Assembly: GCF_014218355.1 (NCBI RefSeq) | Contig: NZ_AP023368.1 | Coordinates: forward strand, 4,899,501-4,963,500 | Length of the DNA: 64,000 bases | Reading direction: 5' to 3' | DNA from: Anaerocolumna chitinilytica | GTDB lineage: Bacteria; Bacillota; Clostridia; Lachnospirales; Lachnospiraceae | Part shown: in pieces, positions 1-64,000 of the stretch | Numbering within the stretch: the first letter of the stretch is position 1 | Layout of the letters: the number at the start of each line of letters is the position of its first letter | Program-made: the position numbers and the translations under genes | The notes under the pieces: model-generated | Seen by the model: only the letters and a program-made list of their open reading frames with translations | Told to the model about the DNA's origin: nothing | Databases searched by the model: none

Positions 1-744
1 AATAATGTTCTTTAATGTAACACTCTTTATTTTTTTTATTTTATTCTTGTCGGATGCATAACTTGCAACTGCTGTTGATGAGCTCTCATTAATATAAAAG
101 TCAAACTCATTTTTATCTATGTTGGAGCATAAAGCGTTAATATTAATATCACGAGGTCTGTCTTTCACTAACATATGATATTGCTTTGTAAGTGGTTCAA
201 TGTTGATACCGTGTGAACCACAATCATAAAAACATTTTGTTACAGATCCAAATTGTGGATCAAAAGCACCGACATCAATATAAAAAATCTCCTTCATATT
301 TCTTAGAACAAAAGCAAAAATTAAATCTTCACCTGATCCAAGTGCCCAAGTTGTGGCTCTCAATTCGTAAAAATCTGATCTGTTTAGCAATTCAATTACA
401 TGTCCATTTTTATCAATAATTGGTATATTATTAAAGTTATTTTCATAGAATAAGCTTAGCGCTTTTTCCTTATAGTCGCTATCATTGTATAAAAAAGTGA
501 ATTTAGGATTAGCCATTTTAATTGCTGTCGATTGAAACGAATCAACATTTGTCATCTCTTTTACACCGATAATTCCAACTAATGAATTATTATCATCAAC
601 GACCAGGAGAATTTTATTCTTACTTTTATTAAAGTGATAATATGTTTCATAATAATTTGTATCCTGATGAACTATGGAACTTTTCACATTAATAGTGTTT
701 ATATCATTCTGTATGCTAGCATACATCTGTCCATTTTCGCTCAT
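1..744 (-). CDS. CBS-domain / FkbM-type methyltransferase fusion (partial, runs off left edge)
   Basis: An open frame of 248 codons starts at the ATG at 744 and continues beyond base 1, so the C-terminus is missing. Residues about 10-125 look like a CBS pair, with VDDNNSLVGIIGVKEM and, in the second repeat, NNIPIIDKNGHVIELLNR. From about residue 153 the FkbM/Methyltransf_21 signature is clear: YIDVGAFDPQFGSVTK followed by GINIEP and RPRDININ. FkbM proteins are SAM-dependent O-methyltransferases often found in glycan clusters. CBS domains usually bind adenine nucleotides or SAM. The start overlaps the stop of the upstream glycosyltransferase as ATGA, so the two are translationally coupled. Substrate unknown; methylation of a surface glycan is inferred from context. 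Confidence 0.82.
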   Translation of the reverse strand, partial: MSENGQMYASIQNDINTINVKSSIVHQDTNYYETYYHFNKSKNKILLVVDDNNSLVGIIGVKEMTNVDSFQSTAIKMANPKFTFLYNDSDYKEKALSLFYENNFNNIPIIDKNGHVIELLNRSDFYELRATTWALGSGEDLIFAFVLRNMKEIFYIDVGAFDPQFGSVTKCFYDCGSHGINIEPLTKQYHMLVKDRPRDININALCSNIDKNEFDFYINESSSTAVASYASDKNKIKKIKSVTLKNII

Positions 745-2312
745 TTCGTTTCTCCTTCAATCAGTTTTTCAAGGTTGAAATTTTCCGTATACAAAACAGA
801 ATTGTAAAACAATAGAATTTTATCAGAGCAAATCATTGTACGTAATTGCTTATAAATCTCTGTAAAAATCTCAATTTTTCTAATAGCAATTATTACATAT
901 ATCTTTTTCTCGCTTGAAATGCTACCAAGTATATCGACAGGTGAGAATACGGTCTCATCATAAATTTTTGTATTTCTTATTTTTTCATTGTTGTCAATAA
1001 AGCCAATGCATTTGAACTTTGATTCTTTGATAAATTCATAGCATTTCTTTCCCTCAACCCCTGCACCAAAAATATAACATTCTGTTTTAACATCGTTAAT
1101 ATAAGGCTTGAATAATGTTTCAAAAGTCGGAATATAATTTTCATATCGCAACTCTGACAATGCACATTTATATGCACTCTGAGCAATATTAAGTCGTATG
1201 TTTTTTGGCATTTCCTTAAACTCAATAAGGCTTTCACGCAGTCTCTTAGGATCCGTAAAGAGATAATCCTTCCCTTTTTTGAGACCATATCCCCGAACTC
1301 CTTGTTCATCAGAAAGCATTACACAGCCATATAAAATATAGTCCCAGTTTTTAGCATTCATTCCGTGTATCTGGAGAGGAATAGTAAGAGCACAATCGGC
1401 CATTCTTAATAGTTCTTTTTTCTTATCATCGCTTACTATACCATGTTTTATACAATTCGAAGGAAATATGTCATCCTTGAAGGCATCACAGCAAGAACCG
1501 ATGAAATGAAATGTGTACATTTGCAATTCGGAGGATAAATTTACTATTTGCTTTATTAATTCATATGCACAATAATAATTCGATGAAATCAAAACGCAGT
1601 TTACTACAGTCAAGGTATTGTCACTTTGCGGAATAAACCCATCATAAAAATCAGCTTTATCAAAACACAAAGGCATTCTTATAAATTTACCAGAATTTAC
1701 ATTGAACAATCTGCTCATTGCGTTCTCATCATTTTCGGTAAGAGACAATATAAACCGGGATTTATCACATGCCTGTTTTTCAAATTCAAAAAGCGTTTTT
1801 TCAACACCTTTCATTTTCTGCTTTTCCTCATTTGTTATATCTGTATTTTTTGAAAGAATCCACTCGTGTAATCCACAAAAAGCAGAATACATAACATCGA
1901 GGCTGCGATATATTATATCTCTGTCAGGAAAAGCTTGATATACTAAATTGAATGGGAACAGTGAGTTGCAAATAATAATATCTTCATCATCAACCTCTGC
2001 TCTTAAATTAGCTACCAAAACATCATCTTCATAAAACATAAGCCATTCATAGATTGGATAATCCTGCAATTCTTTCTTGTTAAATGTACTGCGCCAGTAA
2101 CTGCCACTTGGAAATATTCGTTTTATTACCATATTACTGTTTATGTGTCGTTCTGTTTCACCAAGAAAATAATCGTCACCTATACTTGGTATAATTATTT
2201 TTATGAAGTATTTTTCTGATAATTTATGATATAACCCGTTAGCAAAAGAGTATCCTGTTAACATCGACCAATCAATATCATTGCTAACAACAGCTATAGT
2301 TTTTCTTTTCAC
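741..2312 (-). CDS. Glycosyltransferase with C-terminal Rossmann-like sugar-binding domain
   Basis: This 523-residue protein starts with GTG at 2312, which has a good GGGAGGA site upstream. The N-terminal half (KRKTIAVVSNDIDWSM...) and the segment around HGMNAKNWDYILYGC resemble GT-B glycosyltransferases of surface-glycan clusters, where the C-terminal Rossmann domain binds the donor sugar nucleotide. The last 120 residues begin CYIFGAGVEGKKCYEFI and contain GFIDNN, a PglD-like nucleotide or sugar-binding fold often attached to FkbM methyltransferases and glycosyltransferases. It precedes the CBS-FkbM gene with a 4-base overlap. Donor and acceptor cannot be assigned. Family membership is moderately sure, the glycan role is inferred. 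Confidence 0.7.
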   Translation of the reverse strand: MKRKTIAVVSNDIDWSMLTGYSFANGLYHKLSEKYFIKIIIPSIGDDYFLGETERHINSNMVIKRIFPSGSYWRSTFNKKELQDYPIYEWLMFYEDDVLVANLRAEVDDEDIIICNSLFPFNLVYQAFPDRDIIYRSLDVMYSAFCGLHEWILSKNTDITNEEKQKMKGVEKTLFEFEKQACDKSRFILSLTENDENAMSRLFNVNSGKFIRMPLCFDKADFYDGFIPQSDNTLTVVNCVLISSNYYCAYELIKQIVNLSSELQMYTFHFIGSCCDAFKDDIFPSNCIKHGIVSDDKKKELLRMADCALTIPLQIHGMNAKNWDYILYGCVMLSDEQGVRGYGLKKGKDYLFTDPKRLRESLIEFKEMPKNIRLNIAQSAYKCALSELRYENYIPTFETLFKPYINDVKTECYIFGAGVEGKKCYEFIKESKFKCIGFIDNNEKIRNTKIYDETVFSPVDILGSISSEKKIYVIIAIRKIEIFTEIYKQLRTMICSDKILLFYNSVLYTENFNLEKLIEGETK

Positions 2313-2369
2313 TTACTTTGTCCTCCCAACAGTTCACCATGGTTTCTGTATTATTACATGTTACCAGCT

Positions 2370-2555
2370 TCATATTGCACTTCTCAAATCGGAAGGTAAA
2401 TCATATGATAGTATAATATGTCCTAGCTTCTGTAATAATCTTTCGTCATCTAATTTACATATAATTTCGGTATACCTACAGATTACGTAGATAAAATGGT
2501 TACTCTCATTGTAAATAAGTTTCAACCCTCCGATTAGTTTATTAATAGAAACCAA
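2370..2555 (-). CDS. Small hypothetical ORF (61 aa), doubtful
   Basis: A TTG-initiated frame fills the 250-base gap between gmd and the glycosyltransferase. Its sequence is not repetitive and has an amphipathic C-terminal part (LDDERLLQKLGHIILSYD). I recognise no family. The only Shine-Dalgarno-like sequence (GGAGGA, inside the end of gmd) is about 14 bases from the TTG, which is poor. It may be a genuine small gene, a decayed remnant or chance. Confidence 0.25.
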   Translation of the reverse strand: MVSINKLIGGLKLIYNESNHFIYVICRYTEIICKLDDERLLQKLGHIILSYDLPSDLRSAI

Positions 2556-2561
2556 ATAAAA

Positions 2562-4912
<2,351 letters not shown>

Positions 4913-4913
4913 A

Positions 4914-5780
4914 CTACTTTTTCACCCCCTCAAACGCCGATAAATGAATATGCGGCACTTGTTTGTCCCTCGATGGCAACTTCATATAATCACCATATAG
5001 CATAGTAAGGTATTTATCATACTCCGTAACTGCTTTAAATTTTATTCCCTCAAATTCAAGTGTGGTAAAACTATCAAGTAACACTCGCGGTATGCCATAA
5101 CCGCATACTTTCGGATTTGGATATGGGTGCGTGTTATGTCGAACTAAAACAGTTTCACGCCTGTTGGCAAGATGAGCAAGAGTGTTATTGAGGCCAAACG
5201 CAAATTTGGCAGGTATTAATGCCACTATTGTCCACCACATTCTTAAAACTATATTTTTTGCAAGCTTTTTCCCGCTCTTTGACCATAATATTTTACGGCA
5301 GCAGAAGCACAATAATCTGTGTAACGACCTGAAGAATTTACTATCCGGTACATTATCAAGCACAAATAAATCAATAAAAACACCTTGGTGATACTTCATA
5401 TGCTCATGACCGGCCCGACGATAAATCGTATTATTACGCTGAATCCTCGGGTAACCAACCATATAAAACTTATCTGTTCGATGTTCTTGTAAGAAAAATT
5501 TTTCGTTAATTAATCCTGATGTATATAACTTAAAAAACTTTTCATAATCTCTCCTGAGCATGATTATATCGATATCATCATCCCAAGGAATAAAGCCTTT
5601 ATGGCGAACTGCACCGAGCAAAGTTCCTCCGTCAAGAGAATAATCAATGTGATTTTCATTGCAAATACGATCAAATTCTATCAATATTTCAAGTTGAATT
5701 GCTTGCAGTTCCTTTAATATCTCAGGTGTTATCTTAATCTCTTTTTTTTCTCTCTCCACTGCAAATCTTATATCAGCCAT
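4914..5780 (-). CDS. LicD-family phosphotransferase
   Basis: Residues 48-73 carry the LicD signature: SLDGGTLLGAVRHKG followed by IPWDDDIDI. This is the nucleotidyltransferase-fold active site with Asp ligands for metal. LicD proteins transfer phosphocholine or another phospho-substituent from a CDP-activated donor to a glycan. The 288-residue length is normal. The ATG at 5780 overlaps the end of the TarJ-like gene by 13 bases. Two CDP-donor-type cytidylyltransferases upstream fit a CDP-dependent transfer. No choline kinase or uptake gene is seen here, so the transferred group need not be choline. Confidence 0.88.
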   Translation of the reverse strand: MADIRFAVEREKKEIKITPEILKELQAIQLEILIEFDRICNENHIDYSLDGGTLLGAVRHKGFIPWDDDIDIIMLRRDYEKFFKLYTSGLINEKFFLQEHRTDKFYMVGYPRIQRNNTIYRRAGHEHMKYHQGVFIDLFVLDNVPDSKFFRSLHRLLCFCCRKILWSKSGKKLAKNIVLRMWWTIVALIPAKFAFGLNNTLAHLANRRETVLVRHNTHPYPNPKVCGYGIPRVLLDSFTTLEFEGIKFKAVTEYDKYLTMLYGDYMKLPSRDKQVPHIHLSAFEGVKK

Positions 5781-6778
5781 CGTCCCACCGTCTTAAAATC
5801 GTTTAAAGTATCTTGTTCAAACCACCGGACAATATCATTTTCATTCTTTATATCAATTGAATCAGATGTTAAAAGCCCAATGTACTTTCTGCATATTTCG
5901 TTTTCGCGAATCATCTTTATCGCGTCCTCAAAATCACTCCTGTCACTTCTACTATTACCTACAAGTTTAAGCCCTTTATCAAGCACTTTCCGAGTATCTA
6001 TACAAACCACATTTTCACTGACACCCATAAGATTTATTACCCCTTGTGGTATTATGCAGTCGATAATCTGTTTAATGGCTTCCTCACTTTTCTTGCCACC
6101 GACACATTCAAAAGCATGGTTGACTGTTAAATTACTTGGTATGTCATCAATATAGTACTTTCGAGTTGCAAATGAAAACTTAGATAATTTACGTGTAAAC
6201 TTACCGAATACATATATTTTTGATTGCGGATATTTACAACGTAGTGCAAGAGCGGTAATAAAACCCATACTGCCATCGCCCCATACACCGATTGAGTCTG
6301 CCGAAGATATTTTCACAGTTTCAAACGCTTTAATGGCACCAAGTGCAACACTTAAAACCTCCGTAAACACATATAAACTTGAATCATCAATGGTTAATAA
6401 CCTGTCACTCGAAATCGCAACGATGTCGCGCATAAAACCATCTACACTGCTTGAGGCAAACTTGCTGTCCTGCCTGTAATTTGCTTTTACATCCGGCTCT
6501 TTCCCTTCATCTAGCGGTAGAAGAACAACTTTAGCACCGCTTTGAAACGTGCCGCTAAAATCCTTTATAACCGTCCCTGTTGCTTCATGGATTAAAGCCA
6601 TCGGAAGTTTTGAACGCAGTATTTCTTTTCGGCGTTGTCCTAAATAGTAACGCTGATCAGCGGCGCAAATTGATAAATACTCAGGACGTACAAGAACAGT
6701 GTCAGGAGCAATCACAATTTCACGTTGTTTCATCTCAATTCGCTTAGTGTCCATAAGCCGATAAATGCGCCCAATCAT
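5768..6778 (-). CDS. TarJ-like ribulose-5-phosphate reductase (medium-chain dehydrogenase)
   Basis: This 336-residue zinc-type dehydrogenase resembles TarJ, which reduces ribulose-5-phosphate to ribitol-5-phosphate with NADPH for CDP-ribitol synthesis. Visible features are the N-terminal metal region SICAADQRYYLGQRR, an IHEATG motif, and the Rossmann part IGVWGDGSMGF. The stop overlaps the LicD start and the start (ATG at 6778) overlaps the TarI-like stop as ATGA. Immediate coupling to a TarI-like gene is the main support for the specific assignment. A different polyol or sugar phosphate as substrate remains possible. Confidence 0.82.
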   Translation of the reverse strand: MIGRIYRLMDTKRIEMKQREIVIAPDTVLVRPEYLSICAADQRYYLGQRRKEILRSKLPMALIHEATGTVIKDFSGTFQSGAKVVLLPLDEGKEPDVKANYRQDSKFASSSVDGFMRDIVAISSDRLLTIDDSSLYVFTEVLSVALGAIKAFETVKISSADSIGVWGDGSMGFITALALRCKYPQSKIYVFGKFTRKLSKFSFATRKYYIDDIPSNLTVNHAFECVGGKKSEEAIKQIIDCIIPQGVINLMGVSENVVCIDTRKVLDKGLKLVGNSRSDRSDFEDAIKMIRENEICRKYIGLLTSDSIDIKNENDIVRWFEQDTLNDFKTVGRWLI

Positions 6779-7491
6779 ACTTTTCGCTCCCGAAGTAATG
6801 CTTCGGCGACTTCTAAATCATACGGATTGATTATCTTCATATTTGAATATTCACCATCCACAAGTCTCATTGAGTAACCTTGTGAAATGTACAATCTAGC
6901 CAATTCTGTTTCACTTTCAATAGATGCTCTGTTGTCAACAACTTTATGAAACATTTCTGAGAGCATTTTTAAATTGAACGTTGAAGGTGTTTGCTCCGCT
7001 AGCATCTTTGCTTTTAATGGTACTTCCGACAGTGTTTTTCCATCATTCGATACAACAATCGTGTCGTTGGTAGCTACTACCGTACTTGCCGCACCGTATT
7101 TCTTAGCAGTTTCAATATTATCATCAATCATTCGTTGGGTAATAAACGGGCGAACAGCATCATGGGTTATTAAGATATCATCATCGTTAATTCCGTAATT
7201 TTGTGTAATATACTCTACGACTGCTTTAACAGAGATCGTCTTATTAATCCCACCAACAATTACCGAAATTTCTGTACCCATATTATCGTACTGATTGATT
7301 AAGTCTTCAGCGTACTGCGTCCAATCTTCAGGTGCAACGACTATTACTTTGCCAACCTTCGCATTTATATAAAATTGTTCAAGCGTCTGAATTATTATCG
7401 GCTTCGAGCCGAGATTCAAAAACTGTTTCGGCAAATCCTGTCGGTGCATTCTCGCACCGACGCCTGCCGCCAATATCCCTGCATAAATCAT
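6775..7491 (-). CDS. TarI/IspD-family cytidylyltransferase (D-ribitol-5-phosphate cytidylyltransferase-like)
   Basis: The 238-residue protein begins MIYAGILAAGVGARM followed by LPKQFLNLG, the CTP-binding loop and conserved PKQF of TarI/IspD enzymes. Further blocks are VVAPEDW, THDAVRPFI and AEQTPSTFN. TarI makes CDP-ribitol. IspD makes CDP-methylerythritol. The neighbour TarJ, overlapping by 4 bases, favours the TarI role. The start also overlaps the HAD gene stop by 4 bases, so four consecutive genes are translationally coupled. Confidence 0.88.
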   Translation of the reverse strand: MIYAGILAAGVGARMHRQDLPKQFLNLGSKPIIIQTLEQFYINAKVGKVIVVAPEDWTQYAEDLINQYDNMGTEISVIVGGINKTISVKAVVEYITQNYGINDDDILITHDAVRPFITQRMIDDNIETAKKYGAASTVVATNDTIVVSNDGKTLSEVPLKAKMLAEQTPSTFNLKMLSEMFHKVVDNRASIESETELARLYISQGYSMRLVDGEYSNMKIINPYDLEVAEALLRERKV

Positions 7492-8195
7492 AAAAGTTCT
7501 TCCTTTGCAATTCGTGAAAACTCGCGGTAATCGTCTATCGGTATAAACCTTATGTCTGAATTGTAAACGTCACTGTCATTGCCTCCTACGCCATAATCAT
7601 CGCCAAAGAATATTATTTCACTTTTGTCAATTCCATATGTGTTCAAATATTGCTCAAGCGCATATAATTTGCAGTATGGTTTAGGTGCAATATCAAACGA
7701 CGACGAGCCACCGATAAATACGTTATACTCCTCAAATAATTTACAAACTCTGTTATAATATTTACGTCTAATAGTTCTATCTGGGTCAAAGGCAAGTTTT
7801 TTATCAAGTGATGCCGTTGTTCCGATTATGGGAAATGTAATCATTCCAGATTCGTGAAATTCTACACTGTCACCATAATATTCTGTGAAACCAAGCTCCT
7901 GACGCAGCTGTTCAACTTTTTCCGCCACTTTTATTCTATCATTTTCAATTTTAATTTTCTTAATAATCTCAATTTTGCCATTCTTTATTTCCGAGTACTC
8001 CATACCATAAAACCCGATAATATCAATTTTAAACCCGTTCATTTGTTTAAAAACACGTTCGCAACCTCCTGCACAGACCATTACAAGCTTATACTTCTCG
8101 GATAATTCACTTAAAACATTCCGGCATTCGGATTCGAGTCTGCTTTTGTGTTGCGTCAATGTTCCGTCTAAATCAAGTGCGACTATTTTTATCAT
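7488..8195 (-). CDS. HAD-IIB hydrolase resembling eukaryotic-type phosphomannomutase
   Basis: The 235-residue protein has the HAD motif LDLDGTLT (residues 7-14, D8 and D10). More tellingly, it follows eukaryotic PMM in block order: SVEFHESGMITFPIIG (110-125), then IRRKYYNRVCKLFEEY, then IGGSSSFDIAP (161-171), then IFFGDDYGVGGND (195-207). In PMM the same blocks read EFRNGMLNVSPIGR, SIGGQISFDVFP and FFGDKTMPGGND (recalled from family knowledge). A PMM would convert mannose-6-phosphate to mannose-1-phosphate, which the ManC gene three genes downstream needs. A plain sugar phosphatase is the alternative. It overlaps the next upstream gene by 23 bases. Confidence 0.75.
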   Translation of the reverse strand: MIKIVALDLDGTLTQHKSRLESECRNVLSELSEKYKLVMVCAGGCERVFKQMNGFKIDIIGFYGMEYSEIKNGKIEIIKKIKIENDRIKVAEKVEQLRQELGFTEYYGDSVEFHESGMITFPIIGTTASLDKKLAFDPDRTIRRKYYNRVCKLFEEYNVFIGGSSSFDIAPKPYCKLYALEQYLNTYGIDKSEIIFFGDDYGVGGNDSDVYNSDIRFIPIDDYREFSRIAKEELL

Positions 8196-8832
8196 TCAAA
8201 TACCTCATCAATGCCTCAGCAATCGTTAAATCTTCAGGATAAGTTATTTTCAAGTTGTGTCGAAAATCAAAGTTCTTATATATTTTACTATCAGGCGGCA
8301 ATTGCTGTGCTGTTGCCGTTATAAGAGAATCAGCATCGAAATACTTATAAAGTAAATCAAATTTAAACGCTTCCGGAGCTTGTACTAAATAATACAATGA
8401 ACGGTCAGTCACTGCTTCATTGTGACTCCCCAAACTGTCTGTAATGTGTTGTGTGGTTATTACCGCATCATATTCATCAAGTTTAGTAAAATAGTTGTCT
8501 ACCAGATCAGGAGTAATGAACGGACGAGCAGCTTCATGGATAAATACATTTTCGCACTCCGGATATATTAACTTAATATATTCAAGTCCATTACGTAACG
8601 ATTGATTGCGAGTTGTACCGCCGGTTATTACTTCAACACTATACCGCTTGCTCAATTGTTCAACATAAGCTGCATTAGCAGATATTATTATTCCATCTAT
8701 TTTACTTGATTGTTTAAGAGCTTCAATCGTATATGCAATTACTTCTTTACAATTAAGCTCATTATATTGCTTTGGTAAACCGCTTTCAAAACGGGTGGAT
8801 ATTCCACCAGAAAGTATAAGAGCAATATTCAT
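8173..8832 (-). CDS. Second IspD/TarI-like cytidylyltransferase
   Basis: A 219-residue homolog of the TarI/IspD family: MNIALILSGGISTRF, LPKQYNEL, FIHEAARPFI and LVQAPEAFKF match the same blocks as the gene at 6775-7491, but the two differ strongly, so they are unlikely to be a recent duplication. It probably activates another polyol, sugar phosphate or alcohol with CTP. The start overlaps the stop of the 852-residue gene as ATGA, and its 3' end overlaps the HAD gene. The specific substrate is not known. Housekeeping IspD is less likely given the setting. Confidence 0.78.
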   Translation of the reverse strand: MNIALILSGGISTRFESGLPKQYNELNCKEVIAYTIEALKQSSKIDGIIISANAAYVEQLSKRYSVEVITGGTTRNQSLRNGLEYIKLIYPECENVFIHEAARPFITPDLVDNYFTKLDEYDAVITTQHITDSLGSHNEAVTDRSLYYLVQAPEAFKFDLLYKYFDADSLITATAQQLPPDSKIYKNFDFRHNLKITYPEDLTIAEALMRYLNDKNSRT

Positions 8833-11387
8833 GGCAGCACCAGCTTTTTAACATAATAGTATATTGATTCCCCTGCATTTGTGTTTGCAGCAGTAATTTG
8901 TTTGTTTATTTTATAACTGTCAGTATTGTATATACAATCAAGAACAACCGGCAAAGAGAACATACCATCTTCGTAAATACGATCATCTGCTTCTCTTGAT
9001 TCCATGCGTTGTAAAAGTTCTTTTGACGCCAGTTTACGTATTTTATTTTCATCTTCTTTTGAAATTGTCAAAACCTTTTCATGTTTTTGATTTGTTTTTG
9101 GATTATACTCAAGAAACTGATAACTTCCACCGGTTATTATATAAAAACAGTCATTAATTAATGAAGCAAATAGAATGAAATTCTCACTATCATATTTTAT
9201 TTCATCACTAAATTCTTCTAAAACTGATACTGTGTCTGTTTTAATGTCAAGTATTAGTGCTTTTTCTGCAAATAATGGAAAAATCCAAACTTTATTATCA
9301 TAATACTTGATAGGATAAAACGCAATGTTTCCGTGATTGATAGGCAATTTATCAATTTTCTTGATTTCTTCTGTCTGTGACAATAATTCTCGTATAAGTA
9401 TAGTGCCATCAGCCATTGTAAAATAGAATGTCTCACCATTTGTACATACAGAAGACAGTTGTATTCCCGTTTTGTTACCGGGCATTTCATAAGCTTCTGT
9501 TGTGTGTGTTTCAGAATCAAAAACCAAAACAACGCTCGCACATGCACAGGGCAGAACAAGTTTCGTCCCATGAATTTCATAATCTATAAAATATCCTATA
9601 TCTTTGTCTGTACGTTTACGTTCAATCAAATCAACCCAATCCGTACAAGCAGATAGCAAATCAGTTTCAGTATTATAGATAAGTATAGCAGGATGAAAGT
9701 AGGGAATAAAAAAAACATATTGGTTAATACTTACCACCCTAAGAAACTTTGCAGCATCGTAAGCTGCATGGATACTATCATCCGATAGATCAAATTTAAT
9801 TTTTCTGAAAATTTTCTTTTCCAAGTCGTACTCTGCAATTTCTTTAGCAGAAAGTGGTGCAAAATATAGTTTTCCATTACATTCAGCAACAGAAGGGTAT
9901 AACCTATTTTTATAGAAATCTTCGTCAGGAAATGTACCTAGCCATTCTACTTTCCACGTTTCTCTATTTACCCGAAATAACGAATTGTAATGGTACGCTG
10001 AAAACCAAAAAGACTTCTCATCAGCATATATGCTTTCTGTAGCAATTGGTAATGTTGCATCACCTATGTTTTGTATCATTATCGGTTTTCCAGTGGCTTG
10101 ATATAATGTAACAAGACTGCTGCTTAAGTCTCCGAAATATATATCGGACATCGCAATAGCTTGATGAAATAAACTTGTGTCATCAAAAATAAAGTTACTT
10201 TTTTTCTCTAATTTCTCGTTATTAGATACATCTGCCTCGTGTTTGTACTCTGCTACAATTTCACGCCACTCTGCTGCCAAATCTGGTCGCATAGAATCAC
10301 AAGTTTGTTCCATCAACGGATGCGGACGCCACAAAAGCACCACATCATTTTGATTCTTGAATGTCTCAATCACAGAGTGGATTTTCTTTACATACTGCTC
10401 ACCGCCTCTGAGAAATTCTGAAACAGTAGTGTTATAAAAAACCACTTTTCTGCCGTTTATTAATTTCACCCATTCCTCAACTCTCGGGTAAATCTCATTC
10501 CTAGTGTCTAGGACAGCATCGAATTTTGGTGATCCCAATGCCAGGATTTTATTCTTCAAATCACCGAATGCTCCTTTGCTATTATTCTCATACTCGACCT
10601 TATTAATAGCATTAATCCATGCTTTTTTCACCTTTTCGGACTGCACAAAGATATAATCCGCATATAACGCACCAGTAGTAGCACACAGTGATTCGTTACC
10701 ACTTTTGACGAAATCTGCATTTTCATTTGATACGAAATAAGGAGAATAACAGAGTAGTCCACAATATTGCTTCAACCGTTTTGAATAGAAATCCGGATGG
10801 ACACTCGTGACAAAGTTATGCTGGTCATACGGTGCCATAAAGAATACCACATCCGGCAGATGCTCCTCAATATTATAAGTTCGCCAGTCTGTCAGATCAA
10901 ATTTATCAGAATAGCAACCCTCAGCTTCAAGGTGCATGTCTCCGATGCTGCCATCCCCTGTTCTGTCAAAGTAAGGAATGGGTATAAAGTAAGCTTCGCA
11001 GTGCTGGTCTTCTTTCGCAGCAAAATATATACTTGCAAGACAGTCTGACATACTCGCTTTGTAGCAAAAAAAAGCTATTTCAATTTTATCAATTTTTAGG
11101 TCATAAAGTGATTCATCAATTTTTTTAACAAGATCAATAAGCTGTTCGGTTGTTGCTTCATATTGCGTCGCTTTGAACAACATTTCGTAGAGTTGTCCAA
11201 GAAGATCAGCAGTCACTGTCCCCTCACCGGCTGTGCTTTCGACAAAATTAAAGATACCTGAAACAAACTCTTGAATCTCAGCACAGAGATCTATAAAGGT
11301 TTGTTCTGAGTGCTTAGGCAGTTCACAGCAAGCTTCATATAACGTGGATATCTGTTCAGAAACCTGTTTCTTTTGCTGTTTTCGCAT
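8829..11387 (-). CDS. Polyol-phosphate (CDP-glycerol type) transferase fused to a beta-propeller-like domain
   Basis: This 852-residue protein has three parts. Residues 1-100 are helical. Residues about 100-450 look like the GT-B fold of TagB/TagF-type CDP-glycerol glycerophosphotransferases, with ILALGSPKFD (281-290), VLLWRPHPLM (350-359) and MSDIYFGDLSSSL (413-425). Residues about 455-790 hold six or so repeats with the pattern of a strand pair such as LYFAP, YVFFIPYF, KLVLPCA, VWIFPLFA and CFYIITGG, each followed by a turn with a hydrophobic-Asp/Asn pair (YNTET, FDSET, LDIKTD, YNPKT). This is a Kelch/WD-like propeller. The ATG at 11387 has AAGGAAGG about 12 bases upstream. Probably transfers a CDP-activated polyol phosphate. 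The propeller may bind the acceptor. Confidence 0.72.
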   Translation of the reverse strand: MRKQQKKQVSEQISTLYEACCELPKHSEQTFIDLCAEIQEFVSGIFNFVESTAGEGTVTADLLGQLYEMLFKATQYEATTEQLIDLVKKIDESLYDLKIDKIEIAFFCYKASMSDCLASIYFAAKEDQHCEAYFIPIPYFDRTGDGSIGDMHLEAEGCYSDKFDLTDWRTYNIEEHLPDVVFFMAPYDQHNFVTSVHPDFYSKRLKQYCGLLCYSPYFVSNENADFVKSGNESLCATTGALYADYIFVQSEKVKKAWINAINKVEYENNSKGAFGDLKNKILALGSPKFDAVLDTRNEIYPRVEEWVKLINGRKVVFYNTTVSEFLRGGEQYVKKIHSVIETFKNQNDVVLLWRPHPLMEQTCDSMRPDLAAEWREIVAEYKHEADVSNNEKLEKKSNFIFDDTSLFHQAIAMSDIYFGDLSSSLVTLYQATGKPIMIQNIGDATLPIATESIYADEKSFWFSAYHYNSLFRVNRETWKVEWLGTFPDEDFYKNRLYPSVAECNGKLYFAPLSAKEIAEYDLEKKIFRKIKFDLSDDSIHAAYDAAKFLRVVSINQYVFFIPYFHPAILIYNTETDLLSACTDWVDLIERKRTDKDIGYFIDYEIHGTKLVLPCACASVVLVFDSETHTTEAYEMPGNKTGIQLSSVCTNGETFYFTMADGTILIRELLSQTEEIKKIDKLPINHGNIAFYPIKYYDNKVWIFPLFAEKALILDIKTDTVSVLEEFSDEIKYDSENFILFASLINDCFYIITGGSYQFLEYNPKTNQKHEKVLTISKEDENKIRKLASKELLQRMESREADDRIYEDGMFSLPVVLDCIYNTDSYKINKQITAANTNAGESIYYYVKKLVLP

Positions 11388-11549
11388 GGTATCATATTTC
11401 CTTCCTTATGCCAATATACTTTTCGCTATAAACCAGTCTGAATTTTCCAAAGATACTATTGTCATATAATATCATATTCTTTGATTACATTCTATATATC
11501 GACAAAAAAAACTTATGAGTAAAGAGTAAACACAAATAAACAGTGTCGT

Positions 11550-12605
11550 TTAATGCTGTTGCAGTTTTTGAATTGCAGGCGGGTAATCTCCGCATTTTTT
11601 ATAATATAGAAAGGCTTCCTCTTGATAACCCAAACATTCATATATTACAGCTATATTATAATGAGCAAGGTATCCATTCACACCTTCTACCTTACATTCA
11701 GGCATTCCTGCTGCTTTTTCAAATTCTCCGATTGCTTCCTGAAATTTTCCGTTATTCATAAATATTAAACCCATCAAAAACACAAAATCCGCCGAAGAAC
11801 TGAACTCATCATATATATTCCATATCTGCAGTGCCTTTTCATACTGTTCTGTATTTAATAAGGAATAGCCATAACTCTCAACTAAATCCCATACATACCC
11901 CAAATCAAGTTTCAAGTCAATACTCAACACTTTTTCAAAGTATTCACAAGCTGTCTTATAATCCTCTTCCATATAGAAGCTCTTTCCCAATTGGTACAGC
12001 AAGTAAGGATCACCAGGTTGCTGCCTGTTCTCTGATTCAAGTAATTGAATATTCCTTCGGGTTTTTTCCTTACGTTTTGCAAGGTCCCCCTCATAGCCAA
12101 GATGCTCAACAACTAAAGGTAAATTATAATATATAATATTTTCCATTATTTTCTGGCACCATGTTATTTGCTCATGAATTTTTCCTTCATATCTATAATA
12201 TTTCTTCGAAAATAATCTTCCTATCCGTTCATGGCTTTTATACTCATGGTTATTTCTGGTATAACGATTGATTAAAAGTACCCTTCCAACCTCATTCGAA
12301 TGATTGCTAAGCAGCATTTCTAATTGGTTTCGATCAATTTCCTCCAACTTTTCATCTCCATCCAGCACCAGAATATACTCACAGTTTGCTTTACTGACGG
12401 AATAATTTCTTGCAGCTGAAAAATCATTACACCAAGGGAAGTCATATACCTTATCCGTATACTTTAAGGCTATGGCCTTCGTAGAGTCCGTTGAACCGGT
12501 ATCCACTATTACTATTTCATCTACGAGTCCAGCCACACTCTTCAAGCACTGCTCCAAATACTTTTCTTCATTTCTTACTATCATGCAAAGACTTATTAGC
12601 TTCAT
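11550..12605 (-). CDS. GT2 glycosyltransferase with C-terminal TPR repeats
   Basis: Residues 1-100 match the GT2 family: MKLISLCMIVRNEEKYLEQCLKSV is the classical start, followed by IVDTGSTDST and the DXD-like LVLDGDEKL. The C-terminal half has TPR-like helices (YLLYQLGKSFYMEEDYKTA, GLIFMNNGKFQEA, AHYNIAVIYECLGYQEEA). GT2-TPR proteins are common in firmicute glycosylation and peptide-modifying loci. ATG at 12605 is preceded by AGGTGA. It ends a five-gene series that follows flagellin, so a role in flagellin O-glycosylation is plausible. SunS-like peptide glycosylation is another option. Confidence 0.85.
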   Translation of the reverse strand: MKLISLCMIVRNEEKYLEQCLKSVAGLVDEIVIVDTGSTDSTKAIALKYTDKVYDFPWCNDFSAARNYSVSKANCEYILVLDGDEKLEEIDRNQLEMLLSNHSNEVGRVLLINRYTRNNHEYKSHERIGRLFSKKYYRYEGKIHEQITWCQKIMENIIYYNLPLVVEHLGYEGDLAKRKEKTRRNIQLLESENRQQPGDPYLLYQLGKSFYMEEDYKTACEYFEKVLSIDLKLDLGYVWDLVESYGYSLLNTEQYEKALQIWNIYDEFSSSADFVFLMGLIFMNNGKFQEAIGEFEKAAGMPECKVEGVNGYLAHYNIAVIYECLGYQEEAFLYYKKCGDYPPAIQKLQQH

Positions 12606-12684
12606 TATTTCACCTGCATTATTCTAAAATAAATATCTTAGTATTAAACCTTCATCATTTTTATTCTCATTCTTCCTTAACTGA

Positions 12685-13845
12685 TTATAATATCCAATCA
12701 CTTAAAGTTGGATTCACTGATGCTTGTTCCCATTTAATGTTCTTGGATTCTCCGCAATATTTGCAACGTTCCAGTGGTGTTAGGAGAAATGATTTCAATT
12801 TTTTAGTTGTTAAATTCTCATCATAAAGGCTTATATTCTCATTAATGGGTAAACTTTGATTAAAGGTATCATTGAAATATTTTGTCACAAAAGGGAAAAA
12901 GCACGCTCCCAGTTTTCCATCATATAAATTATTACAATGTGCCTGAAAACAATTTAAAAAGACACTTTCCTTATCCGTATCGCCTTTTAAAGACTGCTTC
13001 ATAGTAAATTCTTCAGTAAAGGCCGTGTTATTAGTATACATAATCTCATTTAAATCAAGGAACTCAAGTATACTTTCCTGGCTATTTCTTAATGGCGGAT
13101 ACCAGGATATATGAACAAAGACATCATTCTCTTTAATAGCATCAATTAATTCGCTGGTCATTTGCTTTATCAGTATTCCATTCGTAACAATTGTAATACA
13201 GGAATAGGGGTATAATTTTCTGGTTAATGTCACGTACTTATGTAATTCATTATTTAGTAACGGTTCACCACCTAGTATTCTAATTACACCAATGTCTGTA
13301 ATAAATTCTGATAACTTACTCAAGTCCTTAGCGAATTTTTCATAATCAGTAAAACGAGGTTCTTTAACCAATGGTGAATAATGCTCACAACCCCTACAGT
13401 TTAAATTGCAATGATCTGCAACATGATATTCCAAATATGGCAGATACCCACAATCCAAATAGGGAGTAAACATATTTTCAGCTTCTGGTAAAGTAAAACT
13501 ATCTTTGAGAAAATACTCTCTTGGCACATAATAAATATCTTCTATTCGAATTCCTAACTTAATAAGCTCTGAACCTATAAAGTGAAACCCGGCATGATTA
13601 ATTGTTGGTATCATAATAGCTTCTACCGCATTCATTTTATATAGTCTGGAAAATTCCTCACAGCTAACCACTACAGCATCCAACTCAGAGGTGCATTCAG
13701 AAGAAGCACCCATAAAATTCACAAAACATGCAACCTGCAGTTGTTCCCCACCACATAATTCAATGTATTTGTTATATACATCTGTAATTAATTTATATAA
13801 AAAAGTACTGGCACCGTTTACACCATATACTGCCACATTTATCAT
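12685..13845 (-). CDS. Radical SAM protein with N-terminal Rossmann-like domain
   Basis: The 386-residue protein contains the radical SAM cluster motif C146-x3-C150-x2-C153 (HCNLNCRGC), the GGEP block (IRILGGEPLL) for SAM binding, and a C-terminal CKYCGES that with CFQAHCNN and GACFF may bind a second cluster, as in SPASM or Twitch domains. Residues 1-110 start MINVAVYGVNGASTF, a nucleotide-binding-like fold. The ATG at 13845 has AAGGT upstream. It sits between glycosyltransferase genes downstream of flagellin. Such enzymes can modify peptides or sugars. I cannot assign the reaction. Confidence 0.82.
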   Translation of the reverse strand: MINVAVYGVNGASTFLYKLITDVYNKYIELCGGEQLQVACFVNFMGASSECTSELDAVVVSCEEFSRLYKMNAVEAIMIPTINHAGFHFIGSELIKLGIRIEDIYYVPREYFLKDSFTLPEAENMFTPYLDCGYLPYLEYHVADHCNLNCRGCEHYSPLVKEPRFTDYEKFAKDLSKLSEFITDIGVIRILGGEPLLNNELHKYVTLTRKLYPYSCITIVTNGILIKQMTSELIDAIKENDVFVHISWYPPLRNSQESILEFLDLNEIMYTNNTAFTEEFTMKQSLKGDTDKESVFLNCFQAHCNNLYDGKLGACFFPFVTKYFNDTFNQSLPINENISLYDENLTTKKLKSFLLTPLERCKYCGESKNIKWEQASVNPTLSDWIL

Positions 13846-13883
13846 ATGTTTTACCTTAACATCCCTTTATATTGTTTCTCTTC

Positions 13884-15236
13884 TTACTCATATAGTAACT
13901 GTATCATATTCTTAATATCTTTCTCGAAGACTATTTCTTCTTCTTTTATCTTTTTTCTATAATCGTCATAATCGCGGCTGATTTCATCATAATTCTGTAC
14001 CACTTCTTTTATTTTCCCAATAATAGCTGAAATATTTTCTTCTTTGTCTTCTATTTTATATTCAGATGGAATCGGTATATCACAAGGATTCGCAGCAGCT
14101 CCTCTCAATCCTACTATAATGCAGCAACCGCAAATGGCTGCTTCCCTTGGTATTCTGTCTTTTCCCGGATGATTACCAAAATCAACATACACCATACTGC
14201 GGCACATTATTATTCGCATTTCCTCTGGTGAATAATAGTGTAAAGGTATCCAATTCAGTTCTGGCGATGCTTTTATCAGCTTTTGTGTGAACTCATACCC
14301 TTTCGCAGGATTATAAAGCACATTTGCATAACGTTGATGTCCAGGATTTCCCTTCATAGCCTCAACCATAAACTCTTTATTTAAATAATCGGATAGATAC
14401 TCCACCTCATTGGGACTGATTCCCTTTCCAAGCAAATACTCTTTTGCATACTGTGATTGCACAAAATGGAGAAGTCTATTATTTTCTTTCCTTTTTATTA
14501 AATCAATTATATTTTCTTCCGTTTCCCCAGAACATTCTAAAGCCCGGAAAAAATTATCAACACTTAACCACCAGAGAATCGATTTTGCATTCATTATTTT
14601 AAGTGCTAATTGCGGCATTACCTCTGGTACTATAAAAATATTTCCTTCCGTGTCATAAACATCCATTATATATCTTGTACGGTATTTTTTAAATCTCTCC
14701 GGAACAGGCTCTTTCACTTTACCGTAAAACATGTAGGCATCACAGCCTAATTGGCTCAATTTGTCGCATAGCTGATGCAATAATTCTGTACCGCCTGTAG
14801 CTACAGGAGTTAGACATACAATATATATCTTTCCTTCAGGTTTTTTTGAATTGTAATTCTTTGTATTTTTACTCTCAGCTTCTTTCAGCGCTTCCCTTAA
14901 TACAATCTGCATCTCCGGATCGCTCATATTTTTTAAAGCTTGTCTATAACTGTTTTGTGCCAGAGCATATTCTTCTATTCTTGTATAAGCACATCCTAAT
15001 TCATATAATAGGCATGGATTTTCATCATACCAGGCACACCCCTCCAGCAAAATTTCAAGTGCTCTATCATAATTTTCTTCACACTTTGCAATATTTGACT
15101 TCAAGGAGTATATTTCCCAGTCCTCTGACACTTCTTCTTCATAATGAGATAACATTCTTTTTGCTTCTTCCAGCAATCCGTTATCTGTCATCCATTTTAT
15201 ATTCACCTTTAATGCATCGCGGATAGATGTATCCAT
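13884..15236 (-). CDS. TPR-repeat protein with GT4-like glycosyltransferase domain
   Basis: The first 120 residues have TPR-like pairs (SLKSNIAKCEENYDRALEIL, LLYELGCAYTRIEEYALA). From about residue 133 (KIYIVCLTPVATGGTELLHQL) the protein resembles GT-B glycosyltransferases of the GT4 type. IPREAAICGCCIIVGLRGAA is the donor-site E-x7-E-like region. The 450-residue protein has ATG at 15236 preceded by GGGAGGA. It lies between the CgeB-like gene and the radical SAM gene in one direction. The TPR part may bind the protein acceptor, as in O-GlcNAc transferase-type enzymes. That is an inference. Confidence 0.78.
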   Translation of the reverse strand: MDTSIRDALKVNIKWMTDNGLLEEAKRMLSHYEEEVSEDWEIYSLKSNIAKCEENYDRALEILLEGCAWYDENPCLLYELGCAYTRIEEYALAQNSYRQALKNMSDPEMQIVLREALKEAESKNTKNYNSKKPEGKIYIVCLTPVATGGTELLHQLCDKLSQLGCDAYMFYGKVKEPVPERFKKYRTRYIMDVYDTEGNIFIVPEVMPQLALKIMNAKSILWWLSVDNFFRALECSGETEENIIDLIKRKENNRLLHFVQSQYAKEYLLGKGISPNEVEYLSDYLNKEFMVEAMKGNPGHQRYANVLYNPAKGYEFTQKLIKASPELNWIPLHYYSPEEMRIIMCRSMVYVDFGNHPGKDRIPREAAICGCCIIVGLRGAAANPCDIPIPSEYKIEDKEENISAIIGKIKEVVQNYDEISRDYDDYRKKIKEEEIVFEKDIKNMIQLLYE

Positions 15237-15273
15237 TAATGTTTCCTCCCAGTTTCCAAGCCTAGCTGACTTT

Positions 15274-16341
15274 TTATTTATTAATATGTTTCATTCCTTC
15301 TGTTACTGCGTAAAATATTTCTTCCAGACGGTCTTCCAGACGAAAATCATTCTCCACTCTGATTCTCCCCTTTTCAGCTATTGCTTCACGCTCTTCCTCA
15401 TGTTCCAGATAATATTTTACTTTCTCCTCCATATCCTTCATATCCTCGTAAACGATAAGTTCTTCTCCCAGGTTAAATCCAGCAGCAATTCCTTCTTGAT
15501 ACCCTGTCAGAATAAATCCTCCAGCAGCCATTGTTAGAAGCATTTCGTATGGAATTCCAGTTCTGCATTTTCTGGAAGGGATACAGACATTCACAGCTGG
15601 CACTTCTGACTCACTATATAGACCAAGTGCTTTTATTCTGTTTGTAACCTCTTCCCTTTCATTCTGGGTAATAGTATCACATAAAAAATCATCAAGCATC
15701 ACAGATATCTTCTTCTTACTATAATCCCCAGCTCTATATGGCTCATATAATACTTTTCCCATTTCAGTTCTGTATTTTCCATTTATCAGTTTCGGAAGAA
15801 AGTGATATCCATATACTCTTTGCTGTGCTTCAATCAATCCTCTTGTATAACCTTTGGCATACCACGAATAATTATTTTTCAGATAATAAACAGGATAACT
15901 GTCGGTATTGCACAAACATACTGTATCAGACTGTAAACTTCTGTCCCTTAGATTTACCCCAGGTTGAAGGCTGAATATATGTCCAGGATTCTTCTTCCAA
16001 AATCTTTCGGCGATTCTTTCCTCTGCAATGAAAATATAATTCCATGGGCTTTTTATGGTTTCAGAGTACAAAGTATTCCATGACTCCCCCATTTCCCACG
16101 CAATATAAGGAACTCGGCTAATCGCACAACCCCTGGATAAAGCAGGAAAATAACCTATGCTCCACAACATATCTATCTTCTGCTCCCGTATATATTCTGT
16201 CAATTCTTGTACAAATTCCACCTCATAATCCTTCTCCGCTGGGCTTTTGCACAACTCTATTACTTCAATCTCCACATTCAGGAGTCCTTCTTTCACCATC
16301 TGCTCCATTCGGTGCCCTGTTTTACATAGAAGTACCCTCAT
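15274..16341 (-). CDS. CgeB-like glycosyltransferase (second of pair)
   Basis: A 355-residue protein with the C-terminal pattern of the CgeB / Glyco_trans_1_2 family: RTGIPYEMLLTMAAGGFILT, then a conserved helical end VKYYLEHEEEREAIAEKGR. The same pattern occurs in the gene just upstream (RTGIPLRCWDIMASGGFLLT, IQYYLEHEEERKQIAQNG), so the two are diverged tandem paralogs. The ATG at 16341 lies 20 bases inside the upstream gene, showing tight coupling. Members occur near flagellin genes in many clostridia and are likely glycosyltransferases. The sugar is unknown. Confidence 0.82.
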   Translation of the reverse strand: MRVLLCKTGHRMEQMVKEGLLNVEIEVIELCKSPAEKDYEVEFVQELTEYIREQKIDMLWSIGYFPALSRGCAISRVPYIAWEMGESWNTLYSETIKSPWNYIFIAEERIAERFWKKNPGHIFSLQPGVNLRDRSLQSDTVCLCNTDSYPVYYLKNNYSWYAKGYTRGLIEAQQRVYGYHFLPKLINGKYRTEMGKVLYEPYRAGDYSKKKISVMLDDFLCDTITQNEREEVTNRIKALGLYSESEVPAVNVCIPSRKCRTGIPYEMLLTMAAGGFILTGYQEGIAAGFNLGEELIVYEDMKDMEEKVKYYLEHEEEREAIAEKGRIRVENDFRLEDRLEEIFYAVTEGMKHINK

Positions 16342-17518
16342 TATGAATATCCCCCTCTACAATACTTAGCATTTCAGCCAGTCTTTTTTTATAACCATGG
16401 AATGCTTTGACCTTCTCATAGCCATTTTGCGCTATCTGTTTTCTTTCTTCCTCATGTTCAAGATAATATTGAATCTTCTCTAGCATACTCTCTTCATTCA
16501 GAAAATAATCAAAATCTACTCCCGGCTCGAAATGTTTTAGCATATCTTCTTGGTAGTTTGTAAGCAAAAAGCCGCCGGAGGCCATAATATCCCAGCACCG
16601 AAGCGGAATTCCTGTTCGAATTGAGCAAAGCGTTATATTCAGGTTTATTTTGCTATGACGAAATACGATAGGCATCTCATAGTAATAATGAACCGTTCCC
16701 TGGTTAATTGCCTTTTTATACCGTTTGGTGCTGCCAGGGGTATATATTTTTAGCTGAAATCTCTCAGATATCTGTTTTATCATGTTGTGTCGAACCAAAG
16801 AAGTTACCTTGGGAGCAAGATAATAATCCGAATATAGTCGATTTTTATGAGCAATTGTACCATCATCCCGATTTAAAACTAACCCTTGGTCTATGCTTCT
16901 GCTAATATCCTCCGGTTCTAACACATCTTCCAGAATATTAATACCCTGAATCTGTGCCTGTGCCCGTGCTACCGCATCACTGAATCCCTGGAGATAAGCA
17001 GGACTATTTTTATACAAATCTCTCTGAAGGTCTGCCTTCTTATCATATAACTTTCCAACAAATGAAACATCGGAAGTGAACCGTTCAATTTGCTCTTCCG
17101 TTTCTGGGATGGCTTCGAGATATTCTGCTTCTGCTGCTAAGGGCATATAGAACACTTTACGTATTCCTTCCTTACGCAAACTGTCACATAAATTCTGGTC
17201 AAAAGAAAAAATATAACATTCCGGATAATATGCAGTGGTATTCCAAACCTGAAACAGAGGGCTGTCGTAAAGCCAAGCCATATATATAACACCATTTGCA
17301 TGACAGGCTTCAGCAATGCTTCCCATGAAATTATAGCTAAGTACTCTGTCAAAATAATTATAGGATAATACCTTAATCGCCTGTTCCAAGTAAACTTTGT
17401 TATCTCTATCTTTTTTTATATCAAATTCAACACGTTCTACTTCATGTCCCAAATCCTCCAAAGCCTTTACCACATGAAGAGCACCAAAGCATTGCCATTC
17501 AATAAATAGTATCCTCAT
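16322..17518 (-). CDS. CgeB-like glycosyltransferase (first of pair)
   Basis: The open frame extends to 17584, but the ATG at 17518 has AGAGGTGG at the right distance and gives the typical N-terminus MRILFIEWQCFGALHVVKAL, so I use it (398 residues). The C-terminal donor-binding region RTGIPLRCWDIMASGGFLLT and the YYLEHEEERKQIA helix mark the CgeB / Glyco_trans_1_2 family. It is the first gene after the flagellin terminator on the same strand. Transcription could come from read-through or a promoter in 17519-17630 that I cannot identify. Likely role: flagellin glycosylation. Confidence 0.83.
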   Translation of the reverse strand: MRILFIEWQCFGALHVVKALEDLGHEVERVEFDIKKDRDNKVYLEQAIKVLSYNYFDRVLSYNFMGSIAEACHANGVIYMAWLYDSPLFQVWNTTAYYPECYIFSFDQNLCDSLRKEGIRKVFYMPLAAEAEYLEAIPETEEQIERFTSDVSFVGKLYDKKADLQRDLYKNSPAYLQGFSDAVARAQAQIQGINILEDVLEPEDISRSIDQGLVLNRDDGTIAHKNRLYSDYYLAPKVTSLVRHNMIKQISERFQLKIYTPGSTKRYKKAINQGTVHYYYEMPIVFRHSKINLNITLCSIRTGIPLRCWDIMASGGFLLTNYQEDMLKHFEPGVDFDYFLNEESMLEKIQYYLEHEEERKQIAQNGYEKVKAFHGYKKRLAEMLSIVEGDIHNEGTSM

Positions 17519-17630
17519 TCTGCCACCTCTTTCAAACTCCACTAATCCTATAAATACTATAGATTTTTTATGTCTAAGACACATATAAGAATATATCGGC
17601 TATTTTACCTTTCTCCTTAATTCTTTCAAT

Positions 17631-17671
17631 AATAAAACAAAAGAGCCTATTTTAGGCTCTTTTGTTTTATT
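17631..17671 (-). terminator. Flagellin terminator (18-bp perfect stem)
   Basis: An 18-base arm (17631-17648) and its exact complement (17654-17671) flank the loop ATTTT. The arm following the stem on the minus strand ends in TTTTGTTTTATTATT, giving the U-rich tail. It lies 22 bases after the flagellin stop codon and should end the abundant hag transcript. The T-rich tail on both sides could make it work both ways. Confidence 0.88.
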
Positions 17672-17692
17672 ATTGTATCTTATTTTAGGTAA

Positions 17693-18523
17693 TTATCTTA
17701 ACAGAGAAAGTACGCCCTGTGTTGACTGGTTAGCCTGTGCAAGCATTGATTGAGCAGCCTGCTGTAAGATATTATTTTTAGAGTATGTAACCATCTCTTT
17801 AGCCATATCAACATCACGGATACGGGATTCTGCTGCAGTAAGATTCTCAGCAGTATTATCTGCATTAGCAATGGTATGCTCTAAACGGTTCTGCATAGCA
17901 CCCATAGTAGAACGCTGGGAAGATACTTTTGCAATAGCTGCATCAATTACAGAAATCTGATTGGTAGCTGCGCTGTATGCACTTACATTGCTGCTTACGC
18001 TATCAATGCTTAATGCACTAGCCTGCATATCACTGATATTGAATCCGATACTCTGTGCGCCATTTGCACCAACCTGAAGTGTTATCATAGAGCCTGTTGC
18101 AGAATAGTCACCGCTCATCAACACTTTTTTATTGAACTCTGTCTGTGTTGCGATTCTTGTAACTTCGTTTGTAAGCTGTCCTAATTCTTCTGTGATAGCA
18201 GTACGGTCTACGCTGGTATTTGTATCATTAGATGCCTGTACTGTGAGTTCTCTCATTCTTTGCAGAATAGAATGTGTTTCATTTAAAGCACCTTCTGCTG
18301 TCTGAATAAGTGAAATACCATCCTGTGCATTTGTAGATGCTTGCTCTAAACCTTTGATCTGTCCACGCATTTTTTCAGAAATAGAAAGTCCTGCTGCATC
18401 ATCACCTGCACGATTGATTCTGTAACCGGATGATAACTTTTCTGTAGATTTAGCCTGAGCTGATCCTGTAATACCTAACTGTCTGTTTGTGTTGGCTGCA
18501 GCCATATTGTGTTGAATTACCAT
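17693..18523 (-). CDS. hag: Flagellin
   Basis: A 276-residue flagellin with both conserved ends: MVIQHNMAAANTNRQLGI and KLSSGYRINRAGDDAAGLSI at the N-terminus, and NILQQAAQSMLAQANQ ending SLLR at the C-terminus. It is short and lacks a long variable D2/D3 region, so it consists mainly of the D0/D1 core. The middle has several Ser/Thr residues (SGDYSATGSMITL, SVSSNVSAYSAAT) that could be O-glycosylated. The ATG at 18523 follows AAGGAGGA. A sigma-28 promoter and a CsrA-type leader precede it. It stands between the fliS operon and the glycosyltransferase series. Confidence 0.97.
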   Translation of the reverse strand: MVIQHNMAAANTNRQLGITGSAQAKSTEKLSSGYRINRAGDDAAGLSISEKMRGQIKGLEQASTNAQDGISLIQTAEGALNETHSILQRMRELTVQASNDTNTSVDRTAITEELGQLTNEVTRIATQTEFNKKVLMSGDYSATGSMITLQVGANGAQSIGFNISDMQASALSIDSVSSNVSAYSAATNQISVIDAAIAKVSSQRSTMGAMQNRLEHTIANADNTAENLTAAESRIRDVDMAKEMVTYSKNNILQQAAQSMLAQANQSTQGVLSLLR

Positions 18524-18530
18524 AATAATT

Positions 18531-18563
18531 TCCTCCTTGAATGTTCAGCAGCATCCGTGCTGC
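18531..18563 (-). promoter_or_regulatory. Candidate CsrA target in flagellin mRNA leader
   Basis: In the mRNA sense the leader has GCAGCA-CGGA-TGCTGC (18563-18548), a 6-bp stem with GGA in the loop, followed 9 bases later by the Shine-Dalgarno AAGGAGGA (18538-18531), which has two further GGA motifs. CsrA dimers bind GGA in a hairpin loop together with one at the ribosome site and block translation. This is established for B. subtilis hag. CsrA and its antagonist FliW are encoded at 22511-23204. A second stem, CTAAGTAAA with TTTACTTA, lies at about 18571-18593. Confidence 0.7.
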
Positions 18564-18599
18564 CGTTGTTTTTAAGTAAATTTTCTTTACTTAGTATAT

Positions 18600-18626
18600 A
18601 TATCGACATCATTTAGCAATACTTTA
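18600..18626 (-). promoter_or_regulatory. Sigma-28 (SigD/FliA) promoter of flagellin
   Basis: On the minus strand, TAAA (18626-18623), 15 bases, then GTCGATAT (18607-18600). The consensus is TAAA-N15-GCCGATAA, so the -35 and spacing are exact and the -10 matches six of eight. The transcript would start at about 18594, giving a leader of roughly 70 bases that contains the CsrA-type hairpin. Confidence 0.82.
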
Positions 18627-18644
18627 TATCTAAAATGATTTTTT

Positions 18645-19142
18645 TTATTTTTTTTTGTCTAAAAAGTAAGACTGTCCATCCTGATGCTGATTGACCATGT
18701 TATGCTGATATAATTCCGCAGCTTTGCTGCCAGACTTAAAACTTTTTATTTCTTGACGTTTACCTGCCAGATAGAGGAGCAGCCTCTCCTTATTCCTAGC
18801 CTCTAAGGCCTGAAGAGTCATGCTTTTATCCATTATGCTGCGTATTAACTGCTGCGCTTTTTGAATATTCTCCCACAGACCTGAAGCCTCCGGAAGTACC
18901 TTAACCAACCGTTGGTACAAAGCCTCAAAGCCATCCTCCAACTGGTTTAACTCAACGATAAACTTCTCTTTATCCTCCATCAAGCTCTCAAAACTGTCCA
19001 TAGAAAACTCCTTCTCCTCTAACAGCCTTTCCTGCTCCCTGGTAATATCTATTAAAGAGGTAAGAAGTTTGTCTTTTTTATATAAGGTATCTAACATAAT
19101 ACGGATATAAACTTCATTCTGATTTTCTGACATTTTGCTCAC
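18645..19142 (-). CDS. FliT/FlgN-like flagellar export chaperone, poorly conserved
   Basis: A 165-residue, mostly helical protein directly after fliS (4-base gap). The frame starts at GTG 19142. An ATG at 19133 (MSENQNEVY) is an alternative. Neither has a strong ribosome site. The sequence (LDTLYKKDKLLTSLIDITREQERLLEEKEFS) has the heptad look of FlgN/FliT proteins, which hold FliD or hook-associated proteins for export. The position after fliD-fliS is where fliT lies in Bacillus. Family assignment comes mainly from context and helical pattern. Confidence 0.62.
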   Translation of the reverse strand: MSKMSENQNEVYIRIMLDTLYKKDKLLTSLIDITREQERLLEEKEFSMDSFESLMEDKEKFIVELNQLEDGFEALYQRLVKVLPEASGLWENIQKAQQLIRSIMDKSMTLQALEARNKERLLLYLAGKRQEIKSFKSGSKAAELYQHNMVNQHQDGQSYFLDKKK

Positions 19143-19146
19143 TTTC

Positions 19147-19521
19147 TTACTGTGCTTTTGCCACTTTCATAACTTCTTTCCAAGTGTCACGCATTTCTCT
19201 GATATAGCTAAGGGCTTCCTCCAGGATTTCCTTCTCCTTCTTTACATTAGCATCCACAAGGCATCGATAAATATAATCATATACTTTTTCAAATTCCTTT
19301 GCTACCGGATACTTATGATCCAGAGTATAACGCAGCTCCATAATAATATTTTCTGCTTTTACAATATTAATATGACACTTTTCTGTATCACTACTCTCAA
19401 TAGCCATCAAAGCCATATTGGAGAATTTAATTGCTCCTTCATAAAGGCTTAAAGTAAGCTCAGCCGGGGAAGCTGTCTTGATTGCGTTGTTCTGATAAGT
19501 AGATGCTGCATTGATTGCCAT
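19147..19521 (-). CDS. fliS: Flagellin export chaperone FliS
   Basis: At 124 residues it matches FliS length. YQNNAIKTASPAELTLSLYEGAIKF is the characteristic N-terminal region, and helical segments with YIYRCLVDAN follow. FliS binds the C-terminus of flagellin and keeps it unfolded until export. In Bacillus it also helps FliW/CsrA homeostasis by binding flagellin. ATG at 19521 follows GGAGGG. The order fliD-fliS-fliT-like is the common one. Confidence 0.93.
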   Translation of the reverse strand: MAINAASTYQNNAIKTASPAELTLSLYEGAIKFSNMALMAIESSDTEKCHINIVKAENIIMELRYTLDHKYPVAKEFEKVYDYIYRCLVDANVKKEKEILEEALSYIREMRDTWKEVMKVAKAQ

Positions 19522-19581
19522 TCTAAACCCTCCAATTGTTTCACTTTTTCTTTAATTTGTTACTTCTCAAAAACGAATTAT

Positions 19582-21903
19582 TTAACCACCGATTAGGTTC
19601 GTTAAAGATTTGGTGCTGGATTGAATTTTAGCAAGAGCTGTTTCCATAGCTGAGAACTGCTTATAATACCTGTCCTCAATATCCTTCAATTTTGTTGTCC
19701 AATCCTTTATGTCCTTGGTATATTGTGTAACCTGGCTTTTCATTTCCTTGTCATTGTAAAAGGTAAGCGCACTGTTGAGTGAAGTAGACTTCATCTTATC
19801 CTGCAAACCAGAGGACAACTGTCCGAAGATACCTGACAATGCATTTGCAACAGCCTCCGGATTTGATGAGAGCGCGTCCATTAACTTATTAGTTTTGGAA
19901 GAATACGCAGCGTCCTCCGAATCTCCTTCAATATGTAATAGACCCTTTTCCGTATAAGAACCCGTTACAATACCAAGTGATGCCAGAGTATAATTCTTGC
20001 CGCCAATGGTAATTCCTCCCTGCAGACTGGTTCTAAAGGTATTTATTACACTGTCCAGGCTATCGTCTCTACGAAGCAGCGAATCCTTAATCTTATCCTC
20101 CCACAATTCAATCTGCTTATCAGACATAGCCTGCTTCTGATCATCTGTCAGAGGTTCATAACCCTTAGCGGAATCTGCATTATACAGGGTGTTCATTTCT
20201 TTTAGTACATCATTATAGCCCTTTATAAACCCTTTGATCATATCATAAACCGACTGAGAATCATTTGTCACGTTAATACTTACCGTTGTACCAACCTGGG
20301 CGCCCTTCAGGTTATATGTAACACCTGCAGCTGTAAGAGTATTGCCTGTGACTGTCATATCCGCTCCATCAAGACTCACCTTGGCATCCGTGGAACCCTT
20401 TAATATAAACCCAGTTGGACCTCCGGCTACCGGAGACACTGTAGTAGTCTTACCATCTGCGGATACATCAACCTTCATATCTGCTAAGCCAAGATTAGAG
20501 AGAAGCGCCGGTGCTGATGTCACCGGAGTCCCTATATAGTCGGTTAGGGCCGTCTTATATGCACCTACGGCACCGGATATAGAGTCCGCTCCTGTTTCCG
20601 CTTTCAAATCAGCCGCCCTGGCCGTTACCTTAGCCGCTCCTGCATCCGTTGCTATATAAGCTTTGGCTGCATTTGAAAGTGCTGAATCCAAAGACTTCTG
20701 ATAGGATTCTTTCGCCTTATTATTTAACCCTTCCTCCTCTGTGGCTCCATATGTTTCATAAAGCCTTTTGTATTCTGCATCAATATCAGCGTTTCTTGCA
20801 GCCACATTCTTAGCCGGATCCGGATCATTATAGACAAGTGTTCCATCTTTCATTTTTTGATCGATAGTGGCAGTTGCTTGCTGTCTCAGAGCACTTTTTG
20901 CGTTACTTAAAGCTGCCGGTGTAAATTCTAACGGAACCATTACTTTACCATCAACATCAAGTTTATAATAGCTCCTCTGTACAGCAGTCTCAACATCTTT
21001 GTAGTCCTTATAAGCAGCAGCATTTTCATCCGTAGCTGCAAGTTTTAGTTCTGCTAAACGTTCTGAGATTATCTCCTGTCCAGCCTTTTGCTTATAGAAA
21101 CCCTCCTCCATATCGGCTACCTTTTGCTTAGCATCCTGGAGCTTTGACCATGAAGTGACATCTTTGACCGAGTCGTAAGTCTTCTGTTTATTATTCAAAT
21201 CCACCAATAAAGTACGGTAAGCAGTTACCTGGTCATCTGTAAGTCCCGCTTCTTGTTTCAGCTTATCTGCTGCTGTTGTAAGGGCGGCTGCTTTCCCAGG
21301 GTCAGCTGAATAAGTTGCTATAGAAAATACTCCTGCTTGTCCGGTCTTTTTACTGCTGATAAAAAATCTTCCTTGACTTTCATCAAAACTTGCATTCAGA
21401 CCAGCATCTTTCATAGTATTTACAAAATCGGTAATACTCGTGCCATCTTTAACCTCCAGTTCCTTCACAACAGCACTATCACCCGTTCCCACTGTAACAC
21501 GTATAATAGTACCTGCTGCTATTCCTTTGGATGCCAGAGTATCACTGCTTTTTAAGTTCTCAACCTGTGCTCCTGTTATATATTGGGCAGAAGCAAGGCT
21601 TTTTATTTCAATGGTATGGGTTCCGCTTCCTGCAGCTGTTGTTGCAGTTGCTGTAACTAAATTTTCATTTCCTGAAATTACTTTCTTCGTACTATAATTA
21701 CCTGACAAACGAACTTTAGAAAGCTGGTCTGTATATAGCTTATAGATTTTTGTATTCAGATCAGCCCATTTTTCCTGTTTCCATTCCAGTTTTGTCTTCT
21801 GCTGTTCAAGCTTCGTCTTTTTGGCTGACTTTGCCGTCATAAGCTCTTTGATAATAGAATCAGTATCTAAGTTTGATATCAATCCTGACATTCTTATTGC
21901 CAT
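19582..21903 (-). CDS. fliD: Flagellar filament cap protein FliD, enlarged
   Basis: The N-terminus MAIRMSGLISNLDTDSIIKELM and the following coiled segment, KVRLSGNYSTKKVISGNENL, and the C-terminal part (KGYNDVLKEMNTLYN, YTKDIKDWTTKLKDIEDRYYKQFSAMETALAKI) are typical FliD. At 773 residues it is longer than most (usually 450-650). About 250 residues in the middle (near 230-480) are rich in Ala, Lys, Asp and Glu with many helical heptads, suggesting an expanded surface domain. FliD caps the filament and guides flagellin folding. It is followed by fliS. Confidence 0.93.
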   Translation of the reverse strand: MAIRMSGLISNLDTDSIIKELMTAKSAKKTKLEQQKTKLEWKQEKWADLNTKIYKLYTDQLSKVRLSGNYSTKKVISGNENLVTATATTAAGSGTHTIEIKSLASAQYITGAQVENLKSSDTLASKGIAAGTIIRVTVGTGDSAVVKELEVKDGTSITDFVNTMKDAGLNASFDESQGRFFISSKKTGQAGVFSIATYSADPGKAAALTTAADKLKQEAGLTDDQVTAYRTLLVDLNNKQKTYDSVKDVTSWSKLQDAKQKVADMEEGFYKQKAGQEIISERLAELKLAATDENAAAYKDYKDVETAVQRSYYKLDVDGKVMVPLEFTPAALSNAKSALRQQATATIDQKMKDGTLVYNDPDPAKNVAARNADIDAEYKRLYETYGATEEEGLNNKAKESYQKSLDSALSNAAKAYIATDAGAAKVTARAADLKAETGADSISGAVGAYKTALTDYIGTPVTSAPALLSNLGLADMKVDVSADGKTTTVSPVAGGPTGFILKGSTDAKVSLDGADMTVTGNTLTAAGVTYNLKGAQVGTTVSINVTNDSQSVYDMIKGFIKGYNDVLKEMNTLYNADSAKGYEPLTDDQKQAMSDKQIELWEDKIKDSLLRRDDSLDSVINTFRTSLQGGITIGGKNYTLASLGIVTGSYTEKGLLHIEGDSEDAAYSSKTNKLMDALSSNPEAVANALSGIFGQLSSGLQDKMKSTSLNSALTFYNDKEMKSQVTQYTKDIKDWTTKLKDIEDRYYKQFSAMETALAKIQSSTKSLTNLIGG

Positions 21904-21920
21904 ATTTATTCACATCCTTC

Positions 21921-22340
21921 CTAGCGTTTTTCATCTACCAATATTCCCGCCAGTTCCCAGACCTTTGCTAACATTTCAAGGCTTTTTTCCGGTGGTATTT
22001 CTTTGATAACTTCATCGGTTTCTTCATCGATCATTTTGATGGAGATCCTATTAGTCTTTTCATCTACAGAATATTCACATCTCGTTCTTGTTGCCTTAAA
22101 ATTAGCTTCCGCTATTGTTGCACGAATTTGTCTTGCTGCATCATCATTATTTTTTCCTGCCGTATTGCTCTGAGAGCCATCGGATTCATTATCCTTATAA
22201 ATTACTGCAGGAGCCGGGTTAGCTGAAACATTCACTGTACTTGCTTGATTCTGTTTTACAGGAGACCCTGAAGTATAAACGGGTTCCTTCCTATTGACCG
22301 TGTCGTTATAAACACCTGTTGTTACACTTTCAATTGCCAT
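21921..22340 (-). CDS. flaG: FlaG-family protein
   Basis: The 139-residue protein has a low-complexity N-terminal half and a conserved C-terminal half: AEANFKATRTRCEYSVDEKT, then RISIKMIDEETDEVIKEIPP and EKSLEMLAKVWELAGI, the FlaG signature. FlaG affects filament length in several bacteria. ATG at 22340 follows GGAGGTGG. It is the first gene after the sigma-28 promoter and precedes fliD by 17 bases. Confidence 0.9.
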   Translation of the reverse strand: MAIESVTTGVYNDTVNRKEPVYTSGSPVKQNQASTVNVSANPAPAVIYKDNESDGSQSNTAGKNNDDAARQIRATIAEANFKATRTRCEYSVDEKTNRISIKMIDEETDEVIKEIPPEKSLEMLAKVWELAGILVDEKR

Positions 22341-22446
22341 ATCAATCCACCTCCATGTTATTATTACTCTTAAGCGTCCTTGCTTATATTACCTATAGTT
22401 CTTTATTGATAATTGACTTTAGCCCTATATTGTTCTGCTTCTCTTT

Positions 22447-22474
22447 TTATCGGCATTTTATCCTATATTGTTTA
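22447..22474 (-). promoter_or_regulatory. Sigma-28 promoter of the flaG-fliD-fliS operon
   Basis: On the minus strand, TAAA (22474-22471), 16 bases, then GCCGATAA (22454-22447), an exact -10 with a spacer one base over the usual 15. It lies about 105 bases before the flaG ATG, in the only sizeable gap between csrA and flaG. Confidence 0.72.
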
Positions 22475-22510
22475 TATCCTCTTCTTAATCCACGTTTAGA
22501 TTTTGTGAGA

Positions 22511-22735
22511 TTACTTTTGGAACAGATTCATTAAGATATCAACCGTAGCCTCACTGCTCGCCGCTTCTTTATTCGAATCCGTAATCTGCAAATAAATTTC
22601 TTTGCGATAAACAGGAATTGACTTAGGAGCATTTATCCCTATCTTCACCTGATCACCCTTTACTTCAAGAATAGTCAGTTCTATGTCATTACCGATTATG
22701 ATTGATTCACCGATTTTTCTGGATAGCGCTAACAT
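22511..22735 (-). CDS. csrA: Carbon storage regulator CsrA (translational repressor)
   Basis: [20 protein letters not shown], then [19 protein letters not shown] gives the CsrA beta-strands and the RNA-binding R-K-region. The 74-residue length is normal. CsrA binds GGA motifs in mRNA leaders. In Bacillus the main target is hag, with FliW as protein antagonist. The ATG is one base after the fliW stop, with the ribosome site AAGGAGG inside the end of fliW, so the pair is coupled. A matching leader exists upstream of flagellin at 18531-18563. Confidence 0.96.
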
Positions 22736-22736
22736 G

Positions 22737-23204
22737 CTAATCCTCCTTCCTTGCCTCTTTCATTTTGCGGATGGCTTCATAGATGTTATACTTCACAGGA
22801 TAATCATTATTCTCAACCATGATCTGACACCCTTTTCGAGTATCTGAGTTAATGATAAAAGGTGCTTTCAAATTAACTGTGACCTTCGTCATATCTTCAG
22901 GAACTGTGACTGATACAAACACCAGTACATTCTCATTGCTCATTTCTCCTAAAGGGGTTAACAATGCATCTTCTATCGTTGGATTATAATCCGATTTCAC
23001 AATCAAAGGATTCATAACCGGAATTGCAAGCCCAGGTTCTTCGATGCATTGGAGCCATGAAATAGTTGGTTTCTCACCTTCTTCAATATCATAAAGAATA
23101 GTATATTTATTATATCCTTCGAGACCCATAATTCCCTGTGGAAATTCTATGATCTTATTTTCTTCTAAATCAATTTCACCAAAATGTTTCGTCCTTATAA
23201 GCAT
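22737..23204 (-). CDS. fliW: Flagellar assembly factor FliW (CsrA antagonist)
   Basis: [31 protein letters not shown] starts the FliW family, and the middle block [25 protein letters not shown] is diagnostic. Length 155 residues is normal. FliW binds either flagellin or CsrA, freeing hag mRNA once intracellular flagellin falls. It follows flgL in the operon and overlaps the ribosome site of csrA. Confidence 0.95.
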
Positions 23205-23278
23205 TTATGCTTGTCCTTCCTTCCTTAAACACCTGAACTATCATCCCTTAATCCAAAACCTTCTATTTCAAAGTGTTT

Positions 23279-24745
23279 TTACAAGAAATCCAGTAAATTC
23301 GTCTTTACTGTCTTTCCTGTTGCATTTAAAGATGCATTATATATCATCTGCGCTGAATTCAGCTTAATATATGTCTCTGCGATATCCGCATCTTCATTGT
23401 TGGACATCAAATCTTCAAAATCCGTCTGCTGGCTGGATAGTCTGTCTTCCGTCATGTCAAGCCTTACAGAACGTGTACCTAAGTCTGCCACCGCTGTATT
23501 TAATTTATCTTGTGCATTTTTACTTCCAAGTATTCCTTTGTTGAACTTGTCCTGCATGACATCTGTCTTAAGTTTGAATTCGGTCTGAAGATTGGTTAAC
23601 GTTTTATTCAGCTGGTCAATCTGTGTCTGTGTCAGGCTTTTATCTTCCAGATTCTTCTTGACTTCTGCGATTTTGTTTTCAACAGATTCCACATCATTTA
23701 CAGCATACATTATCTCATCGATATCTCTGCCTATTCCCTGGTCAAAAGCATTCCTTGCCTGGGTGTTTACAGTGAGGCTCTGGTTAAAATTAATCTCATA
23801 TTGTATCTGCTGATCGGATACTGTATAGGTTATGTTGTTGGTATTGTCCTTGCAGTTAAAATAATTCTCCGGTTTTAAATCTCCGGTTTCGAATTGATTT
23901 TTTCCATAGGTTACATTGATTTCTTTTGCACCTTGCAAGCTTGCATATACGGTATCGGATAATATTAACTCACCTGTTTCAGGAATGTAGTTTACTTTTC
24001 CGGCAGCAGGACTATATGGGTCAATACTGGTATTTGATAAGGAGGCCAGTTGTATGTTCCCTGCGGCGATGGTTCCCGGGGTCCCGTTTTTATCTACATA
24101 GCTTATTGTAACATTGGGATTACCGCTGGCATCTACTGCTGAATCCAGGTTCTCATAAGAAAGCCGCAATCTATGTGTATTTATGGTGGAAGGCGCATTG
24201 GTATCAGGGCTTCCTCCTACTCCATAAGATACTTTTGTTATTGCATCCAGATTTTCACCGGTTAAATTCTCGGTAATGGTATAACTTATAGATGTATCCT
24301 GTTCAAAACTCAATGTTGAATTGGTCTTATATCCTGTAAAGACATATCGTCCGGCATAATTTGCATTACCTTCCTGATATATCTGCTTCTTCATCTCAGA
24401 TAAGGTTTCCTCAATACTGCTTCTGTCGGAAGCGGTCAGGGAGTCCGATGCCCCTTGAACACAGCTGCTGTTTATCTTAGATACTATATCATTCATATTC
24501 TTTAGAGCTTCTTCTGTTACATCCATCCAGGACTTGGCATCCGGAATATTCTTCTCGTAATACTGGTTTAATTCAGATAAATTGGTTCGTAATTTTAGAG
24601 CTCTGACTGCAACAATCGGGTCTTCGGAAGGCCGTTGTATTTTTTTACCCGTAGAATACTGTTCGTCCAGTTTATTCATGAGGTTTTTATTTTTATTGAT
24701 ATTTGACATTAGATTGTTCGTCATCATTTTATTGGTTATTCTCAT
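23279..24745 (-). CDS. flgL: Flagellar hook-associated protein 3
   Basis: MRITNKMMTNNLMSNINKN is a typical FlgL start, KIQRPSEDPIVAVRALKLR follows, and the C-terminus has DVAIAETYIKLNSAQMIYNASL-type ending (DADIAETYIKLNSAQMI, TGKTVKTNLLDFL). 488 residues. It joins the hook-filament junction with FlgK. ATG at 24745. It follows the second flgK by a 133-base gap with no sigma-28 site that I can see, and precedes fliW by 74 bases. Confidence 0.93.
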   Translation of the reverse strand: MRITNKMMTNNLMSNINKNKNLMNKLDEQYSTGKKIQRPSEDPIVAVRALKLRTNLSELNQYYEKNIPDAKSWMDVTEEALKNMNDIVSKINSSCVQGASDSLTASDRSSIEETLSEMKKQIYQEGNANYAGRYVFTGYKTNSTLSFEQDTSISYTITENLTGENLDAITKVSYGVGGSPDTNAPSTINTHRLRLSYENLDSAVDASGNPNVTISYVDKNGTPGTIAAGNIQLASLSNTSIDPYSPAAGKVNYIPETGELILSDTVYASLQGAKEINVTYGKNQFETGDLKPENYFNCKDNTNNITYTVSDQQIQYEINFNQSLTVNTQARNAFDQGIGRDIDEIMYAVNDVESVENKIAEVKKNLEDKSLTQTQIDQLNKTLTNLQTEFKLKTDVMQDKFNKGILGSKNAQDKLNTAVADLGTRSVRLDMTEDRLSSQQTDFEDLMSNNEDADIAETYIKLNSAQMIYNASLNATGKTVKTNLLDFL

Positions 24746-24878
24746 CTGTATACCCTTTGTGCCTAAAGCCCAGTTGAAGGAATCCTGTCTGGCATCCTTT
24801 CTTTTATGAAATTTTCTATCAACCGTTTATTAAGATAAGTACCGTAAGGTAATGCTAAAACTCTGTCAGGCTGTTCTT

Positions 24879-26636
24879 TTATACTCCAGTACCATTGATT
24901 AATTTGTCGTATATTTCATTCATAACAGAGATGACCTTAGCTGACATATTATAGGCGTTCTGATACATTACCAGATTCATTGCCTCTTCATCGACATCGA
25001 CTCCCGATACAGATAATCTTTGATTACTGATAACAGATAGGATATCTGCCTGGTTCTTCGCATTATTCGTAGCCTTTTTAGAATCAATTCCAACTTCTGC
25101 GACCATTGTCTGGAAAAATGATGCCGGTGTTCCCTGTTTAAACATGGAAGCTTTATCTTTTAATGCGATTAAAGCATCGACAACCGTCTTATCCTCTACG
25201 CCATTTGTGATTTCTTTACCAGAGGTTGCTATCATGGACGGGTTCTTAAAGATTTCCGATGATACAGAGAAATTAGCCGCCGTAAGATTATAGTAACCTA
25301 CTGCATCAAGGTCATAATCAGCTCCGGTAGCCGGAATCTTACCGGTAAAGAAATTCTTTCCTTTGTTATTGTTTAAATCATAACCAGTTTTATGAATGCT
25401 GTTAAAGCTCTCTGAAAATGTCCTTGCCAGTTCATTCAGCTGACTCATATAATAAGGAATTCCCTTGTAATCAATACTCTCTCCAATGGATGCGGAGCTG
25501 CCCACTGTGTCATTAGTGGGATTCTCCAGGTTGAATTTATATTCCAGATTCCCACTGGCATTGGTAGTAACGTTAAAACTATTATATTTATACTGCAGAT
25601 TATCTATTGTGATATATCCCTCGGAGGGTATATTCAATTTTTCAATGTCGTTAATGCTGGTAGCTCCGAGTGTTACCGTCTTTTTATCCGCACTTATTGC
25701 GGTTACTCCTCCGTTTAAATATTCCTGGTTATTTCCGTCCCTAACTTGAAAAAGTGCACTTAAATAGCCTTGAGAAGTGTTGTTTTGGAAAGCAAAATTA
25801 TTACCGTTATCCCATTTTATTTCGTATAGTCCGTCCGCATCATTCTGATTTACCTTTTCATCCCGGGGTACTACTTTAAGGGTATTGTAATCACCGGTAT
25901 TAACAAGGGTCTGCCCTTCGATTTTAACAACATAGCTTGTGACACCTACATTCTGCCCTACTACATTTTCAGTGACGGAAACATTTACGATACCGGATAA
26001 TTCGTCTATTAGATTGTTTCTCTGGTCTCTTAAATCATTTGCCGTACCGCCTCCGGCTTCTAAGGTATTAATCTGCTGGGTTACGGAAGCTATCTGCTGC
26101 CCCAGGGAATTAACCTTGTCCACTTGTGTCTTAATTTCAAAATTGCATTCCTGCTGTATGTTCGTGAGACTATTAGCCATTCCATTGAAGTATTCCGTTA
26201 AATTCTGTGCATAGTTTACCAATTGGTTTCTTGTTGTTCCGCTGGAAGGATTTTTAGATAATTCCTGGAGACTGTCAAACATGGAATTATAAGAAGTTGT
26301 AAATCCTTTGAGACTTACTTCATTAAAATAGTTCTCTATTTCCGTCATATAATACTGCTTGGCTGCATATTCTCCGTTTGCTGTATTGGTTTTACGATAT
26401 TTCAAATCATAGTATGCATCTCTTGATTGTGTAATACTGGTTGCTGTTACACCCGCTCCCATCATACCGTAAGAGTTATTTGTTCTTATTGCTGCGGCTG
26501 CTTTTTGATTTAAGACCTGTCTCGTGTAACCATCTGTTTCCGTATTGGATATGTTATGGGAGGTGGTATTAATAGCTGCCTGATATGTATATAATCCGGA
26601 TGTTCCGATGTTTAGTCCAAAAAATGTTGACGGCAT
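24879..26636 (-). CDS. flgK: Flagellar hook-associated protein 1 (copy B)
   Basis: A 585-residue FlgK: MPSTFFGLNIGTSGLYTYQAAINTT, SHNISNTETDGYTRQ, and the C-terminal SVSGVDVDEEAMNLVMYQNAYNMSAKVISVM. It is the second of two adjacent flgK-like genes. The gap to the first is only 16 bases. ATG at 26636 follows AGAAGGAGAAG. It may build a distinct junction ring with copy A, or one copy may be specialised. Function of the duplication is unknown. Confidence 0.92.
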   Translation of the reverse strand: MPSTFFGLNIGTSGLYTYQAAINTTSHNISNTETDGYTRQVLNQKAAAAIRTNNSYGMMGAGVTATSITQSRDAYYDLKYRKTNTANGEYAAKQYYMTEIENYFNEVSLKGFTTSYNSMFDSLQELSKNPSSGTTRNQLVNYAQNLTEYFNGMANSLTNIQQECNFEIKTQVDKVNSLGQQIASVTQQINTLEAGGGTANDLRDQRNNLIDELSGIVNVSVTENVVGQNVGVTSYVVKIEGQTLVNTGDYNTLKVVPRDEKVNQNDADGLYEIKWDNGNNFAFQNNTSQGYLSALFQVRDGNNQEYLNGGVTAISADKKTVTLGATSINDIEKLNIPSEGYITIDNLQYKYNSFNVTTNASGNLEYKFNLENPTNDTVGSSASIGESIDYKGIPYYMSQLNELARTFSESFNSIHKTGYDLNNNKGKNFFTGKIPATGADYDLDAVGYYNLTAANFSVSSEIFKNPSMIATSGKEITNGVEDKTVVDALIALKDKASMFKQGTPASFFQTMVAEVGIDSKKATNNAKNQADILSVISNQRLSVSGVDVDEEAMNLVMYQNAYNMSAKVISVMNEIYDKLINGTGV

Positions 26637-26652
26637 CTTTCTTCTCCTTCTC

Positions 26653-28401
26653 TTATAGTCTTGTTACAATATGTTCCATCATCTGGTCAATCACAGTTAT
26701 AAACCTGGAGGAAGCATTGTATGCATGCTGATATTTTATAAGGTTGGTCAATTCCTCATCCGAGGATACTCCGGCAATTGCCTGTCTCTGATCATCAATA
26801 TTCTTAACCATAGTCGCCTGATTCTGACTCGTATTGTTAAGTTCATTTCCCCTGTTTGCCAGCTCTCCGGTGAAATTGGTATAATAGTCCTTGAAGGTCG
26901 ATACTGCAAGACTGTTAGGTGAAATTGCTGCAAAAGGCTGTTTCCATAATGCTAGTAATTTATCTGCTGATTTCTGATCGACACCTGCTGTTCCTTTTCC
27001 TGAATTCAAAGGAAGTTTCGAATAATTATTGGATATCTCCGAATTGATTTCTATCTCTCCCAATGTAAATAAGGAATAGATATTATCCGGATCTTCCTCC
27101 ACATAAATTTTTGTTCCGGCAGGCAGTAAGCTCTCAGCAGGATCTGACATATCAGGATCTCTATACCTGGGTACGGATTTGCGGTTAAATAAGGCTTCTC
27201 CCTGGGTATAATTCGGCTTGTCCATACCATAAGGTGCGTTATCGGTATCAAGGACCTTAAACGTCTTGCCACCGGCCGTCACTTCTTTATTAGGTGAAAA
27301 AACATCATTAATAGAAGTAACAATCCCATGAATAAGCTGGTCAAACTGAGCCTGGACTGTCATAATAACAGAGACATTGACAGTACTATTGTATTCCTTT
27401 ACATCGTCATCATAAGCATTTAGGGCTGCCTGATAATCCGTATCGCTCATACTGGCTGTTTTGACTGGTTTTACAGGCATATCTGTATAATTCGCTTTCG
27501 CAGCACCTCTGGAAACCAATAATCCCTTCAGAGATCCTATATCCGTATTATTCTCAGTTGATATAGGTAAGTCCATACGGTATACGTCTCTGTTAAAGGC
27601 GGTCCATACAGGTTTAAGCAGGTCGGAAGATTCATTGACTTTCGCCACGCCCATCTTGTAGGTCTCGGTTTCTGTAACCAGTGGCATATCCTCTGCCATA
27701 ACTGTTACAACTCCATCAGAATTCTCTTTATAGGATATATTAACGATACCTCCCAGTTCATCCAAAAGGTTATTTCTTTCATCCCTCAAGTCATTGGCAT
27801 GTTCTTTCCCATTGCTCTCATATAAGGATATCTTTTTGTTCAAATTATTAATCTGATTTGCAATATCATTTACGGTATTTACTTTATCTAAAATCTGCTG
27901 GTTTAAGTTTACCTGATAGTCACTTAACTGCTTGGATATATTATCTGCTCTTTCTAAAAAACTTTTTGCATCTTCAAGAAGAGAAGCACGAACCTCAATA
28001 GCAGCGGGTTCCTTGGCAAGTTCTTGTAAGGAAGTCCACAAATCATTTAAGGAATCCTGAAAAGCGACTCCTTCTGTCTCTCCGAACATACTCTCCACTT
28101 CTTGTACCGTCTCATACTGGGTCTGATAAAAACCTTGTCTTCCGGCCTCTGTACGGTATGATTTATCATAGAACATACTACGAACCTGTCTTACAGTTTC
28201 GATGTCCACGCCCAGACCTGTCTGGAGGGTCGATATGTGGTTTACTCCCCATTTTTGGTATGCGAAGTCAGACATTACTACCTGCTGTCTGGTATAACCT
28301 TTAGTTCCCACATTTGCAAGGTTGTGTGCCGTTGTATTAAGTGCGCTTTGGCTTGTAGTAAGTCCGGAAACCCCTACCTGTAAACTGCTTGATAAGCTCA
28401 T
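26653..28401 (-). CDS. flgK: Flagellar hook-associated protein 1 (copy A)
   Basis: A 582-residue FlgK: MSLSSSLQVGVSGLTTSQSALNTT, AHNLANVGTKGYTRQ and the end GVSSDEELTNLIKYQHAYNASSRFITVID. Its N- and C-terminal rod-type helices align with copy B while the middle differs. ATG at 28401 follows AGGTGA. flgN immediately upstream encodes its chaperone. Confidence 0.92.
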   Translation of the reverse strand: MSLSSSLQVGVSGLTTSQSALNTTAHNLANVGTKGYTRQQVVMSDFAYQKWGVNHISTLQTGLGVDIETVRQVRSMFYDKSYRTEAGRQGFYQTQYETVQEVESMFGETEGVAFQDSLNDLWTSLQELAKEPAAIEVRASLLEDAKSFLERADNISKQLSDYQVNLNQQILDKVNTVNDIANQINNLNKKISLYESNGKEHANDLRDERNNLLDELGGIVNISYKENSDGVVTVMAEDMPLVTETETYKMGVAKVNESSDLLKPVWTAFNRDVYRMDLPISTENNTDIGSLKGLLVSRGAAKANYTDMPVKPVKTASMSDTDYQAALNAYDDDVKEYNSTVNVSVIMTVQAQFDQLIHGIVTSINDVFSPNKEVTAGGKTFKVLDTDNAPYGMDKPNYTQGEALFNRKSVPRYRDPDMSDPAESLLPAGTKIYVEEDPDNIYSLFTLGEIEINSEISNNYSKLPLNSGKGTAGVDQKSADKLLALWKQPFAAISPNSLAVSTFKDYYTNFTGELANRGNELNNTSQNQATMVKNIDDQRQAIAGVSSDEELTNLIKYQHAYNASSRFITVIDQMMEHIVTRL

Positions 28402-28442
28402 AATATTTCACCTGCTTTTGTATTATTCTTCATTTGTATCAT

Positions 28443-28958
28443 TTATTGCTTCGCATCAAACATCCCCGCCTGGTCGGGATAAGCGTCCACCTGATTGGCA
28501 CCCTTGTTGTACCCATTATTGCCCGGCAAGACTCTGGCGCTTTGTATAAAATTCATATTGAATTCTATCATCTCCAGGGATTGTTGTATTAAGGATTTAT
28601 TGTGATTGTTAATTTCTGCGAGATTTTGTATCGTTCGCTTCAGAGCATCATGAATTTGGATCAGTTTATCTTTCTCAGCCGGCTGTTTTTCCATCATTTG
28701 TATGACAGTGCGGATATTGATTGATTTCGGGTCTTTGCTGACCACTACACCTATATTCTTTATGACTTCTTCCCTTTTCTTTTCAAGGGCATTTATCCTG
28801 TCTGCCAGGAGTTGTTCTTTGTTTGTTATTTCCTGAAGAGTTTTAATATCATTCTTTACGATTATCTGTGTTTTTTCCCTGGCAGCCGGAAGAAGCTCTT
28901 TATAAATCTCGCATTCCTGCTCTAATGTTATGATTAATTCTTCAATTAAACTAGCCAC
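28443..28958 (-). CDS. flgN: FlgN-family export chaperone
   Basis: The frame starts at TTG 28964, but GTG at 28958 (VASLIEELIITLEQE) lies 7 bases after AGAGG, so I prefer it. The protein is helical, about 171 residues, with the FlgN region IEELIITLEQECEIYKELLPAAREK at the start and a helix SLIQQSLEMIEFNMNFI near the end. FlgN chaperones FlgK and FlgL for export. It lies between flgM and flgK, as in Bacillus. Confidence 0.85.
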   Translation of the reverse strand: MASLIEELIITLEQECEIYKELLPAAREKTQIIVKNDIKTLQEITNKEQLLADRINALEKKREEVIKNIGVVVSKDPKSINIRTVIQMMEKQPAEKDKLIQIHDALKRTIQNLAEINNHNKSLIQQSLEMIEFNMNFIQSARVLPGNNGYNKGANQVDAYPDQAGMFDAKQ

Positions 28959-28988
28959 AGCCAAACCTCTTTCTATAAATACATCTGG

Positions 28989-29267
28989 TTATATGGTTTT
29001 CTCAAAATATTTCTCAACAATATGGGAAGCTACTTCTTCCATGTTGACATTATAAGTGCCTGACTGTATCTGTTTCTTAATTGCATTGACTTTATCCTCA
29101 CGTACATCGGGAATCTGACTAATCGCTTGTTTTGCAATCTGGTAATCCTTTGCCGTATTGGAAATCTCTAACTTATCTTTTTCTGAACCGCCTGTAACCT
29201 TGGATACCTTTTGAATATTACTGGCTTGATATACTTGTGAAATTTTGTTATATGCATCGATTCGCAT
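28989..29267 (-). CDS. flgM: Anti-sigma-28 factor FlgM
   Basis: The open frame begins with two GTG codons at 29279, but ATG at 29267 (MRIDAYNKISQVYQ) has AGGTGG 8 bases upstream and is the better start, giving 92 residues. The C-terminal half (DKLEISNTAKDYQIAKQAI, DKVNAIKKQIQSGTYNV, MEEVASHIVEKYF) is the FlgM domain that binds sigma-28. It leads the operon with its own sigma-28 promoter, so it is autoregulated. Confidence 0.92.
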   Translation of the reverse strand: MRIDAYNKISQVYQASNIQKVSKVTGGSEKDKLEISNTAKDYQIAKQAISQIPDVREDKVNAIKKQIQSGTYNVNMEEVASHIVEKYFEKTI

Positions 29268-29312
29268 TCTTTTCACCACCTAACTGCTTTCTTTCTACTT
29301 GCTATGTAATAT

Positions 29313-29339
29313 TTATCGGCCACTAGACCTATTAAATTA
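29313..29339 (-). promoter_or_regulatory. Sigma-28 promoter of the flgM-flgN-flgK-flgL-fliW-csrA operon
   Basis: On the minus strand TAAT (29339-29336), 15 bases, then a perfect GCCGATAA (29320-29313). The -35 differs by one base from TAAA. The distance to the flgM ATG is about 45 bases. The 325-base gap 29280-29605 otherwise holds only the lysA terminator and AT-rich DNA. Confidence 0.72.
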
Positions 29340-29522
29340 AGAGTAAATACAATATTTTTTATCCGCAATTCCATTATATGTAAAATTCTTTATCTTTTTA
29401 CTTCTACAGCCAGTTGTATTTTTTGAACAAAAACTATTAAAACCTCTGTGTTAATTTCTCCAAGTTCTCCACTTTTCATACGATTCTAATGTCATATAAA
29501 AACTATTAAGAACTCCCGGATC

Positions 29523-29571
29523 AAAAAGAGAGCCTGCACATTATATCTAATGCTGCAGACTCTGCTTTTTT
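29523..29571 (-). terminator. Terminator after diaminopimelate decarboxylase
   Basis: Arms AGAGCCTGCACATTA (29529-29543) and TAATGCTGCAGACTCT (29548-29563) pair with one bulge and one mismatch. The minus-strand stem is followed by CTCTTTTTG, and the plus strand has seven T, so it can work both ways. It sits about 35 bases after the lysA stop codon. Confidence 0.75.
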
Positions 29572-29605
29572 TATAAACATATATAATTTAGCAATTAAGT
29601 TTTAA

Positions 29606-30871
29606 TTAGTATTTTATATCCTTTAAAACATCACAAAAATCAAAGGTACTAAAATAATCCTTAGGACTTTCTTTTCTTCTGATTAGCTTTACCGAACCGT
29701 CTTCCTGTAGCAAAAGCTCTGCAGATCTTAATTTGCCGTTATAGTTATACCCCATAGCATAACCATGGGCACCTGTATCATGGATAACAATAAGGTCTCC
29801 CTTATCAATCTCCGGTAACATGCGGTCAATTGCGAACTTATCATTATTTTCACAAAGGGAACCGGTCACATCATACATATGATCCAAAGGCTCATTCTCT
29901 TTCCCCATGACAGTAATATGATGGTAGGCTCCGTACATAGCCGGCCTCATAAGATCTACCGCGCAGGCATCCAGGCCAATATACTCTTTGTAAATGTGCT
30001 TTTCATGAATTGCTGTTGCTACCAGATGTCCATAAGGTGCAAGCATAAATCGCCCTAATTCTGTATAAATTTCTACATCTCCCATACCTGCCGGTACCAG
30101 CACCTCTTCAAAAGCCTTTCTGACCCCTTCACCGATGGCCAGGATGTCATTGGGCTCCTGATCCGGTTTGTAGGGAATTCCCACGCCGCCGGACAGATTG
30201 ATGAATTTGATCTTAGCACCTGTTTTCTCATTTAATTCTACGGCAAGTTCAAAGAGAATCTTAGCCAGCACCGGATAATATTCATTGGTTACCGTATTGC
30301 TGGCAAGAAACGAGTGAATTCCGAACTCCTCTGCTCCAAGACTCATAAGCTTCTTGTAGCCATCTATCAGCTGTTCTTTGGTAAAGCCATATTTAGCATC
30401 TCCGGGATTATCCATAATTCCATTGCTTATAGTAAACACTCCGCCAGGATTATAACGGCAGCAGATTGTCTTTGGAATGCCTGTCAGTTCGTTTAATATA
30501 TCTATATGGGTATAATCATCCAAATTTATAATTGCATTCAGCTCGCTCGCTTTTATAAATTCTTCCGAGGGAGTTGTATTAGAAGAAAACATAATATCGC
30601 TTTCCCTAAAACCAAGAGCATCTGACATCATTAATTCTGTCAAAGAAGAGCAATCTGCCCCGCAGCCTTCTTCTTTTAATATCTGAAGAATAAAAGGATT
30701 GGGAGTGGCTTTCACAGCAAAGTATTCTTTAAAGCCTTTATTCCAGGAAAATGCCTGCTTTAATTTTCTGGCATTCTCTCTGATTCCTTTCTCATCATAT
30801 AAATGAAAAGGGGTGGGATATTCTTTTACAATGGCTTCAAGCTGTTCTTTTGTAACAAATGGTGTCTTCAT
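29606..30871 (-). CDS. lysA: Diaminopimelate decarboxylase
   Basis: A 421-residue fold-type III PLP enzyme: YFAVKATPNP (K54 binds PLP), HSFLASN, the phosphate-binding LSGGVGIPY and the CENNDKF block which supplies the catalytic Cys. It removes the D-carboxyl of meso-diaminopimelate to make lysine. The family includes related decarboxylases (arginine, carboxynorspermidine), so substrate is likely but not proven. ATG at 30871. A strong sigma-A promoter precedes it. No lysine riboswitch is present in the leader, which is only about 90 bases. Confidence 0.85.
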   Translation of the reverse strand: MKTPFVTKEQLEAIVKEYPTPFHLYDEKGIRENARKLKQAFSWNKGFKEYFAVKATPNPFILQILKEEGCGADCSSLTELMMSDALGFRESDIMFSSNTTPSEEFIKASELNAIINLDDYTHIDILNELTGIPKTICCRYNPGGVFTISNGIMDNPGDAKYGFTKEQLIDGYKKLMSLGAEEFGIHSFLASNTVTNEYYPVLAKILFELAVELNEKTGAKIKFINLSGGVGIPYKPDQEPNDILAIGEGVRKAFEEVLVPAGMGDVEIYTELGRFMLAPYGHLVATAIHEKHIYKEYIGLDACAVDLMRPAMYGAYHHITVMGKENEPLDHMYDVTGSLCENNDKFAIDRMLPEIDKGDLIVIHDTGAHGYAMGYNYNGKLRSAELLLQEDGSVKLIRRKESPKDYFSTFDFCDVLKDIKY

Positions 30872-30960
30872 TTTAGCACTCTTCCTTTCTGCATCTTAAC
30901 TTTTGCTTTCGTATAATTTATAATTAACGTCGTAATTTATTATTGTTTCTTTTAAGGAAC

Positions 30961-30989
30961 ACTATAGTACAATGTTCTACTCTTGTCAA
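30961..30989 (-). promoter_or_regulatory. Sigma-A promoter of lysA
   Basis: On the minus strand TTGACA (30989-30984), 17 bases, TATAGT (30966-30961). The -35 is perfect and the -10 has one unusual base. The transcript would start near 30954. Confidence 0.75.
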
Positions 30990-31012
30990 TAATATTTAAT
31001 ATACAATTTTTA

Positions 31013-31693
31013 TCAACAGTCCAGTATCTTTGTTATTTTCCCTTCTCTTACTACATCACAGTATTCTTTAATATTATTGATAGGCGAATCCAATACAATC
31101 CCTATATGCTTGTCCTTTTTGTGATGTGCATCGGACCCTCCCGTTACAGGCTTGTGCCACTGCATTGCATATTCGCCTGCCAGTTTGTTATAAATTGCTT
31201 CTCTATTACCACCGTTTATAATCTCTACCGCATCTTCAAACTCAGGGGTTGGTCTTACATCTTCCAGCAGATACCGTTTACGGAAGGGATGGGCATGTAC
31301 GATAAAACCGCCGTCATTCTTTATCTTATTGTAGTGCTCGGCAATATCCATTCCAAGAATATCCCTGTTTTTAAGAAGCCAGTCTTTATTCAGGCCATAT
31401 ATCAGAAAATCCATTCCTTTAATACTTTCTTCCCAGCCAAAAAAGACAGATAACCCAATTTTTTTCCCTTCTTCATATGCCTCCTCATAACCTTTTATAA
31501 AGCCATTTACCCACTGTTCCCAGGGCAGCTTACGGGATACTGCCGTATTCCCATTGTAAAAATGATCGGTTATGATAATGCCGTCATATCCCAGTTCTTT
31601 GTAAAGTCTTGCCTGCCTGCTGCCGCTTATATCTGCGCAGGCACTTCCTTCCTTCGTGTGTACATGCGTATCATATTTATATGTTTTCATCAT
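31013..31693 (-). CDS. PHP-domain metal-dependent phosphoesterase
   Basis: The 226-residue protein has PHP motifs: THVHTKEGS near the N-terminus, GIIITDHFYN, VFFGWEES, FIVHAHPFRK and GGSDAHHKKD, which would hold the metal ions. Members are phosphoesterases, for example histidinol phosphatase-like or nucleases. The open frame runs to 31705 but the ATG at 31693 has GGAG at a 6-base distance, while the ATG at 31705 lies so close to the predicted promoter that its leader would be very short, so I use 31693. It is divergent from the TrmB-type regulator. Confidence 0.82.
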   Translation of the reverse strand: MMKTYKYDTHVHTKEGSACADISGSRQARLYKELGYDGIIITDHFYNGNTAVSRKLPWEQWVNGFIKGYEEAYEEGKKIGLSVFFGWEESIKGMDFLIYGLNKDWLLKNRDILGMDIAEHYNKIKNDGGFIVHAHPFRKRYLLEDVRPTPEFEDAVEIINGGNREAIYNKLAGEYAMQWHKPVTGGSDAHHKKDKHIGIVLDSPINNIKEYCDVVREGKITKILDC

Positions 31694-31719
31694 GTTTTTC
31701 TCCATATGGTGTATCCTAT

Positions 31720-31748
31720 GCTATAATAGATCCCTTTGAGCGTTTCAA
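31720..31748 (-). promoter_or_regulatory. Probable promoter of the PHP gene
   Basis: On the minus strand TTGAAA (31748-31743), 17 bases, TATAGC (31725-31720). The region to 31890 is shared with the divergent TrmB-type regulator. Confidence 0.5.
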
Positions 31749-31849
31749 TTTTTCACTGTTGAAATAAAGCAGCCCAACTATAGCATACCTGAAACTTAAT
31801 TACAATATGTAACCAGCTTCAATACTCTATTTACTTTTATGTATATTAA

Positions 31850-31863
31850 GTATAAACTTATAC
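31850..31863. promoter_or_regulatory. Palindrome upstream of the TrmB-type regulator
   Basis: GTATAAACTTATAC is a perfect inverted repeat (GTATAA, spacer AC, TTATAC) 28 bases before the ATG, just downstream of a possible TATATT -10. It could be the operator for autoregulation. No second copy near the divergent PHP gene was seen. Confidence 0.4.
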
Positions 31864-31890
31864 CTGATACCATACAGGAAGGATATTATT

Positions 31891-32595
31891 ATGGAATTAA
31901 TCGATCAGTTTATGTCCTTTGGACTTACCAGACAGGAATCAACTATTTACATGACCTTGCAGATTAATGGTGAGCTTACGGGCTATGAAGTTGCCAAGCT
32001 TACAGGAATTTCCCGTTCCAACACTTATAACGCATTAGCTGGATTAGTAGAAAAAGGAGCCGCCTTTGTAATGGAGGGCAGTGTAACCAGATATACAGCA
32101 GTTGCTTTTGAAGAATTCAGCAATAATGTGATATATAAATTAAGTGCTATCCGAAGCCGGATTATCCCAAATCTTCCTGAAAGGAAGAAGGAAACTGATG
32201 GGTACATCACCATTAAAGGCGAAGAACACATTATAAATAAGCTCCGTAACCTTTTAAATGAAACCGAAAGCCGAATCTATATCAGTGTGTCCTCCGATAT
32301 CCTGGATATTATACGTCAGGATATTCTGAAATTGATAGACGATAAGAAGAAAGTTGTTATTCTGACTGATAGTCCGTCAGGCTTTGACGGTGCCGTAATT
32401 CACAGAAAGGAACAGGTAAAGCGCCAGGTTCGCCTTATCGTAGATTCCAGCAAAGTGCTGACCGGCGAAATAACGGATAAAGATTTCTCTACCTGCCTCT
32501 ATTCCAAGAATCAGAACCTGGTAGATGTCTTTAAAGAAATGCTGCAAAATGAGATTACTCTCCTGCAATTAAAAGAAAAGGAATCCGACCGATAA
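31891..32595 (+). CDS. TrmB-family transcriptional regulator
   Basis: The N-terminus LIDQFMSFGLTRQESTIYMTLQI followed by LTGYEVAKLTGISRSNTYNAL and GLVEKGAAF is the winged-helix typical of TrmB regulators. The C-terminal 130 residues (RIYISVSSDILDIIRQDIL, VVILTDSP) resemble the phospholipase-D-like TrmB effector domain that binds sugars or other small molecules. 234 residues. ATG at 31891 has AAGGA upstream. A stand-alone gene between PHP and parE. Target unknown. Confidence 0.85.
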   Translation: MELIDQFMSFGLTRQESTIYMTLQINGELTGYEVAKLTGISRSNTYNALAGLVEKGAAFVMEGSVTRYTAVAFEEFSNNVIYKLSAIRSRIIPNLPERKKETDGYITIKGEEHIINKLRNLLNETESRIYISVSSDILDIIRQDILKLIDDKKKVVILTDSPSGFDGAVIHRKEQVKRQVRLIVDSSKVLTGEITDKDFSTCLYSKNQNLVDVFKEMLQNEITLLQLKEKESDR

Positions 32596-32617
32596 CACTC
32601 AGTCCGGATTCCTTTTC
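32576..32617 (+). terminator. Terminator overlapping the end of trmB
   Basis: The stem AAAAGGAATCCGAC / GTCCGGATTCCTTTT with one bulge begins in the last codons of the regulator, with the stop codon in the loop. The plus-strand 3' arm ends in CCTTTTCACT, giving a short U-run. Confidence 0.65.
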
Positions 32618-32728
32618 ACTCTCTTTTTCAAGTGCTCATCAGTGGGAAGATAGTCCAAATTGCTGGATTTTAAACTTTAAATATGTTAGAATAAGCCTAT
32701 TGACGATTTTATGAAAGGAAATAAATGT

Positions 32729-34660
32729 ATGGAACAATATACCGGCAGTCAGATTGTAGTTTTAGAAGGTTTGGAGGCTGTCAGGAAGCGTCCCGGCATG
32801 TACATCGGAAGCACCGGCTCAAGAGGTCTGCACCACCTTATATGGGAAATTCTTGATAACGGAATAGATGAGCATCTGGCAGGCTTTTGCACAAAAATCA
32901 ATGTAATACTTAGAAAAGACGGCGGAATAACTCTGAGAGATAACGGAAGAGGCGTTCCTGTTGACATACACCCTACGAAAAAGATTCCCACCGCCAGAGT
33001 GGTTTATACCATTTTACATGCCGGGGGAAAGTTTGGCGGAACCGCCTATAAAGTATCCGGAGGTCTTCACGGTGTTGGTGCCTCTGTTGTGAATGCTCTA
33101 TCAAAACGTATGATAGTCGAGATTCGTAAAGACGGTAAAATATATCAGGACGAATATATTAACGGCGGCCATCCTATTACAGAGCTTGTGGATGGTCTGT
33201 TGCCGGTGATCGGTAAATGCAATAAAGGCGATACCGGAACACAGGTTACCTTCTACCCCGACGATACCATTTTTGAGACAATAGAATTCAAATCCGATAC
33301 CATTAAAAAGAAATTAAAAGAGGTTGCTTACCTCAATAAAAATCTTGCTATTCATTTTCTGGATGAAACCACCGGTGAAGAAAAAGTCTACCAGGAAGAA
33401 TTCGGAATAAAAAGCTTTGTATCTTACTTAAATCGCGAGTCAACTGTACTTCATGATGAGCCTATCTATATCTGCGGTCAGAGCGGTGAGGTAGAAGTTG
33501 AAGTTGCATTTCAATATACAGATTCCTATACTGAGCAGATAAATGCTTATTGCAACCGAATCAATGTTGTAGACGGCGGTACCCTTGTAACCGGCTTTAA
33601 AACTGCCCTTACCCGTGTAATCAACCAATATGCCAGAGAGCTTGGCACCCTAAAAGAAAAGGATGAAAATCTGGATGGAAAAGATATCAGAAACGGTCTG
33701 GTAGTTATCATCTCCATCAAACACCCTGATCCCCAATTTGAAGGACAGACCAAAACGAAGCTTGGCAATACCGATGCCAAGAGTGCGGTGGATGAAGTCT
33801 TTTCCTCCGAAGTACAGCGCTACTTTGATAAGAATATAGAAGTTCTAAAACGAATTATCGATAATTCCATGAAGTCCTACAACGCCAGAAAAGCCGGTGA
33901 TAAAGCAAGACTAGCCGTACTGAAGCAGATCTCTGATTCTGACGCTAAAATAAAGCTTGCATCCTGCTCTTCCAAAAAAGCAGAGGAATGTGAAGTTTAT
34001 ATTGTCGAAGGTGATTCTGCCGGCGGAACGGTAAAGACCGCCAGAGACCGCCGTACCCAGGCTGTGCTTCCCCTGCGCGGAAAGATTCTGAATGTAGAGA
34101 AATCTTCCCTTGAGAAAATACTTGTCAATAATGAAATCAAGTCCATGATTGCTTCCTTTGGCTGCGGAATTGGTGATGACTTTGACATTAATAAACTCCG
34201 TTACAACAAGATTATTATCTTAACCGATGCCGATGTAGACGGGGCCCATATCAGTACTCTTCTTCTTACCTTTTTCTATCGTTTTATGCCTGAGCTGATT
34301 TTGGAAGGAAAGGTTTACAGAGGGCTTCCTCCTTTATATAAAGTAGAATACGAAACTTCCGGAAAGAGCAAAAAAAAGAAACAATCGGAATATTTATTTA
34401 ATGATTTTGAACTGGAGAAGTTCCGTAAAATAAAAGAGAATAAAATACTAAACCTCCAGCGTTACAAAGGTCTTGGTGAAATGGATGCCTCCCAGCTCTG
34501 GGAAACCACCCTGAATCCTGAAACCAGAATCCTCGCCCAGGTCACTATCAGTGATACGGTAGAAGCTGACGAGATTACTTCTATCCTGATGAGCAATAAT
34601 GTTCCGCCCAGAAGGAGTTTTATTATAGAGGAAGCCAAATACGCCAAGCTGGATATTTAA
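32729..34660 (+). CDS. parE: DNA topoisomerase IV (type IIA) subunit B
   Basis: The ATG at 32729 follows AAAGGAA and starts MEQYTGSQIVVLEGLEAV. An in-frame ATG at 32711 lacks a site. The GHKL ATPase shows E40 and N44 (WEILDNGIDE), then GRGVPVDIH and GGLHGVGASVVNAL. The TOPRIM part shows VEGDSAGG and DADVDGAHIS. Length of 643 residues matches ParE/GyrB. As a second type IIA pair with parC next door, it is more likely Topo IV than gyrase, but the strict assignment would need the rest of the genome. Confidence 0.9.
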   Translation: MEQYTGSQIVVLEGLEAVRKRPGMYIGSTGSRGLHHLIWEILDNGIDEHLAGFCTKINVILRKDGGITLRDNGRGVPVDIHPTKKIPTARVVYTILHAGGKFGGTAYKVSGGLHGVGASVVNALSKRMIVEIRKDGKIYQDEYINGGHPITELVDGLLPVIGKCNKGDTGTQVTFYPDDTIFETIEFKSDTIKKKLKEVAYLNKNLAIHFLDETTGEEKVYQEEFGIKSFVSYLNRESTVLHDEPIYICGQSGEVEVEVAFQYTDSYTEQINAYCNRINVVDGGTLVTGFKTALTRVINQYARELGTLKEKDENLDGKDIRNGLVVIISIKHPDPQFEGQTKTKLGNTDAKSAVDEVFSSEVQRYFDKNIEVLKRIIDNSMKSYNARKAGDKARLAVLKQISDSDAKIKLASCSSKKAEECEVYIVEGDSAGGTVKTARDRRTQAVLPLRGKILNVEKSSLEKILVNNEIKSMIASFGCGIGDDFDINKLRYNKIIILTDADVDGAHISTLLLTFFYRFMPELILEGKVYRGLPPLYKVEYETSGKSKKKKQSEYLFNDFELEKFRKIKENKILNLQRYKGLGEMDASQLWETTLNPETRILAQVTISDTVEADEITSILMSNNVPPRRSFIIEEAKYAKLDI

Positions 34661-34710
34661 CCGGCATTCAGCTTCCTATACAAAAACCTTGAAAAGAAAT
34701 GGGAGAAACC

Positions 34711-36957
34711 ATGAAACCAAATACAGAAAACATTATCCAATTGGATTTTTCGGAAGAAATGAAAAATTCCTTCCGGGATTATGCCATGAGCGTTATTGTC
34801 TCAAGAGCCATCCCAGATGTAAGGGACGGATTAAAACCGGTGCAACGACGTATACTTTATGCCATGAGAGAACTTGGTCTTGAACCTGCGAAACCCCACC
34901 GTAAAAGTGCCCGTATAGTAGGTGATACTATGGGTAAATATCATCCCCATGGGGACAGCTCCATCTATGACGCACTGGTACGTATGACAGAAGAATTCTC
35001 CATGTCCATCCCGCTGGTAGACGGTCATGGAAATTTCGGTTCTATCGACGGCGACGGGAGTGCTGCCATGCGTTATACGGAAGCCAGACTTTCAGAAGGT
35101 GCCATGACCATGCTGGACCATCTGGAAAAGGGATTAGTACCTTTTATTCCGAACTTTGATGACAGCGAAAAGGAACCGGTAGTACTCCCTGCCATGATTC
35201 CCAATCTTTTAATTAACGGCTCAACCGGAATTGCCGTAGGAATGGCAACTAATATACCTTCCCACAATCCGGCCGAAGTCATAGACGGTGCCATTGCTTA
35301 TCTGGATAATCCCGAAATAACCTTGGACAAGCTTATGAAATACATTCCCGGTCCTGATTTTCCTACCGGCGGTATGATTATCAACCAGGAGGATATCAGG
35401 AACATCTACGAAACCGGTGAAGGTAAACTTCGTCTTCGTGCTTTAACCGAAATAGAAAACGGTGAAAACGGACGTAAAAATATTATTATCACTGAGATTC
35501 CCTATACCGTAGCCGGTAATAAAACAAAGCTGGTAGAGAATCTTGTCAATCTGATGAAGGATAAAGTATTCGATGAAATCTATGATGTAAGGGATGAGTC
35601 TTCAAAAGAAGGAATCCGTATTGTGATTGAAGTCAAAAAGGATAGAGATACGGAGAATCTGTTAAACGGTCTTTATAAAAAGACATTAATGGAAGATACT
35701 TATGGTGTAAATATCCTTGCAATTAAAGACCAGCAACCGGTAACTTTCTCACTGAAAGCCCTGTTAAAAGAATTCGTCACCTTTCAGGAAGAGCTTTATA
35801 CCAAAGAATATGAGCATCTTCTGGGAAAAGCTGAAAACAGGCTGGAGATTGTAGGCGGTTTAATCCGTGCAACAGATGTCATTGATTTAATTATTGAAAT
35901 ATTAAGAGGCAGTTCTTCTATCGGACAAGCCAAGAGTTGTTTGACATCGGGTGATATTACCGACATCAAGTTTAAGTCAAAAGCCTCTGAAAAGCAGGCA
36001 ACGACCCTTGACTTTACCGAACGGCAGGCAGAGGCAATTCTTGCTATGCCCCTAAGCCGATTGATTGGCCTGGAGATTCTGAGACTCCATGAAGAAAATG
36101 ATTCTTTATTAAAAAGTATTGAAGAATATAAATTAATACTTAGTGATACCAAGGAACTCTACAGAGTTATTAAGAACACTTTGAAAGAATACAAAAAGAC
36201 CTTTAACATACCCAGAAGAACAAAGCTTACCTCTATTGCCAACGTAGACTACGTGGAAGAAGTAAAAATCGAGGATATTTATATCCTGATTGACAGATTC
36301 GGATATACCAAATCCATCGATAACGTTTCCTATTCCAGAATCTCTGAGGATACCTTAAAGGAATATCCCCATATTATACTGTGCAAAAACACTGATAAGC
36401 TCTGCCTGTTCACGGCTGAGGGAAATATGTATCAGGTAAAAGTATCCCAGATTCCGAAATGCAAAATTAAGGATAAGGGCGTTCTGATCCATACCCTATG
36501 CAAGGTAGATAAAGAAAATATATTGGTTTACACTTCCTTCGAACAGTTATTTGAGTCCCAGCTTGTATTCTCCACCAAGTCCGGTTATATTAAGCTTGTA
36601 TCCGGTATTGAATTTGAGACAAACCGAACTGCCATATCTGCCACAAAATTAGAGGCAGAGGACGAGGTCGTTAATGTGATTATGTTATCAGCCTCAGAAG
36701 CTCTCGACAAGAACTCAAAGGTAATTATTCTAACAGAAAAGGGAACCTCTCTTGGCTTCCTGTTAGATGAAATTCCTGAAATGAAAAAGACCGGTCGCGG
36801 CGTTAAATCCATAGAACTGGATAAGGGCGACTCCGTAGTATTAACTACTATCCCGAAAGCAACCGACGAATTCTTTATACTCAAAGAGAAAGAATTGAGT
36901 ATAAAAAAAGTCCGCCTAAGAAAAAGAGGACAAAAGGGTCAAAAAGCTCAGTTGTAG
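34711..36957 (+). CDS. parC: DNA topoisomerase IV (type IIA) subunit A
   Basis: ATG at 34711 follows GGGAG and begins [20 protein letters not shown]122 ([11 protein letters not shown]) is the DNA-cleaving tyrosine. The quinolone region around [15 protein letters not shown] keeps S83 and D87, in the same numbering as E. coli GyrA. The C-terminal 250 residues are the beta-pinwheel ([28 protein letters not shown]). 748 residues. It follows parE with a 50-base gap. Confidence 0.9.
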
Positions 36958-36963
36958 AAATGA

Positions 36964-37005
36964 AAAATCACCGCTTAACCTTACAACTTAAGCGGTGATT
37001 TTTTT
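36964..37005 (+). terminator. Bidirectional terminator between parC and nupQ
   Basis: AAATCACCGCTTAA and TTAAGCGGTGATTT form a 14-bp perfect stem, with TTTTTTG following on the plus strand and TTTTTCAT on the minus strand. It ends both parC and the nucleoside-transport operon. Confidence 0.88.
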
Positions 37006-37029
37006 GATTCAATTATCTGCTTTTAATAA

Positions 37030-37983
37030 TTATCTGCTTCCCTTATCATAAGGAATACCTTCAGCTTTGGGAGCCTGAGAATGCTTGGAGGAAAATGCAA
37101 GAATGATAAGAGTTGCGATATAGGGTATCATCTTATATATTTCATTTGATATAGGAAGATCTCTTAACACCGGCACTACCGAGTAAGCAGAGGCAAAGGT
37201 CTTCATAATACCAAAGAAGAATGCTGCAGCAATAATCTTATTGGTTCTCCATTGACCGAAGATTAAAACAGCTAAGGCAAGGAAACCATAACCGGCAACG
37301 GTTGCATTGAAATTGGTAGAGGTAGGTACGATAAATACCAGACCACCGATACCGGCTAATGCACCGGATATCATAACACCGGCATAACGTATCTTGTACA
37401 CGTTAATACCAACGGAATCCGCAGCCTGAGGATGTTCACCGCAGGCTCTAAGTCTTAAACCAAATCTAGTCTTGCTGATTACAATGCCGGATAAAATCGC
37501 TATTCCGAGGCCCACGTAGGTCGTAATATAGCAATTCTGGAACAGTAAGGGTCCGATAACAGGTATACTTCCAAGAACCGGAACTTTATTGATATGAAAT
37601 GTATCTTTAAACTGAATCTGCTGCACGCCCTGAACCATTCTTGCTACGAATACTACAAAGGCAGGAGCAAACATGTTAAGAGCAGTACCACTGATTGTCT
37701 GGTCAGCTTTTAAATTAATGGAAGCAAAGGCATGAAGCAGGGAGAATATTGCACCGCTGACACCGGAGATTACAAGTGCAAGTAACAGCAAGGGCTGCCC
37801 GCTCATCTTCCCTTCAAAAATATGCATAAAGCCGATTCCGAAGAATCCACCCATAACCATGATACCTTCTAAGGCGATATTAACAACACCGCTTCGCTCT
37901 GAGAACATTCCTCCTAAAGCAACGATTAGAAGAGGAATAGCAAAAAACATGGTCTGCTGTACAATAAAATATAATATTCCCAT
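37030..37983 (-). CDS. nupQ: ABC transporter permease, nucleoside type
   Basis: A 317-residue hydrophobic protein of the BPD_transp_2 (RbsC-like) family with about eight to nine membrane segments, and blocks typical of YufQ/NupQ: GGMFSERSGVVNIALEGIMV, GVNIYKIRYAGVMISGALAG-like (VGINVYKIRYAGVMISG). It pairs with the permease upstream, overlapping as TAATG, and with the ATPase and BMP lipoprotein in the same operon. Imports purine or pyrimidine nucleosides by analogy with B. subtilis NupNOPQ. Confidence 0.85.
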   Translation of the reverse strand: MGILYFIVQQTMFFAIPLLIVALGGMFSERSGVVNIALEGIMVMGGFFGIGFMHIFEGKMSGQPLLLLALVISGVSGAIFSLLHAFASINLKADQTISGTALNMFAPAFVVFVARMVQGVQQIQFKDTFHINKVPVLGSIPVIGPLLFQNCYITTYVGLGIAILSGIVISKTRFGLRLRACGEHPQAADSVGINVYKIRYAGVMISGALAGIGGLVFIVPTSTNFNATVAGYGFLALAVLIFGQWRTNKIIAAAFFFGIMKTFASAYSVVPVLRDLPISNEIYKMIPYIATLIILAFSSKHSQAPKAEGIPYDKGSR

Positions 37984-39086
37984 TATTTTGCCTCCTTTGC
38001 TGCGCCGCTTTCAGAAGATTTTCTGCGGAACCTGTCAAATAAGTGTTTGATTAACAGAGCAAAAGCTCCAAAGTAAATGATGGTGGAGATAATAATATCA
38101 ACAATTTCCGGAACAAAGTTAAACAGCTGAATATTATTACCGCCGACAGTAATGTGTCCAATAAATAAACCGGCAAATAAAATACCGATAGGATTAGACA
38201 TACCAAGGAGTGCAACGGATATACCGTTAAAGCCCTGAGGTGCTAAAACATCAAGAACCTGCAGGTATTTACCGGAGCCGGCAAGATAGAGCAGACCGCC
38301 GCCAAGACCGGAAAGAGCTCCTGCTATGGTCATAGAAAGTATAATATTTCTCTTGGAATTAATACCTGCATAACGGCTCGCTTCCGGGCTTAGTCCGCAG
38401 GCTTTTAACTCATAACCAAAAGTTGTTTTATTTAAAACAATATAAACAATAATAACAGCCACAATGGCAATAAAGATGCTGATATTAATATTATTGGAAT
38501 GAAATAACTTGTCCAATCCTGCCTTCGGAATTAACGCTGTTTTAGCAACAGGTACGGACTGGCTCTTAATAGGGTCATAAACGTACTTTACAATAAGGAT
38601 ATTTACAAGGTACATTCCAATATAATTCATCATAATGGAAGTAATAACCTCATTCACATTGGCAACTGCTTTTAAGATACCAGGTACCATACCCCAGATT
38701 GCTCCTGCTATAAAAGCTCCCAGAAGGGCCACGATCCAGTGAACACCACCAGGCAGGAAAGTCCATTTTACACCAATATAAACTGCTGCAAATGCTCCGC
38801 TAGTAAATTGACCGGAGGAACCAATGTTAAACAAACCGGTTTTAAAGGCAAAACCAACCGATAAGCCGGTTAAGATAATGGGAGTTGCCAGGTAGAATAC
38901 CTGTGCTAAACCGGATAAACCATCCGTAAAACCGCCTTTTAGTATCATTCCAAAGGCCGGAAGAGCCTGATGTGCATTACTAAAAAGTAATATAATTAAT
39001 CCGAAAAGAAGTCCGGCGGCAATGGCAACGATTGATGCAGCAAAATCCTTACCGCCTTTGCTTAACTCAAATTTCCGCTTCTTCAT
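37983..39086 (-). CDS. nupP: ABC transporter permease, nucleoside type
   Basis: The frame opens at 39140, but the ATG at 39086 (MKKRKFELSKGGKDF) follows GGAGGA at about 11 bases and lies at the true start of homologous proteins, so 367 residues. It has about nine membrane segments and the block FKTGLFNIGSSGQFTSGAF, then EVITSIMMNYIGMYL. It overlaps the next permease by one base. Both permeases form the membrane channel of a NupNOPQ-like importer. Confidence 0.86.
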   Translation of the reverse strand: MKKRKFELSKGGKDFAASIVAIAAGLLFGLIILLFSNAHQALPAFGMILKGGFTDGLSGLAQVFYLATPIILTGLSVGFAFKTGLFNIGSSGQFTSGAFAAVYIGVKWTFLPGGVHWIVALLGAFIAGAIWGMVPGILKAVANVNEVITSIMMNYIGMYLVNILIVKYVYDPIKSQSVPVAKTALIPKAGLDKLFHSNNINISIFIAIVAVIIVYIVLNKTTFGYELKACGLSPEASRYAGINSKRNIILSMTIAGALSGLGGGLLYLAGSGKYLQVLDVLAPQGFNGISVALLGMSNPIGILFAGLFIGHITVGGNNIQLFNFVPEIVDIIISTIIYFGAFALLIKHLFDRFRRKSSESGAAKEAK

Positions 39087-39203
39087 ACTATAACTATCCT
39101 CCATGCTGCAGACGCACTGCAAATTCAGGCGCCAGCTCAAATTTGTGTATGAATAATGTTCTTGTGTGAATTAAACCTTTTAAATTCACACTGTCTACTG
39201 GCA

Positions 39204-40730
39204 TTATTGCGCAATATTTCTTTTGGAGCCGGACATATAAAGTCCCAATTCCTGTACAGTAACTGCCTTAGGGTCAAGATCTGCTACAATTTCACCTTCA
39301 TACATAACCAGAATGCGGTCACTCACTTCCATAACCTCATCCAGCTCCAAGGATACTAAGAGCACTGCTTTACCGTTATCCCTCTGCTTGATTAACTGTT
39401 TATGAATATATTCTGTAGCTCCGACATCAAGTCCTCTGGTTGGCTGTACGGCTAATACGATATCCGGATCTCTGTCAAGCTCTCTGGCAATAATAACCTT
39501 CTGCTGATTACCGCCTGACATTCCTCTGGTAACGGAGTTCTCTTCCTGGGAGCTTCGAATGTCATACTGCCCGATTAATTTCTTGGCATACTCTCTTATC
39601 GCATCAAAACGGATAAATCCGTTGCGCTGGAATCTAGGTTCAAAGTAAGTCTGAAGCACCGCATTCTGCTGTAAGGTATAATCCAGTACCAGTCCATGCT
39701 TGTGTCTGTCCTCCGGTATATGTGCCATACCGGCAAGATATCTCCTTCGGATAGAATCCTTCGTAATGTCTTTTCCGTTTATGGATACTTTTCCGGACTG
39801 TACAGGCATCAACCCTGAAATTCCATATACCAGTTCAGACTGACCATTGCCGTCAATACCTGCAATACAGACAATCTCGCCTCTTCGAACTTCAAATGAC
39901 ACATCATTAACCACTTTTTTGTGGGAGTTAGCTGAAGCAACAGATAGATTCTCTACCTTTAATGTTACATCACCCAGTTTTTCTTCTGCCTTGTCCAGGT
40001 TAAAATTCACCTTGCGGCCTACCATCATTTCTGACATGGTTTCCCTGGTGGCAGACTCAACATCGATCGTGCCGATGTACTTGCCCTTTCTAAGAACAGT
40101 ACAGCGGTTTGCTACCGCTTTGATTTCATTTAATTTATGTGAAATGAATATGATAGACTTGCCTTCATCTACCAGATTCTTCATTATCTTCATCAATTCA
40201 TCGATTTCCTGCGGAGTTAGAACAGCCGTAGGCTCATCAAATATCAAAATCTCATTATCGCAGTAAAGCATCTTTAATATTTCAACTCTTTGCTGCATAC
40301 CTACTGTAATATCGGATATATAGGAGTCAGGATCTATCTTTAACTTGTAATGCTCACTTAATTCTACAACCTTTTTTCTGGCTTCGTCCATTTTAAGGAA
40401 ACCGCCTTTTACAGTTTCCCGGCCTAAAACGATGCTTTCAAGGACTGTGAAATTATGCACAAGTTTAAAATGCTGATGTACCATGCCGATATTCAAATTA
40501 TTAGCGTCATTGGGGTTGTTAATCTTAACGGCTTTCCCGTTAATCTTAATTTCACCCTTTTCCGCCTGATATAAGCCGAATAATACGCTCATCAGTGTGG
40601 ATTTTCCAGCACCGTTCTCTCCTAACAGAGCATGGACTTCTCCTTTTTTCACACAAAGCGTTACGTCATCAAGAGCTTTAAAATTACCAAACTCTTTCGT
40701 AATATGATTCATTTCAATGACATATTCCAT
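39204..40730 (-). CDS. nupO: ABC transporter ATP-binding protein (two ABC domains), nucleoside type
   Basis: 508 residues with two ATPase domains: the first has GENGAGKST at 37-45 and DEPTAVL, the second has a degenerate P-loop GIDGNGQSE, but MSGGNQQKV as signature. This double-domain layout is that of sugar/nucleoside importers (RbsA, NupO). ATG at 40730 follows GGAGG. It lies between the lipoprotein and permease genes. Confidence 0.88.
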   Translation of the reverse strand: MEYVIEMNHITKEFGNFKALDDVTLCVKKGEVHALLGENGAGKSTLMSVLFGLYQAEKGEIKINGKAVKINNPNDANNLNIGMVHQHFKLVHNFTVLESIVLGRETVKGGFLKMDEARKKVVELSEHYKLKIDPDSYISDITVGMQQRVEILKMLYCDNEILIFDEPTAVLTPQEIDELMKIMKNLVDEGKSIIFISHKLNEIKAVANRCTVLRKGKYIGTIDVESATRETMSEMMVGRKVNFNLDKAEEKLGDVTLKVENLSVASANSHKKVVNDVSFEVRRGEIVCIAGIDGNGQSELVYGISGLMPVQSGKVSINGKDITKDSIRRRYLAGMAHIPEDRHKHGLVLDYTLQQNAVLQTYFEPRFQRNGFIRFDAIREYAKKLIGQYDIRSSQEENSVTRGMSGGNQQKVIIARELDRDPDIVLAVQPTRGLDVGATEYIHKQLIKQRDNGKAVLLVSLELDEVMEVSDRILVMYEGEIVADLDPKAVTVQELGLYMSGSKRNIAQ

Positions 40731-40818
40731 ACAGTCCTCCTAAGCATTCTTTAAAAATGAGGGTACTTATAAAATATAGGCACCCTCATCGCTTTTACAC
40801 AATCTTCTAAATCTGCTA

Positions 40819-42006
40819 TTACTTAATCATTTCAACTTTTACGAATTGAAGAGGAAGTCCGCTTGCATCTGCAACTGCTTTTCCGTCTTTATCCACTGCT
40901 GTTGTATCATTTAAGATAGTGATTTCTTTGCTAACAATCTTGTTGTAAATTGCTGTATAATCGTCCTTTGTGAACTTTGTAAATTTAGAGGTATCCATAG
41001 GAAGTTCAACACCTTCAGATGTTGCATCCAAAGTTACAGACTTTCCACCAGGGAATGTGTTGCCATAAAAAGCAGCTAAAGCATCATATACGGATTTCTT
41101 TAAGTTCTTCATGGAAGAAGTAATTACTGTATCGGATTCAGAAGACTGATCAACGTCAACACCGATTACTTTCTTTCCTGCTGCTTCTGCAGCTTTCATT
41201 ACTGAGTTACCTACAGCACCGCCGCAAGCGAAGATAACTTCTGTTCCTTCGTTATACCAGGAAGCTGCTTTTGCCTGATTATCAGGAGTAGCATCAAAGT
41301 TACCAACATAAGTGTATTTTAAGTCAACACTGCCATCAGCAAGTCCTAATTCTTTTGCAGCGTATTCAGCACCCTGAGCAAATCCGTAACCATAACGGAT
41401 AACGGCAGGAACTGCAATACCACCCATAAAACCTAACTTGGTGTAACCTTCTTTAACGATAGCATAACCTGCAAGGAAACCTGCTTCCTGCTCAGCGTAG
41501 AAGATTGAATAAGAGTTAGCTGCTACATCAGCTGTACCGCCATCTTCGTGAGGAACACCATCTAAGATAACGAATTTAACATCAGGATATTTAGCCTGCT
41601 CGGTATGAACAGGAACTTCAAACATATATCCAGGGCAAACTACGATTTTAGCACCACCCTTAATAGCAAGTTCAATACTTGTTATATAAGCTTCATCGGA
41701 TTTCTCAGTGGGTTTGTAGTATTTGTAAGTTTTGCTGTTCTCTTTTGCATAAGCTTCAACACCTTCCCAGGCACCCTGGTTAAAGGATTTGTCATCGATA
41801 GTACCGATATCAGTGATTAATGCAACTTCATATTGATCGGAGCCGGATGCTTCTGCTGTTGCAGTAGGTGTAGCTGTGTCAGTTGCATTACCGGTTGTTG
41901 AATTTCCGTTGTTTCCGGAATTGTTGTTCTTACTACCGCATGCTGCTAATGAAAATACTAATGTCAAGGTTAAAGCAATGCTTAATGCCTTTTTGAATAA
42001 CTTCAT
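40819..42006 (-). CDS. bmpA: BMP-family nucleoside-binding lipoprotein
   Basis: The first 22 residues are a lipoprotein signal (MKLFKKALSIALTLTLVFS LAAC), with Cys 23 as the lipid anchor. The mature part has a Ser/Thr/Asn-rich linker and the BMP domain (ALITDIGTIDDKSFNQGAWEG, VICPGYMFE-like VVCPGYMFEVP, IIFACGG-like VIFACGGAVGNSVM). 395 residues. Binds nucleosides for the transporter that follows. Confidence 0.88.
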   Translation of the reverse strand: MKLFKKALSIALTLTLVFSLAACGSKNNNSGNNGNSTTGNATDTATPTATAEASGSDQYEVALITDIGTIDDKSFNQGAWEGVEAYAKENSKTYKYYKPTEKSDEAYITSIELAIKGGAKIVVCPGYMFEVPVHTEQAKYPDVKFVILDGVPHEDGGTADVAANSYSIFYAEQEAGFLAGYAIVKEGYTKLGFMGGIAVPAVIRYGYGFAQGAEYAAKELGLADGSVDLKYTYVGNFDATPDNQAKAASWYNEGTEVIFACGGAVGNSVMKAAEAAGKKVIGVDVDQSSESDTVITSSMKNLKKSVYDALAAFYGNTFPGGKSVTLDATSEGVELPMDTSKFTKFTKDDYTAIYNKIVSKEITILNDTTAVDKDGKAVADASGLPLQFVKVEMIK

Positions 42007-42059
42007 TTTTTCATTTCCTCCCTAAATAATATTCTTTTTATAAACCAATCCAATGCAAA

Positions 42060-42119
42060 AATCATCTTGCAATGATTTAATGCCCTAATAAGGGTGTGAA
42101 TTATATTACTGTAATTCAC
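42060..42119 (-). promoter_or_regulatory. Cluster of three inverted repeats before bmpA
   Basis: Between deoD and the lipoprotein gene there are three short stems in a row: AATCAT/ATGATT, CCCT/AGGG, and GTGAATTA (42096-42103)/TAATTCAC (42112-42119). Only the first (in minus-strand order the last) is followed by a T-run. It could be an attenuator or an mRNA processing/stability element at the boundary between the salvage enzymes and the transporter. Confidence 0.4.
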
Positions 42120-42156
42120 TCTGCCCATCAAGATATAGCAGACGGACTAAAATACT

Positions 42157-42870
42157 TTACTGGCTGATAGCAACTTCCAAAGCCACTTTCATCATGTCAT
42201 GGAAACTTTCCTGACGTTCCTCTGCTGTGGTAGCTTCTCCTGTTACCAGAGAATCAGAAATGGTGCAGATAGCAAGTGCATTCTTACCGGTTCTGGCTGC
42301 ATTCATATAAAGAGCTGCAGCTTCCATCTCTACGCAGAGAACTCCCATCTTCGTCCACTTCATGGTACCCTGAGAATCGTCATAGAAGGTATCTGATGAT
42401 AAGAAATTACCTGCCATATAGTGGATTCCCATTTCTTCTGTCACCTGTATCGCTTTACGTAAAAGATCATAGGAAGCGATTGGTGCAAATGTTCCGGGAA
42501 GTTCAAACTGGGTTGCATATGCTGAATTGGTGCAAGCTCCCATTGCAAAGGCGATGTCTCTGATCTTTAGATCCTTATGCATGGAACCGGCAGTTCCGAT
42601 GCGGATAATGTTGTCCACATCATAATAACGGTACAGCTCATAAGAATAAATACCGATAGAAGGCATTCCCATTCCGCTTGCCATTACTGAAACCTTCTTA
42701 TTCTTGTAGGTTCCGGTATATCCATTAACTCCTCTGACAGGATTAACTAATACAGCATTTTCAAGATAGTTGTCTGCTACAAATTTAGCTCTCAAGGGAT
42801 CTCCGGGCATTAATACAGTTTTTGCAAAGTCGCCCTTCCCAGCCGCTATATGCGGTGTAGGTGTACTCAT
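42157..42870 (-). CDS. deoD: Purine nucleoside phosphorylase, DeoD type
   Basis: The ATG at 42870 has GAGGAGGAATACT upstream and starts MSTPTPHIAAGKGDFAKTVL, so I use it instead of the frame start at 42885. The 237-residue protein has LMPGDPLRAKF, GTAGSM, and GVLCVEMEAAALY with SDSLVTGEATT, the DeoD active site. It splits purine nucleosides with phosphate into base and (deoxy)ribose-1-phosphate. It is followed by the nucleoside transporter, fitting a salvage operon. Confidence 0.95.
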   Translation of the reverse strand: MSTPTPHIAAGKGDFAKTVLMPGDPLRAKFVADNYLENAVLVNPVRGVNGYTGTYKNKKVSVMASGMGMPSIGIYSYELYRYYDVDNIIRIGTAGSMHKDLKIRDIAFAMGACTNSAYATQFELPGTFAPIASYDLLRKAIQVTEEMGIHYMAGNFLSSDTFYDDSQGTMKWTKMGVLCVEMEAAALYMNAARTGKNALAICTISDSLVTGEATTAEERQESFHDMMKVALEVAISQ

Positions 42871-43047
42871 AGTATTCCTCCTCATTGCATATTTTAAATC
42901 ATTGTGTAAAATCTGTCTATCGCAAACATACTATCGATGCGATAAAGAGTTAAGTAACGAAAACTCGGTCTTTTTCTTAATAATCTAAACTCCTTTTTAG
43001 AATTACTTTCAAATATTAAGGTGTTTTCACCATTTTCCATATTTTGT

Positions 43048-43713
43048 TTAATAGCTTTCTGCTTTCAGGCCCTTCACCAGATTAACTGCTGAACTGGTTC
43101 CAATTCTGGAACATCCGGCATGAATAAAGGCACTTAAATCCTCCAGTGAGCGAATACCACCGGCTGCCTTTATCTTGACTTCAGAACCAATATGCTCTTT
43201 AAATAATGCAATATCCTCAAGAGTTGCTCCGTCTGTTCCAAATCCGGTAGATGTCTTAATGAAATCAGCTCCGGCATTGGTAACCGCATGGCACATAGCA
43301 ATCTTCTCTTCTTTGGTAAGATAACAGGTTTCAATAATAACCTTTAAGATCTTATCACCGGTTAGCTGCTTTAAAAGTGCAATTTCTTCTTCTACCTTCT
43401 TGTAGTCGCCGTTCTTGACATCCGTTAGATTAATAACCATATCAATTTCAGCTGCTCCATCTTCTAAAGCCTGCTTGGTTTCAAAGGCCTTTGTTTCTTT
43501 TGTATTATATCCAAGCGGGAAGCCTATAACCGTACAGATTGCCAGCTTATCCCCGTATTCTTTATGAATTCGCTTCACATAGCAGGGCGGTACACAAACA
43601 GATGCTGTCTGAAACTCAATCGCTTCTTCACACAGTTTCTTGATATCCTCCCATTCAGACACTGCTTTTAATAAAGTATGATCTACATAATGCAGCATTT
43701 CAGTTTCTATCAT
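43048..43713 (-). CDS. deoC: Deoxyribose-phosphate aldolase
   Basis: The ATG at 43713 has AAAGGAG at 6 bases and starts MIETEMLHYVDHTLLKA. 221 residues. K153 in FIKTSTGFGTDGA is the Schiff-base lysine. DMVINLTDVKNGDY and KVIIETCYLT are further conserved blocks. It cleaves deoxyribose-5-phosphate from nucleoside breakdown. It heads the operon with a palindromic operator pair upstream. Confidence 0.95.
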   Translation of the reverse strand: MIETEMLHYVDHTLLKAVSEWEDIKKLCEEAIEFQTASVCVPPCYVKRIHKEYGDKLAICTVIGFPLGYNTKETKAFETKQALEDGAAEIDMVINLTDVKNGDYKKVEEEIALLKQLTGDKILKVIIETCYLTKEEKIAMCHAVTNAGADFIKTSTGFGTDGATLEDIALFKEHIGSEVKIKAAGGIRSLEDLSAFIHAGCSRIGTSSAVNLVKGLKAESY

Positions 43714-43750
43714 GTTAACTCCTTTCGTGAATATCAGTTTTGCGATATGA

Positions 43751-43795
43751 TATTCTAGAATACGTTGTTTCAATTAATATTAATATTCCAGAATA
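43751..43795 (-). promoter_or_regulatory. Paired candidate operators in the deoC promoter
   Basis: TATTCTAGAATA at 43751-43762 and TATTCCAGAATA at 43784-43795 differ by one base and are 33 bases apart (about three helix turns). On the minus strand TTGAAA lies between the two copies, and the first copy falls in the 17-base spacer in front of a weak TCATAT -10. This is where a repressor would block the promoter. The probable binder is the DeoR-family protein encoded at 44270. Confidence 0.6.
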
Positions 43796-44131
43796 CCCCT
43801 CTGTTTTATGCATAAATATAAAACCAAATACACGAACAATTCCTTGGCTGCAAATGGTTAATATTATACGAAAACATACAAAAACAGCTGCCTGTATAAT
43901 TCCAAGCTCTGTATTCCACCTTTTTTATCATGGAATGTATGAACCAGGATACAAAATATATACTATAGAATAATAGCGTTTGCAGCTTCAGGCAACATTT
44001 GGATTAGTATTGTAGTATGCTTTTCATTTCTTAGTTCTATACTACCACTTTTATAGGTGCCGGTCAATAAATTTTTGTTTCACTTTTCACATTTTTTATC
44101 TTTTCTTTGTTCAACTTGTAGCATATTGTAC

Positions 44132-44156
44132 TATATTCAGAATTATCTTGAATATA
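44132..44156 (+). promoter_or_regulatory. Inverted repeat overlapping the deoR -35
   Basis: TATATTCA (44132-44139) and TGAATATA (44149-44156) form 8-base arms with the same TATTC/GAATA half-sites as the deoC operators, but with a longer spacer. It overlaps the deoR -35, so autoregulation is possible. Confidence 0.45.
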
Positions 44157-44176
44157 TATCCACAAAATGTTATAAT
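44148..44176 (+). promoter_or_regulatory. Sigma-A promoter of the DeoR-family regulator
   Basis: TTGAAT (44148-44153), 17 bases, TATAAT (44171-44176). The start would be near 44183, with a leader of about 85 bases. The rest of the 555-base gap 43714-44269 shows no gene. Confidence 0.7.
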
Positions 44177-44269
44177 GCTAACATAAATTATGAGACTAAA
44201 ATAAATCACTTTTCTACCGGATGTCATTTTCCGCTATATCTTTACTATATTGTGAATGAGGAGTTCAGA

Positions 44270-45091
44270 ATGAGCAAGAAGACGGACCGGCTTAACCGGC
44301 TTATAGACATTATCAAAACTAAAAACGGAGCCTCCGTCAAAGAGCTTGCAGCAGTATTGGGGGTATCTGAGATGACTATACGAAGAGATCTGGATGTACT
44401 GGAACAGCACAGCATTGTTAATAACGTTTATGGAGCAGCTATCTATAACCCCGCTTCCGACAATCCTACCTTTAAAAATAAAGAAGGCTCTGATTATGAC
44501 CTTGGTAATCCCTATGAACTCTCAAATGCCAAAGGCGCAAGAGATACGGAGAAAAAAAACATCGGCGCACTTGCTGCCTCGTTGATTAATTCCGGTGATA
44601 TTATTGTAATTGATACCGGTTCTACCACAGAAATGCTCGCAGAGCATATACCGGATGATATAAAAGCTACTGTTCTATGCTATAATGCCAACATCCTAAA
44701 TTCCCTTCGTCCAAAAGATAATCTGACACTGATATTCTCAGGTGGTAAATACCATCCTCAGACACAGATGGTTGAAAGTTTACAGGGTGTAGAGCTTATA
44801 AAGAGTATGAGGTTCACAAAAGCCTTTATCTCAGCTGCGGGAGTTCATGCAAATCTTGGTATAACCTGTGTATACGACTATGAAGTGCCTACCAAACTTG
44901 CCATTATGCAATCCTCCGTAGAAAAAATTCTGCTCTTTGACTCCAGTAAATTTAATCAGGTTAAACCGGCTTTCTTTGGAAGCTTAGCTGATTTTGATGT
45001 CATAATAACAGATGACGATATCAGTGACGACTGGAGAGAATTGATTTTATCAAAAAATATTAAACTCTATACCGTACCGGGTAATAAATAA
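44270..45091 (+). CDS. deoR: DeoR-family transcriptional regulator
   Basis: The ATG at 44270 follows GAGGAG and begins MSKKTDRLNRLIDIIKTKNGAS. The in-frame ATG at 44057 lies upstream of the promoter, so it is rejected. 273 residues. The helix-turn-helix is VKELAAVLGVSEMTIRRDLDVL. The C-terminal sensor domain begins near AALINSGDIIVIDTGSTTEML, typical of DeoR family effector domains that bind sugar phosphates. Divergence from deoC with shared operator half-sites suggests control of the nucleoside operon by deoxyribose-5-phosphate or a similar ligand. Confidence 0.88.
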   Translation: MSKKTDRLNRLIDIIKTKNGASVKELAAVLGVSEMTIRRDLDVLEQHSIVNNVYGAAIYNPASDNPTFKNKEGSDYDLGNPYELSNAKGARDTEKKNIGALAASLINSGDIIVIDTGSTTEMLAEHIPDDIKATVLCYNANILNSLRPKDNLTLIFSGGKYHPQTQMVESLQGVELIKSMRFTKAFISAAGVHANLGITCVYDYEVPTKLAIMQSSVEKILLFDSSKFNQVKPAFFGSLADFDVIITDDDISDDWRELILSKNIKLYTVPGNK

Positions 45092-45130
45092 AAAGCGCTG
45101 TGAAGAATTAATTATATCTTCACAGCGTTT
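45092..45130 (+). terminator. Terminator of deoR
   Basis: The 11-bp stem CGCTGTGAAGA / TCTTCACAGCG (45096-45106 and 45117-45127) follows the stop codon and is followed by TTTCC. The T-run is short. Confidence 0.7.
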
Positions 45131-45142
45131 CCTATATATAAT

Positions 45143-45352
45143 ACTTAATTTGATTCTTGATTTAATTTCTAACTTTAATTCCTTGATTTAATTTCTTATT
45201 TTAATTTCTTACTTTGATTCCTTGATTTAATTTCTTACTTTGATTCCTTGATTTAATTTCTTACTCTAATTCCTTACTTTAATTTCTTGACTTAATTTCT
45301 TACTTTAACACCATACTTTGATTCTTTACTTTAATTCTTCACTTTGATTCGC
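45143..45352. repeat. AT-rich tandem repeat, unit about 13 bases
   Basis: About fifteen imperfect copies of a unit close to ACTTTAATTTCTT (variants of 12-14 bases, for example ACTTTGATTCCT, TGATTTAATTTCTT) lie between deoR and the gene at 45433. No open frame is conserved. Polymorphic copy number between strains is likely. No hairpin-forming ability is evident. Confidence 0.8.
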
Positions 45353-45432
45353 TACAATCTTAAAGTCTGCTTTTTATAAAAGAAGGTTAACACTTTGCCA
45401 TCACAATCGTTATCAACTGCTGCAAGCAAATA

Positions 45433-45834
45433 TTACTGCTCTTTTCCCCGTTTCTTCTTCATAAGAGGGAATTCTCCGCTCTCTCTTAGATTTTTTAGTT
45501 TCTGAACTTTAAAGGCTTTGAATCTGTCTGCATCCGATTTCTCTAATACTTTAAGTTCTACCATTTTATCAAGAAGTTTTGCTTCATCATTCATCTCTGT
45601 TTCCAGAAGCCCATAGATTTCTTCCTTCTGGGCTTTGGTCAGGGTCTGCCAGGCAGATTCCGCTTTTTGAATTTTTTGTTCAAAGGCAGCATCTTTGCTG
45701 TTTCTATCTTTTTTCCCCTCTGACAGTGTTGCCGATTCAGTATTTGTCTCCGCTGCATTTACTGTAATTGATCCAAAACCGGCCAAATAGATAAAACCGG
45801 CCAGTACAAGACCGCATAACTTTATTTTGTTCAT
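45433..45834 (-). CDS. Small secreted protein, DUF2680-like
   Basis: The 133-residue protein has a Sec signal (MNKIKLCGLVLAGFIYLAGF, cleavage probably after VNAA), followed by a charged helical part: WQTLTKAQKEEIYGLLETEM and DKMVELKVLEKSDADRFKAF. The helix-turn pattern with LxxLVxxKxxxxADADxxK resembles DUF2680 proteins. Function unknown. ATG at 45834 has GAGGAAG. It stands alone. Confidence 0.7.
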   Translation of the reverse strand: MNKIKLCGLVLAGFIYLAGFGSITVNAAETNTESATLSEGKKDRNSKDAAFEQKIQKAESAWQTLTKAQKEEIYGLLETEMNDEAKLLDKMVELKVLEKSDADRFKAFKVQKLKNLRESGEFPLMKKKRGKEQ

Positions 45835-46110
45835 TCAGCTTCCTCACTTTCCTGAATGGCAAAGTGTTACCTTCTGATTTAGTGTTTCCGGCAGATGTGA
45901 AGAATTTGTGAACATTTACTATGTAATAATTTCCAGCATATATTAATCTAAGTATCGCCTCCATAAGTCGAAAATTTCTTATTAATCAATTTTTTATTTA
46001 TATAATTCAAAATCGCTTTAGCTAAAATTAAAGAGTATATGAAATAATACGAATATATTAATGCCGGTGTCTGTAAAAATAGACAATTCTTAACTTAATC
46101 ATAATATACA

Positions 46111-46162
46111 AAATCCATGAACCACAGTAAAGATATTAGTTTTTACTGCAGTTCATGGATTT
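46111..46162 (-). terminator. Long hairpin after the M20 peptidase gene
   Basis: AAATCCATGAAC then CA then CAGTAAA pairs with TTTACTG then CA then GTTCATGGATTT: two perfect segments of 12 and 7 bp around a 2-base mismatch. The minus-strand tail is GGATTTTGTA. It starts about 115 bases after the peptidase stop, far for a terminator, so it may be a mobile palindromic unit. Otherwise 45835-46277 shows no gene. Confidence 0.5.
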
Positions 46163-46277
46163 AAAAAATAATTAGAACTTAAAAATTCCCAAATTTTAAA
46201 TATGAATAGTCTCATTTATATATAACAGGTGCTTCTATAATAAATCGCTTCGGTTTTATTTCACAATATAAAAGCAT

Positions 46278-47711
46278 CTACAGTTCCTTTAGCAATCTTA
46301 TATAGAACTCCACCGTCTTAAGCATCGTATCTATCGGAATTCTTTCATCATGACCATGGATCAGTGCGCGTTCCTCTCCTGAGAGTTTCATGGCAGAGAA
46401 ACGGTACACTCTGTCAGTAATACGGCAATAATGCCTGGAATCACTGCACGCCATCATCAGATATGGTGAAACCAGTGCCTTCGGCCAAGTCTGCCGAATT
46501 ACTTTCTTCAGCTTATGCCACTCCTCGCAGGAAGTATCCGAATAAATAGATGGGTTCATACCGTCCACCAGAGAAACCTTGATTTTCTCATTCCGAACAA
46601 TCTTCTTTAAATACTCGGAAGCAGAATCAATATTATCTTTTCCAAGTAATCTCATATTAATTCCAAAACTTGCTTTTGACGGGAGCACATTATAAGCCTT
46701 ACTGCCTTCCATTCTGGTAACCGCTACAGTGGTTCGCAGCATAGCATTAAGCTCTCCGCCGGATTTTTTACAAATGAGGTCCAACACCGGTGCAAAGCAC
46801 CAGAGATTTGCAAAGATAAGCCGATAGGCAAAGGAGGAATTCCTCCCCAGTGTATCAAACATCTCAAGTACCGGTTTGGTCAGCTGGCGCTTGAATGGAT
46901 TGGCTTCTATTCTGGTTACCGCTTTACTAAGCTGCCCAAGAATCGTATGTATGGGAGGAGTTGAGGCATGGCCGCCCTGACTTACCATCTCAAAATCCAA
47001 ATCAGCCATGCCTTTTTCTCCGATTCCTATTAAGGCACACTCTCCAGAAACTCCCGGGAATACATTTTCTACAACCGCACCACCCTCGTCCAGTACAAGC
47101 GCCGGCTTGATTCCTTTGCTTTGCAGATTACTTACCATCTCAGGGCAGCTGTCCCCAGCTATCTCTTCTTCTCCGGAAAAGGCCAGATATAAATCATTGG
47201 CTGGAATATAATTTTCTGACAACAGCTGCTCCAGTGCTTCCATTACTCCGCATAGGGTCCCTTTTGTATCCAGAGTTCCTCTTCCCCATATGTAATCTTC
47301 CTCTACCAGTCCCTCAAAAGGCGGTTTCGTCCATTGTGCTTCCTCAACGGGAACCACATCATAATGAGCCATGCACACAGAAGGTTTTGTTGCTGCTTTT
47401 CCTTTTAGATGATAAATAAGTCCTGTTTTTCCAACCCTTGAAAGTGTACATTTTTCATGTATAAGAGGGAACCGTTCCTTTAAAAGCGTATTAAATTTCT
47501 CGAATTCCTGCCTGTCAATTAACGATTCCTCCCGATAGGACACCGTCTTGCATCTTATCATGGCAGACATATCGTCGATTATCTTAGTACGATTAACCTC
47601 AATTCTATCTTCCCCAAGTATTTCTCTTTCCTCGGGTTTAAATCTTAGTGCTCTGATTAAAACAATTAGAAGAAAAGCAAGAATAAAAATACCGATCAAG
47701 ATTCCAAGCAT
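46278..47711 (-). CDS. M20-family metallopeptidase, membrane anchored (PM20D1-like)
   Basis: Residues 3-23 form an N-terminal membrane helix ([20 protein letters not shown]). The enzyme part has MAHYDVVP (H116, D118), GRGTLDTKG (bridging D148), SGEEEIAGD and the dimerisation domain. The combination is typical of M20 carboxypeptidase or aminoacylase-type enzymes, close to PM20D1. The 477-residue length is normal. ATG at 47711 follows AAAGGAC. The exact substrate (N-acyl amino acids or peptides) is unknown. Confidence 0.85.
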
Positions 47712-47791
47712 TTAATTTGTCCTTTCATAATTGAGGATTTGTTCTTATGATTCGTTTTTAGGGTTCTCTAAGTTAATTACTAGATTTAACT

Positions 47792-48775
47792 TTAATGAAT
47801 TTCACAAGGGGTTGCTTCACCTCTGACACCGCTCTGAATAGAAGTGATGCCGCATCTTATCATAGATTCTGTTGCTTCCTTCGTAAAAAAAGCATAATGT
47901 TGGGTATACAAGACATTGGGAAACTGTTTTAGATATAAAAGGGATCTCTTATCCACTATTTTAGTGCCAACATGGACATGCATGATACCGGCTTCTTCCT
48001 CCAGTGTATCAATGCCGGCGCCTCCCACATGTTCTTCTTCCAATGCTTTTATTAGGCTTTCCGTATCGATAAGCTGCCCCCTGGCGGTGTTAATCAGAAT
48101 AACTCCTTTCTTCATTTTTCTAATAGTCTCATCATTAATCATGTGATAATTATCATCGTTAAGTGGGGTATGAAGTGTAATAATATCACTCTCTGCATAT
48201 AAGGTATCTAAATCTACATATTCAGCAAGCTCTTCCACCGCTGAGTTTTTATATTTATCACAGGCTAAAATCCGGCATCCGAAGCCGCTTAAATTCTTTA
48301 TAACCGTGGAACCAATCTTTCCGGTTCCTACAACACCGACAGTGAAACTTCGCATCTCCCGTCCCATCATACCTTCCAGCGAAAAATCATTTACAAGGGC
48401 ACGGCAAATAGAGATCTTAGCCTTGCGCAGCATAATAAGCATCATCATAACTGCAAAGTCCGCCACATTATTCGGACTGTAATAAGCATTATAGGCATGA
48501 ATACCAAGCTCTCTGGCAGCTGCCATATCAAAATGATCATATCCGATTGTTCTGGTGGAAAGATGAAGGATTCCGTATTCTTTCATCTTGGTCAATAACT
48601 CTCTATCTGCATGGCTATAACCTAGTACCGATATACCATCAAATCCTACAGCAGCTTCCAGGGTATCAAGAGTCAGGTGCTTGTCAGTCAGAATAATTTC
48701 ATCTTCTGCTTCCTGCCTTATGGCTTCCAGAATGTCTCTTTCAAAATCGGCAACATCATACACGTATATCTTCAT
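47792..48775 (-). CDS. D-isomer-specific 2-hydroxyacid dehydrogenase
   Basis: A 327-residue NAD-dependent enzyme: VGVVGTGKIGS (146-156) is the dinucleotide-binding loop, STRTIGYDHFD the substrate-binding part, NTARGQLIDTESL carries the Arg, and YTQHYAFFT the catalytic His. Close to D-lactate dehydrogenase of the LdhA group. It could reduce pyruvate to D-lactate or another 2-oxoacid. It stands alone with ATG at 48775. Confidence 0.82.
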   Translation of the reverse strand: MKIYVYDVADFERDILEAIRQEAEDEIILTDKHLTLDTLEAAVGFDGISVLGYSHADRELLTKMKEYGILHLSTRTIGYDHFDMAAARELGIHAYNAYYSPNNVADFAVMMMLIMLRKAKISICRALVNDFSLEGMMGREMRSFTVGVVGTGKIGSTVIKNLSGFGCRILACDKYKNSAVEELAEYVDLDTLYAESDIITLHTPLNDDNYHMINDETIRKMKKGVILINTARGQLIDTESLIKALEEEHVGGAGIDTLEEEAGIMHVHVGTKIVDKRSLLYLKQFPNVLYTQHYAFFTKEATESMIRCGITSIQSGVRGEATPCEIH

Positions 48776-48913
48776 TCTTTACCTCACTCTGTCATTTCAC
48801 TTTTTTACTATTATACAACAAGTACTTCACATCATGCATTAATATCTGTTCATTTACTAACAAACAGTTGCTTAGGCTGCTTCCTTCCGGAAGAACAAGC
48901 AACAATTTTTAGT

Positions 48914-49372
48914 TTATACTAACATTTCTATCTGTGATAAGGGCAGCAGTGTTTTCTTGGCCACCTGTTCAACAGACATCCCTGCTTTTAATAATCGTCT
49001 AGCCACATAATCCATCGACTCCCCAACCTCAATGATATGTTTATCCGGGTCATAGATACGAATTATTCGCTGTCCTCTGTCACGTTCACTGCACTTACTA
49101 AGGTAGTCAATTGTTTGTCCACACTTCTCCAACTTCTCAAGAAATTTATCCACATGATTCTCTTCAAAATAAAGTTCTGCATTATTACCGCCTGCAACAA
49201 CAGGTTTATTAATGGAAGTTTCCCATAATTTCCTCTCCTGCAATACAAGCCCTTCTGTCAATATTACGTTTTCACCAAAGTCAGCAACAATAAGAAGCCC
49301 AAATAAATCCTTATAGAAATTCTTTGACTTCTCTATATCATTCACCACCAGTAATACATTTTTAAGTTTCAT
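48914..49372 (-). CDS. VOC (glyoxalase/bleomycin-resistance) superfamily protein
   Basis: A 152-residue protein. MKLKNVLLVVNDIEKSKNFYKDLFGL is the characteristic start of VOC domains, with a second half containing IIRIYDPDKHIIEVGESMD. The last 25 residues (GMSVEQVAKKTLLPLSQIEML) are an added helix-turn-helix-like tail not usual for the fold. Substrate unknown. Confidence 0.8.
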   Translation of the reverse strand: MKLKNVLLVVNDIEKSKNFYKDLFGLLIVADFGENVILTEGLVLQERKLWETSINKPVVAGGNNAELYFEENHVDKFLEKLEKCGQTIDYLSKCSERDRGQRIIRIYDPDKHIIEVGESMDYVARRLLKAGMSVEQVAKKTLLPLSQIEMLV

Positions 49373-49605
49373 AGGTACTATCCTCTCCGGTATTCATATC
49401 ATTAATTTTGTTTTGTTCATAGGATTTATATTTTATCGTATTTCCATATAATATTCGAGAAATTATACTGTATTTATACATTTAACCAACAATATAATCT
49501 ATAGATAGTATTGGAATGATACAGTCTCTGTTATCATTCAATAAAGAAAGCATTGTAGTATGAGCAATAAACGTATCAGCAATTAAGAGGTACCTAAGAA
49601 AGAAC

Positions 49606-49634
49606 TTGAAAGTTCTTATTTTCTGTGTTACATT
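49606..49634 (+). promoter_or_regulatory. Predicted promoter of the antisense antitoxin RNA
   Basis: TTGAAA (49606-49611), 17 bases, TACATT (49629-49634) with TGT in front of the -10. A start near 49641 fits the hairpin terminator at 49702-49741. Confidence 0.5.
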
Positions 49635-49640
49635 ATATGT

Positions 49641-49671
49641 AAAGAAAGCACCCACTCCAAAGGTGGATGCT
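49641..49671 (-). terminator. Terminator of the toxin mRNA
   Basis: On the minus strand AGCATCCAC / GTGGGTGCT forms a 9-bp stem with one G-U pair, followed by TTCTTT. It comes about 65 bases after the toxin stop. Confidence 0.6.
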
Positions 49672-49701
49672 CCCGAATAAGACCTATGTCCTTACGGACA
49701 C

Positions 49702-49741
49702 TGCCTATCCTGTGGCTCAGACAGGATAGGCATTTTTATTT
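49702..49741 (+). terminator. Terminator of the antisense RNA
   Basis: TGCCTATCCTGT (49702-49713) pairs perfectly with ACAGGATAGGCA (49721-49732), and TTTTTATTT follows on the plus strand. There is no plus-strand protein gene before it, which supports an RNA gene. Confidence 0.8.
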
Positions 49742-49831
49742 ACGCTTATTGTTCCTATCAGTATAGGTAAGCAAAGCAATCAGAAACGATCCGAAAAGAA
49801 TCAACAATGTTAATACTTCGTATGTATCCAT
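49736..49831 (-). CDS. Holin-like type I toxin (TxpA/BsrG-type), 31 aa
   Basis: A short frame encodes a 31-residue peptide with a single membrane segment and a charged C-terminal tail: MDTYEVLTLLILFGSF followed by LIALLTYTDRNNKRK. This matches the putative holin-like toxin family of Firmicutes (start M[DE]xYExL, tail of Asn and Lys). The ATG at 49831 has GGGAGGTGG in front. Upstream GGCAGCCTCCC (49891-49881) can pair with that site, as in type I toxin mRNAs kept untranslated. It would damage the membrane when unopposed. Confidence 0.8.
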   Translation of the reverse strand: MDTYEVLTLLILFGSFLIALLTYTDRNNKRK

Positions 49832-49838
49832 ATGCTCC

Positions 49839-49891
49839 ACCTCCCTTCCCATATCTTCCGCAAATCAGAATCGTAAGCTCGGGAGGCTGCC
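49839..49891 (-). promoter_or_regulatory. Possible Shine-Dalgarno sequestration in the toxin mRNA
   Basis: The ribosome site GGGAGGT (49845-49839) is complementary over six bases to GCCTCCC in the leader (49887-49881). Base pairing would fold the leader and limit translation until processing or when the antisense RNA is absent. Confidence 0.45.
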
Positions 49892-49919
49892 ACCCTGTCA
49901 TGGGTACTTTCTATAGAAA

Positions 49920-49948
49920 ATTCTAACATATATATTACCAAATTACAA
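49920..49948 (-). promoter_or_regulatory. Promoter of the holin-like toxin
   Basis: On the minus strand TTGTAA (49948-49943), 17 bases, TAGAAT (49925-49920). The transcript would run from about 49912 to 49641, about 270 bases, the usual size for this toxin class. Confidence 0.65.
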
Positions 49949-50073
49949 CAATATCCAATTATGACCTGTAGAATACTTGTAGGGTATAAGAATTGTATTA
50001 CAACTATAAAAATAGCGAAACGAGAGGTTGAGGAACAGGATTTCAATACTGGTTATGTACTATATTTACTCAA

Positions 50074-50119
50074 TTGGCTTAAACACTGGCTTATTTATGA
50101 TGTAAAATACATTTTACAT
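50074..50119 (+). promoter_or_regulatory. Promoter and palindromic operator of the XRE regulator
   Basis: TTGGCT, 16 bases and TATGAT could form a promoter. The 20-base palindrome at 50100-50119 consists of ATGTAAAAT, AC, ATTTTACAT, and directly overlaps the end of the -10. A further half-site ATGTAAAAG lies about 15 bases beyond. This is a good candidate for self-regulation of the downstream regulator. Confidence 0.55.
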
Positions 50120-50223
50120 AGCTTTTTCTATGAATGTAAAAGCTCTTTGATAGCATCTTTCTCCGAAATACAATATTATGAACACAGATCAAGAGGAAAT
50201 ATTTACGAAAGGGGACTTACTTC

Positions 50224-50811
50224 TTGGAATTAAGCACTCAAATAAAGAAATATCGCAATAATATGAATTTATCACAGGAAGAGCTGGCTGAAAAAGTATA
50301 TGTCACCAGGCAGACCATATCCAACTGGGAAAATAATAAAAATTACCCGGATATCCATAGTCTACTTCTCCTAAGCACATTATTTAACATATCTCTTGAT
50401 CAATTAATCAAAGGAGATATCGCTATTATGAAAGAAGAAATCAAAAAATCAGAAATTGAAAAGCTCAACCATTATGGAAACATTTTCACATTACTATTAC
50501 TGATAACAATGGTCTCAGTGGTGCCACTGGCAGTATTCCTACATTTCTATGGTATGATTATTTTTGGTGTCTTATTTGCATTTACAATGTATTTTGCTTT
50601 CAAGGTTGAAAGATGCAAAAAGGACAATGATGTGCAAACTTTTAAAGAGATTGTAGCTTTTGCAGAAGGTAAGCGACTTGATGAAATTGAAAAATATCAA
50701 GAAGCCGGAAAACGCCCTTACCAGAAAGTTTTACTTGTGATTGGAAGTGCGGTGATTACTTTAATTGTATGTTGTTTACTGTTATGGGTACTAAAACCGT
50801 TTATTGTATGA
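50224..50811 (+). CDS. XRE-family regulator with C-terminal membrane segments
   Basis: Starts at TTG 50224 with AGGGGA at 8 bases. The TTG is needed to keep the first helix. Residues 1-65 are a Cro/CI-type helix-turn-helix (LSQEELAEKVYVTRQTISNWE, NISLDQLIKGD). After a linker, three hydrophobic segments follow (NIFTLLLLITMVSVVPLAVFL, MIIFGVLFAFTMYFAF, VLLVIGSAVITLIVCCLLLW), so the protein is a membrane-tethered regulator. 195 residues. It may sense membrane stress, for instance from the adjacent toxin. That link is speculation. Confidence 0.78.
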   Translation: MELSTQIKKYRNNMNLSQEELAEKVYVTRQTISNWENNKNYPDIHSLLLLSTLFNISLDQLIKGDIAIMKEEIKKSEIEKLNHYGNIFTLLLLITMVSVVPLAVFLHFYGMIIFGVLFAFTMYFAFKVERCKKDNDVQTFKEIVAFAEGKRLDEIEKYQEAGKRPYQKVLLVIGSAVITLIVCCLLLWVLKPFIV

Positions 50812-50876
50812 TTAGAGTAAGCAAATTAATTTATTTTGCTACTCTTTGAGTTAAATTGGGATCGAATGGTATAAAG

Positions 50877-50920
50877 AAGCCTCCAAAACCAATATAAATT
50901 GGGTTTGGAGGCTTTTGGTT
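50877..50920. terminator. Bidirectional terminator between the XRE gene and guaA
   Basis: AAGCCTCCAAAACCAAT and ATTGGGTTTGGAGGCTT pair with one mismatch over 17 bases. On the plus strand TTTTGGTTTG follows, and on the minus strand TTCTTTAT follows. It serves both converging genes. Confidence 0.82.
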
Positions 50921-50922
50921 TG

Positions 50923-52458
50923 TTATTCAAACTCTATCGTAGCCGGTGGTTTCCCCGTACAATCATAGAGTACTCTATTTACATGTTTTACTTCATTTAC
51001 AATCCTGGAAGATACTTTACCAATCACTTCCCAAGGTAATTCTGCCGCTTCTGCAGTCATAAAGTCTGTAGTGGTAACAGCTCTTAAAGCTACTGCATAA
51101 TCATAGGTTCTTTCATCTCCCATAACACCAACAGAACGCATATTGGTAAGAGCTGCAAAGTATTGGCCGATACTTCTGTCAAGACCGGCATTGGCAATCT
51201 CTTCACGGTAGATGGCATCGGCTTCCTGAATGATTTTAACTTTTTCTTCTGTGATATCTCCGATAATACGGATAGCAAGTCCGGGTCCGGGGAAAGGTTG
51301 TCTGAATACAAGCTTTTCGGGAATTCCAAGTTCAAGTCCGGCTCTGCGTACTTCATCTTTAAATAAATCTCTTAAAGGCTCAATAATTTCCTTAAAATCT
51401 ACATAGTCAGGAAGGCCCCCTACATTGTGGTGGCTTTTGATAACGGCTGATTTGCCAAGTCCGCTTTCAATAACATCGGGATAGATGGTTCCCTGTACCA
51501 GGAAATCTACCGTTCCGATTTTCTTAGCCTCTTCCTCAAATACACGAATGAACTCTTCTCCGATAATTTTTCTCTTTGCTTCCGGTTCGGATACTCCGGC
51601 TAATTTATCATAAAATCTCTGCTGAGCATTTACTCTTACGAAGTTCACATCAAATTGCTCTGTAAAGATTTTCTCAACTTCGTCACCTTCGTTTTTACGA
51701 AGTAAGCCATGGTCTACAAAGATACAGGTTAATTGCTTCCCTACTGCTTTGCTGATCATTACGGCAGCTACGGAGGAATCTACACCGCCGGACAGGGCAC
51801 AGAGCACTTTCTTATCACCGATTTTTTCTTTCAGTTTCTTAATGGACTGTTCTGTGAAGGAATCCATCTTCCAATCCCCTGAACAGCCACATACTTCATA
51901 GAGGAAGTTGTGAAGCATTTTGGTACCTTCCTGGGTGTGAACTACCTCAGGATGGAACTGTACTCCATAGAGCTTTTTCTCTGCCAGCTCCAGACCTGCC
52001 GCAGGACAGGAAGCGGAAGTTGCGGTTATTTCAAAGCCTTCCGGAAGTTTTTCTACATAATCGGTATGGCTCATCCAGCAGACTGAGGTTTCGGTAACTC
52101 CTTTAAATAGCAGGGACTTTGCATTGACAGTTACTTCTGTCTTTCCGTATTCTCTTACCGTTGCACTGGTTACTTTTCCGCCAAGCAAATGTGTCATTAA
52201 CTGGCAGCCATAACAGATACCAAGTACCGGTATCCCAAGTTCAAAGATTTCCTTCTCGCAGTGAGGAGCTTCCTCTGCATATACACTGGCAGGACCTCCT
52301 GTAAAGATGATACCTTTGGGTGCTATTTCCTTAATTTTTTCAATACTTGTATTGTAAGGCAGTACTTCGCAGTAAACATTACATTCTCTTACTCTTCTTG
52401 CAATGAGCTGATTATACTGTCCGCCAAAATCAAGGACTATTACCATTTCCTTATCCAC
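50923..52458 (-). CDS. guaA: GMP synthase (glutamine-hydrolysing)
   Basis: The 511-residue enzyme aminates XMP to GMP. The N-terminal glutaminase has [17 protein letters not shown], the nucleophile C82 in GICYGCQ, and VQFHPEV. The synthetase has the ATP loop [10 protein letters not shown] and the C-terminal dimerisation domain ending in [13 protein letters not shown] at 52458 with GGAGGAAG. It converges with the XRE gene and has its own promoter upstream. No purine riboswitch was found in the leader. Confidence 0.96.
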
Positions 52459-52558
52459 TGGTTCTTCCTCCTATTGTTGTTTCTCAATTTATCTACTCAA
52501 CAGTGACATAATAACAGGCTCTGCTTTTTTACTTTTTGCCAGCCCAAAATATTTTATA

Positions 52559-52587
52559 ATTATAACAGACTTTCGTATAACTGACAA
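52559..52587 (-). promoter_or_regulatory. Sigma-A promoter of guaA
   Basis: On the minus strand TTGTCA (52587-52582), 17 bases, TATAAT (52564-52559). The leader is about 95 bases long and shows no known riboswitch. Confidence 0.78.
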
Positions 52588-52620
52588 TCCCATAATCTCA
52601 TTACAAATGTCCCCAAATAT

Positions 52621-52649
52621 GCTAAAAGACGGAATTATCATATTCCGCC
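52621..52649 (-). terminator. Terminator of the YfbR-like gene
   Basis: On the minus strand GGCGGAAT with ATTCCGTC flanks a short loop, a 6 to 7-bp stem followed by TTTTAGC. It starts about 40 bases after the stop codon at 52688. Confidence 0.6.
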
Positions 52650-52687
52650 ATGCATTTGTCTAAGAGTTATTAATTTATCTGTAGCCC

Positions 52688-53275
52688 TCAAGACTGTGTA
52701 AGCTCATCCAGATTTCTATAATAGGAAGGCAGAAAATCAACCATGAAAATCTTTGCTTCTTCTAAATCAAGCTCCTCTAAGGATACTATAATACTCTCTT
52801 TTGCATTTACAAATTCAGTATTGCCTGCTTTTTCTTCCTGAATACATTTGATAAGTGCAGAAAGCTTATCAGCAGCTTTCACCAGCTTCCAGAGATATGT
52901 ATCTTCTTCTTTTTGAAAATATAGTGATTCATATTCCTCGAAAAAGTCTCCGGGAAGCATATGAAGAAGTCTATTTGCTGCTTCTTTCTCTATTTCTTTG
53001 AACGCACCTTGTATATTTCCATTATGATATTTAATAGGTGTTGGCATATCACCAGTGATTATTTCAGTAGAATCATGAAAGAGTGCAATTAAAGCGGCCC
53101 TCTCCCCATTCAAGTTTTTCTCTAGCCGTTTGTTTCCGATTACTGCAAGGGCATGGGAGAGAATACTTACTTCAAGAGTATGTTCTGAAACATTCTCAGG
53201 CCTGGAATTACGCATCAGAGCCCAGCGCTCAATGTATTTCATTCTGGATAACATGGCATAAAAGTTACCTTCCAT
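52688..53275 (-). CDS. HD-domain 5'-deoxynucleotidase, YfbR-like
   Basis: The ATG at 53275 has AAAGGAGG in front and starts MEGNFYAMLSRMKYIERWALM. The frame further upstream lacks a site. 195 residues. The metal site is RPENVSEHTLEVSILSHAL, ALIALFHDSTEIITGDMPTPIKY, matching the YfbR family (199 residues in E. coli), which removes phosphate from deoxynucleoside monophosphates. Confidence 0.88.
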   Translation of the reverse strand: MEGNFYAMLSRMKYIERWALMRNSRPENVSEHTLEVSILSHALAVIGNKRLEKNLNGERAALIALFHDSTEIITGDMPTPIKYHNGNIQGAFKEIEKEAANRLLHMLPGDFFEEYESLYFQKEEDTYLWKLVKAADKLSALIKCIQEEKAGNTEFVNAKESIIVSLEELDLEEAKIFMVDFLPSYYRNLDELTQS

Positions 53276-53511
53276 AGTAATCCTCCTTTTCTTAATGTAT
53301 ATATAATGAAGATGATCCCTGTTCATGAATTGTATCTGTTAATATTAGAACCTACTCTCCACTCTCTACCTACTATATCTATTCTGAAATCTTACGGATA
53401 AGATTGCTTACTGTTAATGAATTATTGCTTACTGTTAATGAATTAAAGCTACAATAAAAAGAATAAATACAAATACAATTATCAAAAACCCAAAACAGAT
53501 ACCTTCATTTA

Positions 53512-53564
53512 TATTGTAAAACCAATATTGCAGTACCGCATGTGTAATCCGGTACTGCAATATT
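53512..53564 (-). terminator. Terminator of uvrA
   Basis: A 15-bp perfect stem, AATATTGCAGTACCG (53524-53538) with CGGTACTGCAATATT (53550-53564), lies about 80 bases after the uvrA stop codon. On the minus strand GGTTTTAC follows. The 368-base gap 53276-53643 otherwise holds no gene. Confidence 0.72.
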
Positions 53565-53643
53565 ATTAAATAAATCCTGTAAAACAAACAATTAACATCC
53601 AAATTAAATCTTAAGCATACCTATATAAGAATATAGAAGCTCT

Positions 53644-56496
53644 TTACACTGCTGCTTCCTTATGGTCCTCAAGCATTTTCTTAATATAGTATCCGGTATA
53701 AGAAGCAGGGTTCTCTGCAACCTCTTCCGGTGTTCCCTTAGCGATAACCGTACCGCCCTTGTCGCCGCCTTCAGGCCCCATATCAATAATATAGTCCGCT
53801 GTCTTTATAACATCCAGATTATGCTCAATGACTACAACGGAATTGCCGCCCTCAGAAAGTCTTCTTAATATCTCTATCAATTTATGAACATCGGCAAAAT
53901 GAAGTCCGGTGGTCGGTTCATCTAGGATGTAGATGGTCTTACCGGTGCTTCGTTTACTAAGCTCCGCTGCCAGCTTAATTCTTTGTGCTTCTCCGCCGGA
54001 TAAGGTGGTGGAAGGTTGTCCAAGGCGAATATAGGATAGTCCTACATCATACAAAGTTTCAATCTTTCTGCGGATAGAAGGCATATTCTCAAAGAACTTC
54101 ATAGCCTCTTCTACTGTCATATCAAGGACATCATAAATGTTCTTACCCTTATAACGTACTTCAAGAGTTTCACGGTTATAACGTTTACCGCCGCAGACTT
54201 CACAAGGTACATAAACATCCGGCAGGAAGTTCATCTCTATCTTAATGATACCATCACCTGAGCAGGCTTCACAGCGTCCGCCCTTTACGTTGAAGCTGAA
54301 TCTTCCCTTGCTGTATCCCTTCATCTTTGCATCTGCCGTTGCGGAGAATAAATCTCTTATCTGGTCAAACACACCTGTATAAGTAGCCGGATTGGATCTT
54401 GGTGTCCTGCCGATCGGTGACTGGTCTATATTAATTACTTTATCCAATCTGTCTATTCCTATCATCTCCTGGTGTTTACCTGGGATACAGCGTGCCCTGT
54501 TCAAGTCTCTGGATAAGCGTTTATGAAGGATTTCCGTTACCAGGGAACTCTTACCGGAACCGGATACTCCGGTTACACAAGTCATTACTCCCAGGGGAAT
54601 ATCTACCGTAACATTCTTAAGGTTATTCTCACTGGCTCCCTTTATGGTCAGATAACCTGTGGGTTGTCTTCTTTCATCGGGTACGGGTATCTTAATTCTG
54701 CCGCTAAGATAAGCTCCTGTGATGGATTCCTCTACTTTCATAATCTCTTCAGCAGTACCTTCGGCAATCACTTCTCCACCATGCTCTCCTGCACCAGGTC
54801 CGATATCGATAATATAATCGGCAGCAAACATCGTATCTTCGTCATGCTCTACTACAATCAGGGTATTTCCCAATTCCTTCAGGTTCTTTAATGTCTTTAA
54901 TAACTTATCGTTGTCCCTCTGGTGAAGACCGATGCTGGGCTCATCCAGGATATAGGCAACTCCTACAAGTCCCGAACCAATCTGAGTGGCAAGACGGATT
55001 CTTTGGGCCTCGCCGCCAGACAAGCTTCCCGTAGCTCTAGATAAGGACAGATAATCAAGTCCTACATCCATTAGGAATCCTACTCTTGCTCTTATTTCTT
55101 TCAGGACAAGTTCACCGATCTTTAACTGTGTCGGGCTTAATTCCAGGTTATTCATAAAGGAACTTAAATCTCTGATTGAATAATCAGTTACTTCTGAGAT
55201 ATTCTTATTCCCTATGGTTACTGCAAGAGAGCCTCTCTTTAACCTTCTGCCACCACATTCTTTACAAGGTGTGGTCTTCATAAAGGTTTCATATTCCTGT
55301 CTTGTGCTCTCAGAACCGGTCTCTCTGTAACGTCTTTCTACATTACGAATCAGACCTTCAAAGGCTACATCGTATACACCTTCGCCTCTTTGTCCCTTAT
55401 ACTTTACCTTTACTACTTTTCCGCCGGTTCCATGCATAATCATGTGTTTGATGTTCTCCGGCAAGTCATCATAAGGTGTCTCCAGGCTGAATTTGTATTC
55501 CTTTGCAAGGGCTTCCAGCGTACACCTTGTATAACTTGACTTATCCGTTGCAGACTGCCAGCCAAGTACTGCAATGGCGCCTTCTGCAAGGCTTAAGGAG
55601 CCGTCGGGTATAATAAGCTCTTCTGCGAATTCCATTTTGTTTCCAAGTCCATGGCATTCCGGGCAGGCACCAAAGGGGTTATTGAAGGAAAAACTTCTGG
55701 GTTCAATCTCTTCGATACTGATATTGCAATCAGGGCAGGCAAAATTCTGGCTGAAGCTTAGTGTTTCTTCTCCGCCTACATCTACAATTAAAAGCCCTTC
55801 TGACAATTTTAATACACTTTCGATGGAGTCTGATAATCTCTTTTCTATTCCGGATTTTACAATCAGACGGTCTATAATAATCTCAATATTATGTTTAATA
55901 TTCTTATCCAGCTTAATATCTTCTGTCAGCTCATAAAGGTTACCGTCTACCATTACACGGATATAGCCGCTCTTTTTCGCTTGTTCCAGAAGCTTTACAT
56001 GCTCTCCTTTTCTTCCCCTGACAACAGGTGCTAAAAGCTGAATCCTGCTGCCTTCCTTTAAGCGCATGATTTCATCAACCATCTGATCTACAGTCTGCTT
56101 CTTAATCTCCTTGCCACACTTCGGACAGTGCGGTATACCCACTCTGGCATAAAGCAGACGGAAATAATCATAAATCTCCGTAACTGTTCCCACCGTAGAA
56201 CGTGGATTCCGGTTGGTTGATTTCTGATCAATGGAGATAGCAGGGGAAAGACCCTCAATGCTCTCTACATTGGGTTTCTCCATCTGCCCCAGGAACTGTC
56301 TCGCATATGAGGAGAGGGACTCCATGTATCTTCTCTGTCCCTCTGCGTATATGGTATCAAAAGCCAGAGAGGACTTACCTGAACCACTAAGTCCTGTTAA
56401 TACGACAAACTCATCTCTTGGAATATTGACACTGATGTTTTTTAAATTATGTTCCTTCGCTCCTCTGATTTTGATATAATGCTTTTTATCAGCCAT
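53644..56496 (-). CDS. uvrA: Excinuclease ABC subunit A
   Basis: The 950-residue UvrA has two ABC ATPase parts: [23 protein letters not shown] at 35 onward, and [17 protein letters not shown] in the second half, each with LSGGEAQRI. Zinc-finger cysteines ([39 protein letters not shown]) are complete. It recognises bulky DNA damage. It is followed by uvrB in the reverse order on the map, separated by a 608-base repeat-bearing gap. Confidence 0.97.
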
Positions 56497-56728
56497 TGTT
56501 GCCTCTCTTCCTTATCCTTGCCTTTTCTTTCGATCGACTTATCATCAATTTTTAACTTCTTAATTTATTGGACTATCTTAATTATATTTTTCTTATTTAA
56601 ACCAGGAATATATATAGTTTGTTCTCAGAGATTTAATTACACTCTCAGATACATAAGTTCAATTACGAACATATTATTTAACATCAAATTTGTAATTTCA
56701 ACATCAAACATCTAATTAAACACTTAAT

Positions 56729-56855
56729 AATATATTTTCAAATCTCATATATACAATTACAATATATTTTCAAATCTCATATATACAGTTATTATATATT
56801 TTCCATCCTCATATATGCAATTACTATATATTTTCAATCTCGTATATGCAATTAC
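56729..56855. repeat. Tandem repeat, about 32-base unit, four copies
   Basis: Four units close to AATATATTTTCAAATCTCAT ATATACAATTAC lie head to tail: 56729-56760, 56761-56792, 56793-56824 and 56825-56855. The first two are almost identical, the last two have several substitutions and one base less. They sit between uvrA and uvrB. The rest of the gap 56497-57104 shows no gene. Confidence 0.82.
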
Positions 56856-57104
56856 AATCTAAAAAATATAAACTAAGTCTAACCCGCCAGTTACCTATTC
56901 TTCATATGATATAAAAAGATACCAAGCCTGCAATTCTTAATTATACCAGTGAATGACCCATTTCATAATACTCCAAATTGTCCCAATTCTAAATAAGTTC
57001 ATCTTGGTCCAAAAACTGGCAGAACAAATCACTTATGTCCCTCTATCAAAGAAGTCAATCCCATATATTCCTGAGCCTTATTCTAGTATTCTTCTAGTCT
57101 CTTT

Positions 57105-59096
57105 CTAGTCTTTCTCCATCTCATTAAGCTGTTTCTTTAATTCCAGTAATTGATCTCTTAACTGGGCTGCCAATTCAAAGTTCAGTTCAGCTGCAGCTGT
57201 CTGCATGTCTTTGCTGATCTTCTTAACAACCGCTTCTAATTCTTTACGTGTCATGGATTCCGGATCTTTATCCATCTTATAGAGATCTTTGCTGGCTTTC
57301 TTGGAGATGCTGATTAATTCTCTTACCTTTTTCTGAATGGTGGTAGGGGTAATTCCATGTTCTTCATTGTACTGCTGCTGGATAGCCCTTCTTCGGTTGG
57401 TCTCGGATATAGCCTTGTGCATGGACTCCGTCATATTATCGGCGTACATGATTACCCGTCCCTCTGAGTTACGGGCGGCACGGCCAATTGTCTGAATCAA
57501 AGAAGTTTCAGAACGCAGGAAGCCTTCTTTATCGGCATCCAAAATTGCCACCAGTGTAATCTCCGGTATATCAAGTCCTTCTCGTAACAGGTTGATACCG
57601 ACAAGAACATCAAAGACATCAAGGCGCATGTCTCTGATGATTTCGGAGCGCTCCAACGTATCAATATCTGAATGAAGATATTTTACTCTGATACCTACTT
57701 CTCTCATGTAGTCAGTCAGATCCTCTGCCATTCTCTTCGTCAAAGTCGTTACCAATATCTTATTCTTCTTCGCTACTTCCTTCTTTATCTCACTTACCAG
57801 GTCATCAATCTGTCCGTTAACAGGTCTCACGAATACTTCCGGATCCAAAAGCCCGGTAGGTCTTATAATCTGTTCTGTACGTAAGAGCTCATGGGTCTGT
57901 TCATAGACAGAAGGAGTCGCTGACACAAAAAGCATCTGATTAATCTTACTCTCAAATTCCTGGAAGTTCAGAGGCCTGTTATCTTTGGCTGATGGTAAAC
58001 GAAAACCATAATCCACCAGAGTACTTTTTCTTGCCTGGTCTCCTGCATACATCCCTCTAACCTGGGGTACTGTAATATGAGACTCGTCCACTATAATTAA
58101 GAAATCATCCGGGAAATAGTCTATCAGGGTATGAGGTGTACTGCCGGGAGCCTGTCCTGACAAATGTCTGGAGTAATTCTCAATTCCGGAGCAAAAACCG
58201 GTTTCTCGAAGCATTTCAATATCAAAATTTGTTCTCTCTGAGATTCTTTGGGCTTCTAACAGCTTATCCTCACTCTTAAAATAGCGAACTCTTTCTTCCA
58301 GTTCTTCCTGAATGGTCTTGATAGCCTCTTCTAATTTTTCCTGGGATACAACATAATGGGAGGCCGGAAAGATTGCGATGTGCTCCAATGTACACTTAAT
58401 CTCGCCTGTAAGCACATCAATTTCTGAAATACGGTCTATCTCGTCTCCAAAAAACTCGACACGGATTGCCCTGTCATCGGAGGTAACGGGAAATATCTCT
58501 ACTACATCTCCATTTACCCGGAAACTACCGCGCTTAAAATCCATATTATTTCTTGTATACTGCAGATCTACCAGCTTTCTTAATACATCGTCACGTTCTC
58601 TTGTCATACCCGGGCGCAAAGAAATAACCATCTCCTGATAATCAATGGGATCACCTAATCCATAAATACAGGAAACACTGGCTACAATAATAACATCTCT
58701 TCTTTCAGAGAGTGCCGCTGTTGCGGAGTGGCGCAGCTTATCAATCTCATCGTTAATGGCGGAATCCTTCTCAATATAAGTGTCCGAAGAAGGAACATAT
58801 GCCTCCGGCTGGTAATAATCATAATAACTTACAAAGTACTCCACTGCATTTTGAGGAAAGAACTCTTTAAATTCTCCATAAAGCTGTGCCGCCAGAGTCT
58901 TATTATGGGCAATGATAAGAGTAGGGCGGTTTAAGGCCTGTATTACATTTGCCATGGTAAAGGTCTTACCGGACCCTGTAACTCCAAGCAAGGTCTCAAA
59001 TTGATTTCCTTCCTGAAACCCTTTCACAAGCTGCTGTATGGCTTCCGGCTGGTCTCCTGTCGGTGCAAATTCCGACACTAGCTTAAAATCACTCAT
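57105..59096 (-). CDS. uvrB: Excinuclease ABC subunit B
   Basis: 663 residues with Walker A GVTGSGKT at 38-45, the beta-hairpin region [32 protein letters not shown]-like [20 protein letters not shown] [12 protein letters not shown], and the UVR domain at the C-terminus ([20 protein letters not shown]). It loads UvrC after UvrA has found damage. ATG at 59096 follows AAGGATGG. A sigma-A promoter with a possible LexA-like box is upstream. Confidence 0.97.
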
Positions 59097-59172
59097 ATTC
59101 CCATCCTTTCTGACTGGCCGCTTTTTCTATGTTAAATATATATTTTTTCCAAATATCGAATAATTTCAAGTC

Positions 59173-59222
59173 ATTATATCATATCTAAAATTTGAATGCA
59201 ATATTTTTTCGAATGTCTGTTC
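59173..59222 (-). promoter_or_regulatory. uvrB promoter with LexA-box-like site
   Basis: On the minus strand TTGCAT (59201-59196), 17 bases, TATAAT (59178-59173). Immediately upstream of the -35 lies GAACAGACATTC (59222-59211). Firmicute LexA boxes have GAAC-N4-GTTC, so one base differs. SOS control is plausible but not proven. Confidence 0.5.
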
Positions 59223-59235
59223 TGCTCTTTCATGT

Positions 59236-59310
59236 AAAAAAGAAGACAACAGACAACGGTTTTCTTGTTACAATTTACTGTAACTCTCACCGCAGCTAGT
59301 GTCTTCTTTT
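59236..59310 (-). terminator. Terminator-like long stem after ctpA
   Basis: AAAAGAAGACA (59238-59248) pairs with TGTCTTCTTTT (59300-59310), with a short inner stem TTACA/TGTAA. On the minus strand six T follow. It starts about 65 bases after the ctpA stop. It ends the ftsE-ftsX-M23-ctpA transcript. Confidence 0.68.
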
Positions 59311-59374
59311 CCACAAAATTTTCAGTATCTATACCTCACCGCTTAACATCAAAGCAGTGTTTTAATTCATTCAT

Positions 59375-60625
59375 TTATTTTGCTTCTTTTATCTGCTTAT
59401 TCAGAATCTGTAATGCTTTTTGAAGCTGATTATCTTCCTTCTTATCAATTACTACTTTCTGACGAAGGGATTCTTTTAATTCAATAGTTACATCCGGTGT
59501 AATTCCTATCTTATGGATGTTTCTGCCCTTTGGCGTATAGTACTTGGAAACAGTTACTTTAATAGCCGTACCGTCATTTAAAGGCAGAATAGATTGAACA
59601 ATCCCTTTTCCAAAGCTTGTAGTACCAACCAGAGTTCCTTTTTTATAGTCCTGAATTGCTCCTGCAAAGATTTCTGATGCACTGGCGCTGTTTCCATTAA
59701 TAAGAACAGCAAGTGGCTTGTTGAATTCTTCTTTTCCATCGCTCTTATATTCATCACGCTTACCATACTTATCTTCGGTATAAACAATCATTCCCTTCGG
59801 AAGCATACGTCTTAACATATCTACTACCGTATCCAAAAGACCGCCGGGATTATTTCTGATATCTACTACAAGGCCTTTTTCTCCCTGCTTTTCAAGATCA
59901 TCTATAGCAGCGCGGAACTGCTCGGCTGTAACCTCATCAAATTCAGAAACTGCTATATAGCCGATCTTATTATCTAACATCTGATATTCAATGGTCGGAA
60001 CTTCCACCTTTTTTCTGGTTATGGTAAAATCAATGGGTTTGCTCTTACCTTCTCTTATGATGGAAACTGTTACCTTGGTTCCTTCTTCTCCTTTAATCTT
60101 ACCTACTACCTCTGTGATGTCTTTACCGGTTACTTCTTCACCATTTACCTTATATAATACATCTCCGGGCAAAACACCTGCTTCGTAGGCAGGTCCGCCT
60201 ACAAAAGGCTTCACGATGGATAAGACACCTGTTTTTACATCAGAAGTTACAGTGGCACCGATACCATAATATACGCCACTGGAGGATTCCATAAGTGCGG
60301 TATACTCATCCTTTGTATAATAGACGGAATAAGGGTCTTTTAAGCTTGAGAGAAGGCCTTTATAAATTCCTTCTGCCATGGTATTCTTATCCACTTTATC
60401 CATGTAATACTTATTTATCAAACCTTCCAGCGTATCAATCTTTTGCATCACCTGCTGATCTGTGACTTCCGTTTTTGCATTTGCAGTATTCTCGGTCTTA
60501 ACAGAAGCATTTTCTCTGGTAAGATTCTCATTGATTTTGTTTGCAAAGACTGTAACAACAATCGCCATGACAACGAAGGTTGCTGCTAATCCGGCTAAAA
60601 ATCCGTTCAGAAATTTATTTCTCAT
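59375..60625 (-). CDS. ctpA: C-terminal processing peptidase (S41)
   Basis: 416 residues. Residues 1-30 contain a membrane anchor or signal (FLNGFLAGLAATFVVMAIVVTV). PDZ domain near 130-210 (VLSIVKPFVGGPAYEAGVLPGD). The catalytic pair is S315 in NSASASEI and K340 in SFGKGIVQ, 25 residues apart as in other family members. The protease trims secreted or membrane proteins. It is next to the M23 hydrolase gene and FtsEX, so it may act on the hydrolase complex, as CtpA-type proteases do in some bacteria. Confidence 0.92.
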   Translation of the reverse strand: MRNKFLNGFLAGLAATFVVMAIVVTVFANKINENLTRENASVKTENTANAKTEVTDQQVMQKIDTLEGLINKYYMDKVDKNTMAEGIYKGLLSSLKDPYSVYYTKDEYTALMESSSGVYYGIGATVTSDVKTGVLSIVKPFVGGPAYEAGVLPGDVLYKVNGEEVTGKDITEVVGKIKGEEGTKVTVSIIREGKSKPIDFTITRKKVEVPTIEYQMLDNKIGYIAVSEFDEVTAEQFRAAIDDLEKQGEKGLVVDIRNNPGGLLDTVVDMLRRMLPKGMIVYTEDKYGKRDEYKSDGKEEFNKPLAVLINGNSASASEIFAGAIQDYKKGTLVGTTSFGKGIVQSILPLNDGTAIKVTVSKYYTPKGRNIHKIGITPDVTIELKESLRQKVVIDKKEDNQLQKALQILNKQIKEAK

Positions 60626-60644
60626 CGTCTCTAACCTCTTTTCT

Positions 60645-61922
60645 TTAATAACTTACATAATTCTGAGGATTCTGATACTCTCCGTTTACCACAACGCCAA
60701 AATGAAGATGTGATCCTGTCGAAACTCCCGTTGAGCCTACCAGACCAATCTCCTGACCCTGGCTCACTTCATCCCCTACTGATACCAAAAGCTTAGAGCA
60801 GTGCATATAAACAGTATACGTGCTGTTTCCATGATAGATCATAATATAATTTCCAGCAGAAACACTATACGTTGCAGTTACCACACTACCACCGGCGGCA
60901 GCTATAATCTTCGTACCGGTAGGTGCTCCGATATCAATTCCCTTGTGGTATGTACTTGCTCCTTCTGTCGGCTGATCACGGTAACCAAAGCCAGAGGTTA
61001 TTCTGCTGCTACCTGGAACAGGCCAGATAAAGCCCTGTGCGGAAACACCTGAGGAGCCGCCGTTCTCTGAAGAATTATCTGTACCGGAATTCTGGGATTG
61101 ATTTTGCTTATTCTTTTCCTCTTCTTCCTTCCTGCGTCTTTCTTCCTCTTCTTTCTTCCTTCGTTCCTCTTCCTCTATTCTTTTTCTCTCCGCCGCTAAA
61201 AGCTGTTCAATCTCAGCTTCCTGGTCCTCAATCTTCTGGGTGTATTCTGCAGACAGCGCCTGGCTCTTTGCTATACTGCCTTCATACTTGGCAACCTCAG
61301 CACCTTTGTCCTGTACCAGCTTTGTAATGGTGCCCTGCTCAAAAGTCTTCTCATCTTTCAGACTATTAAGTTCCTCAATCTGGGCCTTCTGTTTCTTTTC
61401 TTTCTTAGCCACCTCTTCTTTTGTTCTCTCATACTCATTCAGCAGACCGTTATCGTACTCCGTAATTTTTTCCTTGTATTCCATCTGGTTAAGCATATCA
61501 GAGAAACTATCCGACTGTAAGATGATATCTAATACTCCGGTATCTCCATTCTCATACATATACTTAATACGGCTTTTCATGATAGAATACTGGTCTTTCT
61601 CTTTTGCTTTTGCTTCTGCCAGATTTTTTTCTGTAACTTTTAAATTACTGTTTGCTTTCTTTATTTTTCCTTCCAGCTTATCTACTTCATCTGTCAGATT
61701 ATTTAACTCCATATCCAACTTTTCGATATAGTTAAGTATATCATTTTTTTCTTTTTCTAATTCCTTTATTTTTATTTCTGTTTCTTCCTTTTTTTTCTGT
61801 AATGCTGTTTTATTATCTTTTGCCTTCTCAATCTCACCTGCATAACTTAAAATGCTCTGTGTAGCAAAAATAAAAACAAGAAAAAACACAATTAAAAGCG
61901 TACTTCTCTTTTTCATTCGCAC
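60645..61922 (-). CDS. Coiled-coil M23 peptidoglycan hydrolase (EnvC/CwlO-like)
   Basis: 425 residues. Signal peptide at the start (TLLIVFFLVFIFATQSILSYA), then two long coiled-coil stretches (residues about 30-250, rich in Lys and Glu), then a linker rich in Gln, Ser, Asn, then an M23 domain with both zinc motifs complete (HKGID and, at 405-409, HLHFG). So it is probably an active endopeptidase. Domain order and position beside ftsX match FtsX-controlled hydrolases such as PcsB, CwlO or EnvC. ATG at 61922. Confidence 0.9.
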   Translation of the reverse strand: MRMKKRSTLLIVFFLVFIFATQSILSYAGEIEKAKDNKTALQKKKEETEIKIKELEKEKNDILNYIEKLDMELNNLTDEVDKLEGKIKKANSNLKVTEKNLAEAKAKEKDQYSIMKSRIKYMYENGDTGVLDIILQSDSFSDMLNQMEYKEKITEYDNGLLNEYERTKEEVAKKEKKQKAQIEELNSLKDEKTFEQGTITKLVQDKGAEVAKYEGSIAKSQALSAEYTQKIEDQEAEIEQLLAAERKRIEEEERRKKEEEERRRKEEEEKNKQNQSQNSGTDNSSENGGSSGVSAQGFIWPVPGSSRITSGFGYRDQPTEGASTYHKGIDIGAPTGTKIIAAAGGSVVTATYSVSAGNYIMIYHGNSTYTVYMHCSKLLVSVGDEVSQGQEIGLVGSTGVSTGSHLHFGVVVNGEYQNPQNYVSY

Positions 61923-61959
61923 CTCTTCCCTTACAACACCATACGTGCCCTCAAACCAT

Positions 61960-62874
61960 TTACTTTCCTTCTTTTAAATGAAGCTGCCTTCTTACCGTCA
62001 AATAGCTGCCAAAAAAGCCGATTCCAACTCCTAATGCAAGGCAGAGAGGAACCAATGTCTTAAATATACCATTAACTTCAATAAAATGAAAGCTCCGGAA
62101 AATATTATTATATTTTCCTGCTATATAATCTATCAGCCTGTTATACATAAAGTATAAAAATCCCAGAGGAATAATCGAACCTAAAATACCGATTATAACT
62201 CCTTCGACAATAAACGGTGCCCGGATAAAAGAATCCTTAGCTCCGATTAATTTCATAATTGCAATTTCTTCTTTTCTTACTGCTATACCCATCGTTACAG
62301 TAGTATTAATTAAAAATATTGCCACCGCAAAGAGTATAATAATGATTGCTCCCGAAACATATCCTACCAATGCATTAAATGTTTTAAAGGTATTTGCAAT
62401 GCTGTCAGAATGATTTACCTGTCTGACCCCATCAAGCCCTTCTATGTACGATACCAAGGATTTCTGCATAGAAACATCATTAAGCTTAACGGCGTAGGAT
62501 GCCGAATCCTTTAAAGGATTATCATCTCCGAAGCTTTCTGCCAGTTCCTTGTTTAAATATTTCTTTTTATAATTTTCCCAGGTCTCCTCGGCTGAAATAA
62601 AGGTAACAGAGGCAACCTCTGCTCTCGCTTTAATTTCATCTCCGATTTTATCAATCTGCTCCTGGCTGATTCCTTCTTGAAAGAACACAGTTACACCAAC
62701 AGATGTCTCGGCTGTCTTTACCATATACTGAAAATTCGCCACTACAAAATAAAAGATACCAAAAAGAAAAAGGCAGGCAGCGATTGTTCCTATAGAAGCA
62801 GCTGAAAACATTCTGTTTCTTCGAATATTTTTAAAGCCTTGCTTCATACTGTAGGCAATTGTACTAATACGCAT
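61960..62874 (-). CDS. ftsX: Cell-division ABC transporter permease FtsX
   Basis: The ATG at 62874 has GAGGTGG at 9 bases and starts MRISTIAYSMKQGFKNIRRNRMF. Four membrane helices with a large periplasmic/extracellular loop between the first two (residues about 45-180) fit FtsX. 304 residues. It overlaps the end of ftsE by 11 bases. It controls the hydrolase encoded after it. Confidence 0.93.
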   Translation of the reverse strand: MRISTIAYSMKQGFKNIRRNRMFSAASIGTIAACLFLFGIFYFVVANFQYMVKTAETSVGVTVFFQEGISQEQIDKIGDEIKARAEVASVTFISAEETWENYKKKYLNKELAESFGDDNPLKDSASYAVKLNDVSMQKSLVSYIEGLDGVRQVNHSDSIANTFKTFNALVGYVSGAIIIILFAVAIFLINTTVTMGIAVRKEEIAIMKLIGAKDSFIRAPFIVEGVIIGILGSIIPLGFLYFMYNRLIDYIAGKYNNIFRSFHFIEVNGIFKTLVPLCLALGVGIGFFGSYLTVRRQLHLKEGK

Positions 62875-63595
62875 GGGAATATCCACCTCTTTGCTCGTCA
62901 CTGATTAATATACCCTTATTCATGGTAATCACCCTCTTCTGCATTTTGTCAACGATTTCCTTATTATGTGTTACCACAACAACAGTAGTGCCTCTCTTAT
63001 TGATATCTTCTAACAGCTTCATGATCTCCCAGGAGTTCTTGGGGTCCAGATTACCGGTGGGCTCATCTGCCAGTAAAATTACCGGATTATTCACCAACGC
63101 TCTGGCTAGTGCCACCCTTTGCTGCTCTCCGCCGGATAATTCCGTAGGCAGAGAATTCTGTTTATCCATAAGACCCATTAGAGAAAGCATAAAAGGCACC
63201 TGTCTTCTTATAGTGCTCCCCGGTACTTCAATTACCCTCTGGGCAAAGGCTACATTTTCAAAAACATTACGGTCCTTTAATAAACGGAAGTTCTGAAATA
63301 CCACACCGATTCCTCTTCTGTATTTTGCAACCTGCCGGTGTTTCATTCTGGTCAGATCTTTAAAATTCACATATATTTTTCCGGCTGTGGGCTCAATTTC
63401 CTTTAGGATTAACCGGATTAACGTTGATTTTCCTGAACCGCTGCTGCCAACAATAAATACAAATTCACCTTTTTTTATCTGAAAGCTGATGTTATTAATA
63501 GCAGGGATTCCTTTTTGGTAAGACTTTGACACCCGTTCAAACACAATAACTTGTGCATCTGCATCTTCCAATTCTTTGTTTCTATTATAAGCCAT
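62864..63595 (-). CDS. ftsE: Cell-division ATP-binding protein FtsE
   Basis: 243 residues, one ABC domain: GSSGSGKST at 50-58, VVFQNFRLL, LSGGEQQRVALARALVNNP, LLADEPTGNLDPK. FtsE powers signal transfer through FtsX. It begins at ATG 63595 after AAAGGTAAAGG. It is the first gene of the ftsE-ftsX-M23-ctpA row. Confidence 0.96.
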   Translation of the reverse strand: MAYNRNKELEDADAQVIVFERVSKSYQKGIPAINNISFQIKKGEFVFIVGSSGSGKSTLIRLILKEIEPTAGKIYVNFKDLTRMKHRQVAKYRRGIGVVFQNFRLLKDRNVFENVAFAQRVIEVPGSTIRRQVPFMLSLMGLMDKQNSLPTELSGGEQQRVALARALVNNPVILLADEPTGNLDPKNSWEIMKLLEDINKRGTTVVVVTHNKEIVDKMQKRVITMNKGILISDEQRGGYSHAY

Positions 63596-63684
63596 TTTAC
63601 CTTTACCTTTCTATAAGTCGAATAAGCTATTCCTTTATTGGATATAAAAAGTCCGGAATATAGGGCATTAATCTAATATTAAAA

Positions 63685-63725
63685 TAAAAAGAGGGAAAGG
63701 CTAAAGAAAGCCCATCCCTCTTATC
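63685..63725 (-). terminator. Terminator of the CdaR-like gene
   Basis: AAGAGGGA and TCCCTCTT with inner GGCT/AGCC form a stem, and on the minus strand the tail TTTTTATTTT follows. It starts about 30 bases after the stop codon at 63753. Confidence 0.82.
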
Positions 63726-63752
63726 CAGCAATATGATTTCTTAAGCTTATCT

Positions 63753-64000
63753 CTAGTATTCCAGTGTTTCCATATACTTCATGTATTTTACAACCATCAG
63801 AGCAATCTTAAAGGTAATTGCATCTTCAAATACTCTTAAATCCAGGTTAGTACTCTTTTGAAGTTTATCCAGACGGTAAACAAGTGTATTTCTGTGAATA
63901 TACAGCTGTCTGGAGGTTTCAGATACATTCAGATTATTCTCAAAGAATTTGTTTATGGTAGTCAGCGTCTCTTCGTCAAATTCATCGGGAGACTTTCCAT
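63753..64000 (-). CDS. CdaR/PucR-type regulator, C-terminal part (partial, runs off right edge)
   Basis: The last 82 codons of a gene that continues past 64000 encode EETLTTINKFFENNLNVSET followed by SRQLYIHRNTLVYRLDKLQK, the HTH_30 helix-turn-helix found at the C-terminus of sugar-diacid regulators (CdaR) and PucR proteins. The effector-binding part lies outside the window. It ends with TAG at 63755-63753 and then a terminator. Confidence 0.82.
   Translation of the reverse strand, partial: GKSPDEFDEETLTTINKFFENNLNVSETSRQLYIHRNTLVYRLDKLQKSTNLDLRVFEDAITFKIALMVVKYMKYMETLEY

Follow-up and report, generated by a model that had tools for sequence, protein, structure and literature searches.

The minus-strand gene at 8829..11387 of the window (the whole stretch of DNA that was analysed, 64,000 nucleotides of Anaerocolumna chitinilytica) encodes a TagF-like transferase that probably decorates the flagellin glycan with a small phospho-group, most likely a phospho-polyol, taken from a CDP donor. 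The protein joins a TagF-like fold and motifs to a beta-propeller nested in the transferase domain, its gene lies in a packed run with cytidylyltransferase-family genes, and its family is tied to flagellated genomes; the donor, the acceptor and the role of the propeller we infer. The gene is composed as follows.

8829..11387, minus strand: whole gene, 852-residue TagF-like transferase with nested seven-bladed propeller
11100..11381, minus strand: N-terminal four-helix bundle, residues 3-96
10053..11093, minus strand: GT-B-like TagF/PF04464 core, residues 99-445, up to the GKPIMIQ strand
10518..10535, minus strand: GSPKFD motif, residues 285-290, aligning with GYPRND of a canonical PF04464 member
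10314..10328, minus strand: RPHPL motif, residues 354-358
10116..10148, minus strand: SDIYFGDLSSS motif, residues 414-424, aligning with SD..ITDYSS of a canonical member
9063..10052, minus strand: seven-bladed beta-propeller insert, residues 446-775
8832..9062, minus strand: helical tail, residues 776-852

The core is a sequence-divergent TagF-like (PF04464) transferase. The window protein matches PF04464 over residues 265-365 with 29.4 bits against a curated cut-off of 22.1; among 10 homologues scanned, 2 score over the cut-off, 5 under it and 3 give no match. The GT-B fold of the core resembles that of TagF and TarL, which places it in the PF04464 superfamily. Sequence searches of solved structures gave only weak matches for the whole window protein (best E 0.34), and helical-bundle matches for a core profile (best E 0.0068); the relation to TagF is visible by the Pfam profile and the fold. 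A preliminary description of this DNA had picked out the motifs GSPKFD, RPHPL and SDIYFGDLSSS, and the first and last of these indeed have canonical PF04464 counterparts. The HG.P motif, which carries the catalytic His of TagF/TarL-type polymerases, is found in 0 of 106 family rows, versus 14 occurrences in 19 canonical proteins, and we therefore keep the family apart from the TagF polymerases.

The same description had read the 852-residue ORF as a TagF-like transferase followed by a propeller of about six repeats. The PF04464 match, the fold and a structure prediction (pLDDT 91.9) confirm the pairing and the propeller; the blades, however, number seven, and the two parts do not lie end to end, the propeller (residues ~446-775) sitting inside the transferase domain. 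In the model the propeller forms seven strand groups, blade 1 showing three strands of at least 3 residues, and it matches solved propellers by structure. We conclude that it interrupts the transferase domain after the GKPIMIQ strand and ahead of the domain's last part, because the tail of the fusion is shared with propeller-less relatives and because of where PF04464 matches end. The last ~50 residues of the helical tail match the C-terminal end of the propeller-less relatives (about 490-615 residues), most of which share the final ...NADGTAGxKIYEY... of the fusion; of the 31 family ORFs without a propeller match (a set that takes in fragments, one duplicated locus and tail-less forms), 19 are hit by a profile of residues 800-852 at E <= 1e-3, against 0 of 620 shuffled controls. 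PF04464 extends as far as the tail, reaching profile positions 365 and 359 of the 367, in two propeller-less relatives (L090 and L091), and ends at positions 244-296 in the window protein and the 7 of 10 homologues that have a match. Contrary to this picture, among the six propeller-less relatives scanned three (L046, L035, L048) end at 291 and L023 has no match.

The best structural match of the propeller is virginiamycin B lyase, at 10% identity, and the propeller might in principle be an enzyme itself, for example such a lyase. This is highly improbable: the window protein has no match to the virginiamycin B lyase family PF24684 at E 0.1, and the propeller carries no conserved catalytic-type residue.

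A search with the whole protein, along the lines that the preliminary description had put forward as a check, finds the fusion widespread, with at least 1216 homologues at E <= 1e-3, a lower bound since the count is limited to the 7993 candidates scored. Among the 120 homologues listed, the alignment covers 83% or more of the query in all but P0015, P0016, P0064 and P0098. Among the named sources are Cohnella, Paenibacillus, Desulfosporosinus, Oscillospiraceae, Family XIII, Fibrobacteria, Chitinispirillales, Treponema and Holophagaceae, and the names given in databases range over hypothetical protein, WD40 repeat protein, streptogramin lyase and CDP-glycerol glycerophosphotransferase. Some part of the family model is matched by 70 of 294 genomes of the order, and 19 of 293 genomes of the class give matches, several of these weak; a phage collection gave no match to the fusion protein.

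The propeller evolves fast, much faster than the core, as judged from aligned sequences: the median identity of the window protein to other members is 34% in the helical part, 48% in the core, 26% in the propeller and 21% in the tail. The C-terminal half alone, as a protein query, retrieved 0 of 3969 candidates at E <= 1e-3, which indicates that the propeller half diverges too fast for single-sequence search. Two homologues, P0002 and P0003, are 83-100% identical to the window protein in 30-residue windows starting at residues 1-196, 27-67% in those starting at 451-661 and 10-29% from residue 676 on, and 60-100% identical to each other throughout. This mosaic, with the first ~225 residues highly alike and propeller and tail divergent, would fit either recombination or uneven rates.

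The propeller has been gained or lost repeatedly. A core-only tree was built from 106 rows: 75 carry a propeller (one of these judged by its length only), 19 are tail-only and 12 truncated. Parsimony requires at least 19 changes of the propeller label on it, and the starred branches at least 7; it is a quick tree with SH-aLRT only, and the changes pool gain and loss. In seven genomes (G143, G173, G178, G193, G212, G246 and G294), open frames of 456-482 residues encode the core by itself, and a separate propeller frame of 353-388 residues lies 0.2-20 kb away on the same contig, with stops noted in several. Separate core and propeller genes also occur in G009 (10 kb apart) and at L051 (3.7 kb apart), and on different contigs in G027; at L067, L074 and L080, truncated forms have no propeller in the flanks fetched. 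The G008 copy is split into pieces that lie on both strands. Invertible domain swapping of the shufflon type was considered for this genome and rejected: IS66-like and integrase-like ORFs, recognised by eye, lie beside the first piece (L100:10458-17212), and the copy thus appears broken. Elsewhere, the core is preceded by further uncharacterised N-terminal regions (L049:6962-12349, 1796 residues; L067:11285-13603, 773 residues).

Propellers are generic protein-binding scaffolds, and this one may be encoded by a separate gene and is missing from many relatives, as might be expected if it were an oligomerisation or scaffold module, for the cytidylyltransferases or an export chaperone, rather than a reader of the acceptor. 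We consider this unlikely: scaffold partners should be conserved, yet the propeller outpaces the core in divergence, and the neighbouring genes vary from locus to locus.

The neighbourhood of the fusion gene in the window is the following.

4914..5780, minus strand: LicD-family protein
5768..6778, minus strand: alcohol-dehydrogenase-family protein
6775..7491, minus strand: IspD-family cytidylyltransferase a, matching NF001183 (D-ribitol-5-phosphate cytidylyltransferase), 271.7 against a cut-off of 166
7488..8195, minus strand: HAD-IIB (PMM/Cof-like) protein
8173..8832, minus strand: IspD-family cytidylyltransferase b, sharing 4 bases with the end of the fusion gene and scoring under the cut-offs of all NCBIfam models listed
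11550..12605, minus strand: GT2 glycosyltransferase with TPR repeats
15274..17584, minus strand: two PF13524 glycosyltransferase-like proteins, which we take to be CgeB-like
17693..18523, minus strand: flagellin, 276 residues, with FlgN, FliS, FliD, FlaG and FliW beyond it, at higher coordinates

Between 2562 and 11387 neighbouring genes overlap or lie at most 2 bases apart, the order from the fusion being IspD-type b, HAD, IspD-type a, dehydrogenase, LicD, a ManC-like gene and a GDP-mannose dehydratase-like gene; the fusion gene itself lies 6.3 kb downstream of flagellin. The dehydrogenase may have a TarJ-like role since its gene adjoins that of the ribitol-type cytidylyltransferase, and the adjacent LicD, dehydrogenase and cytidylyltransferase genes (4914-7491) form a possible ribitol-phosphate module. 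The flagellin glycan cluster also contains a radical SAM protein (12685-13845), with similar ORFs in several fusion loci. The order fusion-b-HAD-a-dehydrogenase recurs at L026 and, with LicD added and with HAD and a separated by a gap, at L022; L053 has fusion-b-a-dehydrogenase, without HAD. An IspD-type gene is the immediate neighbour of 18 of the 106 family genes, counting every form and including the window's own; a TagD-type gene, scored with a 130-residue profile, adjoins the fusion elsewhere (e.g. in G036), and many fusion loci have neither next to them. As one or the other type lies beside the fusion in various loci, a CDP donor is a recurring theme and the identity of that donor varies. 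In six genomes (L137-L142, e.g. L139:11381-13627), proteins of 744-750 residues that end in a TagD-type cytidylyltransferase domain, and whose first part is methyltransferase-like by eye only, abut the fusion.

The protein family is tied to flagellated genomes. Flagellin (PF00669, which can also match FlgL) is present in 69 of the 70 family-positive genomes of the order, a set that takes in partial and split forms beside fusions, versus 119 of 224 negatives (Fisher p 4.6e-15, genomes being treated as independent of kinship); the exception, G262, has a weak family match (7.4e-4). In another collection, 48 of the 49 genomes with fusion loci have PF00669 (50 loci of 62 first requested, L036 being left out). 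Flagellar markers were found in 7 of 20 fusion regions versus 0 of 20 control stretches, which came from nine of these genomes and were placed at round positions; the fusion regions were picked after the flagellin results, with G036 already known to lie beside flagellin, the neighbourhood of G012 previously inspected, and L145 and L150 short. Among loci 11 kb or longer, which overlap this set, markers accompany 11 of 53 propeller, 4 of 9 tail-only and 0 of 5 truncated forms; the marker profiles were seeded from the window's proteins, so that distant relatives may escape.

Of the 20 fusion regions, 13 have none of the flagellar markers inside roughly 10 kb. This, together with the known reaction of TagF and TarL, solved relatives by fold, would suit an enzyme that builds or decorates a teichoic-acid-like polymer of the wall or capsule, flagellin being near simply through the clustering of surface-glycan genes. 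We regard this as improbable: the family is absent from 105 of 106 flagellin-negative genomes of the order, the host genome, which has a single fusion copy, contains three further canonical PF04464 matches elsewhere (C1:793631, 796036, 4457763) that are better suited to wall polymers, and wall-polymer export or ligase families are missing from the 20 neighbouring proteins scanned.

We favour a transfer to the flagellin glycan, which may proceed as follows. Cytidylyltransferase b, with the HAD protein, would make the CDP donor; the GT-B core would bind it via GSPKFD, RPHP and GD..SS; and the propeller would capture glycosylated flagellin, or the flagellin glycan, and present it to the active site. 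LicD, the ribitol-type cytidylyltransferase and the dehydrogenase would probably add ribitol-phosphate in a separate step. FKTN and FKRP are LicD-like proteins. ISPD makes the CDP-ribitol that both use (PMC4873967). That a propeller could hold the acceptor had been suggested in the preliminary description, whose interpretation is borne out in part. The part of the propeller may be comparable to that of the TPR domain in TagF-like capsule polymerases, which is needed for poly-glycerol-phosphate as acceptor, TPR truncations being unable to use poly(Gro3P) (PMC11666461). It is tempting to speculate, though only tentatively, that the propeller reads the flagellin glycoprotein, evolves fast and can be exchanged, its swap, loss or transfer to a separate gene re-aiming the phospho-polyol modification as flagellins or their glycans change. 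If true, this swappable specificity module would follow a logic undescribed for this enzyme class within the open-access literature searched. The main reading would give a large and variously named family an identity, as flagellum-linked phosphodiester transferases, and would show a catalytic domain whose putative acceptor reader is nested in it and can be swapped. Motility is influenced by the decoration of flagellin, as in C. difficile (PMC4441256), and forms with a propeller, without one or with one in trans are a natural series for probing the target choice of such enzymes.

TagF-like enzymes in flagellin modification are already known. The family described here is widespread in flagellated bacteria and seems undescribed: in the open-access literature, judged from titles and abstract openings of the papers listed, we found no report pairing glycerophosphotransferase, TagF or CDP-glycerol with a propeller or WD40, no glycosyltransferase with a propeller domain in flagellin glycosylation, and neither the nested propeller nor its repeated gain and loss. 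The closest system is the Type A flagellin glycan pathway (CD0240-CD0244 of C. difficile; FgtA of P. aeruginosa), whose locus for flagellin modification likewise combines a TagF-like transferase, a nucleotidyltransferase and a phosphatase-like protein (PMC10714395). The window has a comparable set, a TagF-like transferase (8829-11387), a nucleotidyltransferase (8173-8832) and a HAD protein (7488-8195), in a flagellin locus (17693-18523). CD0244 is required for the Type A glycan and is proposed to transfer phosphothreonine from CDP-threonine to GlcNAc on FliC (PMC10714395); in an earlier study its mutant gave a mixture of full glycan and GlcNAc (PMC4441256). The systems differ in several respects: the proposed C. 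difficile donor is CDP-threonine, the passages on CD0244 in that report mention no propeller, and they describe the nucleotidyltransferase and phosphatase-like protein by homologies other than those of the window (PMC10714395), our likening of CD0244 being by description. The Type A cluster also includes an N-methyltransferase, CD0243, whereas a Pfam scan of the 20 proteins encoded in 741-23204 turned up no methyltransferase family. In a flagellin island of Geobacillus, a TagD gene has been noted (PMC5109656).

Unlike the wall teichoic acid polymerases TagF and TarL, the window protein is divergent in sequence, lacks HG.P, has a propeller before the end of its domain and is encoded in a flagellin locus; unlike virginiamycin B lyase and other propellers, its propeller, at 10% identity, bears no sign of a lyase site and is embedded in a transferase. 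With Cps3D and Cps7D of A. pleuropneumoniae it shares an N-terminal four-helix bundle, dispensable in Cps3D, and an accessory repeat domain (PMC11666461), but where these enzymes have TPR repeats at a terminus, the accessory domain of the window protein is a propeller inside the transferase domain.
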